A program made the translations under genes and the position numbers. The notes beneath the pieces were generated by a model. The model made no database searches. It was not told where the DNA came from and was given only the letters and a program-made list of their open reading frames with translations. A stretch of DNA of 64,000 nucleotides from Thysanoteuthis rhombus (Eukaryota > Mollusca > Cephalopoda > Oegopsida > Thysanoteuthidae): assembly GCA_963457665.1 (NCBI GenBank), contig OY735209.1, positions 61,499,654 through 61,563,653 of the forward strand, in the 5' to 3' direction. Shown piece by piece: positions 1 through 64,000 of the stretch; positions within the stretch are counted from its first letter, which is position 1; every line of letters starts with the position of its first letter.

Positions 1-2690
1 TGTAACTTCAGCATCACTTCAATAAGAGTGTATGCTACTATTACCTGTATCTCATTAGTGATGATAGCTTTCACTTCTTGCGAGATTGTTCACTTATTTC
101 TGCAGACCTTACTCTTCAGATATCAACACTGATGAAAAGCAAGAGGAGAAAGTTCTGGAGACCCAGTGGGCTATTCAACGTCTCCAAACCTTGTCCATCG
201 AGTCATTTTGAATGACTAGTTTCAAAATTCAATTTCACATTCGAGGGTAAGTTTCTTCTGTTAGCATGTGCTATTTGTTTACATTTTCAAGACAGTAATG
301 TTTGAATGACATCACCCGGTGTCAAGTCAAATATTTCAGTTTACAAAGCGGTCACTCTTGGGGTGCAAAAAGTAGACTTAGTCCAAAGATTTTACATTTC
401 ATTCTATGGTTAAATTGTATTAGTACTTGAACTTATTTTTTGTTTATATTTCAGGCAAAATTGTAAGTAATCTGATTCGATGAATTAAAGGAGGGATTGA
501 ATGAATATTTAAAAGATAAATGAAAATAAATGGAATCATTTAATAGAGGTAATTTGAATATATCTAGGTAATTAATATCAATTGAAATTCAAGTCAAAAA
601 AACTAATTTTGTCCAAACCAAGTGATGACTATAGCAAATACTAATGAACTGGTTGACTTAATCATCTATTTGATACTATTTAAGTCTATACAAATGTGGA
701 AAGTGCAGAACAATTTTAAAAAGAGACTAACAAAAAAACAAGTTAAACTAAGATAATACAAAATTAATGGGACAGATATACTAATCTTGAAAAAAAAAAT
801 CAATTACAAAAAATATCAATCTGATAGATTTTAAAGAAAAGTTGATTCATGCTATAGAAAAGAAAAAAAGCAATGTGATAATTTTGTTACCATTTTATTT
901 GTGTTAGGTTATTAGTATTGACTTATTTTCCCCAAATATAGCCTCTAAAATGATTTTGATAATTTTACATAATTCTCTCAAGAGAATTATAAGAGAAAGA
1001 TAAACAAAAGAGCTAACCACATGGAATTTGGAGTATTAACTATAAGTTCCAAGTTGCTCATCTTGAGAAACCAGATTAAAATATCTAAAAACCAACAAGT
1101 TTTAAGGAAGAAATAGACTCCTTCAGAAGAGTACAGGAAAAAAAAGCTTATATTTATCAAAGACTGAGAAAAGCTAGACAGATTTATTCAATAAATGTTT
1201 GATATTGGATGGAAAGATGTAAGAAAAAGGATCTGGAAGATTAACTGACAACAATTCATCAATAACGATTTATTTGAGATATACAATTTCTGTGATAGTC
1301 TGTGTGTGTCTCCGGGCACTTCCGGCCACGTTTTAGAGGCTATAACCTCAAAAATCAACAAGAGTATATCATGAGGCATCATCTAGAAACATTTTTTTTT
1401 CCCCTTGAAAAAAAGAGATTTTGGACCAACAATGCCCAAATGCTGGTATCGCTCAGAAAATCTTAGATAGTAAATCCATTTTGTCAAGATAATTTAAGAA
1501 TAATTTTCTTTTGTAAATAGGTCTGTGACATGCGCAAGCTATGGCTATTCATCCATTTGATATAGGATATTAAAGTCCTTTTTAAACCAGGAAATTCTTT
1601 TTAATTCTTAACTTTTTCCACCTTAAAGATCTGGGTAATTGTTAGGAGAACTGATTCAAAGAAGTCACAGAGTGAAACCAACCACACATTTCATTAAAAT
1701 ATTGTTGAATCGTCGACTGTTACAAAAAATGATCATAAAAATCTCTAAAACATTTATTGGCAAAAGTTAGATACTAAAGGAAATATTTTACACAAAATCA
1801 CATTCACACAACCTCAAAAGCAATTTGAGAAAGAAAAAAAAAAAGAATGATACAAAAGTAAAATCGAAATATTCTTTTAATTTTCCTAGTACACAATATG
1901 AAATCAATTTCAATTAAAATAATTAAAGAAGTTCAGTCCCAGGAGTGATCCACTGCACCCCGATTCACTGCATCCCACGCATGCCGTTTGAAAAAGACGT
2001 AGTTCTTAGACGATCTTTATTTCACCTCATATAGCACAATTAGAAAAATTGTGAATAGTTGTAGCTCTATAATGAAAGTTAAAGTACCTCTGAATATTAT
2101 ATTTGACTTAAAACTATGTTCCTTTGCTAGTACATAGTACAGTAATGTTCAATCAGGAAAATCTCCCAATAAATCAGAGGCAGATATATTGACTTGAGAT
2201 GAGGAAGTAGTTAACATCCTGTTGTGTATATTTGTAAAAAAATAATAGCGATTCAATGTCTCCCGGTTTCCCCTTTTATCTTGATAAATAGCTGCCAGCA
2301 AATCATTGTTGTTAATACTTCGGCAATCTGTAAAAAATATCCTCTTTGTAATTTTGAATCAACAAACCATCAGATATCTTGAAAGACTGATTCTACTTGT
2401 AGAATTAGGGATCAAAATAGAGAGATGAAAGGTTAAAAATGAATTTCTCATAATCCAGATCAGAGCCTTCGAGAAGGGGTGTAGCCGCTGCATCACACTG
2501 GGGCCCAGAGAGCTACTAGACCTCTAAGGTGAGATAGTATATCCATGAAATAAATAGGTGGACCCTATTGTTTACCAGTCAGCAAATACATGGAATACTA
2601 AAAAGTTTTTAGCAGATAAAAACGGGATGGCTAAAGGACAAGAGTGTTTTCTTTCTTTCTCTTGGGTTGGGGATCAAAAACAACTTAGTA
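1..2690. other. AT-rich intergenic DNA, nothing recognised
   Basis: No coding-like segment, RNA gene or known repeat is seen here. Short open frames are explained by chance. The only structure noted is a perfect 14-bp inverted pair, TATAGCCTCTAAAA at 937-950 and its complement at 1331-1344, which could be ends of a decayed MITE or coincidence. A small GC-richer patch at 2461-2530 is unexplained. Confidence 0.6.
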
Positions 2691-2739
2691 CTGGTCTATG
2701 AAACTACTATTGGAGACACTGATCAAGATTTTATTAGTC

Positions 2740-2948
2740 ATATGCTAAACTGATCACTTAGTTTGTGTTTGATTGTCTGGAAAATTCAGACTTTTTTAGT
2801 GATCACTGCCTAACAAGATGTGAGAAAAGTAACTTATCCATTGATCATCCCTTTTACCAATTTTCAGTTGATCACCCTCAACATGGCAATTTGCCATAAA
2901 ACATTGGTCACCTGACAGTTTCTATTGTATGACAAACAAGACTTGTTT
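2740..2948 (-). repeat. Family X copy A (5' module plus part of core)
   Basis: Read on the minus strand it begins near AAACAAGTCTTGTTTGTCAT and contains the GGTGATCAACTGAAAATTGG and AGTGATCACTAAAAAAGTC blocks shared with the other copies. The 3' module is missing. Confidence 0.75.
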
Positions 2949-3230
2949 TTGCTGTTTTCAAACTTTGAACAGATGCAAAGAGACAGACAATAAATGTATG
3001 TACCAGTAGTTCTCTTCTCTCTCCAATATTTGACTCAAAGTGTACTTCTTTAGTTGTACTGCTTCAGCTAGAGAGAATTCAGTCATCTTGGAACAGTGTG
3101 GAAATTATTTATTGTCTTATTTTCTACCAATGATTTAATTTCAAATTGAAGAATAGATGAAACTTTTACTCATAACCTGTTGTCCATCTGGATTTGATTG
3201 GTCATTTAACAGAAATGAGATTAAAAAGTA

Positions 3231-3645
3231 CAAGTTTGGTTGGTCACTCAGTAGAAAACAACTTTTTTGGCAACACCTTGTGATGGAGGTGATCAATTAA
3301 TGAATTAGAAGAAGGCTGATCAATGAATGAGTTAGTTCTCTAACTTTTTACTGGATCATTGAAAAGTTTAAATTTTCAAAAACAAAAGTGACTCAGAGTA
3401 CGGAAGAATTTATCAAAAACTCATAATGTAAATTGAATCCTCCATTAATAACCGATTGAGGGGAAGATTTTCAAAAATCAAAAATATTTCTCGACATAAT
3501 AAGGAGTAAATATCTAAATTTTCAGTCCTCTAGCTCCATTGGTGTGGCCTGTACACATGATACATACATATATATATAGCCAGCCAATCAGAATAACTTT
3601 AGTACTGGAGAAACCTATGTTGAAGATTTGGTGATGGTATTCAGG
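3231..3645 (+). repeat. Family X copy B (near full length)
   Basis: Contains the 5' module (TTGGTTGGTCACTCAGTAGA), the GTGATCAATTAATGAATTAG core, the GACATAATAAGGAGTAAAT block, the CTCTAGCTCCATTGGTGTGG block and the 3' end (AAACCTATGTTGAAGATTTG). The internal TACATACATATATATATAG tract is slightly expanded. Confidence 0.85.
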
Positions 3646-4317
3646 AAAGTAACTCATAGGAAATATCAAGTCTCTTTAAAAGTCTTCTGTTGAAATTAGA
3701 GGCAGGATTGCCAAATTAAAATCTAAAAAGCATTAAGTCAGATCAAATATAATCTCTGAAGGAACTACTGATCTGGACAATCCTCCAGAAGAAAAAGCCT
3801 GTACAGCGCCTTTGTAAATCAGTGTGTTCCTAAACTTGGACGTTTTCTATTTATCGAATTCTAACAACACATAGGAGTCTGAGTGGGATATCCCATTTCT
3901 GATTTCATCAACAGACTTTTCAGGAGAACTGACGCTCCCAAACCATAACCAACTTTATCCCAACATGTTCTTGAGATAGACCTCATAAAGCAGCAAACAC
4001 ACATACACACACATTGTGTTTTAGATATAAGCACCAATAATCAATCCTTTAAGAAAATTCATTTTCTGTTCAGTTGTGTTTGAGTTTATTTGCCACCCAC
4101 TCGGTAATGGAAAAATGAATGATAATTTTATTCTATTCAATTGGAAGCAGCTTTTGCTTTAGAGTCTTATGTTATAGCAATGAAAAAAATATCCAGAAAT
4201 TACAAAGAAAAACAAGAGAATATTAAATCGATATGTATGCTAAGAATTGTTAGGATATGAGAGGCATTCCCAAGTCAGTTGAAGAAAATCATGTCTAAAT
4301 TAGAGTTGAAGCTAATA
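3646..4317. other. Spacer without recognised features
   Basis: AT-rich sequence with a short (CA)n tract near 3999-4012. No coding similarity or repeat-family match was noticed. Confidence 0.5.
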
Positions 4318-4712
4318 TGTCTGGTTAAGTCACTTGATAGAAAACGTCACGTGATGTCTTTTGACTGCATGCCGTGTTGGGGGTAATCAATGAACAAGTA
4401 GCTTCTAACACTTTTTATTGGGAAGTGATCTCTAAAAAAAGTCTGAATTTTCAAAAAAAACAAGCAGACATTAACTATACTTAGTACAAAGTTTTATTGT
4501 AAATTAAATACTCCACTAAAACCCCTCATGGAGTAGAATTTTTGAAAAATAAAAAAAAAATTTCTTTTGAACATAATAAGGAATGAATGTTGAAAATTTC
4601 AGCCCTCCAGCTTCATAAGTGCAGCCCGTACACATGATACATAGCAACCAGCTGGACCGACTTAAAAATTGATGAAACCTCTGTTGACAGTTTTGATTGA
4701 TGGTTTCTAATA
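4318..4712 (+). repeat. Family X copy C (near full length)
   Basis: Starts at GTCTGGTTAAGTCACTTGAT, keeps the AGTCTGAATTTTCAAAAA core and the TGTTGAAAATTTCAGCCCTC block, and ends TTGATTGATGGTTTCTAATA, which helps define the 3' boundary of the family. Confidence 0.88.
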
Positions 4713-4917
4713 TGTATGCTGCAAATCAGAATATGAGAATCATTCCCTAATCAGTTGAAGGAAATCATGAATAAGTTAGAATTGAAACAAACATTGGGAT
4801 AATTTAACCCGCTATGAATGTTACTTGGTTACGGCATATAAATTTTGAGAGTATTTCTCTTGATTAGGCAAGTAAAAATACCCACCAAAAGAAATAAAAC
4901 CAAATCAAATCATCCCA

Positions 4918-5170
4918 AGACCGAGTGGATTATTAGGGTATGATGCCGGCTCTTTCATGACATTCCTCAGGGTGCAGGGTATTTCTTGGCGATAATCGTC
5001 TTTTCTCTAAATAACATGAAACGGGACGGAAAAAAAGTAAAGATTGGGTGGAAGTGTCCTAGGACTTGGTAGATCATGGGAGCACCATACTGGGTCCTTC
5101 ATAGCATTTCTCTGGGAAATGGGGTTACCTGGCAGAGCCCATCTCCCCAAGTAACATGCAATAGGTTTTG
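4918..5170. repeat. Degenerate tandem duplication, about 138-bp period
   Basis: Two diverged blocks align in order: 4920-5030 (GTGGATTATTAGGGTATGAT, TTTCATGACATTCCTC, AAATAACATGAAA) and 5059-5170 (GTAGATCATGGGAGCACCAT, CTTCATAGCATTTCTC, AAGTAACATGCAAT). The block is GC-richer than its surroundings. An open frame of 88 codons on the minus strand lies inside it but matches nothing I recognise. Confidence 0.5.
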
Positions 5171-5350
5171 ATTGGTTACATAGTACCAGTGGTAAAGGGT
5201 TATTCTTGATCCTATCTATCAGGAGAGGTGGAATCATGCTTTTCCCAAGAGCATTACTGCAAAGTGAACTCAAACTACCTGGAGTTTGAACTTATGTTGC
5301 TGATTTCCTTTTTGACATTGTTGGCTGTTGGTCCAACTCTGCCCTGAATT

Positions 5351-5446
5351 TCATCATTACCAGTAGCCTTTTAGCATCCATCTTAGGACATAGACCTTTC
5401 CCAAGATTAGCTAAACCTCTTGATTGTGGCAGCCACTTGAAGACTT
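5351..5446 (-). mobile_element. RTE LINE 3'-end fragment (R1)
   Basis: Contains the antisense 3' terminus seen in other RTE copies: a short CATCATTAC tail remnant followed by TTTTAGCATCCATCTTAGGA and CATAGACCTTTCCCAAGATT. It is a 5'-truncated insertion of about 95 bp. Confidence 0.65.
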
Positions 5447-5576
5447 TTCACTAAGAGTAATTATGAACAACATTATAAAATGTTACTTATACAGTTCATA
5501 AGATAATCATCGCAAATATCTAAATGCCTATTCATGTTAATACAACTGTAAATTATTTGTAAACATGTTTGAATCA

Positions 5577-5860
5577 TTAAAAAGTCTGAATTTTCAAAAA
5601 GCAAGTGTGATTGCAGCTGGGCACAAGAAATCAATTCAGCATAAATTTAGATTGTAGATTGTATCCCCACACACAAGCACAATAAAATTCCACTTGTCCC
5701 CTCTAAAAAAAATACAAAATGTTTTTTCTAGACATAATTAGGAATAAATGTTAATTGATACAGCCTATATACATGATACATATATACATAGCCAGCCAGC
5801 CAGACCAATTTTAAAGCTGAAGAAACCTTTGCTGACAGTTTTGCTTGAGGGTTCCTGATA
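5577..5860 (+). repeat. Family X copy D (5' module missing)
   Basis: Begins inside the core (AAAAGTCTGAATTTTCAAAA) and retains CTAGACATAATTAGGAATAA, the GATACATATATACATAGCC tract and the 3' module (GAAACCTTTGCTGACAGTTT). Confidence 0.8.
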
Positions 5861-5904
5861 TTAATACCATGTGGGTTATTGATATATGTAGATTCATTTA
5901 GGCC

Positions 5905-6130
5905 CAGGGTTCTTGACCTTTTTACAATTTCAGTCCCACAATGCACCATCCATTATGTTCCAATACCCCTTTCACCCAACCATCAAAATAAACATCAGCA
6001 TCATCAGCATCATCATTCTCTCAGAAGAAACAAAATAAAACAAAAAAATGAAATAAATACACAAAAAACTAAAAAAAAACAACTAACTTATCTCTCTCGT
6101 CTAGTTTACTTTTGCTTAGTGAAATTTCCG
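5905..6130 (+). repeat. Possible hAT-like terminal remnant with (ATC)n tract
   Basis: The phrase CCAGGGTTCTTGACCTTTTT (5902-5921) resembles the CAGTGGTTCTCAACC-type ends of hAT elements. A short (CAT/CAG)n run follows at about 5995-6022. No partner end was found. Confidence 0.25.
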
Positions 6131-6144
6131 ATTTTGTCTTCGTG

Positions 6145-6440
6145 CAGTCAAATTGATTGAAATAAATTGACAAGTCTTACATATCTAGCAAAATTTGCTA
6201 GAAATACACAATGGCTTATTTCATTCAAATAAACGATTATATTTATGAAATTAACTTTCTTTAGTGTGATTTGGAATCAAGACCAAGTGAGTCTTAGCTG
6301 ACTCTCTTACCAACTGAGCTAAATTGATAAGTACTACAAATTCACAAAAATGTATCGAACAGATACGTAAGGACTTATTTCATTGTATCAAATGAATACA
6401 TTTGTATTAAAGAATATGTATATTTTCATGATCTTTTTAG
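6145..6440 (-). repeat. Family Y: partial copy plus tRNA-like copy, in tandem
   Basis: On the minus strand, TTTAGCTCAGTTGGTAAGAG (about 6307-6333) is a good tRNA 5' half with A box; a T-arm-like CTTGATTCCAAATC follows. The linker CTTATTTCATT...AAATGAATACATTTGTATT lies upstream in the repeat's own orientation (6380-6415). A second linker-only copy abuts it at 6150-6245, giving a head-to-tail pair. Confidence 0.6.
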
Positions 6441-6659
6441 ATATTACTTGAAAGGATACTCAATATTTTCAAACCGGGAAAATATGGTCTTTGGTAAATT
6501 TCTATTTACGTAACACAACCAATGATATGAATATTCTAATGCACAAAAAAATGAAAACAAATGATGTTGTTGCTAAGTTTGACAGGCCTTCTAGATACAG
6601 AAGGGAAATGCATAGAGAACTCAGGTAAAGATGATTGAGATATTATCCTTGTGTCTTGT

Positions 6660-7205
6660 TACAATTTCCAGAAATGACCTCATGTGACCATCCAGCATCA
6701 ATAACATTTACCATGTAAAAATGAATCCTAATGCAGAATGTCTGTATCATATTGCCGCCAACAACTTGGAAAATTTACAAGAATTGACATATGTTGACCT
6801 CAAATGCCCCCCAATGTCAAAATCCCATTTCTAATTACTTTGGCTGTAAAGGAATCTATATACCTCTATGCAAAATTAAAGTTTCATAGGTTCAAAATTA
6901 TGGTTAACAATTAGGATAATTGGCTAGAGTTGATCTAAAATGACCTCAGCATTTTTTTTAGGTCAATATTACATTGCCTTTGACATCTGCCAAGAAAAGA
7001 TCTATACCAATGCCAAATTTTAGTTGCATATGTTCAAAATCATTGCCAAGAACTCAAAAATATGAGTAGTAGAAATGACCAGAATTGACCTCTGGCAACC
7101 TTAAATACCTCCGAGTTCAACCCCACTTAACCTGCTAAATTTGGTGTGAGAAGATATACACATTTACTGAATTTCATCATTCTTAGAGGAAAATTATGAC
7201 TTGCA
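6660..7205. repeat. Degenerate tandem array, period about 140-155 bp
   Basis: At least three diverged units share an ordered set of landmarks: GACCTCAAATGCC or GACCTCTGGCAACC, then TATACCTCTATGCAAAATTAAA or its variants, then TTCATAGGTTCAAAATTATG, TTGCATATGTTCAAAATCAT or TTCATCATTCTTAGAGGAAA. These landmark sets recur near 6790-6920, 6935-7060 and 7085-7205. Weaker units appear at 6672-6778 and 7465-7535. Confidence 0.5.
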
Positions 7206-7214
7206 ATTCTGGAA

Positions 7215-7312
7215 AATTGCTAAAAATGGCCAAAAATGACCAAATATGACCAAAAATGACCAAATATGACTGAAAATGACCAAATATGACTGAAAATGAC
7301 TTCTGATGATGA
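7215..7312. repeat. Short tandem repeat, about 10-bp unit
   Basis: Tandem decamers of the form AAAATGACCA / AATATGACCA / AATATGACTG run through this interval. It sits within or beside the degenerate 150-bp array and appears to be local expansion of its TGACC motif. Confidence 0.75.
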
Positions 7313-7662
7313 TAAAGCTCAACTCCACATTGCATGCAATCTTCTTCATAGACTTGAGAAGTCATCGCACAGATTGTAATCTTCATGATGAGAAGATTAC
7401 CGAAATGATGAATTTCAGCATCTTTGATGCATAATTGTGGCACACAGATCTGAGAATTGATTAAAAATAATGACCTCTGGTGACCTCAAATAACCTTTGA
7501 ATTCAACCTTATATAGCCTACGTTATCAGCTGACCTCTCTTCAGTCTACATGGAAAATATCAGGTCAATAAGCCTTGTATTTTTTGTGTGGAAGAAGCAC
7601 AACCAAGCAAGATAGCAAACAAAAGGCTCAAGTATAAGTATAGATATATATATATATATATA

Positions 7663-7745
7663 TTCAAAAGCTTCAGTAACCATCTTTAGTTGGAATAGAA
7701 GTAGGAATGGAGTCTGTCCCTGTAGCAGCCAAGCTTTTTGTTTTA
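7663..7745 (-). repeat. Family Y 5' domain only
   Basis: The minus strand carries GGCTGCTACAGGGACAGACTC followed by TTCTATTCCAACTAAAGATG, matching the conserved domain at 13728-13805, 44752-44812 and 33893-33965. It is preceded on the plus strand by a short (TA)n run at 7643-7662. Confidence 0.7.
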
Positions 7746-8007
7746 CTTCACCAACTATAAAGGAGAGCAAAAATATCTGCACAAAGAGGTTTTGGATATC
7801 AATGTTCTGATTAGTTAATACAGAGGATTATTTCCAATTAGAAAGGAAACCATAAATATTCAGCACTCAGACAATATTTAAATTTGGTTCTGTGCAAAAC
7901 AAGCAAAAGCCTGAAGGGAGCAGCAGACAGTTGCTGTGAAGTAACATTATCTTTAATTTTTATTAGATGTTGCATTGTCAAACCTTATTGATTTTTGACT
8001 AGTGTTT

Positions 8008-8188
8008 CTTTCATCTTTAGCTGCTTTTTAGTTGCTCTTCATCACAACCACTGAGACCATCAGTCTAGCAGCTGTTAGTAAACAGCTTGGATCATAAATA
8101 AAGGAAGAGCTTATTCTTTATTCCATTTGAATTGCCTACTAACAGCTGGAGAAATTGTGATGAAGGAGAACTAGAATTAAGATGAAAA
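8008..8188. mobile_element. Fold-back/MITE-like inverted repeat
   Basis: Left arm AGTTGCTCTTCATCACAA (8030-8047) is nearly complementary to right arm TTGTGATGAAGGAGAACT (8155-8172). Further matches occur outside (CTTTCATCTT versus AAGATGAAAAG) and inside (CAGCTGTTAGTA versus TACTAACAGCTG), giving imperfect arms of about 60-70 nt. No coding sequence lies between them. It is probably a small non-autonomous DNA transposon. Confidence 0.65.
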
Positions 8189-8406
8189 GTAAATAATAGT
8201 CAAGTAAAGTTTTTAAAAAAAAACATTTGGGATTTCAGATGAGTCACAGATGGAGTTGAAGGCCATGAAACATGTACGCTTTTTGCTAATTCCTTATTTA
8301 TAGGAATTACATGGCCAAGGAGAAAAAAAGTTGTATAATCATATACCCAAGGAAAAACCCTATATATCAAGGAAATCTTATATAATTATATTATAAATAC
8401 AGTTTT

Positions 8407-8770
8407 TAAGATTGTCAAGCTGGCTATATATCATGCATATGGACTGTACCAATGGAGCTAGAAAGCTGAAATTTTCAATATTTAGTCATTAATGTCAACG
8501 AAAAAATCTTTTTAACCACCCCCACAATAGTATATATGTATTGGGTTCAATTTACAATGTAAGTTTATGCTAAACCAGTCACTTAGTTTGCAGAATTCCT
8601 GCTTGTTTTTTTTTGAAAATTCAGACATTTGTAGCACCCAACAAAAGAGAAATAATTCATTCATTGATCACCCCTTCCAAATTCTTAACTGATCATCCCC
8701 AACACAGCATATTGCTAAGATACATTGGTCACAAGACAGTTTCTATTGAATGGCTAACCAGACTTGTTTT
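8407..8770 (-). repeat. Family X copy E (near full length)
   Basis: On the minus strand it runs from AAACAAGTCTGGTTAGCCAT through GGGTGATCAATGAATGAATT, CATAAACTTACATTGTAAAT and TGGAGC to GTCCATATGCATGATATATA. Only the last part of the 3' module is lost. Confidence 0.85.
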
Positions 8771-9120
8771 TAAATTCATAGCATTTTTAAACTACTGTTC
8801 ATCTACTTGTGGCTCTCTTCCTGGCTGAAACTATCTACGTAATGAACAGTTTTTTCTTCTCTGCAAGGGTCAGTAACACTTAAAGGTAACAGATCTGCTC
8901 ATAATGAAATATCACCTACTCACCATTTGAAAAAATGGACTCATCCACTTGAACAAGTTCAGTCACTTTTTGATAAAACCTCAGATGGAATTCACAAGAC
9001 ATTAACACTATTAACAGCTTTAGGTTGGTGAACTGGTGAACTGGTAAACTGGTGAAAGTAGGAGAATGTGGAGAAACCTGAGGAACATGTGTAGATATTT
9101 TTATCAAATTACAGCCATTG

Positions 9121-9177
<57 letters not shown>

Positions 9178-9954
9178 TTATAAAGTAGTAAAATACGTTT
9201 GTACTCTCATTAGTCAAGAACGATCCATTACAGAAAGAAAAGCAAAGGCTCATTTGGATTAACAGGTCTCAATTTATGTTCAGCACATATTTCAGGTTGA
9301 ATTTTGCAAAAAAAGAAAAAAAAGCCTTGTTGATTTCTAGAGGGTTTGCATGAAAAAACAATTGAAAAAATCAGTGAAAGCCATGAAATGCCAGCATTTA
9401 GAAACAAGGTAAATACTATTAGCATACTGAGTTCAAAACTTGATGGAGAAAATTTTGATCCCCCTCCCAAATTCCATGTTCTTTCAATCAATTAGACCTT
9501 CAAACCTTTGGGAAATTTGTCAGTTTCAAGAAAAGAAATCCTGAAAGGTTTTATAAGAAAGGGTTTCATTCATGGTGTAGCTATCATGTTGAACTGCACC
9601 TTTACTTTCCATTCATCAAAGGTATCTGCAGATGAGAATTTCTCTTTCTCTGAACTTATGCAAGATTGTCAGCATTTTTTAAAGGAATTTTTCTCTAACC
9701 CTGCAATAAATGTTTTTTTCTCAGAGCAATCCTACCTCTAACATTAATCCTAACCCAAACGCTAAAAGATGTGTCCAATAGTTAACTTTGATGTGCAAAC
9801 TATTCATTTATTTATTCCACAAGTAAGCACATGAATTCTCAATTTTGAGAAAAATTCATTTTTAAGGTTCTTGGAGATCTAAATCAAAATATATAGATGT
9901 ATTGATTTACTGTTCAGGCAGAAAAAATCCTCACGAGCCCAAGTAAAATGCAAA
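8771..9954. other. Spacer with compound (TA)n(CA)n microsatellite
   Basis: No gene is recognised. A (TA)5 run followed by (CA)n occupies 9121-9175. Open frames of 77-87 codons at 9228-9741 lack similarity to known proteins and have no plausible exon structure. Confidence 0.55.
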
Positions 9955-10240
9955 ACAAGTCTGGGTAGTCACTCAATAAAAACTGTCACTTGACCAGCAT
10001 CTTTTGGCCACGTGATTTGTTGAGGGTGATCAACTAAAAAATTGGGAAAAGAGGTGATCAATCGATGAGTTAGTTCTCTCGCCTTTTGTTGGGTAGTGAT
10101 CACTAAAATAAGTCTGAATTTTCAAAAACCAAACGTGAATGCTGCCAAACTAAGGGATCAATCAGGCATGAACCTACACTGCAAAGTGAACCCCAACTGA
10201 ACCTATTTATTCTAAAATCATTTTCTAGACATGGTGTGAA
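9955..10240 (+). repeat. Family X copy F (5' module and core)
   Basis: Shows AAGTCTGGGTAGTCACTCAA, GAGGGTGATCAACTAAAAAA, TAGTGATCACTAAAATAAG and TTTTCTAGACATGGTGTGAA. The 3' module is absent. Confidence 0.85.
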
Positions 10241-10805
10241 TTTTTTTTAGAGAAAATAATTAACACCTGAAAGCAGGAGAGTTCAAATATTTACTGAATT
10301 TTGCATTGGCTTCAAAGGATTTGTGGGAAAGAATTGAATGTGAGAAGACGGATAAAAAGCTGGCAAGCAGACCCATCAGGAAACAGCTGCTTTAATTTGA
10401 AGGCTTTACACTTCTTAGGATTTACTGAATAGACTTATTTCATCTCTTAAGAGTATTTCCCATCATACTTGAAACTATCAAGTATACCTCTGCCTGTCAT
10501 TGCCACTACAAACTGAACAATCAGGCTACAGATCACAGACTATGCCATGATGAAAACTTGTAATAATCATTCTTCTTAAACATAGAAAACATTGGAAAAC
10601 AACTAAAATGCAGTTTATCAAATTCATTCATGATAAAGGCAACAACAAAACATTGTAATTGTATTACTGCATCTAAAGTGCCATCTTGCAATATTAGAGA
10701 AAATTGACACTTGTCAAAGTCCTGTCCCAATCCGATGTTGACTATGTTTATCTACCATAACACGAACAATAATAATCTTCACCTAATTAAGGGGAGTAAA
10801 AATTG
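10241..10805. other. Spacer, nothing recognised
   Basis: AT-rich sequence without repeat-family match or coding similarity. Confidence 0.5.
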
Positions 10806-11121
10806 ACATTCCTATACCATGACTTGGAATTATGACCAATTGATTGGAGTTTTGTCACTTACCAACTAAGCTAAATTGACAAGTTATACATATCTACCAA
10901 AATTTATGCCAGAAATACACAGAGACTTATCATTTCATGCTAATAAATAAATACATTAATAAAATTAACATTTCCCTATCATGATTTGAGATCATGACCA
11001 AGTGACCTGTAGATGGCTCTTTTACCGACAGAGCCAAACTGACAAGTCTTACATGTTAGTATAAAAAATGAATTGAATTGAATTTGAAAACAACAGGAGC
11101 TTATTTACTACCTTCTATTTC
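10806..11121 (-). repeat. Family Y tRNA-like module, tandem dimer
   Basis: Two tRNA-like blocks lie in tandem on the minus strand: TTAGCTTAGTTGGTAAGTGA near 10855-10880 and TTTGGCTCTGTCGGTAAAAG near 11016-11043. Each is followed in its own orientation by a B-box-like stretch (GATCTCAAATCATGA in the second). The linker TTTTGGTAGATATGTATAAC is also shared with the 6.1-6.4 kb copy. Confidence 0.65.
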
Positions 11122-11237
11122 ATTTTTCATGGTACACACAAGTGTAAATTCATTCACCCTAATAAGCAATGTATCTGTTCCCTAAACAGAAGTAAATAAA
11201 ACAAACTCATTATCGAGTGAAATACTTGACAGTTCTT
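11122..11237 (+). repeat. Direct repeat, left copy
   Basis: Shares ordered blocks with 12984-13128: GTACACACAAGTGTAAATTC, ATTCATTCACCC, then AGTAAATAAAACAAACTC and AAATACTTGACA. The two copies bracket the antisense ORF1 relic and could be LTR-like ends or a duplicated flanking repeat. Confidence 0.6.
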
Positions 11238-11572
11238 CTCCCCTTTTCTTTTTTCTTTTTTTTTTCTCTTGAATGAGCAAAGTCTTCATGAGAATTAGAA
11301 AAAAAATTTTTGTATAGATTTGGGTTACATTTAAGATGATATTGAGGTTCATCAATTTAGAAAAAAGTCAAACTTACATGAAATAAATGTACGTGTTTTT
11401 GTTTTTTCAGCACCATCAATTTCCACTAAGTGATAAATAATTTTGGTTATCTCAACCATATATTCCAATAGTGATACTAGTTATCTCTGTTTTTAATACT
11501 CCAGTTCAGTTTCAGCCCATCTCTGGACATTCAACTTCTCTTCAAGTTGGTACTTCAAACAACATAGATTCA

Positions 11573-12898
11573 CACTCTCTTGTCTGGCTCCTTCAGACCA
11601 ATTAACAATACCTTTCTGGCAGCATCTAGCAACTCAAGACATTCACTGCTTATCAATTTTTTCAATTCATTTGGAGGTGCTGTCCAGAGAAGTAATCACT
11701 GGCCAAATGACCAACACTCTGGCATTTATGACAGCAACTGGACTGGTGTGCTCTCCTAACAATTTTCAGGGTTCTAACCTCCAAATTTTTGCACCCAGAT
11801 TTCATGGTTGACATTTTGACAGCAGTAATACTTACAATCATCAGATCCAGCATGTTTTGTAAAATTCATCCTCATATTTCTCTACTTATTTTTAAATGGA
11901 TGTTCTTCTATTCTATAAAATTCTTTTAAACTAGATCTCCCTGGATGTTTAGAATTTCTCCATTTTTAGTGGGAGTTTTATAAACAGACAAGCTTCTGAA
12001 TTCCTTTTTCAGTATTGGTACCTTAACATTTATGTTGTCAGTTTTGTTTCCAGTCAAACTCCTGATTCTGATTTCAGTATTTGTACCTGTACCTCAAAAT
12101 CATCATCCTTTTGTAACATCACAATTAGGGATGGGTGCTGTGGTTTTTGAAAAATCATCTTGCCAATTTTCTGTTTTTCTATCTTCAATAACTTTTTCAG
12201 GAATTTCAAATTTTTCATTCAAAAGACATTCTGTGTCATTATATTCCTCAGTGAATTCTTCGATAATAACATTATGAGAAAAATTCTCAGCACTCTCTTA
12301 CTTTGTGAGGAAATTCTTCATTGTTAACCACATGTTCGAAGGGTTTATTTCCTGTTGGGAGATTGTTCATCCATTAAATGAATTTTTGAATCCGTAGTTT
12401 CAACTTTTCATTCTGAAGAAAAATTTCAGAATATATATTTTTCTAACGTTGGATTTCACACATGAAATCCTCCAATTTTTCTCTTGAAAATATTTTGTCA
12501 GATTTCTCTGTAAATTTTCCTACAATTTGAATTTCCAAATCATTGTTTAAAACTTTCATGACCAGTTCATTTTTGTCTCTTTATCTCTTTATTCCATTTT
12601 TGTACTTTTGTTATTTTAACTTTATTTCTGAAGTTAGTTCTTCAACATTTTTATTGGCATCCTCATTGACAGCTTCAACATCATTATTTTTGTCTGTATT
12701 TTCAAACAAATTTACACACATTAAAAAAAAAACAAAAAAACTTTAAAATTCAGTGCCATCACATATACAGCCATTTCTTCAGGCTATTTATGATTATTTT
12801 GGTGAGAAAAGGCCGGTAATTTCATTTCTTCAAGTATAGGAATACGATTTTTGTTCTTCTTCTTCAATTATGGAAATATCAGCATTCTTGATATCCAT
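11573..12898 (-). pseudogene. Retroelement ORF1/gag-like relic, decayed
   Basis: Reading the minus strand gives coding-like stretches in shifting frames, starting at an ATG at 12898-12896 (MDIKNADISIIEEEEQ). These continue with VNLFENTDKNNDVEAVNED (12.6-12.7 kb), NELVMKVLNNDLEIQIVGKF and TEKSDKIFSREKLEDFMCEI (about 12.45-12.57 kb), and a zinc-knuckle-like segment at 11662-11853. There CHKCQSVGHLASDY gives C-x2-C-x4-H with the last Cys replaced by Tyr. The relic ends with SECLELLDAARKVLLIGLKE near 11.58-11.65 kb. An acidic N-terminal region followed by CCHC knuckles is typical of ORF1/gag nucleic-acid-binding proteins of retroelements. Many stops and frameshifts show it is dead. Clade is not assignable; no polymerase domain was found beside it. 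Confidence 0.6.
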
Positions 12899-12983
12899 TT
12901 TTTTATTTTCAGAAACCAGTGTTAGTATGAAAGATGACACACTCGATAGAATTCAGAAACAACAGAAGTTTATAAGAAACCCT

Positions 12984-13128
12984 TTCACTTTTTTCTTCAT
13001 CATACACACGTGTGTTAATTCATTCAACCCATTTAAAAATCTGCTGGCTCCCTTACTGGAAGTAAATAAAACAAACTCTCCTGTGTAAGGGAGACAATTC
13101 AATATCAATTTAAATACTTGACATTTCA
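12984..13128 (+). repeat. Direct repeat, right copy
   Basis: Matches 11122-11237 in order (ATACACACGTGTGTTAATTC, AGTAAATAAAACAAACTC, AAATACTTGACATTTC). It carries an extra insertion, GTAAGGGAGACAATTC. Confidence 0.6.
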
Positions 13129-13151
13129 TATCTATGAAAATGCATCTTCCA

Positions 13152-13220
13152 TATAGGCTAAGGCTTGTTTCATTCAAATAGATGAATACATTTATATTAG
13201 ACAAATATATTTATTGTTTA
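13152..13220 (-). repeat. Family Y linker, interrupted copy (left part)
   Basis: AGGCTTGTTTCATTCAAATA and GATGAATACATTTATATTAG match the family Y linker. The continuation of the same copy appears after the RTE insertion at 13728, so the RTE fragment is nested inside this repeat. Confidence 0.55.
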
Positions 13221-13722
13221 TGCTAGCTCAACCTTCAAAAATAATAAGATCCCATTGATCCTAAAGAGAAGGGTGTATAACCAATGCATCCTCCCAATAG
13301 TCACTTATGGAGCTGAAACATGGAACCTAATAAAGAGACAGACCCAAAAAATGAGAACCATGCAACGTGCACATGAAAGAATAATGCTGAGCCTCACATG
13401 GAGAGACCACAAGACAGCACAGTACATCCAAGAAAAGACAAGAGTTAGAGACATCATAGAATCCATAAAAAATCTCAAATGGCAGTGGGCTGGCCATGTT
13501 GCAAGAATGGCAGACAATCGATGGACATCGCAACTCACCACATGGATCCCCTGAGACCACATGCGCAACCGAGGCCGGCAAAATGTTAGATGGAGAGACA
13601 AGCTAGACAAGTTTAGGAAGTACTGACTCCACGACACCCATAATAGAGAAGTGTGGCAAATCCTAGGGAAGGTCTACGTCCAACGACGGATGCTAAAAGA
13701 CTGATGATGATGATGATGACAT
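13221..13722 (+). mobile_element. RTE-clade LINE 3' end, ORF2 C-terminus (R2)
   Basis: An open frame at 13255-13554 encodes 99 residues of an RTE ORF2 C-terminus: YNQCILPIVTYGAETWNL, then HERIMLSLTWRDHKTAQYI, then IKNLKWQWAGHVARMADNRW. The LKWQWAGH...DNRW signature is shared with BovB/RTE reverse transcriptases. The frame meets an in-frame TGA after WIP and continues as DHMRNRGRQNVRWRDKLDKF to a natural stop at 13702-13704. That stop is the first unit of the (TGA)n tail. The copy is 5'-truncated (no RT or endonuclease domain) and non-functional. It lies within a family Y repeat. Confidence 0.9.
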
Positions 13723-13727
13723 ATACA

Positions 13728-13806
13728 ATGCAAAAGTTGCAGTAATAATCTTCTGTTGGAATAGAAGTTGGAGTGGATTTTGACCCTGCAGCAGCAAGGC
13801 TTGTTT
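13728..13806 (-). repeat. Family Y 5' domain, interrupted copy (right part)
   Basis: The minus strand reads GCTGCTGCAGGGTCAAAATC, CACTCCAACTTCTATTCCAA and GATTATTACTGCAACTTTTG. This is the best-conserved domain of family Y. Confidence 0.75.
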
Positions 13807-13926
13807 TATCTTGATTTAACATCATGGTTGAATATAAAATCTGCATTCCACCTTTTTTACACACTCCAATCTTGTAATTGATTAACCCAAGCACAGCACG
13901 CTGTCAGAAGACGGTTACACAACATG

Positions 13927-13958
13927 TCATTACTGAGTGACTAACCAGACTTGTTATT
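13927..13958 (-). repeat. Family X 5'-end scrap (copy G)
   Basis: The minus strand reads AACAAGTCTGGTTAGTCACT, the family 5' terminus. Only about 30 bp remain. Confidence 0.6.
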
Positions 13959-13984
13959 CTTCATGGTCTATATATAAAAAAAGT

Positions 13985-14532
13985 AGAGCGGTCGGAGGCA
14001 AGACAATGGATTATTGAAGCTCATGGGAATGAAGCAGTAAATTCAAACACATTGGAAATGGATTGCAAACCTTAAAAACTTTGGTTCCGAGCGCAAGGAC
14101 AAAGAATGCTCGAGAAGACCACAGAACTAGAGAACTAATGAATTGGATGAATTTTTGGATGAGGACACTCTAGAAAGAAGATGAAAAATTAAAGGTAACT
14201 CAGTCAACTTGTTTGAATGATGCATTGGAACAGAGAAGATTTCTTCTGGGTAAGGAAGTCAACCTGTGATTGTGTTATTAGACTGTCTTCTAGTCGCATA
14301 TGTGACATAGCAAATGATGATGGAGCTATAATAGGAAGTTCTTCTACACGCAATAGATTTGCCAGATGTATCCCATTCAGACTATCACTTGTTTCACTCC
14401 ATGCAGCACTCATTGCATTTCAAACAATATCACAATATTGAAAAATTCCATCAAGAATTTGATGAACGGAAACCCAAATTGTTCTTTTATTATGGAGCAT
14501 GCAACCTACGAGGGAAATACTTCAATGACTAG
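13985..14532 (+). pseudogene. Mariner-type transposase relic
   Basis: Two parts of a mariner transposase are readable. The N-terminal helix-turn-helix region (about 14010-14187, one frameshift) gives IEAHGNEAVNSNT, WKWIANLKNFGSERKDKE and TNELDEFLDEDT, like the paired-type DNA-binding domain of SETMAR/mariner proteins. The C-terminal part (about 14340-14532) gives LPDVSHSDYHLFHSMQHSL and ends GACNLRGKYFND before a TAG. In intact mariners the motif (A/P)SDYHLF holds the third catalytic Asp; here that codon (14380-14382) still encodes Asp. The catalytic middle, with the first two Asp residues, is missing or scrambled. The element could move only with a transposase supplied from elsewhere. No terminal repeats were identified. 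A family X copy begins just downstream. Confidence 0.8.
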
Positions 14533-14550
14533 AAAACAAAATAATATGCT

Positions 14551-14900
14551 AACAGGTCAGGGGAGTCATGAGAAACCATCACATGACCCATGTCTTTTGG
14601 CAGCATACCATGTTGGAGATAATTAATAAAAAAAATTGGAAAAAAAAAGGGTGATCAAGGAATAAGTTAACTTTTGTTAGGTAGTAATCACTGAATAGTC
14701 CAAATTCCCCAATTTAGCATAAACTTACATTGCAAATTGAACCCATTGTTGAAAATTTATTCCCCCCCCCATAAAGATATGATGAGTAAATGTTAATTTT
14801 TTCAGCTCTCTTGCTCCATTGATCCAGCAAGACAACCTTAAAAACCAAGGAAACCTTTCTTGACAGTTTTGGTGATAGTTTAGGGTGACGGTTTCTGATA
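14551..14900 (+). repeat. Family X copy H (near full length)
   Basis: Has AACAGGTCAGGGGAGTCATG, AAAGGGTGATCAAGGAATAA, CATAAACTTACATTGCAAAT, a C10 tract at 14762-14771, CTCTTGCTCCATTGATCCAG and GGGTGACGGTTTCTGATA. The tRNA-free, non-coding structure agrees with other copies. Confidence 0.82.
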
Positions 14901-15204
14901 TTGCACTGTTTAATGGCTATTTCTATTCCAACATTTCTCTTTCATTTCCCCAGTGCCTGATTAACTATGTAGCGAAAGTAGAATGTGCTATAAAGCCCTG
15001 TCATTTCAAAAGCTCTTTGCTAAATGCTTGCAAGCTATAAATCCCAATTCAATGATTTTGAACAAGAGCTCTATCACTCCAGTACTATAGTGCCCTCAAC
15101 CTTTATGAACAACTGGATGTCTATAGTTTGCCATTTTAGCCAATTGTTACCTTTAATTAGATACATTTTGCTAATGTAGTAATTAGTGAGAGTGTGGTAT
15201 CTAT

Positions 15205-15252
<48 letters not shown>

Positions 15253-16968
15253 TACACAACATATAAATACAAATGTATTTGAAACGGGAATCATTGCAAT
15301 AGAACAAAGATCAAAATGAAAACAAATACTACAGGCTGAATCCTGCATTCTGTGGTCAGGCAACTCCCACGGTCCGGCATATTTTGAATCCATTGGCTTC
15401 AGTTAGTGGATCAGTGTGGTTTTGGTGATGTAATCCTTTTAATTTCACATATTTCAGACCTTTGGGATGTCATCCAAGAAACTAGGAGGTATAGAAGATG
15501 AGGTTAGGGATAAAGAGCATAAGTGCAAAACATAATCTATATTCGAAAAGGTGGAAATACAGAAAATGTTCGATGAAAGAATTACTAAAAATATTAGAGA
15601 AAAGAACTTCTGTAAAGACCTTGTGTGAGTACTATAGGGGGAATTGTCTACTGTGTATGATTTAAAGATAGTAAATTTTCAGTTCTTTTTTTTTTCTTAA
15701 ATATGTCTTAAATGTAATTTTCTATAGTCTAGCAATGGCCGGGTCCCAAGTGTGCCAGATAAAAAATGGTCAACCTATATTACCAAAATGTTTATATAGA
15801 AATATTTTATAACTTTGCAAGTAAAAGATGTATGTATCTCCATATTGATCTGTATTCTCTTTTTTGGAGGCCCCCTCTATAACATATGCAGAAAGACCTG
15901 CACTGGCCTAATCCAGACCTTGCATTTCCCCCACAATGAACTGTAAGTTACAAAGGATCAATAAAAATCACTCTTTCAATAAACTTCTCTTATGGGCATT
16001 CGTGTCAGCACAAATAAGCTTTTGGAGGTTTTGTCAGTGTTCATTAGATGTTGGCAGATAAGAACAATAACACACCTATGCCTGCCAACTAACAACAAAC
16101 TTATCAGTCTAGCCAGCAATAAACATCAATTATCTGTCAACTGAGTTGGATTTCTCACTCTCATCTCTCTACAAATTTGATCAAGCCGAACTTTGAGAGT
16201 GTATACAAAAGGATAAATAGCCTTTCTATTATTTTGATAAGAAAAGCTGTTTACTACTGTAAATATAGAGATGCAAAGTGGTGTAACAGTTATCAACATT
16301 AAAAACTGAATCACATAATCGAGTTCGAATTTTGGTTGAAACTTCTTTCGTTCAATTCAAATTGATTCCCTTAGAGAAAGAATGAATTCACTTTTCCTTA
16401 CATTCAATCACATTTTTGGATACTTTGACATACCATGGTCTTGACACTGACATGTCATGACGCTTGACTGAGATGAGTCAGGGATTCTTTCCTCTTGCTA
16501 ATACCATGTAACCTAGTACAAGCTGTCACATAATAATTGGAGAGAAGATAAGTAGTATTTAGCAATACCCCGTTTCCTACGAAATGACATGAAGGACAAA
16601 AGTCCAAAAAACAGCAAAAATTGATCCAAATAACCATATGTGCATGTGTGTGTGTGTATGTGTATGTGCACGTACATGTATATGATGAAACATTAAAAAC
16701 AGCTTAAAGATTATTTTCATAACTGATTTTGACTAGTTTTAGCTTCATTCTAATTTTTAGATGTTTTTTTATCATTACTTTGACTCTGTCAATCATTCTA
16801 CAACAAGGAAATAAAATAGGACACAACAATAGGAAATAAAGCTCATGGTGGGACTAAAAGTCACATCCAGTCACCCGAGGGATTCCAGTGTATGCTTGGC
16901 TGCCTATAACCATTCAGCCCTAAGACAACATAATTGACAAACGCTGACTTTACACCATAAATTGACTT
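14901..16968. other. Spacer with (TA)n(CA)n microsatellite
   Basis: A (TA)n run at 15208-15238 passes into (CA)n to 15255. Otherwise no coding similarity or repeat family is recognised. A short (TG)n-rich patch lies at 16639-16670. Confidence 0.5.
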
Positions 16969-17054
16969 CTGGTGTGGCCTGTACAAATTACTAACATAGC
17001 CAGCCAGACCAGCTCAAAACTTATGGTGACAGTTTGCGTTGACAGTTTCTAATA
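16969..17054 (+). repeat. Family X 3'-module fragment (copy I)
   Basis: GGTGTGGCCTGTACAAATTA, CATAGCCAGCCAGACCAGCT and TTGACAGTTTCTAATAG match the family 3' module. Confidence 0.75.
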
Positions 17055-18565
17055 GAAGAGGAGAATAAGATGAGTCGAGATCTGGTCTTTGTTTTGAGCC
17101 ATCAGTACCACTGTTTTTTTTTGTTTTTTTTAGGATATAATGGAATTTCTTCTTATTATAACAATTGTATTCTTGGTGTTTTGGGGAAGTGGAATCAGCA
17201 GTCTGTTTTTATTCATCTTGTCTTTACTTGAGTAATTCATTACAATCCACTATGAGCCTGCCGAGCCCATTGAAGTTTACTAAATCCCAATTAACCAAAC
17301 ATTTGGCTCACTAGTCCCTTAATCCATCTATTGCCAGCCTTACATGATGCTGGATGAGTGGTTGGATATTCCTGGTTTGAATTCAGAGTTGTCCATCTCC
17401 TAGACTGGTTGACAATGAAGGCTCAATAACCCAATCTGCTTTGCCATTTACCTTTACCGGGAAAGAGGGAAGATGAATTCATGCCTTTCTAGAGTTTAAA
17501 CTAGGTTCACAAATTCCAATTTTAATTTCTGCTAACTGTTAGGCCACCCACATCTCAAATATCGGATTTATCTATAATAAAAAAAAATGAACAGAAATAT
17601 GGAAAATGACATTCAGCAGATTAATATTGTTTTGTAAAAGGATAAAGCGTGGGAGAAACGAGAGTTTTCATTTTTTTTTTTTCGCAGTAACAAAAGAAAG
17701 GAAATGATTTCTGAATAGAAAATTATTCTGGAATGAAAGAGAAAGCAAAAAGATTAACTGCAGATACGGAGAAATAAATAAGCATTTAAAAATGAATGAA
17801 AGAGGAAGATGAAAGAAAAATAGAAGAGATTTATGAATTTGTGAAGAATGAATGAGGGGGAGAAATGGAAAGATTTTTAAGATGCACATGAAGAGAGAAT
17901 GGGGAGAAAATATAGTTTTACCCTTCGACTAATTTTTCATCAGAAAAATTGAACGGATATAATGAATATGTAAATCAGAAAAGGGCAGAGGTTAAGAAGT
18001 ATAATGTACACAGAGACGGATGAAAAAATAATTTTATGAAGCAGATAATAGGCAGCAAGAAATTGATGTGAATAGAAAAGAATAACCATTGAAAGAAGAA
18101 AGCATATTGAAAGAAAGATTTTTTGAATTGGTAGAAAAGAACGTACAAAACAGTTCATTGTAATCTATACTGCAGATAATAGTGTGCATTATTTTTGTGA
18201 AGATGAAAATCGGAAATAAAAACTAAAATTTTGAAATTCAGGCTTTTCATATTATTGGAAAAATTTGGTATCTCTTATGAAATAATACCAAAATATTGCC
18301 ATATCTGCCTAGAAATGAATCACCATGACCTAGTTGGTAATTTTTTGTCAATAGACCTCCACTCTATTATTGTAAACTTTACTAACCCACGTAACCAACC
18401 CTGACTCTTCGGACAGTGATACAAGATTACATAGAGCTGTACATGAGATTGGCAAGATCAAAGGCACCTATATGTGACTGACTGACATAGTAAATTTGAA
18501 AGGGGAAAGGGTGTTACAAAACCAGTAGGACAAAAAAAGTAATTTTCATTTTTTAAAAAATAAAC
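17055..18565. other. Spacer; purine-rich plus strand at 17640-18160
   Basis: From about 17640 to 18160 the plus strand is dominated by A and G (many GAAAGA, GAAGAG and AAATGAA strings), which creates long F/L/S-rich open frames on the minus strand (17668-17889 and 17940-18158). These are low-complexity artefacts, not genes. No repeat family was recognised. Confidence 0.55.
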
Positions 18566-18579
18566 AATGTATTCATTCT

Positions 18580-18586
18580 TCTCTCT

Positions 18587-18654
<68 letters not shown>

Positions 18655-18675
18655 CTATCTCTTTCTTTCTCTATC
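18580..18675. repeat. (CT)n microsatellite
   Basis: An almost pure CT dinucleotide run of about 60 bp at 18592-18651 with imperfect CTTT/CTAT edges. The L/S-only frame across it is an artefact. Confidence 0.95.
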
Positions 18676-19239
18676 TCATTCTAACAAAACTTTTCCACAA
18701 ATGCCAAAACATCATAGTTTTGACAAAAATAAATGTTTTTTTACAATGGATTAATATAATAAATCAAGCACACCACTAAAAAAAAAGGGAAAAAAAGGTG
18801 AATGATAATTGAAAAAAAAAGAAAAAAAAAGAAAAAGCTGTTTTTAAATGACTGCTGCTGTAATACACATGTAAATTTCAAAGGTTCTATACGAAAAAAT
18901 GTGACCAGGAGCAGTGAAACAGACACACAAGTGAAAAGGGAAGAATACCTAGGCACCATTTCCTTTTGCTGTTTGGTTGGGTTAATGATTGTGGCTAGTG
19001 ATTCAACATTCATTAATTGCATAAAGAGGGTAAAAATATCTTATACACATGGCTCATTTCTGCCCCACAGTTTTGTCTATTATTCTAATTTTCAATTTGA
19101 TGTAGTTTTTTTGGGGTTTTTTTTGCACCAAATAACATTCACCACCCAAGACTACCAATGTGGATGACAATTTACAGGGTTAACTTTTAGGTTCTTGGCA
19201 CCCAGGGCAAGCTGAACTTTCAAGAATAGTATAATCTTA
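18676..19239. other. Spacer, nothing recognised
   Basis: Contains A-rich tracts (18778-18835). An open frame of 121 codons at 18802-19167 begins with a Lys-rich run translated from an A-rich tract and shows no recognisable domain. I regard it as chance. Confidence 0.5.
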
Positions 19240-19545
19240 TTATTTGAGTTTTTTGGATGATTGAACTCCTTGTTATTTGTGTTGTTAAGATGATATTCCG
19301 GATGATCCATTCTATGGCCTTCTTCAGGTATACTATCTGAATGTCATGATGAATTTCTTTTTCCAATGGTAGCAATGCTATTACACAGGATTTGAATGCT
19401 ATCCTTTTCTTTCCTTGTTAAGCCTGGATTTTCATACCTTGTCCCTGTTGAGTAACAAAAGCCACATCAAGTTGAACTCTGTACTTGTCTGACATTCTGT
19501 CGACACGTTGATGCAGGTTGCCTTTTTGATTTTTCTTAGTTCCCA
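19240..19545 (-). pseudogene. Decayed antisense coding relic, family unknown
   Basis: The minus strand stays open for about 95 codons apart from one stop: LHQRVDRMSDKYRVQLDVAF, VTQQGQGMKIQ, then, after a frame change, GLTRKEKDSIQILCNSIATI, then HHDIQIVYLKKAIEWIIRNI. The composition is protein-like and unlike the surrounding DNA. I do not recognise the family; a retroelement ORF tail is plausible given the neighbourhood. Confidence 0.4.
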
Positions 19546-20111
19546 GATATCAAGATATCACCCGAAAACAATATTATAGCATAGCTACCATCAAAGTTAA
19601 AAATCAGAATGAAAAAATTCATTTTATCAACTCTGCACAATCTTCATTTTCTTAGCTTTTTTTTTTAATATCTTATTAAAACCTCTGATCAGAGAAAAAG
19701 TGCTGTATGGCACACTACTGCAAAGAGGACTGGTCTTAAGAATATGCTGCGTGTTAACCCATTCAGGCCAGGAATGCACATTGGTATACTCTGGATTTTG
19801 CAGACATTTTGAATACATAATGAAGACAAATGAGCATTATATTTGCCATTGATCAAATCCTTAACTTATAACCTTCAAAATAATATATAACTTCCAGGGG
19901 GTTTCTTAAAAAACGAGAAGACTTAAATGCATCCCTTATGTCCTCGATTTTTCAAATTTTGGGGGTAACAACCTTGAAATTTTGCATGAGCATCATTAAA
20001 AAACGTTTTTATTTGCTTTTTCAAAATAGTACTTTTGTAAGATTCCATATTCATTTTGGACAAAAAATGCCCAAATCTTGCACTGCATTTTTAAAAAAAG
20101 ATAATTTTAGT
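19546..20111. other. Spacer, nothing recognised
   Basis: AT-rich. A TTAACCCATTCAGGCC string at 19754-19769 resembles a piggyBac-like terminus, but no opposite end was found. Confidence 0.45.
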
Positions 20112-21205
20112 TGATCATCAACATCAGTCTTCTATCTTCCGTCATTGGTCATAAGCCTTCCCCAGGATTCACCTCATCTCTCTATTGTGGGCATCATGGA
20201 GCCAATACTTTCTGAACCTGTTCACTTCATCTCACTTTCTCATATTCTGCCAGCCTCAGTTCCACATTTCATCTCTGGGGATCCTTGTTGTTAATCGTAA
20301 TGTTCATTGGTTGTCTGTCATTCTTGCAATATGGCCAGCCCATTGCCATTTGAGTCTCCTAATGGTTTCATGATGTCTCGGACTCCTGTTTTTCCCTAAT
20401 GTACTGTGCTATCTTGTGGTCTCTGCACGTAGCTCCATCGGTGACTATCAAGAGGATGCATTGGTTGTATACTCTTCTTTTTAGGACTAATGGGATTTTC
20501 TTGTCCATGAGGGTCGAGTTTACTCTACCAAAGGCTTGCCATACTAGACTGATTCTTTGTTTGATTTCTTCTACTTTTCATGATCTTATGGAGATTTGTT
20601 GTCCTTGATAGATGTAGTGATCTACTTTCTCTACTTCTGTGTCTTTGATTTTGAGCGTTTATTTTGTTGCACATGACTTTTGTTTTGCTGAAGTTCATGT
20701 GGAGGCCAACTTTCTTGCTTCATCCGTTCAGTTCATCTAGCCTTAGTTGGAAGTTTTGTAGGCTTTCTGCAAAAAAGGGCAATGTCATCTGCAAATCTGA
20801 GGTTGCTCAGATATTTGCTCTCTATTTTGATTCCTTCATTTTCCCAGTCTAGGTTTCAGAAGATCATCTCATGGCAGGCTGTGAAGAGTCAGGGTGAGCT
20901 AGTATCACCTCATCTTACCCCTTTTTAGAGCTGAAAGGGCTCTGAGTCTTTATGTAACCTGATAGAGGAGCTGCTGCGACAGTATGAATGATGCAATACT
21001 CTGACGTATACAGGGTTTACATCTTGTCGGGTAATAGCACCAATGACATTGGGAATTTTCACCGAGGCGAACGCATTCTTTAAGTCCATAAATGCTACCG
21101 CAAGTGGCATTTTATATTCTGATACTTTCTCTTTTAGTTGGTTAATTGAATAGAGATGTTCCATGGTTGAGCTGCTTCTTCTTAAGCAAGCTTATTCCCA
21201 TCATT
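20112..21205 (-). mobile_element. RTE-clade LINE, longest copy (R3), 5'-truncated
   Basis: This copy of about 1.1 kb reads from the tail (ATCATCAACATCAGTC) on the plus strand back into the RT domain. On the minus strand, KEKVSEYKMPLAVAFMDLKN at 20925-21164 corresponds to the conserved RT segment with the first catalytic Asp (AFMDLKNAFASV). RFADDIALF, with the FADD catalytic box at 20784-20795, follows. The ORF2 C-terminus ends near the tail. Several frameshifts and stops separate these blocks, so it is dead. The endonuclease domain and 5' end are absent, as is usual after target-primed reverse transcription. Confidence 0.88.
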
Positions 21206-21364
21206 AGTTTTCGTCTATCATTGTTGTGATTCAGTTGGTGATAACTTTGAGGATCTATTTATGTAGATAATTAATTCTGATACACGCGTGGGCAGTGATT
21301 CAGTTATATGAGGTATGGATATTCTTACAAGTTTTCATGAACCCCCCAACACTTCCTTTCGCAG

Positions 21365-21535
21365 GGATACTTCCATCCTATTAACACAGCTTAGGGTGTA
21401 CTCAATTGACTACTTAGCACACAGGGAAATTAGTCCTAATGAAGAGTCCTCCTACACTCTTCACTCATACTGGGAATCAAACTAAGACCCCTCTGCGTAT
21501 GAGCCAAATATACTAATCATTACACTATCCAAGCA
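21365..21535 (-). repeat. tRNA-derived SINE-like repeat (SINE3)
   Basis: On the minus strand, TGCTTGGATAGTGTAATGAT forms a D-arm/A-box-like 5' half. TTAGTTTGATTCCCAGTATG follows about 35 nt later and fits a B box. The tail runs GAAGAGTGTAGGAGGACTCT to GTGTGCTAAGTAGTCAATTG. Spacing of A and B boxes fits a tRNA-derived head, but the cloverleaf is degraded. One copy was seen in the window. Confidence 0.6.
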
Positions 21536-21959
21536 GACATTCAACGACACTGAACTGTATTCAAATATTACTGATATTATACCGTTGGACTATTTTGTCC
21601 GTCTCACCTGAAGATTATTACATTGTATTCATGGTTCTGGGGGTAAAATCAATTGGAATCGATAACTCTCATCCTGCTTCTGAGATATCAGTTGAAGTTA
21701 GTTTCTTTTTCTACTTTTGTAAATCGTTGCTAAATCAAAAAAGAAATGAAGTAAAAAAAACAAAACAAAATACTCTTTTTTTATTGAAAGTACAGAAATA
21801 AATTGTATTCATAGATAATTCAAGGTATGTGGCTGAGTCTTTTTTTAATCTATTTTAATCTCTCCTGTATATCCCTGAAAGACAAAGAGTGGTGGGTAGC
21901 TGGTATTAGAAATGGAAGATTTTAATAAGAATAACACTGCCATTTAGGAGAAAAAAAAA

Positions 21960-22210
21960 AGGTCTGGTTAGTCACTCAATAGAAGCTGTCATACAACAAA
22001 TATCTTTTTGCAGCATGATGGGACTATTAAAAAGAATTGAAAAAAGGGTGATCAAAGAATAAGTAACTTCTTCTGCCTTTTGTTGGACAGTGATCACTAA
22101 AAAATCCCAATTTTCAGGACACAAGTGTGAATCTTACCAGACGCATACAATGGGACCAATTTAGCATATATTTACACAGCAAATTGAACCCTCCACTGAA
22201 AATCTAAACT
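21960..22210 (+). repeat. Family X copy J (5' module and core)
   Basis: Begins GGTCTGGTTAGTCACTCAAT and contains AAAGGGTGATCAAAGAATAA, GACAGTGATCACTAAAAAAT and AGCAAATTGAACCCTCCACT. It sits after an A10 run. Confidence 0.88.
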
Positions 22211-22540
22211 GCTAATTTTCTTCAAAATAAAACAGCAGGATTTTGTCATTAATTATCTGGGGGAAAAAAAATTGAAAAAATTGAAGAAGTGTCAATCGAT
22301 TCAATGAAATCCTGCAATCAATGTTTCAATCAATCCCTCCTTATCTCATGGCCAAACCTTCAAAAATATTTCATTGAAGTTCAAGGAGAACTTTTTGAGA
22401 TATTGTGTGAACACGCCTACAAACAGATGCAAATTAATTCATATACCTCTTTAAACTTCATTGGCTGAGGTAAATTGATATTTGCAGTTTTTCCACTTGA
22501 TTGTTACATCTACACGTAGAATAAAGCAGTATATAAATAG

Positions 22541-22735
22541 GTCTGGTTAGTCACACAATAAAAATATCAGGCCATATTAGGGGTGATCAATTAAAAGATT
22601 GAAGAAAAGGATAATTAATGATGAAGTTACTTCTCTTGCATTTTGTAGCACAGTGATCTCTAAAAAAAGTCAGAATTTTTTTTAAAAAGTACAAATGCTG
22701 TCTGGCACAAGCTAAGGAATCAATTTAACATAAAC
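22541..22735 (+). repeat. Family X copy K, truncated by RTE fragment
   Basis: AGGTCTGGTTAGTCACACAA to CAATTTAACATAAACTTTTC. The expected continuation (ACATTGTAAATTGAACCC) is replaced by an antisense RTE fragment starting at about 22739. Confidence 0.85.
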
Positions 22736-22738
22736 TTT

Positions 22739-23165
22739 TCTCTCCTGTGCATGTTGCATAGTTCTCAGTTTGAGAGCCTATCTTCGAGTTAGGTTCCATG
22801 TTTTACCTCCTTAAGTGACAATTGGGAGGATGCATCGGTTATAGACAATTATTTTCAGGACTAATAGGATTTTTATTATTCAGGAAGATTGAGTTTGTTT
22901 TGCCAAAAGCTTGTCAACCTAGTGTGATTCTTTGCTTGATTTCTTCTTCTTTTGAGGATTTCATAGAGATTCAATGTCCTCCGTAGATGTAGTGGTTTAC
23001 TTTCTTCTGCTTTATGTTTTTGATATCAATCGTTGTGTCATTGTCCTCTACGTATTTGTTGTACATAACATTTGTGGAGATTAACTTTCTAACTCTCTTC
23101 ATTCAGTTCATCAAACATTATTTGGAGATCATGAAGGATCTCTTCAAAAAGGACGATGGTGTTGG
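22739..23165 (-). mobile_element. RTE-clade LINE internal fragment (R4)
   Basis: Antisense to ORF2. It spans from the YGAETWNL region (GTTCCATGTTTTACCTCC) back through TTTTGCCAAAAGCTTGTCA to a FADD-downstream remnant (TIVLFEE near 23145-23160). It lacks both the 3' tail and the 5' portion, so the copy was broken after insertion or inserted as an internal piece. Confidence 0.75.
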
Positions 23166-23169
23166 CTTT

Positions 23170-23262
23170 TCTTGGTAAGTTCAATTCTCGTTGAATCTCC
23201 CACTATTGATGGTCTGATAAAAAACTTCTGTCATCTGCTTTAATAAACAATGTTAAATTTTC
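23170..23262 (+). repeat. SINE4 copy with B-box-like motif
   Basis: AAGTTCAATTCTCGTTGAAT then CTCCCACTATTGATGGTCTG. The same order of blocks recurs at 23562 and 63712. The GTTCAATTC string fits a Pol III B box. Confidence 0.55.
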
Positions 23263-23561
23263 TGGTTTATTATCCGTGACAATGGACTCTTCCAACAGGA
23301 AGTTACAATTTGCAGATCAAAATACTTCCAACCCGACATTTAAAACTCTGCACTCTTCCCATTCAATGAATTCAGTATATTTTTCTAGAAAAAAAAAAAC
23401 AACAAATGCACACACATACACAGACACACACACACATCTCAATCCAAATATATCAGTGATTTTTTTCCCACTGGGATTAATAATTACATTAAATGAAAAA
23501 CAAATGGTACAGGACGCATGTCATATAGCAATGACCCACATGTTGATCTAGCTGGCTGTTT

Positions 23562-23640
23562 TTATTGGGTTCAATCCTCATTGGATCTCCCACTATTGAT
23601 GATCTGATACAGAACTATGATGTTAATAAATAATATGGAA
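23562..23640 (+). repeat. SINE4 copy with B-box-like motif
   Basis: TTGGGTTCAATCCTCATTGG then ATCTCCCACTATTGATGATC and AATAAATAATATGG. This is the clearest copy of this small repeat. Confidence 0.6.
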
Positions 23641-24607
23641 AAAATGGATGCACGTCATGTGGCTAAGGTCAGTAAACCTATCTTGCCGGTCATGGTTAGT
23701 TGTTTTAATTCTCATACAGGGTTTAAACAACAGTGAGTCACACAAAATGATTAAACAATCCAATGACTACCAACATCTTTGTTTATGGAGAAAAAATTCT
23801 TGGAACTAAAAGTTTTTAATCATCAGAATTCAAGGATATCAACAAAACATTAATTAGTATTAAAGCTGTGTCTATAAAAACACTTTAATAGCAGCTCGCA
23901 GATCAAATATAAGAGTTTTCTCTAGATTCTAAGCTGTTTCAATATGTATCAAACCATATCTGGTGTTTATGATTTTCTTCCTGTTTGGCAATCAAAGACC
24001 CAGGGATTAGTTAACTAGTTAAAGCTTTTCAAGAGAGTAAAATGTCATTCTAAATGAAGAATAGAAATTCTGGCTAAATTATTTCCAAACACAAATTCTT
24101 GGGGTAAGATCTTTGAGTTGATGTTATTCCGTAAGTGAATAAGCTTGTTGTAGGAGTCAGACGTTTTTGTCATTTGTAGAGACAAGAAGATGGCACGCCT
24201 CTATCTAATTATTAATGCTGCAAAGAAGTGAAAATAAACTAGAATATTTCAAAATATTATTTTTTTTTATAAGTCAAGTTCCAGAGATTCCATCCTGTAA
24301 AAAACTACTTGTAGATGAAACCACAAAAAAGTAACCACATTCTCTTCAAGAAGTCTACAGGAATTCACAACATGCAAGGCAGCACCATTGAGCAAAAAAT
24401 CAACTATTTAAAAGATATACTAAAATTCTATTTGCTTATTGATGTTGAATGTTGTGAAAAATGAAATAACTGCTTCTCTGTTTGAACGTGCATCCTGAGA
24501 TTTACTTGTTGTGGACACTGTGATTAAATAAACAGAATCCAAAATAAATAGAAAGAAATTTGAAAGAAATATCAGTTGTGGATTAATATAAAACTAGAAA
24601 AACAAAC
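23641..24607. other. Spacer, nothing recognised
   Basis: AT-rich sequence without repeat or coding match. Confidence 0.5.
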
Positions 24608-24790
24608 AAGGATTAGGGGAGATGAGAAATCATTCATGATGAAAAGATGTAAAACAGTGCCAAGAAGAAACGTCTTCACGCAGTGCATAGTGCAAATTTA
24701 GAACAGTCATCCTAATACATGTAGTAACAGCAAAAAGTGTGAACATATTAGAGGAGAGAATGAATAAGCTATGAGGAAATTAGGCCATTC
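24608..24790 (+). pseudogene. CR1/L2-like LINE ORF2 C-terminal relic
   Basis: Translation gives RCKTVPRRNVFTQCIVQI, a stop where a Trp would be expected, then NSHPNTCSNSKKCEHIRGEN. This follows the pattern of the CR1/L2/Jockey ORF2 tail (R-x-FF-x-R-x-(V/I)-x-x-WN-x-LP-x-x-(V/I)-V-x-A-x-S-(V/I)-x-x-F-K). It is a short 3' relic without RT motifs. Confidence 0.6.
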
Positions 24791-26566
24791 ATTACAACAA
24801 CAGAGCCAAGATTACCCGAGCTTAAGAAAAAGAATGACCCAACCCAGGGGAAAGGATAAGTCCTAGGAGCTTGAATAAAAAATCCTATCTAATTTAATAT
24901 GAGGAAGTACTTCATATACACTGAATCCCAAATCTATTCTGGATAATTTGCAAGCATAATTGAAAGTTAAAAACAAAAATATATTCTGTACAGCACTCAC
25001 TAAACAGAATGATCACCCTTGAAAAATGATTTTACAAGGATGTTACTCTAAATAGTCCTATCTGGTCCTTAGTGAGAAGTTTTGTAAGAAATGAAATTTA
25101 TAGTTTCTCGGTATAAACTTTGACCCAGAGATTTTCTTTCAGCTTTCAGATTTTGAGATTAAACAGACAGGACTTTTGATAAACCTACAACTTAATTGAA
25201 AAAAGAGAATTAACGATAATAAACTAGTGATTCAACAGAAAACACAACAGGGGAAAAAAAAATTTTCATATAAATGTTGGATTTTGAGACATTTCTTCTA
25301 GATTTTAAATTATCACTTGGATATTTCAATCTGTTGTCTATAAAATGTGTTTCGTAAAAATCATTTTGACAGTTTTCACCACTTAAAAGCAGCTATGGAT
25401 GTTAAGTGTTTCTTTATTCCTTGCTTGTTCATAATTTTGGTTCTTCACATATCAATAGCAATGGTCAGAAGTGCCCATCTGATGAGTATAACCTTCAAGA
25501 TAATGATAGTTTTCCTGCATGCTTGTATTTGTGTATGTGATACAGCAAAAACTGCACATTGCAAGCAGAGTTTGTTTTTTTTAGCCCTGAATCTTAACTT
25601 AGAGAATAAAATGAATCCAGGCGATTCTCAACAGTGACATTATGTTTTAGTAGGAGGATTAAATTTACTGTACAGTCACAATGCTGAAATAGACATGACA
25701 TCACTACAGAATAGTCATTCTGATCAGTTTTTTGAGAGGAAACAGTGACCAGTAAGTTTTTTGTTTTTTTTTCAATTATACTTCTTTCTGTCACTCACCA
25801 CCCCTTGGGTGGGGATGGTACCCCCATAACTACTTTCCGCAATTCACTTCCTTTCTGGGAGCTCAATTTTTTTTCTTTAGTTAAATTCTTACACTTAAAA
25901 TTTCAAAATTAAATTTTATATCACAATAATATTATCTATATCTATGAATACCATGTTGGTTTTCCTTTTCGTAGATTAGTCATCATGTTTCCCGGTGACT
26001 GGATCTAAACTCAAAGGACTTCCTGGAACATTGCATCAATGTTGACCATGCAATATAAAATGAATGCACATCAAAAGACCATGCAACCAACATTTGGGGA
26101 TATGGTGGCCAGCCCCAGTAAGAAAGGGTTCAGGAGAGAATATCCCTCCCCCAGCCATTGTTCCCAAAGTTGTCCAACAACAAAAAACATTGTCAATTAA
26201 ATTTATTTGACCATCAGGGGATAAATAAAGCCAATCAAAGTCAATCAATAAAAAAGATATAAAGAAAAAGAAAGTAAAAATGGGTTGATGACAAAAGGGA
26301 AAGTCTATGAGGATTCTAACAGAGAGAATAAGATAGACGCTAAGTTTAGTAGCATGAGAAACATGAAGAAGGGGAAAAATAAAAGAAAAAATATGTTAAG
26401 TTATCATTTAGTTCCAATATCTTAAACTAGCAAATGAGATAACAATAGGAAAGAGAAGCCTCACCTTTCAGTTAGGGGGCTAAGGTTGGTCAATCAGCAC
26501 AAGATAGAGCGACACGTAGGTGGCCACAGACCTGAGCCACCGGCCATGGCAATAGAACGACTAATT

Positions 26567-26570
<4 letters not shown>
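24791..26570. other. Spacer, nothing recognised
   Basis: No repeat family or coding match was seen. GC-richer patches occur at 25795-25850 (CCACCCCTTGGGTGGGG-type hairpin), 26095-26175 and 26455-26555. The open frames here (96 codons at 25347-25637, 70 at 26036-26248 minus) have no recognisable domains. Confidence 0.45.

Positions 26571-26571
<1 letters not shown>

Positions 26572-26653
<82 letters not shown>
26572..26653. repeat. (CT)40 microsatellite
   Basis: An essentially pure CT run of about 80 bp. The Arg-Glu frame on the minus strand is an artefact. Confidence 0.97.
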
Positions 26654-26658
<5 letters not shown>

Positions 26659-27234
26659 AAAATTTTGTATGGTCTTAAAGCTAAGATTATCAATGTATTT
26701 TCAGTTGGCCAAAGTGAAAAAAAAGATCCAGTTTTGAACCCCATCATGAGTTTTGCTCCCTTCATTCCTTTCCTTGCTGCAACCATGGTACACATACATG
26801 CAATTATGTGCTGCAATACAGTGCACACATATTCATTCTAACCAAATACTTCATTATATACCAACATTCCAGTTGAAACCAAAATGTCAAGAGATTTGCA
26901 TGAAGTTAATTTTCAGTATTTATAATGAATTTTAAACCAAATAGTACATTCCTATATATTATACATCCAAATATTTTAGCATACCTATTACAGATTCTAC
27001 ACTGCTTTCAGAGTCCGTGTACTTGTTTGGAATCAACATGATGGGTGATCAGTTTTCCATTCTTTCAAGTTTTAAACTGAACAGTCTAATGATTGATAAA
27101 TTGATAATATATATATAACAATAAAACTTTATAATGCTAGATTGGTCAAGCTAAATTTTGGTTTATATTCAAGCATGAAGATAATTTACAATTTTCATCA
27201 TATACATTGAGTCAACCTATGTAGAAAACAATGG

Positions 27235-27235
27235 C

Positions 27236-27327
<92 letters not shown>

Positions 27328-27423
27328 TATATGTGGTATAAATCAGGCTAACAGTATAACATAATACAACAATATATCAATAATATAAAGCTATCTTGTG
27401 TAGCGAATCCACATTCTACTATT

Positions 27424-27498
<75 letters not shown>

Positions 27499-27513
27499 GT
27501 ATACATATGTATA

Positions 27514-27560
<47 letters not shown>
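27235..27560. repeat. Two long (TA)n arrays
   Basis: Nearly pure TA runs at 27236-27324 and 27424-27497, followed by mixed TATG/TA to about 27580. They flank a 100-bp unique spacer. The sequence is self-complementary and could extrude as cruciforms; it is also a likely assembly-length error site. Confidence 0.97.
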
Positions 27561-27562
<2 letters not shown>

Positions 27563-27962
27563 GTATGTATGTATGTACGTATCCAGTGCCCTCTGCTCTG
27601 TCCTCAATCTGTGATGGTTACTAAACTCAGCTTGTCTGCACAAAGGCCGGATGACACATACATAACATGTGCCATAGGAAATGACATCCTAAAAAAGACC
27701 ACAAGTGCCAGTGACAGCAAAAAGAAAGAAGAAACAGCCAGATAATGCTTGTGCATTGCTTGCAGATATTTTGATGTTAATTCTCAAAATATTGGAAAGG
27801 TAGCTTTTAAATTTAACCAAAAGTCAATATATAAAAAAAAATGTATTTTTTTAAAGACGTAATATTTTGATTCAAAATAATTCAATTGAATAATACAGTT
27901 TTTTTTGTCATTTATATTCAATGGTGACCATCCACTGAATGATTGTTTAAACCAAGTTTGTC

Positions 27963-28210
27963 TAAACCAGTGTTCTCTAACCTTTTTTTGCATTGTGGAC
28001 CAGTTCCTTCTGTTTGTTTGTTTTTCCAAACTGTAATACTCTGTTTTCTTATTTTTATCTTTTCTTAATAGCATGTTTTTCATTGATTCATTTTATTGAA
28101 TCATTTTACTGTCTGTGCAAAGTTTGTAAAATATATTTCTTTGGTTCAAAGATTGTTTTTGTGTGTTTTTCTTCAGGAAGGGCTACTACTACTACTACTA
28201 CTACTAGGTG
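27963..28210 (+). repeat. Possible hAT-like end with (ACT)n tract
   Basis: ACCAGTGTTCTCTAACCTTT at 27966-27985 resembles hAT terminal repeats (CAGTGGTTCTCAACC type). A (CTA)n run sits at 28183-28206. No confident opposite end was found. Confidence 0.3.
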
Positions 28211-28933
28211 TAAAGAAGAAGAAACAAAAATGATACAGAAGATAACCTTGGGTCACATTCCCTCCCTTCATTAAAATCTAAAAAGTTAACAAAACAGAAT
28301 TGATTTCTCTACACAATATTATTCCCAAACTGTGTATTTCAACTCCTTTAGTAGTAGGATTGAATTTGCCATCAGTTTTTGTGTACATTACTGATGTTTG
28401 TGTATGATGTCGCTGCTTTTTGGTGTTGCCATTGTCACTGTCGTTGATATTTGTCGTTGTTGATTGGGTAGGCAGGCCATTTGCAGGGCTAAAATGATTC
28501 AATTCAGCCAAGAAATTCAAACGACTTAAGACAATTATGTCTACTGCTGCTGCTGCTAACAGTAGGTGTGAAAAAAAGAACAAAAAAGATATGAAGGAAA
28601 GATAATTTATTCAATACTAATAATGAAAATGATTCATCTAAAAAATTCAAACAACGTTTTATTCTAGAATCTATCGGTCAAAAGATTGGGATAAGATGGG
28701 GAAGCATTATCAAGATAGATTCTTGGTGTAAACAAGGAAACAATATGATGACCTCCTTTACCCCTTTGCCATAATCAATATTCAGTTTGAGAGCTAGAGC
28801 AATGCATGACAGGTTCTCCAATCATGTGGAAGTGAAGTCAGCTTGTGTATTGGCAGATTAATGTTCCTTTCTGGTATTAGTGTTGGGTTACTTCATTTTA
28901 TAAAATTCATTTCTAACACCATTAAAAATAAAA
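28211..28933. other. Spacer, nothing recognised
   Basis: The 101-codon frame on the minus strand (28278-28583) covers short trinucleotide-rich tracts (CTGCTGCTGCTGC at 28541-28556) and has no recognised domain. Confidence 0.45.
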
Positions 28934-29030
28934 CAGGTCAGGTTAGTCACTAAATAGAAACCGTCATGCAACTGATATATTTTTTGAAGCATGCTGAGTT
29001 GAGGGTGATCAATCGAAAATGCTAAGAAGC
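28934..29030 (+). repeat. Family X copy L (5' module), joined to RTE
   Basis: ACAGGTCAGGTTAGTCACTA to GAGGGTGATCAATCGAAAAT, then an abrupt switch to RTE ORF2 sequence at about 29030. Confidence 0.8.
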
Positions 29031-29240
29031 CTGCAATGTACACGAGTCATTGCTCGATCCCACATGGAGAGATCGCAAGACAGCGCAGTATATTAGAGAA
29101 AAGACAGGAGTCAAAGATATCATGGGCTTGACATATTGCAATACTTGCAGACAACCGCTGGACATCACATATCACAACATGAATCCCAAGAGATCATATG
29201 TAAAAATGTGGCTGATAGGAAGTAAGATAGCATGAGGAGC
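29031..29240 (+). mobile_element. RTE-clade LINE fragment (R5)
   Basis: Encodes LDPTWRDRKTAQYIREKT and GVKDIMG, then, out of frame, the ADNRWTS region (AGACAACCGCTGGACATCAC). The LKWQWAGH stretch is deleted and the tail is missing. Confidence 0.8.
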
Positions 29241-29263
29241 TACACAAATAAAGAAAGTAATGG

Positions 29264-29324
29264 CTATATATATATAATCCTTTCCTAAGCATTGGTGTTG
29301 CAGCACCAATACTTAAGAAAGGAT
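29264..29324. repeat. Near-perfect 25-bp stem hairpin
   Basis: Arms TATAATCCTTTCCTAAGCAT+TGGTG and CACCA+ATACTTAAGAAAGGATTATA pair with only two mismatches around a 6-nt loop (TTGCAG). (TA)n runs flank it. It lies between RTE fragment R5 and a SINE. Confidence 0.85.
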
Positions 29325-29354
29325 TATATACATATATATATATATATATATATT

Positions 29355-29508
29355 ATTGTGTCATCCACAGACAGCTGTTTTGATGTATTACATCTCTTCA
29401 GTGTGGCTACAGACTTTCCATTATCCCATCCAGTACCGTGAGGCAGAATTGAAACTCTCACTTCAGACCTGTAGGCCGATATCCTACCTCTGGACTACAG
29501 AACTGGAC
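29355..29508 (-). repeat. tRNA-derived SINE (SINE2)
   Basis: On the minus strand it starts GTTCTGTAGTCCAGAGGTAG (A box TAGTCCAGAGG). AGTGAGAGTTTCAATTCTGC follows (B-box-like). The unrelated body is CGGTACTGGATGGGATAATG, AGTCTGTAGCCACACTGAAG and AGCTGTCTGTGGATGACAC, ending at a (TA)n tract. A body fragment recurs at 49213. The order of head, body and simple tail is that of a Pol III-derived SINE. Confidence 0.72.
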
Positions 29509-29653
29509 AGGCAGTAAGGCTGAATTTAAGCATTATATTTAAATTACACAGAAATCCCTCATCCACCAGAGTGCTCGATTCCTATAGAAGAGCATTGCAT
29601 AAGCTTACAGTGGATGAGTTACCTCACTTAAAGAGTGCTCAACCCTGAATAGA

Positions 29654-29655
<2 letters not shown>

Positions 29656-29718
<63 letters not shown>
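29656..29718. repeat. (TA)n microsatellite
   Basis: A pure TA run of about 45 bp plus an imperfect extension. It abuts the family X fragment M. Confidence 0.95.
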
Positions 29719-29721
29719 AAA

Positions 29722-29883
29722 ATTTTTTTCAAGACATATCAAAGAATAAATGTTGAAAATTTCAGCCCACTAGCTCCATGGGTACAGCCTGTATGCATGA
29801 TACATACATAGATAAATAGCCAGCCAGACCAACAGGAAAACTAGAGAGACCTGTTCTGACAGTTTTGGTTGACCCTTTCTAAT
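29722..29883 (+). repeat. Family X 3'-half fragment (copy M)
   Basis: GAATAAATGTTGAAAATTTC, CTAGCTCCATGGGTACAGCC, ATGCATGATACATACATAGA and CTGACAGTTTTGGTTGACC. The 5' half is absent; a (TA)n array lies at the junction. Confidence 0.85.
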
Positions 29884-30684
29884 TTTATATTTTAAATAAG
29901 ACATTCAAGTGCTCAGCTCATCTGACAATTTATTATTGATTAAATGACATCTGCTCACAGGCAGTTTGATCACTTAAACTTTCGAGATAACATTGAAATA
30001 AAAAGTTTCAAAACTTGTCAGTTCCACGGATGAGAATAAGGAATAAATATATCATTTTTTCCGAGAATATATTCAAGCCTTCACATCACGATGGCTACTG
30101 TTTTTTTGTTGATTTTTTTCCTCTAATTGATGCCTACTGTACATCTGTGGAGATTTGCTGTAATATAATGATTTTTTGTATTGAAAATGTAATCACAATT
30201 CTTTTTAAATCAGCCCAAATGCACTTGGAAAAGATATGAATTGTCTGTGCTTTGTGCCGTTGTTTGATATCTTGACAAAAAACTTCTTTTCTCTGGCAAC
30301 TTACTGTGGCTGACTCAGAAGAGACGGGATGAGTGTGCAAAGGCACACCACTCTAACATTAACAACAGTGAAAAGTTGTTAGACGTCAATTTCAACAGAG
30401 GCAAGTATCATCAGTACCATCTGTACTAGGTAGGATCAATAAGCCATAGCCTGACAGAGTTATTACCTGGATTTTGATCTGAAACTTTCACTCTATAATG
30501 TGTAATTTATTTCATTAATGGAGAGCTATTGGGTCAAGGGCATTGACAAGGTAAGAGCTAATGCTGAAAAATGAATATGTGTTCCGTAATTAAAGCATTT
30601 TTCATTATTAGGCAGACAAATTCAGAACAAGAAATAAGTAATGGTGTTAACTAACAATGTTAGAATTTTACAAATAAGAAAAAA
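29884..30684. other. Spacer, nothing recognised
   Basis: AT-rich. Frames of 70-74 codons on both strands overlap each other and show no domain. Confidence 0.5.
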
Positions 30685-31565
30685 AAAATTCAATCATGCT
30701 CCTCAACCTACTCAAAAAAGCAGGTAAAGTTATCACTGGCGAACTAGCTATTCTATTCAACTTATGCCTCAAACAAAGTAAAGTCCCAAAAGATTGAAAT
30801 GCTGCAATCATAATGCTGTTATATAAAAGAGGAAACCTGTAAGACAACAACCTGTAAGACAGCAACTATAGACCAATAAGCCTACTCACCTGGATCTATA
30901 AAATTTCAGTTCTAAATAAAAAAACAACTACGGCAACAAGCTAGCTTCAGAAGAAGCTACTCAACCATTGAGCATCTCCAATTGATAAATCAATCGAAAG
31001 AGAAAACAATAGAATATAGAATGCCACTTGCTATAGCATTTAGCAACTTCAAAAAGGTCTTTGACTTAGAGGAAATTCCCAAGGTTATTGATACTATCAC
31101 TCTGCAAAGTGTAAACCTCATGTATGTCAGAGTATTGCAACATATATACCATCACAGCAGCATAAAGACGCAGAATCTTTTAGGCACCAAAATGGAGTAA
31201 GACAAGGTGATATTCCTCACAGCCTGCCTCGAGATGATCTTCCAAAGACAGGGGAAAATAAAGGAATCAGAATAGACAACAAATACCTAAGCAACCATAG
31301 ATTTGCAGACGACATTGTTCTTTTTGCAGAGAATTTCCAGGACCACTAACTTATACTCGACAAACTGAGTGAAAAAAGTAAGAAAGTTGCCCTTCATATG
31401 AATTTCAGTAAAACAAAGGTCATGTACAACAAACGTATTGAAGACAAACACACAACAATCAAAATTGAAAATGCAGAGCAGGAGAAAGTAGATCACTACA
31501 TATATTCAGGAAAACGAATCTCTATGAAATCCTCTAACGAAGAAGAATCAAATGAAGAATTACAA
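30685..31565 (+). mobile_element. RTE-clade LINE reverse-transcriptase fragment (R6)
   Basis: Covers the RT core. LLNLLKKAGKVITGELAIL and NYRPISLLTW (read through frameshifts, 30.69-30.89 kb) match the conserved RT region. STIEHLQLINQSKEKTIEY and MPLAIAFSNFKKVFDLEEIP (about 30.96-31.08 kb) follow; the first catalytic Asp position of this block reads Asn (AFSNFKK in place of AFxDF/LxK). RFADDIVLFAE, with the FADD box at 31302-31313, is intact. KTKVMYNK-like and HTTIKIENAEQEKVDHY-like segments follow. Multiple stops and frameshifts show it is a pseudogene. The copy lacks the 3' end. Confidence 0.88.
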
Positions 31566-31587
31566 TAGGATGGCAAACAAGACCTGA

Positions 31588-31668
31588 CTTTCAGCAGAGC
31601 CAGTCCTTTCTGAACTTGACTAGTTCATCACCCCATCTCATATTTTGCCGGCTATAGTTTCACATCTA
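31588..31668 (-). mobile_element. RTE LINE scrap in opposite orientation
   Basis: AGCCAGTCCTTTCTGAACTT, CTAGTTCATCACCCCATCTC and TTTTGCCGGC match the antisense of the ORF2 C-terminus (compare 45655-45710). It lies about 20 bp after fragment R6 but inverted. Confidence 0.6.
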
Positions 31669-31848
31669 CAATGATTCAGATACAAAACATTATTTTTATT
31701 TATCTGTTTTCATCAAAATAGAGAACAATATCTTTCATTTTGTCCTCTCAAAACATAACTATGTACACAATTGTGATAAAAAGATAGAACTACTTCATAC
31801 TCAAAACAAAAAACAAAAAATTAAACTAGATAAAAACTGAAAATACAT

Positions 31849-31993
31849 TCTTAAAAATTAACCATAGACTTTATATGGTTCATTAAATCTTCATTGGACT
31901 TGAATACAAAGCATCACAAAAATTAAAGGAAAAATGGATACGTTCTTAAAAAATTAACCATAAACTCAAATGGTTCATTAAGTTTGCATTGGA
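31849..31993. repeat. Two-unit degenerate tandem repeat, 87-bp period
   Basis: ACATTCTTAAAAATTAACCA...TATGGTTCATTAAATCTTCA (31851-31900) and ACGTTCTTAAAAAATTAACC...AATGGTTCATTAAGTTTGCA (31938-31990) align in order. Confidence 0.65.
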
Positions 31994-32265
31994 AATCTCC
32001 AACTTTCTCATGCATCACCAAACAAAACATCTAGCATACAAGTAAAGGTCTTACAGTGGCCATTAATCCAATACCAGAATACGTATGATGAGCTTGTACT
32101 GAATATGCAGCAAACATCTGTTCTGAGTTTCAATATGCAATAAATACTACAATAAACCAGAATAAATTTTGTTTATTTCTATACAAGGAATTGCTTTTCT
32201 GCATTTAATCAAAAGATGACAGATAACACGCTTATATTAAAAACAACAAAGATGAAGGTACAATA

Positions 32266-32400
32266 AATCAGTGGTCACCAATCTTTTTTTATACCAAGTG
32301 CACACTTCAGTGACTTTTATAAGGATGAAATGTCCATACTGTCCACTGATAATTTACATAGAATTAGCCACTTGAAAGCCATTTTAGATGGCTAAAAATT
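32266..32400 (+). repeat. hAT-like terminal region
   Basis: ATCAGTGGTCACCAATCTTT at 32268-32287 matches the CAGTGGTCCCCAACCTTT type of hAT/MITE terminus. The opposite end was not found. Confidence 0.35.
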
Positions 32401-33030
32401 GCCAGATTCGTTAGAAAAAATAAGAATAAGAATAAGGAAATTAATTTTTTTTAAATGCATAGATTCCATTTCAAGATGAATAGTCATCTGTATACATCCC
32501 CTGAAAGTCGTACAAAGTCTCCAAAAAGTAGATATACAACATATCTATCCTATGATAAGACAATAATGGAAATAAAAACCACTGTTCCAGGTCACGAGTT
32601 GTGCAACTTAAATCGTATGTATTGACTTTCAGTATTATCTGTGACAGAATAATAACCAACCTTGTGCCTCCAGTAATTGTTCTATCTTCCACTGAGAAGC
32701 TCAAGTTGCCCAGGTTGGCAACCATTTGTCTTCCAAAGGGCTTACAGTGTAGTAAAATAACATTCATCCCAGAATGTAAAGAGAAAATTTGTCTTTTTTC
32801 TCTATTTTCTAGACAGGTGGGCAATAATATAGGTAAAAATGTTGCGGTCTACCATCCACCTGCCATATATCACTAACCATGTTTTAACAGAACTACGTTA
32901 TATCGAGGGATGCCTATAACTAGCTGGATCTATGGAAATTCTAATGATCCGCTAATATCTAGCCAGCAAGCCGGGATGTCTATGTCTTTCTTTTATTTCC
33001 ATTCCGAGCCCCCTTCTCTAAATGTATATA
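32401..33030. other. Spacer with overlapping chance ORFs
   Basis: Frames of 117 codons (minus, 32471-32824) and 91 codons (plus, 32601-32876) overlap. Neither shows a recognisable domain, signal peptide or codon structure. The region is slightly less repetitive than its surroundings. Confidence 0.4.
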
Positions 33031-33125
33031 TCAGAAACCATCGATCAAAACTGTCAACAAAGATTTCTTCAGTTTTTAGGTTGGTCGGCATGCTATGTAT
33101 TTCTATCAATATTAGGTTGATGTGT
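33031..33125 (-). repeat. Family X 3'-module fragment (copy N1)
   Basis: The minus strand reads ACTGAAGAAATCTTTGTTGA, CAGTTTTGATCGATGGTTTC. It faces copy N2 across RTE fragment R7. Confidence 0.75.
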
Positions 33126-33146
33126 CTGTGTATATAATGTTTGCAG

Positions 33147-33286
33147 GTCAACAAAATGTTAGATGAAGAGACGAGCTAGACAAGTTCAGAAAGTACTGGC
33201 TCCGCGACGCCCATGATAGAGAAGTGTGGCAAATCCTGGGGAAGGCTTATGCCCAATGACAGATATCAAAAGACTGATGATTATGA
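33147..33286 (+). mobile_element. RTE LINE 3'-end fragment (R7)
   Basis: Encodes the ORF2 tail (KFRKYWLRDAHDREVWQILG, KAYAQ) and ends AAAAGACTGATGATTATGAT, the family's TGA-type tail. Length is about 140 bp. Confidence 0.8.
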
Positions 33287-33317
33287 TTCACAAAAAAACT
33301 TCCAAAAAACAATAAAA

Positions 33318-33413
33318 AAAGTTTTCTGTAAACATAATAAGGAGAAGGTAAATAGATTTTGAGCCAGACTCACTTGAACCTATCTTGACAGTTTTGGTTT
33401 GCTGTTTCCAATA
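33318..33413 (+). repeat. Family X 3'-module fragment (copy N2)
   Basis: TTTTCTGTAAACATAATAAG then ACCTATCTTGACAGTTTTGG and GCTGTTTCCAATAG. Together with N1 it flanks R7 in inverted orientation. Confidence 0.75.
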
Positions 33414-33892
33414 GATAGTTACTTCAGAATTATGAAATAGTCAACAGACTTCAACAAAAAAGATCCTATGATGACTAACTGGGTTCAGATAATTGATCTG
33501 ATTATTTATTCAGTTACCATCTATGTTTGATTAGATACACATTCAATGAAAGACTGGTATTCATTCTTCAGATTGCTCATACAAGAAGCAAATCTGTTTT
33601 TTGGGAGAGAATATAGATCTTTCTATCAGACTTCAATGATCATAATTCAATGTGACAATATATCTCTGTAAAATTGTTTGACATAAGCCTTTGCCGTCCC
33701 TTATCAGACAAATATCAATTCTAATATTTCACCCAGGAATTGTAGCAGGAAACGAACCAACAAGAATTCTGGTTTCTGTCTGAATCTTTTAGACAAGGCA
33801 TTGATTGATATTATTACACAATGACTCTCTTCGACTTACATGATCATATCTGAGTATATACATCCAGGCATGAAAATACATTATTAACAAGA
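33414..33892. other. Spacer, nothing recognised
   Basis: AT-rich. No coding or repeat match was noticed. Confidence 0.5.
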
Positions 33893-34185
33893 ACAGGCCT
33901 GGCTGCTGCAGAGTCAAACTCAGCTCAAACTTCTAATATGATGAAAGATGATCACTGCAACTTTTTTTTTGCATGTATAATAAATCTAAAAAAATAGGAA
34001 AATATATATTTTGGGGGGGATGTATCTATTCATTAGAAGGAAATAAGCCTGTGTGTCTGTATATATGAGACATTTTTGTTAATATCCAAGATATTTCAAT
34101 TAAGCTGAGTTAATAAGACAGCCTCGTGGCAATTAGTTTTGTAGTTCTTGTTAGGGTCGAAAAATGAAGTCAACTCCAGTTTGGG
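33893..34185 (+). repeat. Family Y, most complete sense copy
   Basis: The order is: domain GGCCTGGCTGCTGCAGAGTC and AAACTTCTAATATGATGAAA; GATCACTGCAAC; linker with GGAAATAAGCCTGTGTGTCT; then tRNA-like TCAATTAAGCTGAGTTAATA and TTAGGGTCGAAAAATG. This copy shows that the tRNA-like block follows the conserved domain, so the putative Pol III promoter is not at the element's head. Confidence 0.65.
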
Positions 34186-34369
34186 AGTTTGGCAAAAATG
34201 CTAACATGAAAAAAATAAGTCTATGCAGAGATTGAGACAATATGCACAGAATGTTTTAGATGGATTGATAGAGAGAGAGAGAGAATCAGACAGAGATAGA
34301 TAGATGGATAGGATCTTCCTGGAATCATTGCACTTGGAAGAAAACAGGGTGTACAGGGGGAGTGTGAAC

Positions 34370-34505
34370 TCAAGTTTAGCTAGTACACAGAAACCAATGT
34401 TAATAAAGCCGACAGGATACTGAAGCTGATTAGAAGATCAAGTTTTAGGATGCTGACTATGTCTATTCTTTCTTACCCAGGTACAAACCTCATTTGGAGT
34501 TTACC
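34370..34505 (+). pseudogene. CR1/L2-like LINE ORF2 fragment
   Basis: Translation gives YTETNVNKADRILKLIRRSS and, after, FRMLTMSILSYPGTNLIWSL. This fits the post-RT segment of CR1/L2-type LINEs (x-A-N-(K/R)-x-L-x-x-I-(K/R)-R-x-F ... LYK-x-LVRPHLEY). It ends where RTE sequence begins at about 34546. Confidence 0.55.
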
Positions 34506-34545
34506 AATGCTGGGTGGCCATCCTGCTTCTTTCATTCAGTTTGTC

Positions 34546-35122
34546 CAGGACAAAGACACAACAATCAAAATAGAAATGCTGAAAAAAAAGTACACAACTA
34601 CATCTACCTAAGACAACCGATCTCCATGAAATCCTTTGAGAAAGAAGGGGAAATAAAGCAAAGAATCTCTCTACGATGACAAGCTTTTGATAAAGCAGGC
34701 TCAGCCTTTCAGATTAAGCAAATCCTATTAATCTTAAAAAGAAGGGTCTACAACCAATGCATCCTCCGAATAGTCACCTATGGAGATGAAACATGGAACC
34801 TAACCAAAAGTTTGACCCTCAAACTGACAACTGTGCAATGCGCACGGGAGAGAATTATGCTCAACTTCATATAGAAAGATCATGAGACAGTACAATAGAA
34901 AATGAATAGGTGTCTGAGATATCATAGAAACCATTAAAAAACTCAAATGGCAATGGGCTGGTCATGTTGCAAGAATGCCTGACAACTGATGGACATCACA
35001 ACTCACAACATGGGATCATATGTGAAAATGTAGCCTTCAAAATATGGGATGGTATGATGAACTAGATAATAGAGATGTCTGGCAAATCTTGGTGAAGGTC
35101 TATGTCCAAAGCTAGACGCTGT

Positions 35123-35156
<34 letters not shown>

Positions 35157-35157
35157 T
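34546..35157 (+). mobile_element. RTE-clade LINE 3' end with tail (R8)
   Basis: Contains the segment after the RT core (DTTIKIEMLKKKYTTTST-like, ISMKSFEKEGEIKQRIS), YNQCILRIVTYGDETWNLT, IKKLKWQWAGHVARMPDN and the ORF2 tail. It ends in (GAT)n/(TGA)n at 35131-35157, the longest tail among the copies. In-frame stops (for example after DN) and small indels disable it. Confidence 0.9.
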
Positions 35158-35444
35158 AACAACTTTTATTACCTAAATAATAAGATGATTATCGTGGCAT
35201 ACCTAAGACAAGACAGAGTGGAAGGAAGTGGTTTCATGCTTTTCCCAAACCCATTAGAGCTTTGTAAATATGAGCAGCCTCAGTCAAAATTTGAAAACAC
35301 CTATGCTACCTCACATCTCAAACAATATAAAAATAATAATTTTTCTTATCTATGGAGGCTAAAGTTCAAAGTATTCTATTGATCTCAGTGAAATAGAAAA
35401 GAGGCACATCATTGAATTTTAGCTAATCTGATTGAAATCTGTTT
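35158..35444. other. Spacer with weak repeat similarity
   Basis: TTTCATGCTTTTCCCAAACC at 35233-35252 resembles ATCATGCTTTTCCCAAGAGC at 5233-5252, hinting at a very old shared repeat. Nothing else is recognised. Confidence 0.35.
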
Positions 35445-35477
35445 TAAAATAACAAATTTGGAAAATTTGTTATTTTA
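35445..35477. repeat. Perfect 15-bp stem hairpin, 3-nt loop
   Basis: TAAAATAACAAATTT, GGA loop, AAATTTGTTATTTTA. It is AT-only in the arms and has no adjacent gene, so a terminator role is not supported. Confidence 0.9.
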
Positions 35478-36189
35478 TAATACATGAATAGAACTTGGCT
35501 AACTTCTAAAAATATTTATGGAAAAACTTGCCATTCTTAACACCTACTGACTATCAAATTGAAAAACTAAAATACTTATATGGTATCTTCTATACTTTTG
35601 TGATTGATGATTATCATTAAAGAAGTTTTGAGGATAAATGTATAAGTAAAGCCTGTAAACAAATTTTCTTAGCAAGGAAAGGTATTGGAGCCAACCCTGC
35701 ATATACAGATTTGGTCATGGTTATTGGCAACCTTAGATTTCTTGTATAACCTGTCAGGAAAAATAACAAATGGTATTAATTTTCCTAGACCGATCATATT
35801 TTCAATTTCTTTGAAATTATTACATGAAAGTTGAAAAGTATTTCTTTCTTACTAAATTACATAGGACCTCCGATTATATTCTGATGATACAAGTTTTGTA
35901 CATTTCCATTTATTTATTTATTGTACAGGTTGTATACAGAATTCAAAGGTGCTAAAAATTGTGACCAGCACTGTAAATTCAGCCAAAATATTGTTGTTAC
36001 AACAAGGGTAACAAAAGTATGAAATGAATTCTCTAAACAACTCTTTGAATGTCTTATATTAATTAGATTTTTGTCTCATTTACATGTTTAGGCTTTGTTC
36101 TTTCTCCCTAACTCACTCACACAGGGTATGATGTGAGCTACTTACTCTTTTCTGTTCAAAGTCCCACTACTCTTGTTCTGATAAATATC
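35478..36189. other. Spacer, nothing recognised
   Basis: AT-rich. No coding or repeat match was noticed. Confidence 0.5.
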
Positions 36190-36515
36190 CATTTGTCGTT
36201 GAACATAGATCTTCCCCAAGATTCATCAAACCTAGCTATCATGGGTGCCACAGAGCCAATACCTTCGTCATTAGTTTGTCATTCAATCTCATTTTTTTTT
36301 TTCAACAGTTACAGGTTTGCATATCATCTCTCAGGATCCATGTTGTGAGTTGCGATGTCCAGCAGATGTCTTGCAACATATCCAGCTTATTGCCTTTTGA
36401 GTGTTTTAATGGATTTTGTAATATCTCTGACTCCTGTTTTTCTCTATTATACTATGCTGGTTTGTAATTTCTCAATATGATATTGAACATGATTTCCTCT
36501 TGACTGTTTTAAATT
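36190..36515 (-). mobile_element. RTE-clade LINE 3' fragment (R9)
   Basis: Antisense to the ORF2 C-terminus: AACATAGATCTTCCCCAAGA, TCATGGGTGCCACAGAGCCA, CAGGATCCATGTTGTGAGTT and ATTGCCTTTTGAGTGTTTTA (the KLKWQW region). A T10 run at 36292-36301 disrupts it, and part of the DNRW-downstream region is deleted. Confidence 0.8.
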
Positions 36516-36905
36516 TGTACATTGTTCAGTGTTATCTTATTTCCCAAGTCCAGGTCATTATGTTTTAGCCTGACATTGTTTATGACCAGTGGTGTAATGC
36601 TATGGGAACAGCATTCCTTTACTTTGTTTGGGAAGGGGAATGGTATTCTCTCACTATCTATTTGATAATAAGATTCTCAAAATGGCAAATTGTAGCCATG
36701 TATATTGAATAAAGGTGCCCCTAGTATGCATCTTGAACTCCCTGTCGTAAACCACCCAGCTGTACAAGCTTGTTGGACTCACTAGATCGCTATTATCACC
36801 AGAGCAGGCACTTCTGCATTCCATCACTTTTAACATGACTTTTTTATTATGTAAATTAACATCTTCAAAAGAGGCTTCCTCAAGAAAAATCTTTAAAAGA
36901 ATAAA
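36516..36905. other. Spacer, nothing recognised
   Basis: No repeat or coding match. The 89-codon minus frame at 36654-36923 overlaps the start of family X copy O and is not credible as a gene. Confidence 0.45.
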
Positions 36906-37215
36906 ACCAGTCTGGTTAGTCACTCAAAGGAAACCATCATGTGATCAATGTCTTTTGGCAGCCTGCCATTTTGAGAGTGATCAATTAAAAAAAAAGGGGG
37001 ATCAAAGAGTGAGTTACTTCTCTTGCATTTAGTTGGGCACTGATCAATAAAAAAAGTCTGAATTTTCAAAAGGAAATCAGACTCAAGCTATAACTTACAT
37101 TGTAAATTGAACCCGCCTTAAAAAAATATTTAGAGTTGCAATTTTCAAAGAATGTTTTTTGTAGACATAAGGAGGAGATGTTTAAATTTCCAGCCCTTTA
37201 GTTCTATCATCACTG

Positions 37216-37281
<66 letters not shown>

Positions 37282-37362
37282 GACAACCAGTCATTCAACC
37301 TGCTGGACCGACTCGATAACTGAAGAAACCTATGTTGACTGTTTTGGTAGACAGTCTCTGAT
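36906..37362 (+). repeat. Family X copy O (full length, with (TA)n expansion)
   Basis: All modules are present: CCAGTCTGGTTAGTCACTCA, GAGAGTGATCAATTAAAAAA, AGTCTGAATTTTCAAAAGGA, AACTTACATTGTAAATTGAA, CAGCCCTTTAGTTCTATCAT and CCTATGTTGACTGTTTTGGT. A (TA)n array (37218-37275) replaces the TACATACATA tract of the 3' module. Confidence 0.92.
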
Positions 37363-37760
37363 AAGATTACATTCATCAAAAATAATTATTTGATAATGTT
37401 GATTACATTTTTACCAAAAAACAATTTCAAATGAAACTGGTATTGAAAACTGTTATCATTATTTGGGTAATATTCATTGGACATTAAAAATTTGCTATTC
37501 TATGTAAAAGATATTTTCAATTTGAAGACAAAATTTGCCATGTTCCTGGTAAGTCTTTGTTGGCAGGCTTTACTGAATTAACATTAAAGATTGCACATCG
37601 TATGATAGGCCAAAGAAAAATTAAGAAAATAAAACATTTCTTCTTTTTCTGAAGTAAATCTTTTCATCTTTTTTTAGTATCTATTTATTTATCAGCCACT
37701 AATGCTTGGCACCAATGAGGTTTCCTACATTGTCTATTCGCATTAAACTACAAGAATGCT
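37363..37760. other. Spacer between two inverted family X copies
   Basis: No recognised sequence. It separates copy O (plus) and copy P (minus), which form a large imperfect inverted repeat. Confidence 0.5.
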
Positions 37761-38254
37761 TAATAGAAATCATCAACGAAAACTGCCACAAAGACTACCA
37801 ACATAGGTCTCTGTAGTTTTTAAGTTGGTCTGGCTATATATGTATGTATGTATGTACGTATGTATGTATGTATGTACGTATGTATGTATGTATGTATGAG
37901 TGTATGTATGTATATGTATGTGTGTATGAAGCATACAGTCCACAACAATAGAGTTGAACAGCTGAGAATTCAGACATTTATAACATTATTACGTATTTTT
38001 TTAAAAATCTCCCACTGGAATTGGTTTTTGAGTGGAGGATCCAATTTTCACTGTACGTTCATTCTAAATTCATTCCTGAGTTAGGGTCCAGCTGTATTCA
38101 TTCTTGTCTATTGAAAATTCAAGTTTTTTTCGTGATCACTGTCTAACAAAAGGCAAGAGAAGCAACTTATTAATTCCTCTAATATGGCATGTTGCCAAAA
38201 GAGGTTGGTCATGTGATTGTTTCTATTGAGTGACTAACCAAACTGGTCCTGGTT
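37761..38254 (-). repeat. Family X copy P (full length, with (TATG)n expansion)
   Basis: On the minus strand it runs from CAGTTTGGTTAGTCACTCAA through CAACCTCTTTTGGCAACATG, AGTGATCACGAAAAAAACTT and AACTCAGGAATGAATTTAGA to GGTAGTCTTTGTGGCAGTTT. The TACATACATA tract of the 3' module is expanded to (TATG)n/(TACG) at 37836-37930. Confidence 0.9.
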
Positions 38255-40000
38255 TAGTTTTTTTCTTTTTTCTTTTAATTTTCTTTTTTCTCTTGCTCAT
38301 GTTATCCATTTCCAGATACTTGTAACGTGAGATTAACTGTCTCAACTGAGAGTCCAATATCCTTGACTTTTCTTACTTTGGTTTAAAGAATTTTTCCATT
38401 TAGTAGTGATGCAACGAAGACAAACATCTTATTAAGGAATAAATAATGATCAACTTCTACCAAATTTTAATTAGAAGCCAAAATCTTGCTTTGCTTCTCT
38501 AAGAAAACTACTTATCATACAAAAATGTAGTTGGGTAGCCAATGGTGTAAAAAGCATACATATCAGTAACTATAATTGGCATTTTTTTTTAATAAATTTT
38601 ATTCATTTAGCTCATAGTGGGTGCTATCACCCCCTTAGGGGCAATGGAAGATTCAAAGGGGTGCTGGAAAGCAAAGGCATTAGAAGAGGTTGGTTCGGGA
38701 GGCTAAGAGCAAGGAATATAAATACCTCCAACACAAAATCATGTCTGAAATAATTATTTTACTGTAAAATTGTTTGAAGTTCAAAAATTTTCCTTTTTTA
38801 TAATTTAATTGAAATCTTTTAAAAGATTTGGTTTGGAATTGCCTACTCAGCAACACTGTTTCAGCTCCAGGGCTTTTCAGCTCCAGACAATTCAACAGTA
38901 AGACTTTTCAACACCATAATATAGCTTCAAGACTAGCAAAGCTAGCCAAGGCCTGGTGCATCCACCTTTGAATAGCTTGTTTCTTGTGCAAACAGCCTCT
39001 TCTTTTTTTTTTTTTTTGAATTAAACGAATAAATAAAATTGAAAAATCAAAATATTAGAAATAGAATTATCTGAATGATAAATTCATTGATTCATTTGAA
39101 TATCAAAAAAAAAAAAGATTGATTCGTTTTTTGAACATATACATAATTGTCCTAAAATTTTGTTATAAAGATCTATCTAATTTCTATGGAATGACTTTAT
39201 TCTAAAAATCTTTAAAAATCATGAGATTAAAAATGTATCAAAAAATCAAGTGGAAAAAGACCAATTGAAAACAAAATAAGAAAATACAATGAAATTAGTG
39301 AAACTATAATTCAAGCAAAATTTAGCTAGAACTGTTGAACTAATACTTATAAAAATGTTTTTTTATTTTAAAAAACCATTAAGAAAGAGAGATTGATCTA
39401 ATTTTTGTTAAAAATCGGAAAAAAAATAGAGAAAAAGTTTTATAGTGCTAAAATAACAATGTTGAATTGGTAGCAGTGAATAGGGCCTTCTTGCTTATTT
39501 CTTATTTGTCCCAACTAATGTCCTTCCCAGGGAACTTTAAAATTTTTAGTGCGCAGATCTTCCTTAAGCTGTCACTCTGCTTCACAGATGAGCCCGTGTA
39601 TATTCCTGCATTTCAAGACCCATTGATTGAATTCTTTTGGAGAACTATCCGAAATTTTACAGGTTTCTGTTGGACATAGTCTTTTAGGCAAAAGTACCGA
39701 CAAAGCACACCTTGTATACTCAAGATTAAACTTACAATCAGGGAATTTTGAGGCCATCTTGTTATCGACAGATTTAAAACTACTGCTTGTTGCTTCTTGC
39801 TACTTGTGGAAAAACTTTCAAATTACTGTAGCTCTATGTTTTGAATTTTATATGCGTGATTTGTTTCCTTTGAAACATGTGTTATCATAGGCTTATCAAG
39901 ACAGATGATGGTCAAACTGTTGTAATAAAATGAATAAAATTTCTTTCTATTTTTTAATATTTTCAGGCATTCAAATTAGAGCCGTATATTTTCTTGATAT
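38255..40000. other. Spacer, mostly unrecognised
   Basis: Homopolymer-rich AT sequence. A less repetitive stretch at 39460-39900 has open frames on both strands (87 codons at 39627-39890 plus, 61 codons at 39572-39757 minus) but no domain I recognise. It is the best place in this stretch to look for a missed exon or UTR. Confidence 0.4.
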
Positions 40001-40004
40001 CTTT

Positions 40005-40250
40005 TTATATGTAGGTACATCCATAAGTCCGTAGCCAAATGATAAAAAAGGTATTTATTTTACACAATGAATAATCATTTTTCAACACTATTCCCTTCTT
40101 TGTAATGCACCTAACCCAATGCTTCTCCATTGTCAATACTATTGGATTTCATCAAGACTAGTATGCTTGCTCTTTTAAGAGCAGAAAATCCAGCTCAATT
40201 CATTCAGGCCTTGGGGTTTTTCAAGGATAATATAGCAGGGACATAATGGA
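40005..40250 (-). pseudogene. Mariner-like transposase C-terminal relic
   Basis: The minus strand at about 40010-40125 reads MEKHWVRCITKKGIVLKNDY then FFIIWLRTYGCTYI and a stop. This resembles the terminal pattern of mariner-type transposases (R-W-x-x-C-(I/V)-x-x-x-G-D-Y-(F/V)-E-K). Upstream, KEQAY and LDFLLLK fragments are heavily decayed. No catalytic motif remains. Confidence 0.4.
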
Positions 40251-40945
40251 TGGATTCAAGTTTTCTCATTTTCTAAGAAACCCTTGGAAGTCATGTTATT
40301 TTGAAGATATGGATCTTATTTATGGTGAATATAATGTTCATATGACCTCATTATGAATTCAAAATGGCCACCATATTCAGAATAGTCATAAAATTTAAAG
40401 AACATATGCATGTGTTCCCGGAGTGAATGATTTTTTTAAAAAAAACAACAAATGTTTTATTATGAGGCACCCATTGAAGCATCTCAAAATAACCTTAAAC
40501 TATAAATTAAAACCATGTAAAAATCAGAGTGTGATCACAGATATTACTGACTGATATTATAATGTATTAATGAAAACAGCAATGTGCAGTGTTGTTCCCT
40601 TGGGCATTGATCACATTTTTCCAAGAAATAGTATAGTGATCAGCAAGCTGAAGACTCTGATCTTTGAACAAAGAACAAGAAACTGGATTTGCTGTTTCTT
40701 GAATACAAATGAAAAGGAGAATAGCTTACTGTCATTTTATGAGATTTAAAGCTGAATCAGGATGAAGGGGTAATCTATATGATTAACATATCTCAAAGCA
40801 AAGAAAATCATTGCTTCTAATTCAATTATCATGGCTGAGACTTTTAAATATTACATTATTATGTTTCTCTTGCTCACTCACTCTTCTCTCCCAGATTCAG
40901 GACACACATATCCACGTATACCAAACATAGATATTCACAGATTAT
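40251..40945. other. Spacer, nothing recognised
   Basis: AT-rich. No coding or repeat match. Confidence 0.5.
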
Positions 40946-40950
40946 ATATG

Positions 40951-40955
<5 letters not shown>

Positions 40956-41043
<88 letters not shown>
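40956..41043. repeat. (GA)n microsatellite
   Basis: A pure AG dinucleotide run of about 85 bp. The Arg-Glu and Ser-Leu frames across it are artefacts. Confidence 0.97.
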
Positions 41044-41047
<4 letters not shown>

Positions 41048-42440
41048 GACCCCCTGAATTAAAAAAACAAAAAATCCAATCACGAATAGAAACTCCTACA
41101 CCTGCCCCCCTTTTTGTGTTCTGGAAAAATGATAAACATGAGAAAAAAACCTTACAAATCATAATGTCACCAGAATTTGAAGTCATGTGAAGAAAATCTC
41201 TCAAAGAATTAATTTGGACAGAATAATTGTTCTCAAGTGACATATTTATGACATCACAAGCATATTCACTTGGCTGACATAAACCAAGGATTTAGTTCAA
41301 CGTCATAGCCATGTAGTGAATAGAACTACCTCAAAATGTTACAAATCAAGCCAGAGCTTTTTGCACACTCTAATCTTTCACAATTTAGGGATACCTTGAA
41401 TCAGGACACCAAGCTGCAATGCATTGTGTGTGAGGAGAAGGTAAAGAAGAGTCAGAAACTTTCACAAATACAAGTATACAAGACTACGTATTTATAAGGT
41501 AGCCACTTTTATAGATACAGAGAGGCGTAATGGTAATAGACACAGAAAGCAGAATCAGAGAACCAAGATGGAATTCTAACAAGGTTGTTTATATTCCCTC
41601 GACATGAATCAATTATTTTTGTCACATTGTTAGATTTCTTGAAAAGATCTCTCATTACTGGCATACCACAATGATTGACAGAGAAAAGAGAGCGTGATTG
41701 AGCATTTTGGTGAACAATTCTTGTGTGACTACTTTACCAGTTCAGGCAATAGCACCAAGGCTGTTACTCATTAACATACTTGACTAGATCAAATCAATTA
41801 ACTTTCATTCACCTCATAATAACCATTCATTAATTTCTTGGGGGCATGGAAATGATAAATAACAAGTTTGTTTCTCTTTCACCAGATTCTACCAGTTCCA
41901 TACTAAGCATCTAAAAAAATAAACAATTCAGTCATGAATTGTATTTAACTAGGACATGTCTATTCAAAAGTTGCAATTTTTGAATGATGTTGTTAATAGC
42001 AACAAACAAAATGGAATTTTTTTTTAAAAATACTCTTTACGCCATCCTTACTATAATTCAATTCAATCTCGTTCTACAGAAGAAAAAAAAAAAGAAGATT
42101 CTCTTTCTCTCTCTCTCAATAAATATACACACGTGTATGTATGTATATATATATATATATATATGTATGTTATACCAAATATTTCAAATCTATAAAACCA
42201 TGCTCGTAAAGTATACATTCAAGCAAAAATCTACATCCATTTTAAAAAGAATTTTTTTTGTTGCAAATCAAGCACACACCATCCTATTGAAAAACGTAAA
42301 TCCTAACAATTTCCAACTTGATACCGCAATTTCCAGTGCATGAGCCAACATATCTAGTGAATATCAACTCTGTACAATGGCCAGTCATTGAGTTATCGTG
42401 ATAAACAGACAGACAGACATTTCTCAAATCGTGATCAGGT
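41044..42440. other. Spacer, nothing recognised
   Basis: Contains short (CT)n, TATG and (TA)n tracts at 42101-42170. The 119-codon frame at 41984-42343 crosses these tracts and is not credible as a gene. Confidence 0.45.
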
Positions 42441-42612
42441 TTGACCCATTAAGTGCAAATGATGCAAATCTCCTTCATTGCAGTTCCAAAGCTAAACTAA
42501 TAATATTTCTATTTTGTGATTGATGACAACTCTTTTCTTCCTGTGAGTCAGGGTCCTTATCTTGCAATGAATGACTATTGCTTTTCACCACCCTCCGCAG
42601 TTAATGGGTTAA
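42441..42612. mobile_element. piggyBac-like MITE candidate
   Basis: Terminal inverted repeats TTGACCCATTAAGTGC (42441-42456) and GCAGTTAATGGGTTAA (42597-42612) match at 14 of 16 positions once complemented. The right end carries a TTAA and the left a TTGA, consistent with a mutated TTAA target duplication. The interior (about 140 bp) is non-coding. Confidence 0.6.
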
Positions 42613-42947
42613 TAAATGGAAAGAAGTTCATCAGGTTTGGCAATAAATACGTGCAGCGTCACAGGCAATAAACTAATTGGAGTTCAGGAATTTATTGACA
42701 AATGACAGTGGCTTGATAATGCTTTAAATGTTCCTTTTGACAACACACAAAGACTCATTTTTCAAGTGCTGGATGCAACCAAAGACGTGCATGGATATCA
42801 AGTAATGTTCCAAAAGACGTCCATAATAAACACTTATGTAAATATTTCATGATCACATGAGCAATTTAATTGTTCATTTCTGTTAATTTTAACAGGCCAA
42901 AATTTGAGATGGAATCTAATAATACACCTGTAGGAGGCTGCAGAATG

Positions 42948-43137
42948 GATTATAGGGGTTCCTTGAGACATACTTAAAGCATGTCTCAAGGCATTCAAGG
43001 TCTCATATCACTCGCAAAGTTTGAGTAACCCTTTTTTTATCATCTCATCTCATCTTATAGATTATAAGGGTTCCTTTAGACATGAAAATTATTTGTAGGG
43101 TTCTCCCAGTCTAAAAAGTTTGAGAAAGGCTGGTCAA
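42948..43137. repeat. hAT-like terminus, partial tandem duplication, with hairpin
   Basis: ATTATAGGGGTTCCTTGAGA (42950) and ATTATAAGGGTTCCTTTAGA (43063) begin two similar blocks. Each ends in an AAAGTTTGAG-type terminus (GCAAAGTTTGAGTAACCC; AAAAAGTTTGAGAAAGGCTG). The first holds a perfect 11-bp hairpin, CCTTGAGACAT / ATGTCTCAAGG, at 42961-42991. Confidence 0.5.
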
Positions 43138-43974
43138 AACGGACTGATATGACCCATTAGGGAATGATACACCACATCTACACCACCATTACTATAAGAG
43201 TCCAAACATAACATCACATTTGCTCTTACTTATAAGCAGGTCTTCCCTATATATTTGGATTCGCTTATACACAAATAATCATACATAAGTAAAAGAATGA
43301 ATAAGGTCCCACTACTTATATTAGACTGTTATCACTTTGAAAATGCAAGTGATAAATCACAAGTTTTATTTGTTGTTACTCATAAACAGATTATTTATCA
43401 AAAAATTGTAATCAAAATTAGATTAGATGTAGCATTGTTGGTCCAAAATGACTATAGCAACCCCCAAAAAGCACTTTTTTGAAAAACAAAAGAAAATATT
43501 TTCTGATGGTGCCTATTGGTGAACTCATGCACATTTACAAGTTTGTAGCCCCAAAAAATGTGACCAAGAGTGCTAGGAGACATATACATAGGATCACATA
43601 GATAGGCACATATATTGATATACACACTCAAAGAGAAAAAACCAGAAGCCCACTTGGCTGGTTGGTCAGGCCATTTGTAAGGATATGGTAATTTGATTAT
43701 TGGAATTAATTTCAAATTTATCATAGAAAATAGACAAGCAAAAAAATTAACTCAGGATTCTTATTTACCATTTCTGCTGAAAGATTGATTATCAAAACAT
43801 CAAAGAGACTTCGAAGCATGAAGTAACTTTTCATTTATTTTTGATATTATGTACATTAATGTTTCGATAAATTGTGCGCATGAAACATTTGTGATTGAAG
43901 ACTTTACAGTTATGAAAGAATGCTTCTAGAAATGACAGCAATCGACAGACATTTGATTAACACATCATCTGTGA
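43138..43974. other. Spacer, nothing recognised
   Basis: The minus frame of 90 codons (43452-43724) and the plus frame of 61 codons (43297-43482) lack recognisable domains. Confidence 0.45.
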
Positions 43975-44460
43975 TTGAAATGGGAGTATGTACAGTACAG
44001 CGTATACCTACTTCTCGATTACCAGATTCAAATTCTGCTAATGGAGACATTACCATATACCAGTGATTCCCAACATAGGCACTACAACCTCCTTGGGGGC
44101 ACTACCACCCATTGGGCACTGGATGAGAGAGGGGCACTTGAAGACAAGGCTGCAGTAGGCATGTATCATCAATACCAAGATCTAGCTGAAACGGTTTGCA
44201 TTCACTTTGCACTGGTGCCCTTGGTGGAAGACCATGATTCTAAACCACGAAGTGGGGCTCCCTTGAGGCCAACTACATATTGCGGAGTACAAAGAGCACA
44301 GCATGATATGCAGTGCCCGGGCCAGCTATTGGATTGCCAACTTGATTATGTCTTATCATATTTCTTAAATGAGGACTTACAAACAAAAATATTCTCTTGT
44401 CATAAAAGTTACATTGATTATAATATTTTACAAAAATCAGATTGTTTCAAGTCTTCCTAA
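43975..44460 (+). CDS. Longest uninterrupted ORF (161 codons), unrecognised
   Basis: ATG to TAA with 161 residues, the longest frame in the window. The middle (about residues 40-120: LLGGTTTHWALDERG, YHQYQDLAETVCIHFALVPL, KPRSGAPLRPTTYCGVQ) has a normal amino-acid mix and GC-richer DNA. The ends are translated from AT-rich DNA. I see no signal peptide, membrane segment or known motif. The DNA at 44061-44120 (CAGTGATTCCCAACATAGGC, GGGGGCACTACCACCC) resembles a hAT/MITE terminus, so the frame may be an accident of a decayed transposon. There is no Kozak, splice or neighbouring-gene support. Real coding status is doubtful. Confidence 0.2.
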   Translation: MKWEYVQYSVYLLLDYQIQILLMETLPYTSDSQHRHYNLLGGTTTHWALDERGALEDKAAVGMYHQYQDLAETVCIHFALVPLVEDHDSKPRSGAPLRPTTYCGVQRAQHDMQCPGQLLDCQLDYVLSYFLNEDLQTKIFSCHKSYIDYNILQKSDCFKSS

Positions 44461-44587
44461 TTATACTTCTCATATGAATATTTTTTTTCAAATTCCAAAA
44501 CTCGAGTCAACTTTATTTTTCTATCATAACAAGAAAAAGAATGACAAAAACAATCCTCAACTTCACATTCCCCTAGCCCCATTTAAA

Positions 44588-44814
44588 CTCATGATCAATT
44601 GATTGCCAGTAGCCTGTCTCACTGACTGAGCTAAATCAACAAGTCTCAGATATTAACAAAAATTCATGATGCATATACACACAGGCTTATTTCAATCTGA
44701 TAAATAAATACTTTTACACAAAGAAAATATATTTTATAATCTATTAATAGAGCTGGAATAGAAGTTGGGGTGGAGTTTGACCCTGAAGCAACCAGTCTTG
44801 CTTCATTTGAAAAT
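44588..44814 (-). repeat. Family Y, complete antisense copy
   Basis: On the minus strand: the domain ACTGGTTGCTTCAGGGTCAA and ACTCCACCCCAACTTCTATT, a linker (TTTATCAGATTGAAATAAGC, CTGTGTGTATATGCATCATG), then tRNA-like TTGATTTAGCTCAGTCAGTG. The order matches the sense copy at 33893. Confidence 0.65.
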
Positions 44815-45554
44815 CTTTTTTTCTTCTCCTATAAGTATCATGTCTTACTTAAGAAAAAAAAAATGAAAAAAATGAGGAATCTGATGATTTAAGTTTCTTT
44901 TTAACAAAAATCTATTTGGATCCAAAGAGATTTTTTTAATGGTTTATTTAACAAAGAAATGTAATAATTCTTTACATGAATAGATTCCCAATTTCATCTT
45001 CTGATGTTGAATCTATTTTTCTTCTCGAGTAAGAATCTGATTTTTTTTGTAGTGTAAGAAAAGGAATATTTTTGCCGTGTAAGAGAGGGAATACGTAATT
45101 ATAAATTCCCCTTTTTTTTCTTCTTCTTCCTATTGTATATATGTTACCTTTTATCTAAAAAGTGGATACACGTGACACAGTACAGATGCAGATTAGGTTA
45201 CTAAAAAACTTACCATTACAATTTATTAGCTATATAGCTTGATTTATAGGAGCTTATCAATATTTGTTAACAATGCCTAATAAGAATGTGTAGCTTCAAG
45301 ATGTCTGTAGTAGAATTCTCATTCCTGATCATAAGGTTAAAATAAAATTCTGTTTAGAACAAAGATTAATTCTCGACCCCAATCCGTACAAAAATGTTTT
45401 GTTTCTTTCACAAAAAAGAGGGTCCAATTCTACCATCATGTGGCTAATTGGAACCCTGCACAGAAAAAAATATCATTTTTCAAACAATCAACCAAGCTGA
45501 CACTAGGATCATATCTTTAATCATAAATACATAATTGCAGAGTCAGTCAGTTCT
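44815..45554. other. Spacer, nothing recognised
   Basis: AT-rich, with T-rich tracts. No coding or repeat match. Confidence 0.5.
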
Positions 45555-45917
45555 TACAGATAACACATCATCATCATCAGTCATTTAACGTCCGTCATTG
45601 GACATAGACCTTCCCCAGGATTCACCACAATTCTCTATCATGGGCGTCGTGGAGTAAGTATTTCCTGAGTCTGTCCAGTTCATCTCTCAATCTTGTGTAC
45701 CGTTGGCCTCGGTTTCTTCTGTGATCTCTGGGGATCCATGTTGTGAGACGTGATGTCCATCGGTTGTCTTTCATCCTTGCAACATAGCCCGCCCATTGCC
45801 ATTTGAGTTTTTTAATAGTTTCTATGATGTCACGGACACCTGTTTTCTTCCTTATATACTGTGCTGTCCTGTGGTCTCTCCATGGTTCATACAATGAAAA
45901 TTATACAGATAACTCAT
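45555..45917 (-). mobile_element. RTE LINE 3' end with target-site duplication (R10)
   Basis: Body about 45569-45895. An open frame of 90 codons (45622-45894) encodes WRDHRTAQYIRKKTGVRDII, ETIKKLKWQWAGYVARMKDN and RWTSRLTTWIPRDHRRNRGQ, the cleanest RTE C-terminus here. After a premature stop at DRELW the frame continues as ILGKVYVQ, has a second stop and then reads RTLND before the (TGA)n tail (CATCATCATCATC at 45566-45578 on the plus strand). Flanks TACAGATAACACAT (45555-45568) and TACAGATAACTCAT (45904-45917) are a 14-bp target-site duplication with one mismatch. It is a 5'-truncated, relatively young insertion. Confidence 0.92.
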
Positions 45918-46560
45918 GACAACACAAAAGACAGCCAATAAAGAACACTATTAATATGAATGGAAATTAAAATAGCAATCAATGAATGATAAATAGCAAA
46001 TGTAGAAGTGGAACCCGTCATTATCCAATTAATTGTTCAGATTATTATCCTCATCCTTTGTGGGAATATTAGTCCAAAGAACTTGTGGAGTAACCATGAC
46101 ACATTACAGAGTATCAGACGATCACTTTCCTCCAGCCAAATCACTAGATATTACCTGACCAATAGAGTAATTCACAAACATAGAACAAAGGTGAGGATAA
46201 TAGAGTGATAGCTCTGATTTAAAATATCTACTAATAATTGGATCTCCTTGCAAACCTCTTTTAAATATAACAAATGCACACCTCCATATTTACATATCGT
46301 CTCCCCACCAAAAGCATTAAATTTCTATGCTATATATAATAAATGCTTGTACTTATTTTCCTAGTTCACTTTGTTTCTTTTTCCCAGTGATCAATACGTC
46401 AGTTTGATTGATGAAATAGCGGACCGAGTATACTAATTTAGAATGTAGCAAATGCCTGTTCTGGCTTTAATTTCTACTTTGTTGCTCTGTCCAGATTGCT
46501 ACAAACGTACTGGAAATGGTCCTGAGGTTGACAGTTCCCTTGGAGTATTTTCCGGCACAA
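45918..46560. other. Spacer, nothing recognised
   Basis: No coding or repeat match. Confidence 0.5.
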
Positions 46561-46599
46561 GAAAAAAAAAAAATAAATAAATACGAGTATGCTTTTACC

Positions 46600-46905
46600 C
46601 CATTTTAGTTCATTCTTTCTTCAATTCTCTTTTTTTATTTGTATTTCCTCTTTTCTTCTTTTTCTAAAAAAATTTTTTCATTCCTTTTTTAATCTCTTTA
46701 TATTCTCTTATCTTTCTTTATCCTTGCTTTTTTCATTCATTTTTCGTAATCTTTTTTTCTCCTTTTATTTTCCTATTCCATTTTCATTCACCCTTTCTAT
46801 ATTTCCTTCACTTTTCTTTCTTTCACTGCATTTGCTCTTTTCTTTCCTATTTTTTTTTCCTCATGCCATGCCTTTATTTTCCTTTTTTCTTTTTTCTGAT
46901 ATAAA
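46600..46905. repeat. Polypyrimidine low-complexity tract, about 300 bp
   Basis: The plus strand is almost entirely T and C (TTTCTTTCTT, CTTTTTTCATTCATT) with few purines. The Phe/Ser/Leu-rich frame of 145 codons (46589-47026) is a by-product. Such tracts can adopt triplex structures and stall polymerases. Confidence 0.85.
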
Positions 46906-47029
46906 AGACAATCAGAAAAAAAGAAGCAAAAACGTAAAAAGCCACAAAAAAATAATCCCCAAAATATATGTAATATTAGCGTATTACAATATCCATACAG
47001 GCATTTTTTTTTCTGAATTGTGGTAGCTT

Positions 47030-47636
47030 GAACAAGCTGTTATAAAATTTATAGATCAGGATTGAGTAGCTCATATTTAAGACTCTCCTGATAGAAGAAA
47101 ATGCTAGACATCAAAGCTGATAAAAATATCATTCTTCAATAGCCATTCTTGCAGTGGGAAAATCCGGGATAATCAAGAGGCATACCATATTTATTCATGT
47201 ATGATGCAATCTTTTATTCTCGTACGTGAAAAGCATGAATGTATCATATTTTAATTCATAATACAATCTCTACTTTAGTACGCAAGGAAGATTAGTTATG
47301 GTCACATGTGCAGATCCAAAGCAGGTGTCCAAATAATCATAAATTAATCTGAAAAACGAAGATGTATTATATCCATTATCTAATTAGACGGACAGATTTC
47401 GTTTTTGTTCTTTTTAAATGCCCCCAATGCCTTCCCAATGGATCTGCTCAGTTTTCAGTTCGCATAACACATAGTCTCGTTGTTGGATCATTTCAGGTAC
47501 CAGCATAAACACAACCCCAGATTTGGTTATTTTGGCTGCTTGACAAGGTGCAAAATGAAAGGTTTCTCCTGTAGCACCCCCTATCCTTTTAGTTAAGAAT
47601 CAAATATGAAACTCTTCTTTTGGCTAGATATAAAGT
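47030..47636. other. Spacer, nothing recognised
   Basis: No coding or repeat match. Confidence 0.45.
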
Positions 47637-48655
47637 ATGTCATTCCCCACAATGACTCCCTACAAAAGCCCAGAACGCAGTGTGGTCAATTGCTTATTGG
47701 TGGTGGCACTTCTAGCTGGTTATGCCCTTTTGGCCCCGGCACTTATTGCTGGCTACTCTCTCTTTCTCTTTCCTGCCTCTAAGGTCGGTATCATTTCACC
47801 GGCCCCCCAGCTTGAATCCAAACTTAACTTTCCATCCACTGTGACCAATCTCTGTACTAACTTTGCTCATTTCAATTCACCGATATTGAGGCATCTCACA
47901 GCTACACAGTAACTCCATGCTCCAAACATGTACACACTTCTGACTCTCATGAATGAAATGGCAATGTTTTTTACTACATGATGATCACAATGGTAACAAT
48001 GATCTGTCTCCTAATTCTTCTACTTTGGGAAGAATCTATGGATTAAACTCAGTCTGTCTATTGTGTGTCCTCCAGCATCAGAGAATGGCCTTACAACTCG
48101 GCTACTTGGCATACACATTGAACCTAGTCTCCACAACCATTCCTTGGTACGCACCGAGCCTTATGGATTCATCTGCAATTCAGACACCTCCGCCTTGACT
48201 CTGACGATTATACTATTATGGCAAAAAGCTTCTACCTTTCACTATCTCTTCTCTTTTCTTCTCTTTACACAATCAATCAAATTTATATTTTCTTTACATG
48301 CATTTCATTTTCATTTTATTTGCAAATAATGTTCCTGTATTAAATGTACATTTTATTTGTCCATCCAAATACTTATACGTCTTTTTTATTTTGTTTTATC
48401 TCTGTACCCATGATCATACTTGGCATACATTTTCTTTAAACATCTCTCTTCCTCTTTCTACATATCTAGTGATGACGGCACTAAGACCAAACCACGTGGA
48501 AGCAAAATTCATTGTCTCCAACATCTTCACGCCACCCTTTCCTACCAACAACAATATAAGAACTATATTTTCTCTACAGCCATGAAAGCGTATCTGCTGT
48601 GCAAGTATGTTGGGTGCCCATTCATGAAAAGCAAATTAACTAGGCAGTGATTCTA
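47637..48655 (+). other. Compositionally distinct block, function unknown
   Basis: This kilobase is C-richer and less repetitive than its surroundings, with several overlapping plus-strand frames: 91 codons at 47637-47912, 81 at 47953-48198, 88 at 48063-48329, 95 at 48298-48585 and 76 at 48420-48650. The first would encode a hydrophobic segment with an internal echo (LLAGYALLAPALIAGYSLF) from a DNA-level repeat (GCACTTCTAGCTGGTTATGC versus GCACTTATTGCTGGCTACTC). None matches a protein I know. It may be an unfamiliar mobile element or a transcribed non-coding locus. Confidence 0.35.
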
Positions 48656-49212
48656 ACTGAGCAAAAAAGAGTGGGACCGCAGCATGATATGTGCTAATTT
48701 AGTAGGTATAAGTATGTGAAATAGGCAAATTATTATACTTACATATAATGCAAAAAGAACTTGCGGAGAGGCAAGTGTTCAAGTTTCTGAAGTTGTTTAT
48801 TATCACTTCACACTAATGGCTTTGAGTAAGGCATGAATTCACTATAGCCCTAGGTATAGGTAAAAAGCAGGGCAGGTGGTGACCTTTCACCCTGTAAGGT
48901 AATTCATTTAAGAGAGGGATTCTCTAACAGGAAAAAGCTACAGCTTGGCAATTGTCATTGCTGGTTCCAAGTCCAGGTGGACAGAGAAGCATGAAAATTG
49001 TTCATTGTATAAGTAGAGATGTTAAAACATTTGTTCATGCTAATGATTAGTGTCGCAGAAAATTCTAGCAGAGAATAATAATCTTAATCATACTTTAGTG
49101 CTGATTGTTTTTGAATAGTATACAAAGACAACCAAAAAAAAAAAGGCCAACAAAGAGTTGGTCTGTGTAGCTGGTTGGGAATGTACGCATATATATATAT
49201 ATTTCAATTTTG
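48656..49212. other. Spacer, nothing recognised
   Basis: Includes a short (TA)n at 49190-49202 adjoining a SINE2 fragment. No coding match. Confidence 0.45.
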
Positions 49213-49272
49213 TCTCGCGGTACTGGATGGGATAACAGAAAGTCTATAGCCACACAGGCCTCACCATTGGAT
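49213..49272 (+). repeat. SINE2 body fragment
   Basis: TCTCGCGGTACTGGATGGGA, TAACAGAAAGTCTATAGCCA, CACAGG matches the body of the SINE at 29355-29508 in opposite orientation. The tRNA-like head is missing. Confidence 0.7.
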
Positions 49273-49358
49273 CTACAAGGATAGAAATTTAAACATTTTG
49301 CTTTTGCATTTAAATTGCCCCTTCCTCCTTGTGAGGAGGGGATGTAAAGAATTTTAAT

Positions 49359-49441
49359 GCTAAATTAGTCCCCCATTTGTGCCCAGCAGCATTTTATGTG
49401 ATCCAATTAGAGAAGTAACTTATTCATGGATCAACACTTTT
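49359..49441 (-). repeat. Family X core fragment (copy Q)
   Basis: The minus strand shows TTGATCCATGAATAAGTTAC then TGCTGCTGGGCACAAATGGG and GACTAATTTAGC. An internal stretch is deleted. Confidence 0.55.
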
Positions 49442-49844
49442 GCAAATTTGAAGGGACTAAGGTAACATTACCCCATGTAGGCTATTTATCCATTAAAATC
49501 AAATGCCTGGACACTTTCTGGTCTGACCTTGTATTAAAACAATAGTGGATTCCCTGTACAAATCTCCCTTCTGCAATATTTTTTCAAAAAAGCTATTTTC
49601 CAGGCATATCATACTGTTCTATCACCCGAGAACACAAGAAATAAATACTGAATTTAAGTAAGAGAAAATAATTTGAATTAACTAACTGGATTGATGATTC
49701 AATGAAATAGGTTGATTAACCAATAAATTAATTAATTTGAATCATTGCCGCTGAATTCATTATTGAATTGATAATTATTACATCGTTACTATCCTTCGAC
49801 AAACGAGTGGAGTTACACATGCTATCTTCATTGATCTATATCAG

Positions 49845-50160
49845 TCATCTTCAACCTTTTTAAACCGAAGAAACCTTTGAATTAACTTTCATATCTCAAG
49901 GACACTCTACACAAAAATATCATTCATATCTTGTAATACATTATGTGTTTTATTACAGAATGCTAAACATATAAATTGATCGAAATCGATAAATATAAAA
50001 AATCCGAAACCCCAATTATCAATATTTTATCATATTATCAGAGATTTCGGCATTTTAGAAATTTTAAAAAAAATTTTCATATAGAAAAACCCTGATATTT
50101 ATAAATTATAACAATCGTAAATAATGACACTGTTACAGCTGGGAAACCATTTAGTCTTCA
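49845..50160. repeat. Possible hAT-like element
   Basis: TCAGTCATCTTCAACCTTTT (49851-49870) resembles a hAT terminus and is followed by CCGAAGAAACCTTTGAATTA. ACAGCTGGGAAACCATT near 50136-50152 could be a weak opposite end. The interior is AT-rich and non-coding. Confidence 0.3.
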
Positions 50161-50516
50161 GATAACATGAATTTAGACTTGAAATGTGTAATAAATGTAA
50201 GATAAGAGGAGGGAGCAGTGAAATTGAATTTTGACGGTTTTGGGGGGGGGTAATTATTTTTCACTACTTATCATTTTGAGCATTAAATTGTTCTGATTTT
50301 ATACCAGATTAATATCGTCTTCCAACCGTCTTGTTTATCTATCACTTTATTTACTATTGTTGGTCCTCCTTCTTATCAATTTTCAACGGCTCAGGCCTGC
50401 AGCCTACAGCAGTGAAAAAAATGCTCAGATCAGAAGTGAAGAATAAGCTCTCAGCCACCGGGAAGTCAGGCTTAAAACACCTCCAAAAACTTTTGCTGTC
50501 TCTCAGGTCCAAATTT

Positions 50517-50663
50517 TTTTAGTGTTTAACAAAAGGCAAGAGGAGTCAATTAGATAATGATCAACCTGTTTTCCAAATTTTAATTAATCACCACCAACAC
50601 AGCATGCTACCAAAAGACATTGATTGCATCACAGTTTCTATTATGCGACTAAGCAGATCTATT
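50517..50663 (-). repeat. Family X 5' module and core (copy R)
   Basis: The minus strand reads AGATCTGCTTAGTCGCATAA, CAATCAATGTCTTTTGGTAG, CATGCTGTGTTGGTGGTGAT and CTCCTCTTGCCTTTTGTTAA. Confidence 0.8.
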
Positions 50664-51137
50664 GCCTGTGGGGGGGGGTCCCTGTGTGTATAAGAGAGGC
50701 CCAGATACTCTGTGTATATCCATGTGCTATACCATATGGTAAAACAAATAAGTGAGGGTAGATCTTTGATATCATTACACTAACCCTAGGAAGGATGCCA
50801 TAAGCCACACTCTCAACCATCTGGAGAATACCAGAATGTAGCAGTCGAAAAGGGTACCAGAATATAGCATATAGAAAGTTGGTTACCAGAGGCTAAAAAG
50901 CTAGGCTCTGCTGAAAGCAAAGAAATAACAGTAGTACCGGGAAATAGACTGTATGAGTTTGTTTTTTTTTAACTCTTTTGTCATATATATAATTGAGTGT
51001 GGAAGGTAAATAAGGTTGGGCTCTCCCTTTGTTTGTTTAGAAACATCTTTTTAGTCTATGAATTTGTGTAGTGTAAGAAAAGTACTTGCTAATTGCAATG
51101 ACAATCTTACCAGCCATATTTCCAATCAAGCGAAGAA
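50664..51137. other. Spacer, nothing recognised
   Basis: Contains a G9 tract at 50670-50678. No coding or repeat match. Confidence 0.5.
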
Positions 51138-51657
51138 TCACTTGAGTATGGCAAGTTTTTGGTAGAGCAAGTTCAACCTTAAAGAACAAGAAAATCCGAT
51201 CAGTCCTGAAAAAGAAGGGTCTATAACAAATGCATCCTCCTGATAGTCATTTATGGAACTGAAACATGGAAGACAACCAAGAGACTGACCCTCAAATTGT
51301 GAATCATGCAACACACTCATGGAAGAATCATACTGAACCTCAGATTGAGATATCGCAAGACAGCACAATATATCAGAGAGAAAACAGAAGTCCGAGACAT
51401 CATAGAATCCATTAAGAAACTCAAATAGCAATGAGCTGGTCATGTTGCAAAAATGACAGATAACCGATGGACATTATGACTCACAACATGGATCCCAAGA
51501 GATCACATGCAAAACCATGGCTGGCAGAAAACAAGATGGCGTGACAAGCTAGACAAGTTCAGAAAGTATTGGCTCCATGACACCCATGATAGACAGCTCT
51601 GGTGAATCCTCGAGAAAGTCTATGTCCAACAACTGACAATAAAAGACTAATGATGAT
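51138..51657 (+). mobile_element. RTE-clade LINE 3' end with tail (R11)
   Basis: Shows CILLIVIYGTETWKTTKRLT, RYRKTAQYIREKTEVRDIIE and, after a stop in the KLKWQW segment (AAATAG where AAATGG occurs elsewhere), ELVMLQKWQITDG out of frame. The ORF2 tail (KFRKYWLHDTHDRQLW) follows, ending ACTAATGATGATC. Stops and indels make it non-functional. Confidence 0.88.
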
Positions 51658-51975
51658 CGACCTTTACCCAATTCTCTCCTCTCCAGCATTTCTTTCACAG
51701 TTATTTTGTTCATATATACATCATACAAGGAAAACCAATATGGCGTCTTCTCTTCTTTTACTACCACCACCACCTTACAGTGTATCTTTACGGATGATAA
51801 CTCGAATATAAGTAAATTTATAGAGGGGTTGTTAACTATAACAGTAATGGGGATTGAATCAAATAACATTGAAAATGACTCTCCACTACCAGTAAAAATG
51901 GACACGTCTTGGGCTTGAAGCAATAACAAACTGAAACTACAGTTACTCCTTCATGTACAAGTCTTAAAGCGAGAA
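51658..51975 (+). other. Possible upstream part of the TGCD ORF, uncertain
   Basis: Coding-like composition (YKENQYGVFSSFTTTTTLQC, IFTDDNSNISKFIEGLLTIT) in an open frame at 51706-51918, immediately before the next relic. Frame continuity is broken. It may be the N-terminal part of the same element or chance. Confidence 0.3.
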
Positions 51976-52683
51976 ATGACCAAAGCTTCTGCAGTTCAAA
52001 TCATTGCAAGTTGTTTTTCTGGCATGTCTGCAAAAGTTTCTGGTCATTCTGTCAAAGATGAATATACAACAGAAATACCATGCCTCAGTCCTGATATGGA
52101 AGAAGATGGTGCTCAAAATGCAGCAAAAAATGGAATAAAACATTGTTGTACTGTTGTCTGATGTTTTTGAGCTACTTATGTACTACTGGGATATCTTCCT
52201 ATCAAATAGTCTTTTGGAACTTTGGTTAAGTACTGGTGTTGGGGATTCTACAAAATCCATTTGAATACTCATGTTAGCATCTTGTGTTAAAAATGACCCC
52301 GGCTGTGCACTACTTACTTTTCATACACTGACTGGATGTGATTACACCAGCAAGATGGAGAACATGCAGTCTTAAAGGCAAATCTGGTCAAACACTTAAA
52401 GAACTTTGAGTCTGCATCATGTTGTATAGACAACATCCTGTCTGCTGGCCAAGCATATCTTGTACAAGTTTTAAAGAATAGCAGCAAATGCTCAATAATA
52501 GACTTACCGAAAACTCACATGTACAATCACAGAAAAACAGAATCCTTAGATAAACTTCCTCTTACAAACCATGCCACAAATGAAGACATTCATAGAGTAT
52601 ATTTTTCCAAACATCAGATGCTATCTTTATTACACCCTCAGTCTTTGGGACTAATTTTTTCTGATTATCCAAAGCATCAGTAA
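51976..52683 (+). pseudogene. Decayed 'HTLTGCDYTSK' protein, possible PIN/FEN-like nuclease
   Basis: Three coding-like segments lie in successive frames. Segment 1 (51976-52161) reads MTKASAVQIIASCFSGMSAK and PCLSPDMEEDGAQNAAKNGI. Segment 2 (52142-52375) reads IVVLLSDVFELLMYYWDIFL, LELWLSTGVGDSTKSI, stop, ILMLASCVKNDPGCALLTFH and TLTGCDYTSKMENMQS, stop. Segment 3 (52366-52683, 105 open codons without a needed ATG) reads AVLKANLVKHLKNFESASCC, NILSAGQAYLVQVLKNSSKC, HRKTESLDKLPLTNHATNED and HQMLSLLHPQSLGL. I recognise the motif order (acidic pair, D-V-x-x-LL, HxLTGCDxTSK, LPPTSHA) from a multicopy invertebrate protein family that lacks a standard name. GCDYTSK resembles the GCDY-C-x-S-(I/L) motif of FEN1/XPG nucleases; that fold assignment is inference. 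Two frameshifts and one internal stop show it is dead. Copy number in such families suggests a mobile element. Confidence 0.6.
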
Positions 52684-53880
52684 TATAAAAACATTAATTT
52701 CAAAATGCTGAGTGGATTTTTTTTTCTCCAAGAGATGTGGAATTTCCATTTATAGCTGAGTTCCATAACTATTTGACCTCTGGTGACCTAATTATCAATT
52801 TACATAAAAACTATTGTAATAAATAAAGTTCTTCAATACAAAATGTTTTGAATATTATTTGTTGTTTTATGTCATAATTCTCAAAATATCGAATTTTCTG
52901 TTTGCCCTATCCCTAAATTCTGGTATTTAAAAGTTTGGGAGTTGCGAGTGACATAATGGTACATGGCACAAACTCTGGCTGGAACAATTAGGGTTCATTT
53001 TGCATTAACTTTTTATGCCTAATATCAGATCTTTCAAACGATATTGGTATAACTATAAATATGGAGTAAACGAAAGTATATTTGAGTAGTAATGCAAATT
53101 TAATTGTATCAAAACTGGACGCAGGTTTCTTATCTTGAGAGTGTCCATATGTAAATTGATCCCCTTTCTTTTGTAATTATATTTTCTATGGTGATTTTCT
53201 TCTAGGGTGGGCTAAATATAGGTTTATAGAAATATATGGGGAAAGCATTACTTCAGCGTGCCCCCTTTATACGTTTACTTGTTTATCTATTATTATCATG
53301 CAAGCATATTTTATTCAGTTTTCCTATATAATATATAAATATAGATTTATTTGATTTATCATATAAAACTCTTATTATTACTTATATAAAAACTTTTCTG
53401 GTCGAACCTTGCCTGGGATGGTACAAAATGCTGGCACCTCTACTGCTAATACAATGAAGATGATCCTCACTGGATACTCTGTTTTGTGGCCTTGTGCCAG
53501 ACTAAGCTGAGATTGGTAAATAACTATAAACATCCATTGATGATTTCATTGGTAAGTTATCTTTTAAAGTTGGCAAGCAACTTCTGACAGTGTAAGGAAG
53601 GATTTATCTGTGTTTTGTACCACCATTTCTTGGCACATCAGGAAGCTTTTAGTACAAGATGACACAATTTATTCCATCTTTTCCTCAACCTTTTAATTTG
53701 CTTGATACTTTGTATTTTTTTTGTATAAAATTGTTGAAGGAATTGCAGCTAAATTTCATTTGACAACATTTTGTGGGAACAATTTCCAATCATCCAGAAA
53801 TAGCACCAATCTGATTTCATTTACTCTGAAAGGAACAGAATTATAGATTCTGACGTTCAAATTCTATTAGAATCCAGAGG
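52684..53880. other. Spacer; possible element end near 52920
   Basis: GGTATTTAAAAGTTTGGGAG at 52922-52941 resembles a hAT-type right terminus and may close the element carrying the TGCD relic; no left end was confirmed. A GC-richer patch at 53400-53520 is unexplained. Confidence 0.35.
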
Positions 53881-53884
53881 TAGT

Positions 53885-53908
53885 AATATATATGTATATA
53901 TATGTATG

Positions 53909-53970
<62 letters not shown>
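53885..53970. repeat. (TA)n/(TATG)n microsatellite
   Basis: Mixed TATG then pure TA repeats. The Tyr/Ile frame across it is an artefact. Confidence 0.95.
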
Positions 53971-53971
<1 letters not shown>

Positions 53972-54454
53972 TAAGGAGAGAGAAAAGAGGAGAAAGAAAG
54001 AGAATACTCAGAATGAGAAAAAAATAATGGATTTACTAAAATCATATTAGTATCCAGAACCAGTAATAAATATACATCATATGGATAGAGAGAAGGAGAG
54101 AAAGGGATGCCCAGAATAAAAGAATTTAATAAACAGGATTAAGGATTTGACACTCAACTCTTTGAGTCCCAAAAGTCCCAAAGGGTCCTTTACCTCTTGA
54201 GCACAAAAAAATACATTGGCACTGAAGGTGTTAATTTTTTTTGCATACAGAAGCAATTATGAATATAAATCATACAGAAAGAGCTAAAGAATTAGAATAT
54301 CTAGAATATTTCAAAAGGGCGATTATATAGCAAAAAGAAAGGAGAAAGATAAGCAAAAGAAAATGAAAGTATAAGTATGTTAAATATATTGTAACAGTTG
54401 TATCGAATTATCAAATAAACTGATCAATGTTTACTTGATATCATATATAAATCT
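53971..54454. other. Spacer, nothing recognised
   Basis: Two similar stretches, GGAGAGAGAAAAGAGGAGAA (53974) and GGATAGAGAGAAGGAGAGAA (54081), give a weak 105-bp internal duplication. No gene. Confidence 0.4.
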
Positions 54455-54525
54455 AAGCTCAATCAGGCAAGCGCATATAGCACTCAGACCTCAATATGAG
54501 AAAGTTGAGTTCTCACATGAATACA
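54455..54525 (+). repeat. Degraded tRNA-like sequence
   Basis: AAGCTCAATCAGGCAAGCGC resembles a tRNA D-arm/A box, and AGTTGAGTTCTCACATG at the right distance (about 40 nt) resembles a B box. Acceptor stem pairing is not evident, so this is a SINE head or tRNA relic, not a functional tRNA. Confidence 0.4.
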
Positions 54526-54799
54526 CAACTTTAATTTTGTAAAAACTTCTGTGAAACGCAACCAATCTTAGTAACAATTTATGTTATCTTGTGGAGACTT
54601 TTATTGTGAGTAACCTTTTTGATTACATCAAGTCATGAAAACTGCTCTGAAAATAGCTGCAAATAAATTTTGACTTCAAATTTGATTTACAGCAATGCAC
54701 GCCTAAACCATAGAAGGATTTAGACTTTTAGTGTTGGAAATGAGAAAGATTTTGAAAGTCAGGTACAAATGATTTATCAAAAAATAAATTATTTCTAGT

Positions 54800-54876
54800 G
54801 CATGTTTAGCATGGAGCAGTTGTTAACATGTTGAAATCAAGATATTGGTGGTTCAAATCCATTCGTGGACTGCCTT
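54800..54876 (+). repeat. tRNA-like relic with canonical B box
   Basis: TTTAGCATGGAGCAGTTGTT is A-box-like, and GGTGGTTCAAATCCATTCGT contains a consensus GGTTCAAATCC B box about 35 nt downstream. The cloverleaf ends do not pair well, so a tRNA pseudogene or SINE head is the likely source. Confidence 0.5.
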
Positions 54877-55589
54877 ATTTTTTAAACAATAGAAGTTATA
54901 GTTTAGGACGCCATGTATACATCTCAATATTAAAGAAAACAGGACCAGTAAGAAAAATACATATCAGTGCAATGTGTTAACATAATTAAAAAAACTTTTT
55001 GAAATACTGAACAAGAATGTTTTAACATGAAGTATACAAAAAAATTATGAATGCAGTGGCAAAATTGAACAATTTTATTTGACAAATTTAGTGGTGTCTG
55101 GGTAATGCAGCTATAAATAGCTATTTTGTGCCACTGCAACATGTTCATCTGAAAATATTCTTCAGAATTCTTAAAAAGTTTTTAAAATTATATTAATACA
55201 GGTGCAGGTACTCATTTTTCTTACTGCTTAAAATTTTGACAGCATTAACAATTTTTAAACCTTGCAACAAACAAGCATAAGCTTTGACATTTTTTTTAGA
55301 TATTCATCTGCCTTCATCCCAATATTCCAACAGTCGAGCAGGCATCATGTACTTTTGCATTTAGAGTTACATATACTGTAGAAGATGGTCTTTACTCAAG
55401 TGAAAAAATCCCACAGTCCAAATAAAGATGAGGAAATTTTAGATTTAGATTTTAAACTTTTCAAAATTTAAAAAGTAAGCTTGAGATTTTATGGCAGCTT
55501 GAAATACTCAATTGTACTCTAGGACAATGTTTTATCAGTCTGGATTGTGTTAATGTGTATCAATATGAAAACAGTGAATATTCAAGCAG
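54877..55589. other. Spacer, nothing recognised
   Basis: No coding or repeat match. Confidence 0.5.
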
Positions 55590-55939
55590 GACCAGTTGAA
55601 GAAATCAGTCAATTTACGTACTTTGACCAGTTGAAGAAGTCAGTCAATTTACGTACTTTGACCAGTTGAAGAAGTCAGTCAATTTACGTACTTTGACCAG
55701 TTGAAGAAGTCAGTCAATTTACGTACTTTGACCAGTTGAAGAAGTCAGTCAATTTACGTACTTTGACCAGTTGAAGAAGTCAGTCAATTTACGTACTTTG
55801 ACCAGTTGAAGAAGTCAGTCAATTTACGTACTTTGACCAGTTGAAGAAGTCAGTCAATTTACGTACTTTGACCAGTTGAAGAAGTCAGTCAATTTACGTA
55901 CTTTGACCCGTTGAAGAAATCAGTCAATTTACGTACTTC
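55590..55939. repeat. 35-bp minisatellite, 10 units
   Basis: Unit GACCAGTTGAAGAAGTCAGT followed by CAATTTACGTACTTT, repeated exactly every 35 bp from 55590. Units 2-9 look identical. Units 1 and 10 carry GAAGAAATCAGT instead of GAAGAAGTCAGT, and unit 10 also has GACCCG and a terminal C. The period is not a multiple of 3 and there is no supporting ORF. Confidence 0.98.
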
Positions 55940-55974
55940 TGAAGCATAAAATCCAATAAGGGATTCACTGAGTT

Positions 55975-56268
55975 AGATGCAGACTAGAAAAGGCCTCTGG
56001 TGTATTTCAGCATTGGAAACCTGTTCGGTCAGCCTGAACCATTTCACTCTCCATGGAAATGCAACTCTTTCATGGCATCACAACCATCCATGCAAGTGGA
56101 ACATAGAAAATGACTTTAAAAAAAACATCATGAAAAAGCTGAATATTTTCCTGAAAAGGTGCTGCAGAAGAATTATCAAAATGACATTCACTGACAATCT
56201 TACAAATGAAGAAGTACTTAAAAAAACTGAGAAGAAACTGTTCACTGAGATTAACACAGAGAAATGAG
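55975..56268 (+). pseudogene. LINE ORF2 C-terminal relic of another clade
   Basis: Open from 55977 to the TGA at 56265-56267. The second half, MKKLNIFLKRCCRRIIKMTF then TDNLTNEEVLKKTEKKLFTE, matches the segment after the RT domain in many LINE ORF2 proteins (LxxFxxxCxRR(I/M)Lx(I/V)xWxDxxTNEEVLxR). The RTE family above instead has HERIMLSLTWRDHKTAQYI at this position, so this is a different LINE. The first half (KGLWCISALETCSVSLNHF) is unrecognised. No catalytic residues are present. Confidence 0.55.
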
Positions 56269-57027
56269 GAATCAACCTGAAGTACAACAATTCTAAGATG
56301 TCAGTATGTTCATGTTCTGTAGCAGGCAAGCAAGCTCGAAATTAGAATGGAAAATATCTTTTTTTAAATCCTGAATGTTACATGCACATAATTTTTGCAT
56401 TGTTTTCATTACTCTGATGCGTTCATTTTTTTTTTGTTTCCATGAAGGCAATACTTTTGCTAACCGCAAAACTTTTTTGTGAAGTAGCCAAAAATGATTA
56501 AAAACTAACCACTTGTACTATTTGCGGTAGTTGTAAAAATTCATGAAACAAATGTGAATTGTGTTGATGAAAAAAAAGAAAGCATATAACATGATACACA
56601 AGAAAGAATTGATCTTTTATAAATTGGCCAAATATTTCTATAGATTGCCGAAAAATGTTATATCAATGAGATTTTTTTAAAGTTTAATGTGATTTATTTT
56701 TTTCTAATTTTAAATAAAACCTTTTTATCAAAATTTATCATATCTAGGGAGCCCCCCGCCAACATTATACATAAGAAATCTCACTAAATCTGTAGTTTCA
56801 AACCTTTTCATCACCAAGAACCATATTTATTTGAATAAATTTTCATATGGACCCAAGGATTTAGAAAGGTCTGCTTACAAACTCCTAGCGATTATCGCAA
56901 GTAAGTATACACAGCAAATATTGTAAATCCTATTTTTTACACTATAATTGTTATTTTAACTTTCAGGAAATCTATACTTTTTTGAGTGATAATACTTTTT
57001 CTGTTGGCTAACTTCATAAAGGAGATT
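56269..57027. other. Spacer; possible hAT-like end at 56790
   Basis: GTAGTTTCAAACCTTTTCAT then CACCAAGAACCATATTTATT at 56792-56831 resembles a hAT/MITE terminus (CAGTGTTTCTCAACCTTTT type). Otherwise unrecognised. Confidence 0.3.
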
Positions 57028-57960
57028 CATCATCATCTCTCTTTTAGTGTCCGTTGTTGAGTCTTGACTTTCCCCAGAATTTGCCAGACCTCTCTATCAT
57101 GGGTGTCACTGTGCCAGGATTTCCAGAATTTGTCTAGTTTGTAATGCCATCTTATTTTCTACTGGCCATAGTTTTGCATATGATTTCTGGGGATTCACGT
57201 TGTGAACCATTATTCTTGCAATATAACCAGCCCATTGACATTTGAGTTTTCTGAGGGTTTCTATGATATCTTTTCTCTAATATACTGTGCTGTTGTGATC
57301 TGTCCATGTGAAGTTGAGCATGATTCTTTCCAGTATAAGTTACATAGTTTTCAGTTTGAGGGTCATCTTGGTTGGGGTCCATTTTTCAGCTTCATAGGTG
57401 ACAATCAGGAAAATGCATTCTTTTTAGCACAGGCAGGATTTTCTTATTCTTGAAGGTTGAACTTGCTCTGCTGAAAGCTTACCAACCTAGAGTGATTCTT
57501 TGCTTTTTTTTTTTCTTTTATGGATTTCATCAAGATTTGTTGTCTTCCTTTATTTTTTGAGTCTAGGTTTCAGAAAGTCATCTTGAGGCATGCTGTGAAG
57601 AGTTTAGGCGAACTGGTATCACTTTGTCTCACACTTTTATCAAATTAAAAAAGAACAAGGCATAGACCCTTTAAATGTCAGATAATTGCAATATATCTAC
57701 CAACAGGGCAGTTCTCTCATCAGGCTATATAATTTAACCAGATGAAGAAACTGTTGTGTTGGTAGATATTTAGCAATAGATATGCCTTGTTCTAGGATAG
57801 CATCAATGACTTTGGGGATCTCCACTGAGTCAAAAGCTTTCCTATCATCAACAAATGCAATCGTGAGTGGCATTTTATATTCTACTGCTTTCTCCTTTAG
57901 TTGCTTTACAGAATGAAGATGCAATAGCTTTTCCTGAAGCCAGCTTGTTCCTTTGCTCAG
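57028..57960 (-). mobile_element. RTE-clade LINE with internal deletion (R12)
   Basis: The tail (CATCATCTC at 57029-57037) leads into the antisense ORF2 C-terminus. Farther in, the minus frame at 57697-57924 reads LHSVKQLKEKAVEYKMPLTI and AFVDDRKAFDSVEIPKVIDA, the RT segment with its first catalytic Asp retained (AFVDDRKAF). The part containing the FADD box is deleted around 57540-57640. Multiple stops; dead. Confidence 0.88.
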
Positions 57961-58185
57961 TACTTGCCATATGTTAATAATTGGAGAACTTTAGTATCAA
58001 TATTTGAAGTCATGAAAAAATATTCCATTGGAGAAAAATATGATCAGAATAAATTTGACTTATGACATCACTGGAAAATATCTAAAATAGAGCGAAAGAG
58101 CATTTAGATGTTACTATTAAACCTGTTAGAATAAAGCCCCCCAAAATTCCAAAAATAAAAAGAGCATTTTTAAAAAGTATGTAGT

Positions 58186-58244
58186 GTGTGTGAGTGTGTG
58201 TGCGTGTGCGTGTTTGTGTGTGTGTGTGTGTGCGTGTGTGTGTG
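58186..58244. repeat. (GT)n microsatellite
   Basis: Imperfect GT/GC-GT run of about 60 bp. Frames across it are artefacts. Confidence 0.93.
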
Positions 58245-58344
58245 ATTTTACATTCTTACAAGGAGCTGTGCGAAGTCGAGATACATAAATATAATTGTCA
58301 AAACACAAGAAATAACCAAAACCCAGCAGCAGTATTTAAAACTG

Positions 58345-58894
58345 CTGAACCATCAACTAAAACTGTCAACACAGGTTTCTTTAGTTTTCAAGTTGGTCTG
58401 GCTAGAAATACATTTATCAGGCATCCAGGCTGTACCAATGGAGCTAGAATGATGAAAATTCAAACATTTACTCCTTATTATGCCATATTGGTTTATTCAG
58501 TTTTCAAGTTGGTTTCACTAGTGGATTAAGTGTTTATCATGTATAGAGGCTACCCCCAATGGTGCTAGAGGACTGTAAATTTCAACATTTGCTCTCCACT
58601 ATATCTAGGGAAATGTTTCATTTTGTTCTTTGAAAATTCCCGCTCACCCAATAAGTCTTCAGCGCTTGGTTCAATTTGCAATGTAAACTTATGCTGAATT
58701 ATTCTTTTAGTCTGCATTTGCGCATTTTTTTGTTTTTGTTTTTTTTTTGAAAATTCAGATTTTCCAATGATCATTGCCCAACAACTTATCCATTGATCAT
58801 CTTCTTTTCCAATTTTTTTAATTGATCATCACCAACACAGCATGCCGCCAAAAGCCATTGATCATGTGATTGTTTGTATTTAGTAACTAATCAT
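58345..58894 (-). repeat. Family X copy S (full length, 3' module duplicated)
   Basis: On the minus strand the 5' module (AATCATTAGTTACTAAATAC, GTGTTGGTGATGATCAATTA) and core (CATAAGTTTACATTGCAAAT) are followed by a first 3' module (CTCTAGCACCATTGGGGGTA). A second 3' module follows (CTAGCTCCATTGGTACAGCC, AACTTGAAAACTAAAGAAAC, CAGTTTTAGTTGATGGTTCA). The duplication adds about 110 bp. Confidence 0.9.
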
Positions 58895-59901
58895 TAGTAT
58901 TACATAGTACACAATACTATATATCATGCTCCAAAAGCTAAAATAATGTGTGAAATCCATCGGCTTCCCAGAAAATCAATCTGTTGTTATATTTCACTCC
59001 AATTCAGTCCAATGAAAAATAACTGATTGTATTATCTTGAAAAATTAAGTAGATATTATTTTATCTAAACAGGGTCACATACTAAAATTACACACTGAGC
59101 TTGCTGTCGGTCACAGGAGAAACTTCATCTCCACCAGAGAGGTGAGAGAGTTTTTTTTTTAAAAATGAGTTGAAGATAAAGATACCACCGGAAAATTTAT
59201 GTACAACAGTGGAATCGTCATATTTAAAACAGGAAATGATTCAGTATGATAGATACTTGAATCAATCTTGATAGCAGAAAATCATAAATCGTCATGAATT
59301 TGATACTTTATATTCTACAACCTGATGCCGCAGTAAAATAGCCCAGATCTCCAACAGCGAATGATACAATACAAACAACATCATGTCAGAAAAGAGTGTC
59401 GAACCATCTCAATGAAAATTGATTGCCTGTGTCGACAATGGCCTAAATCTCAGACAGCGATTGTAAATTGATTGAAGAGAACCAGTATCAGGTAATGTAC
59501 AGCAGTATACAGGATTTCTTTGTTTGTCAGCATAAACCACCAATTCAAAAAACTGAAGAACGCCAATCATTTCACATTGGATAATATAGTGTTGTCTTGA
59601 CTTCCTTTCTAGCTCATGTTGACATTAAACGTTCAGCATATTGACGTTGTAATCTGGTCAGTCAATTGAAATCTGAATGAGCATTTCATTTGTGGAAACT
59701 AAAACATTGACTGAATATAGGAATAAACTGACATTCCAAAGGAAATCTTGAATCGCTGCCACCCACATATGCTGCTTTTTACCTCGTAAATTAATCAGCG
59801 GGGGTGGTAAAATTAAGTTACCTCAATGAGAATTCCAGACAAAAATTCTACCAGTATGCTTTGAATCATAAATTTCTGATTGAAAAAGAAACAAAAAAAA
59901 C
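58895..59901. other. Spacer with weak tandem duplication
   Basis: AATAGCCCAGATCTCCAACA (59337) and AATGGCCTAAATCTCAGACA (59438) suggest an old 100-bp duplication. No coding match. Confidence 0.4.
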
Positions 59902-60100
59902 CAGGTCTGGGTGAACAATTTAAAGATTAGAAAAAGGGATGGATGATGAATAAGTAACTTTTCTTGCCTTTTTAGGGCTGTGATCACTAAAGAGTACAAA
60001 TTTTCAACAAAAAAAAAGTGTGAATACTTGTGGACATGAACTGAGGGACAAATTTGGCATGGACAGTCATTGTAAATTGAACCCCCCAATATAAAACCTA
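59902..60100 (+). repeat. Family X copy T (5' module and core)
   Basis: CCAGGTCTGGGTGAACAATT, AACTTTTCTTGCCTTTTTAG, TGTGATCACTAAAGAG and ATTGTAAATTGAACCCCCCA. The middle of the 5' module is deleted. Confidence 0.82.
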
Positions 60101-61577
60101 TTATGGCGATGGGGTTAAGAAAAAAAGAAAAAAGAAGAAAATAATTCCCCTATTCATTGAGGGAGTTTATACATATAAAGTATATTATATTATACAGTAT
60201 CCAATGTACAGGTAACATGACTAAATGGCCATCTACCAAGGCTTAATATTGACAGCAATAGGGCTTGGATACGCTGATATTAGTGGTAGTCCCTCAAATA
60301 CGATTGCAGCCCGTATGTCCCACAGGCCCTGCAATTGCAGGAAGCACTAGAACTCTTGGGGTGCAATATATCTGAGGGCCCCAGAAAAATCTTCAAAAAT
60401 AATGTGAAAAAATCTTAAATTAAATTTGCGCAAGTGGAGGAGCAATCAGACTTAGTTGAGCCACTTTATACGCATAAACTGGATATGAAATGTGTCTTCT
60501 TGCATAGATAAACAAAATCAGCTTATGGTAAACATTCTTCTTTACCCCTTTTAGCATGAATCTCTCAAATATATATTTTTCTTCTCATGAATAGACTTTT
60601 TTAAATACTGTAATCATACAAGATGCACCTTCAAATAAATTTGAGAAAAAAAACAAACTATGCAAATATTACTCTACACTCATTGTGCTGGTATTAAGAT
60701 GAAAGGGCTATTAACTCAAGCTCAAAATGTACAGAAATGGAGTTTTGATGAGTTGCACTAAGCTTTACTTCCCAAAATTTCATTGTAAATCATATGTCGA
60801 AGACAATGATAGAAATGGATTTTGGGAACTAGGTATATGGTAATGTCTTCATTTGTAGACACTGGACATTAAAAAAAAAAAAACTGGAAATGGAGAAGTA
60901 AGTACATGATGTTCCTGGCATTGCAATTTCATAAAAAATTTTTACAGATTTTTTTACAGATTATTCAGGGTTTCTAATATTTTCTGCCCCCATAGCTCCA
61001 ATGCCCCTGCAGTTGTTGGGTACATCCCAGTCGACTGCCATTTCTGCCACTGCCTATTGGCCAACAAATAGTTATTGGTATCCATATTTTCTCCAGTCTC
61101 TATAAATATGACTCTAAACCAATGGAGTGATGGACTTGAAAAAATATATATTTTCCTGCTGATAATCAGTTTTTTCTGTCTGACCAAGTTCGTTACAAGT
61201 ACCCCAAGGCCTGCTCAGAAACCCCCACTGAACTTTCCTTGCAAAAAAATAGGTAATGAAGAAGAAGGAGAACACCTGCTGAGATTCACCGAGAATCTTT
61301 GAAGACATATTGATCATTGATTTTGCTTTGCTCCTGCCTGTCTACTTGTTTGACAAAGGAAAGTGAAAGGATTTACTCATACTTATTGATGGTAAGGAAA
61401 AGTTACAAACATAAATGATTAGAAAAAGTTAGGAAATAAATACCTACAAAGATTTATTGATAAAACAGAGAGTAAAAAATGTACACCAATATGATACTCT
61501 GGGTACAAGGTAAGTTTGTGTTGTTAGGATAATGGCAACATATGATATGGAAAAAGCTTAGTATTTTCTTGAAAAAA
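60101..61577. other. Spacer; perfect 14-bp palindrome at 60328-60341
   Basis: CCTGCAATTGCAGG is perfectly self-complementary. A 60945-61300 stretch is open on both strands (77 codons minus at 60954-61187; 75 codons plus at 61075-61302) without recognisable domains. Confidence 0.45.
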
Positions 61578-61985
61578 CAGGTGTAGTTAGTCACTCAATA
61601 GAAAACGTCATATGACCAACGTTTTTTGGCAACAAACCATATTGGCATGATCGATTGAAAAAATTGGAATAAGGGGTGATCAATGAATAGGTTACTTCTC
61701 TCACATTTTGTAGGGTAGTGATCATTAAAAAAAGTTTTTATTTTCAGAAGACAAACCATGAATTCTGTTGTGAGCAATTTAACAAAAATTTACAGAGTAA
61801 AGTGACCCCCCCCCCCCACAATAAATAAGACTATCAGGGGGGCGGGGATTCTCAAGATGAAAGGAGAAAAAAAAAAGAAAAGGTTTTTGGAGACATGAGA
61901 AAAAAATGTTTGAATTTTCAGTCTTCCAGCCGGACCAACTTGAAAAGAGACTCATATCAACAGTTTCATGTGATGGTTTCTAAAA
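61578..61985 (+). repeat. Family X copy U (near full length)
   Basis: CAGGTGTAGTTAGTCACTCA, AAGGGGTGATCAATGAATAG, GTAGTGATCATTAAAAAAAG, a C13 tract at 61806-61818 opposite a GGGGGGCGGGG tract at 61838-61848, TTTGAATTTTCAGTCTTCCA and TCATGTGATGGTTTCTAAAA. The TAGCTCCATTGG to ACATAG portion is deleted. Confidence 0.85.
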
Positions 61986-62008
61986 GGGGAGCTTAACAAT
62001 ATGTGTGT

Positions 62009-62012
62009 ATAA

Positions 62013-62047
<35 letters not shown>

Positions 62048-62062
62048 TATATTCACATATAG
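62009..62062. repeat. Compound (TA)n(CA)n microsatellite
   Basis: TA dinucleotides pass directly into CA dinucleotides, the same TA-to-CA order seen near 9121 and 15208. Confidence 0.93.
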
Positions 62063-63711
62063 ATGTCTATATAAATATACATACATATACAGGTTTCCCC
62101 TAGTATCCAAAGTAGATCATTCCCATACAAAACTTCCATCAGCCGAAATGTCATAAGGTTAAGGCATCAGTGAAATAACATGATAATTTTTTTTGTCTTT
62201 CCAGATAATTAGTTCTGTTACACATGCAGGCTATGGTAATTCAATCATGCAAAGTGCAGATTGGTGTATTGATATTATATTCACAATATCCGTTCAGATA
62301 TGAAATGTATCATGCATATTTTGGTATCTGCTTACTTTCAATAAATGCCTTTAGTATTTAGTGTCACAAATTTGACTAATAAATGAAAAGTAAGCAAAGA
62401 ACATCAAACATATTCAGAGAGGCTTAAAGAGTTTGATTTGGAGACATTATCCGACAGAAAAAATCATGTTGATCAACTAGAAATATATAGGGTAACTTAT
62501 GAATAACTACAGTAGGACTTCACAGGTTGACCTCACTAACCTAATATTGTCCTGATTGAGATAAAAATATACGTATGGGATTACAGTGAATGAGATCTTT
62601 CTAGGATTTATTCAATTTATTTGACCTATCACATTACAAGTTTTATAAACGAATAATGAGAAATATTTTACCATTACCAATGTTTGTAAAATATAGATTT
62701 ATCTTTTTTAGATTGCTTAAAAAGATTCCTGTGAGAATAATATCAGCATGGCAAGAGAGTTGGCCTCTTTGCACTCTTCTGAAATCAGAAGTTTCCTCCT
62801 TGATGAGGACATGAAAACTAGCATAACTAAAACAAAACTATAAATATTTTTACCTTTTGTTTGAAGCTGTTATTATAAAGTCTGCAATATATATATATAT
62901 ATATATAAATGAATATGTATGTATAATATCTTCATTTGTTTTAAGGAGAGTCACTCGTCACTCTGTATTCTCATCAAGAGCTCCTCTGATCACAAGGTAT
63001 ATATATAGGCATTTGTTGTTTCTTGATACTGATTGGAGCATTTTCTTTTTCTGAATGGGAAGAAATAGCTGAAGATTGCATACAAATCAGTGAATATCAA
63101 GTATACAGAGTGATTTTCTGAATTTTCAAGTCATAAATTACTGGCAACATTACAGGCGGCATATTGTCATGCACAAACATCACATTATTACCTCAAACTC
63201 ACAGCACATTTTTAGCCACCATTCGTGGCAGATAATAGATAATCATGGCTTATATTTTTTTGTATTTCAGACGGCTTATCTGCCTCCACGGGCTTTTGAT
63301 CTTGTGCAAATTTAGGCACAGATATGATGTACAACATTCTAATCTTCGATTGTCTAAAATTATCAAGGCATGAAAATACATAAGATTCAGCCTTTTCAAA
63401 TCAATGCCTTGTTTTTGTTTTATAACCAGCTAAATTTTAGATTGTAATGTCAAATCAGATCAGTAGTTTTCTGTCTTGATGTCATTATGACATCAGAAAT
63501 ATTTGGCACAAAATCCGTCCACACTATTTCTGTCCAGAGCGTTTTACAATATGGTGTTGACATCATGACCATCTTATCACAACTTCAAATCAGGACAAAA
63601 ATAGTTAGTAAAGTTAGAGCTTCAATCCCTGCTAGATTACCTCATAATCTCCTCTAAGAGACCAACCAAGGGAGACAATTAATTACCGTTCAACTCAAAG
63701 TGAACCAATCC
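62063..63711. other. Spacer, nothing recognised
   Basis: Contains a (TA)n at 62887-62907. No coding or repeat match. Confidence 0.5.
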
Positions 63712-63775
63712 AATATTGGTGGGTTCAATCTTTCCTGGATCTCCCAGTATAGTTATCTAATATATAACAACATAA
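63712..63775 (+). repeat. SINE4 copy with B-box-like motif
   Basis: ATTGGTGGGTTCAATCTTTC, CTGGATCTCCCAGTATAG and CATAAATATCAAT match the SINE4 blocks at 23.2 and 23.6 kb. Confidence 0.55.
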
Positions 63776-63942
63776 ATATCAATATTTGCTTATTTTCTGT
63801 CTTATATATAAAAGCCACTCTTCCATCTTTACACTTGAAATACCAGACTTTCCGAACATATTGAGGAATTCGAAAACCATATGACTGGCTTTATATCAGC
63901 GTAGAGATCAACAGATGAAATAAGAATAATTTCACTCCAAAA

Positions 63943-63976
63943 CCAGACCAACCAACCAACCAACCAACCACCCAAC
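63943..63976. repeat. (CCAA)n microsatellite
   Basis: GACCAACCAACCAACCAACC and continuation, about 8 units, close to the window end. Confidence 0.9.
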
Positions 63977-64000
63977 TTTCTTTGATAAGAAGAAAAGAAA

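Follow-up and report, generated by a model that had tools for sequence, protein, structure and literature searches.

The question raised by this locus is what kind of element left behind a broken reading frame with the motif HTLTGCDYTSK, and whether the protein it once encoded included a nuclease. TGCD motifs also occur in multicopy "uncharacterised" proteins of many invertebrate genomes. We analyzed the whole 64-kb stretch (here called the window; C12:61499654-61563653) together with the 2.73-Gb genome (514 contigs) to which it belongs. We conclude with good confidence that the window carries the remains of an old class II (DNA) transposon: a dead copy, shortened by internal deletion, of a family whose intact members would have carried a single long sense-strand gene between terminal inverted repeats (TIRs) of ∼290 bp.

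A frameshifted and stop-broken coding relic carrying HTLTGCDYTSK was found on the plus strand at 51919-52680. Aligned to another genomic copy, L009, the TGCD-protein relic spans 51810-52636 (plus strand, frameshifted, with a stop) and is 93% identical over 821 columns. Three overlapping plus-strand frames were distinguished, which together read as one broken protein: frame a (51919-52158, the third plus frame) is an upstream piece with a degraded EEAD region at its end, frame b (52139-52372) holds a degraded SSDTD region and HTLTGCDYTSK, and frame c (52342-52683, stop to stop), recognized from its reading frame and its genome matches, covers the region 3' of the TGCD motif. The earlier note had placed IVVLLSDVFELLMYYWD and HTLTGCDYTSK in one frame, and both indeed lie in frame b, separated by one TGA. 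The downstream segment that it had described in another frame and without a convenient ATG corresponds to frame c, which runs for 113 codons from stop to stop and has no early ATG. The feature lies where the note had put it (51976-52683), but it is larger, covering ∼50655-51087 plus 51810-52950. The length of stop-to-stop ORFs was rejected as proof of coding, since the AT-rich window contains 14 such frames of ≥113 aa, versus 2.8 expected for Markov-1 random sequence. We consider the relic real because the 113-aa piece has homologous matches across the genome, not because of its length. No other copy of the relic was found within the 64-kb window, and neither Rfam nor tRNA scanning of this stretch yielded matches.

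Frame c matched at least 64 genomic places at an E value of ≤0.001, the window's own included, with a best other match of 2.2e-50; this count is a lower bound (150 of 159 candidates scored), in which some copies are represented by two or more rows. Stops were present inside the match in 40 of the 64 rows, and the 24 stop-free rows cover a short match only, which does not imply an intact gene. With a typed 122-aa probe of the TGCD region, at least 149 places were matched (150 scored of 379 candidates; likewise a lower bound, in which split copies and rows from the window itself are counted). The matches mark a multicopy family dispersed over many contigs. This same-genome search for paralogs had been proposed in the earlier note; it provided these relatives, and no intact copy or intact homologue was found among the copies examined.

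For closer comparison, 20 copies were fetched, 9.9 kb each. The other 19 all aligned to L009 in pieces of ≥150 columns, mostly with 64 to 77% DNA identity, which indicates that the copies are old and mostly independent. Parts of the window segment 51810-52636 were 67 to 78% identical to 18 of these 19 copies. L009 lies on the same contig as the window copy, 620 kb away, and its positions 3891-4709 account for the 93% match. This segment also has its frame offsets and stop in common with the window copy, whereas the remaining parts of the two are only 73 to 79% identical, which suggests a local duplication or a gene conversion that took place once the sequence had decayed. More divergent TGCD lineages (L043, L046, and L049; ∼28 to 41% identical to the main family) were detected in the same genome, and thus several related element families once seem to have been present. 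A tandem array of ∼57-bp units was observed 3' of the TGCD coding relic in one copy (L004 563-1137, on C26; L004 is the same copy as L010).

Inspection of the flanks for terminal repeats, a check also suggested beforehand, revealed that the gene is flanked by TIRs in several copies. The ends of L009 at 1801-2090 and 5601-5888 are inverted repeats with 83% identity over 293 columns, i.e., TIRs of ∼290 bp, and their pairing score was 188, compared to a maximum of 20 in 200 Markov-shuffled pairs. When each locus was judged against the maximum of 200 such shuffled pairs, inverted-repeat ends exceeded it in 6 of 9 loci: L009, L014 (68%), L024 (71%), L020 (72%), L025 (71%), and L022 (58%). Pairing was not above shuffles in L019 and L026, whose ends were set by eye and may miss the left TIR, or in the window copy, whose outer right end is lost. 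By eye, the left termini carry the sequence (T)AGACCATTGGCYGAGGGG and the right termini CCCCTCAGCMAATGTATYA. The element measures 4.1 kb in L009 and, as judged from motif matches, ∼5.9 kb in L014. Of 4 copies in which both ends could be inspected, one (L025) has, by eye, the 4-bp word TATT on both sides, a candidate target-site duplication.

The window copy has undergone internal deletion, with large inner parts missing, and has also lost its outer right TIR. The decayed left TIR (50655-50860, plus strand), with its outermost CATTGG end eroded, pairs with both TIRs of L009: 50661-50841 is 78.6% identical to the left TIR, and 50651-50860 aligns with the right TIR, taken as its reverse complement, with 73% identity in 208 columns. 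It is followed by a 5' internal part (50860-51087, plus strand), homologous to L009 2535-2750 (74%). Alignment to the other copies places a 3' part at 52654-52950 (plus strand), in which the right TIR is reduced to its inner edge. The copy's own left and right parts scored 14.3 when paired, against a shuffle maximum of 16.7. A probable LINE 3' tail (51124-51657, plus strand), recognized by repeat matches within the window, lies inside the element and is not part of it. This repeat matches 12 more pieces elsewhere in the window and ends in an ATGATG-like tract, and ORF pieces near two of the matches gave sub-threshold reverse-transcriptase matches. A different repeat at 50527-50663, with 6 further pieces in the window, ends right at the element's left TIR.

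One long sense-strand coding frame was identified at ∼2500-5110 of L009 (the inner 2.6 kb), where it is broken by L009's own shifts. Among 21 aligned sequences (20 copies plus the window; sense strand only, 90-bp windows), stop codons were depleted in this frame, with 0.003 to 0.006 per codon in the best windows versus 0.049 to 0.085. No frame stood out in some of the 90-bp windows, and a window farther upstream (2231) was likewise stop-free. All-frame protein conservation between copies was discarded as uninformative coding evidence, since every frame matches at this divergence. Fragments of several copies were assembled by eye into the protein, with motif strings giving the commonest letters. 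It consists of a 5' part, a middle part (EGNWDLHLQTVQ..., ...LEQTINRS), the TGCD domain, and a C-terminal cysteine cluster reading CNCTKCNSDKC.... Within the TGCD domain, the motifs follow in the order HLVDVMANT, LDLVFDSYVERSIKDSERR, PDVEEAD, SSDTDV, ELW, and HTLTGCDYTSKVGTKHAALK. All parts would belong to one continuous protein; as no intact copy was seen, its reconstruction combines fragments that come from different copies.

The 5' part was best preserved in L014 and partly present in L016, L020, and L025 (E values of ≤1e-3), with weak traces in L017, L018, and L026 (E values of 0.004 to 0.2). A Pfam scan of this part found no family at its cutoff. It seems to resemble DDE regions of multicopy invertebrate proteins, and it may be the transposase catalytic region. 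Taken together, the multicopy state over many contigs, the long TIRs in several copies, and the single long sense-strand frame argue for a mobile element, as had been supposed from the window sequence. In the mechanism that we infer as the most likely one, a putative DDE-type region would cut and join at the TIRs, the nuclease-like domain would trim or nick branched DNA intermediates, and the cysteine cluster would bind DNA.

The earlier note had further proposed that the TGCD protein is possibly a PIN/FEN-like nuclease. The motif order agrees with this: by eye, the succession EEAD, SSDTD, GCDY resembles that of FEN/XPG nucleases. EEAD, SADTD, and H-x-x-x-G-A-D are all conserved in the divergent lineage L046, and GCN and GCD in the pieces of L043 and L049, which do not cover all motifs. 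E50, W52, H85, G89, T93, and K99 were invariant in 5 aligned sequences. In a 24-row alignment, the acidic columns retained the first E in 4 of 8 rows and the D's in 8/9, 11/15, 12/16, and 15/20; these positions were not clearly better kept than average (mean commonest residue of 0.65 over 121 columns). Neither Pfam nor PDB searches, whether with pieces of the window, fragments of other copies, or profiles, returned a match for this protein at a curated cutoff or with a significant E value. A consensus sequence for this protein produced a weak match to NYN (PIN-like; E value of 0.029); the other weak matches were unrelated. The motif order suggests the proposed nuclease; Pfam, PDB profiles, HH comparison with FEN1, and AlphaFold2 did not confirm it and, with copies as decayed as these, did not refute it either. 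For the TGCD domain, we lean toward a PIN-like fold.

The best-surviving alternative is that the TGCD region is a helical or DNA-binding transposase domain rather than a nuclease, and that its resemblance to FEN arose by chance. We regard this as doubtful, yet it deserves to be taken seriously. It is favored by the lack of any XPG or PIN match in Pfam among 24 family members and by hhalign comparisons of profiles A2, A3, and A4 (decayed fragments as queries) with archaeal FEN1, whose E values of 0.44 to 0.49 fell within the spread of 40 column shuffles per profile. Among the A3 shuffles, one of the 40 was an outlier (score of 134, probability of 99.3) and was taken as an artifact. PDB profile searches point in the same direction, with no matches for profile A3 and no nuclease for profile A2 (three unrelated chains at E values of 0.48 to 1.6), as do the low-confidence AlphaFold2 models (pLDDT of 57.6 and 50.6), the first of which had 0 of 112 Foldseek matches at an E value of ≤0.001. 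In contrast, the order E-A-D, S-D-x-D, G-C-D fits the FEN fold, the helix-strand-SxDTD core of the first model reached a pLDDT of 75 to 83, and the best A3 segment on FEN1 placed GCDY...K-x-A over GTDY...KKA, albeit over 15 columns and not significantly.

We call the relic a dead member of an already known kind of element. We judge it unlikely that it represents a transposon lineage, widespread but undescribed, whose transposition protein contains a fused FEN/PIN-type nuclease that acts alongside or instead of the usual DDE chemistry. Still less probable is that the TGCD domain was the sole catalytic domain and the transposase itself, so that a PIN/FEN-fold nuclease and not a DDE enzyme moved the element. 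L009, with both TIRs and mostly the middle and TGCD parts within its 4.1 kb, would suit such an arrangement, as would the fact that a DDE family was unrecognized in all pieces scanned; however, the 5' coding sequence of L014 was not found in L009, which looks internally deleted because L014 and other copies carry this extra sequence, and we know of no transposase of PIN/FEN fold. A captured or single-copy host nuclease pseudogene outside any transposon is barely credible, since it is favored by the gene-like character of the relic and nothing beyond, and is contradicted by the dispersed multicopy state and by the TIRs that flank the gene in several copies.

Relatives outside the genome were sought in several collections. 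None was found in viral contigs (queried with frames c and b, a DNA pattern, the consensus sequence, and alignment A5), in bacterial and archaeal genomes (pattern search), in plasmids (frame c only), or in phages (frame b only). Among the passages that a literature search brought up, none described this family. DUF6589, tried as a candidate for the Academ transposase, had 0 matches, but its control was also silent. The class II transposon reading has practical consequences: with the TGCD protein tied to a TIR element, multicopy TGCD proteins of invertebrates become annotatable as transposon-derived, and the TIR link gives a concrete test of the role that a FEN-like nuclease would play in transposition.

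Among known systems, FEN1/XPG nucleases are similar by eye in the order of acidic motifs and in GCDY followed by K-x-A, and differ in that the TGCD protein has no significant sequence or profile similarity to them. The Kolobok lineages KolobokP, E, and D are likewise DNA transposons in which a nuclease accompanies the transposase; as far as the excerpted text of PMC9587614 goes, their nucleases are of the His-Me finger, PD-D/ExK, or DEDDh type, and KolobokP has terminal direct repeats, unlike the long inverted repeats found here. We infer the superfamily from description, by which an Academ-like element (AcademX is reported to encode a nuclease) would be the most natural candidate home. An excerpt of PMC10045372 gives target duplications of 3 or 4 bp for AcademX and 9 or 10 bp for AcademH, related to the encoded nuclease and helicase, and AcademH helicases are mentioned in fungi in a portion of PMC10799480. 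Academ elements are class II like the window element, and their mean length of 5,565 bp in bivalves, according to the excerpted text of PMC10294476, is near the 4.1 to 5.9 kb seen here. The same excerpt places Academ among molluscs almost exclusively in bivalves, unlike the cephalopod source of this copy; an Academ-like family in a cephalopod would, if true, be worth noting.
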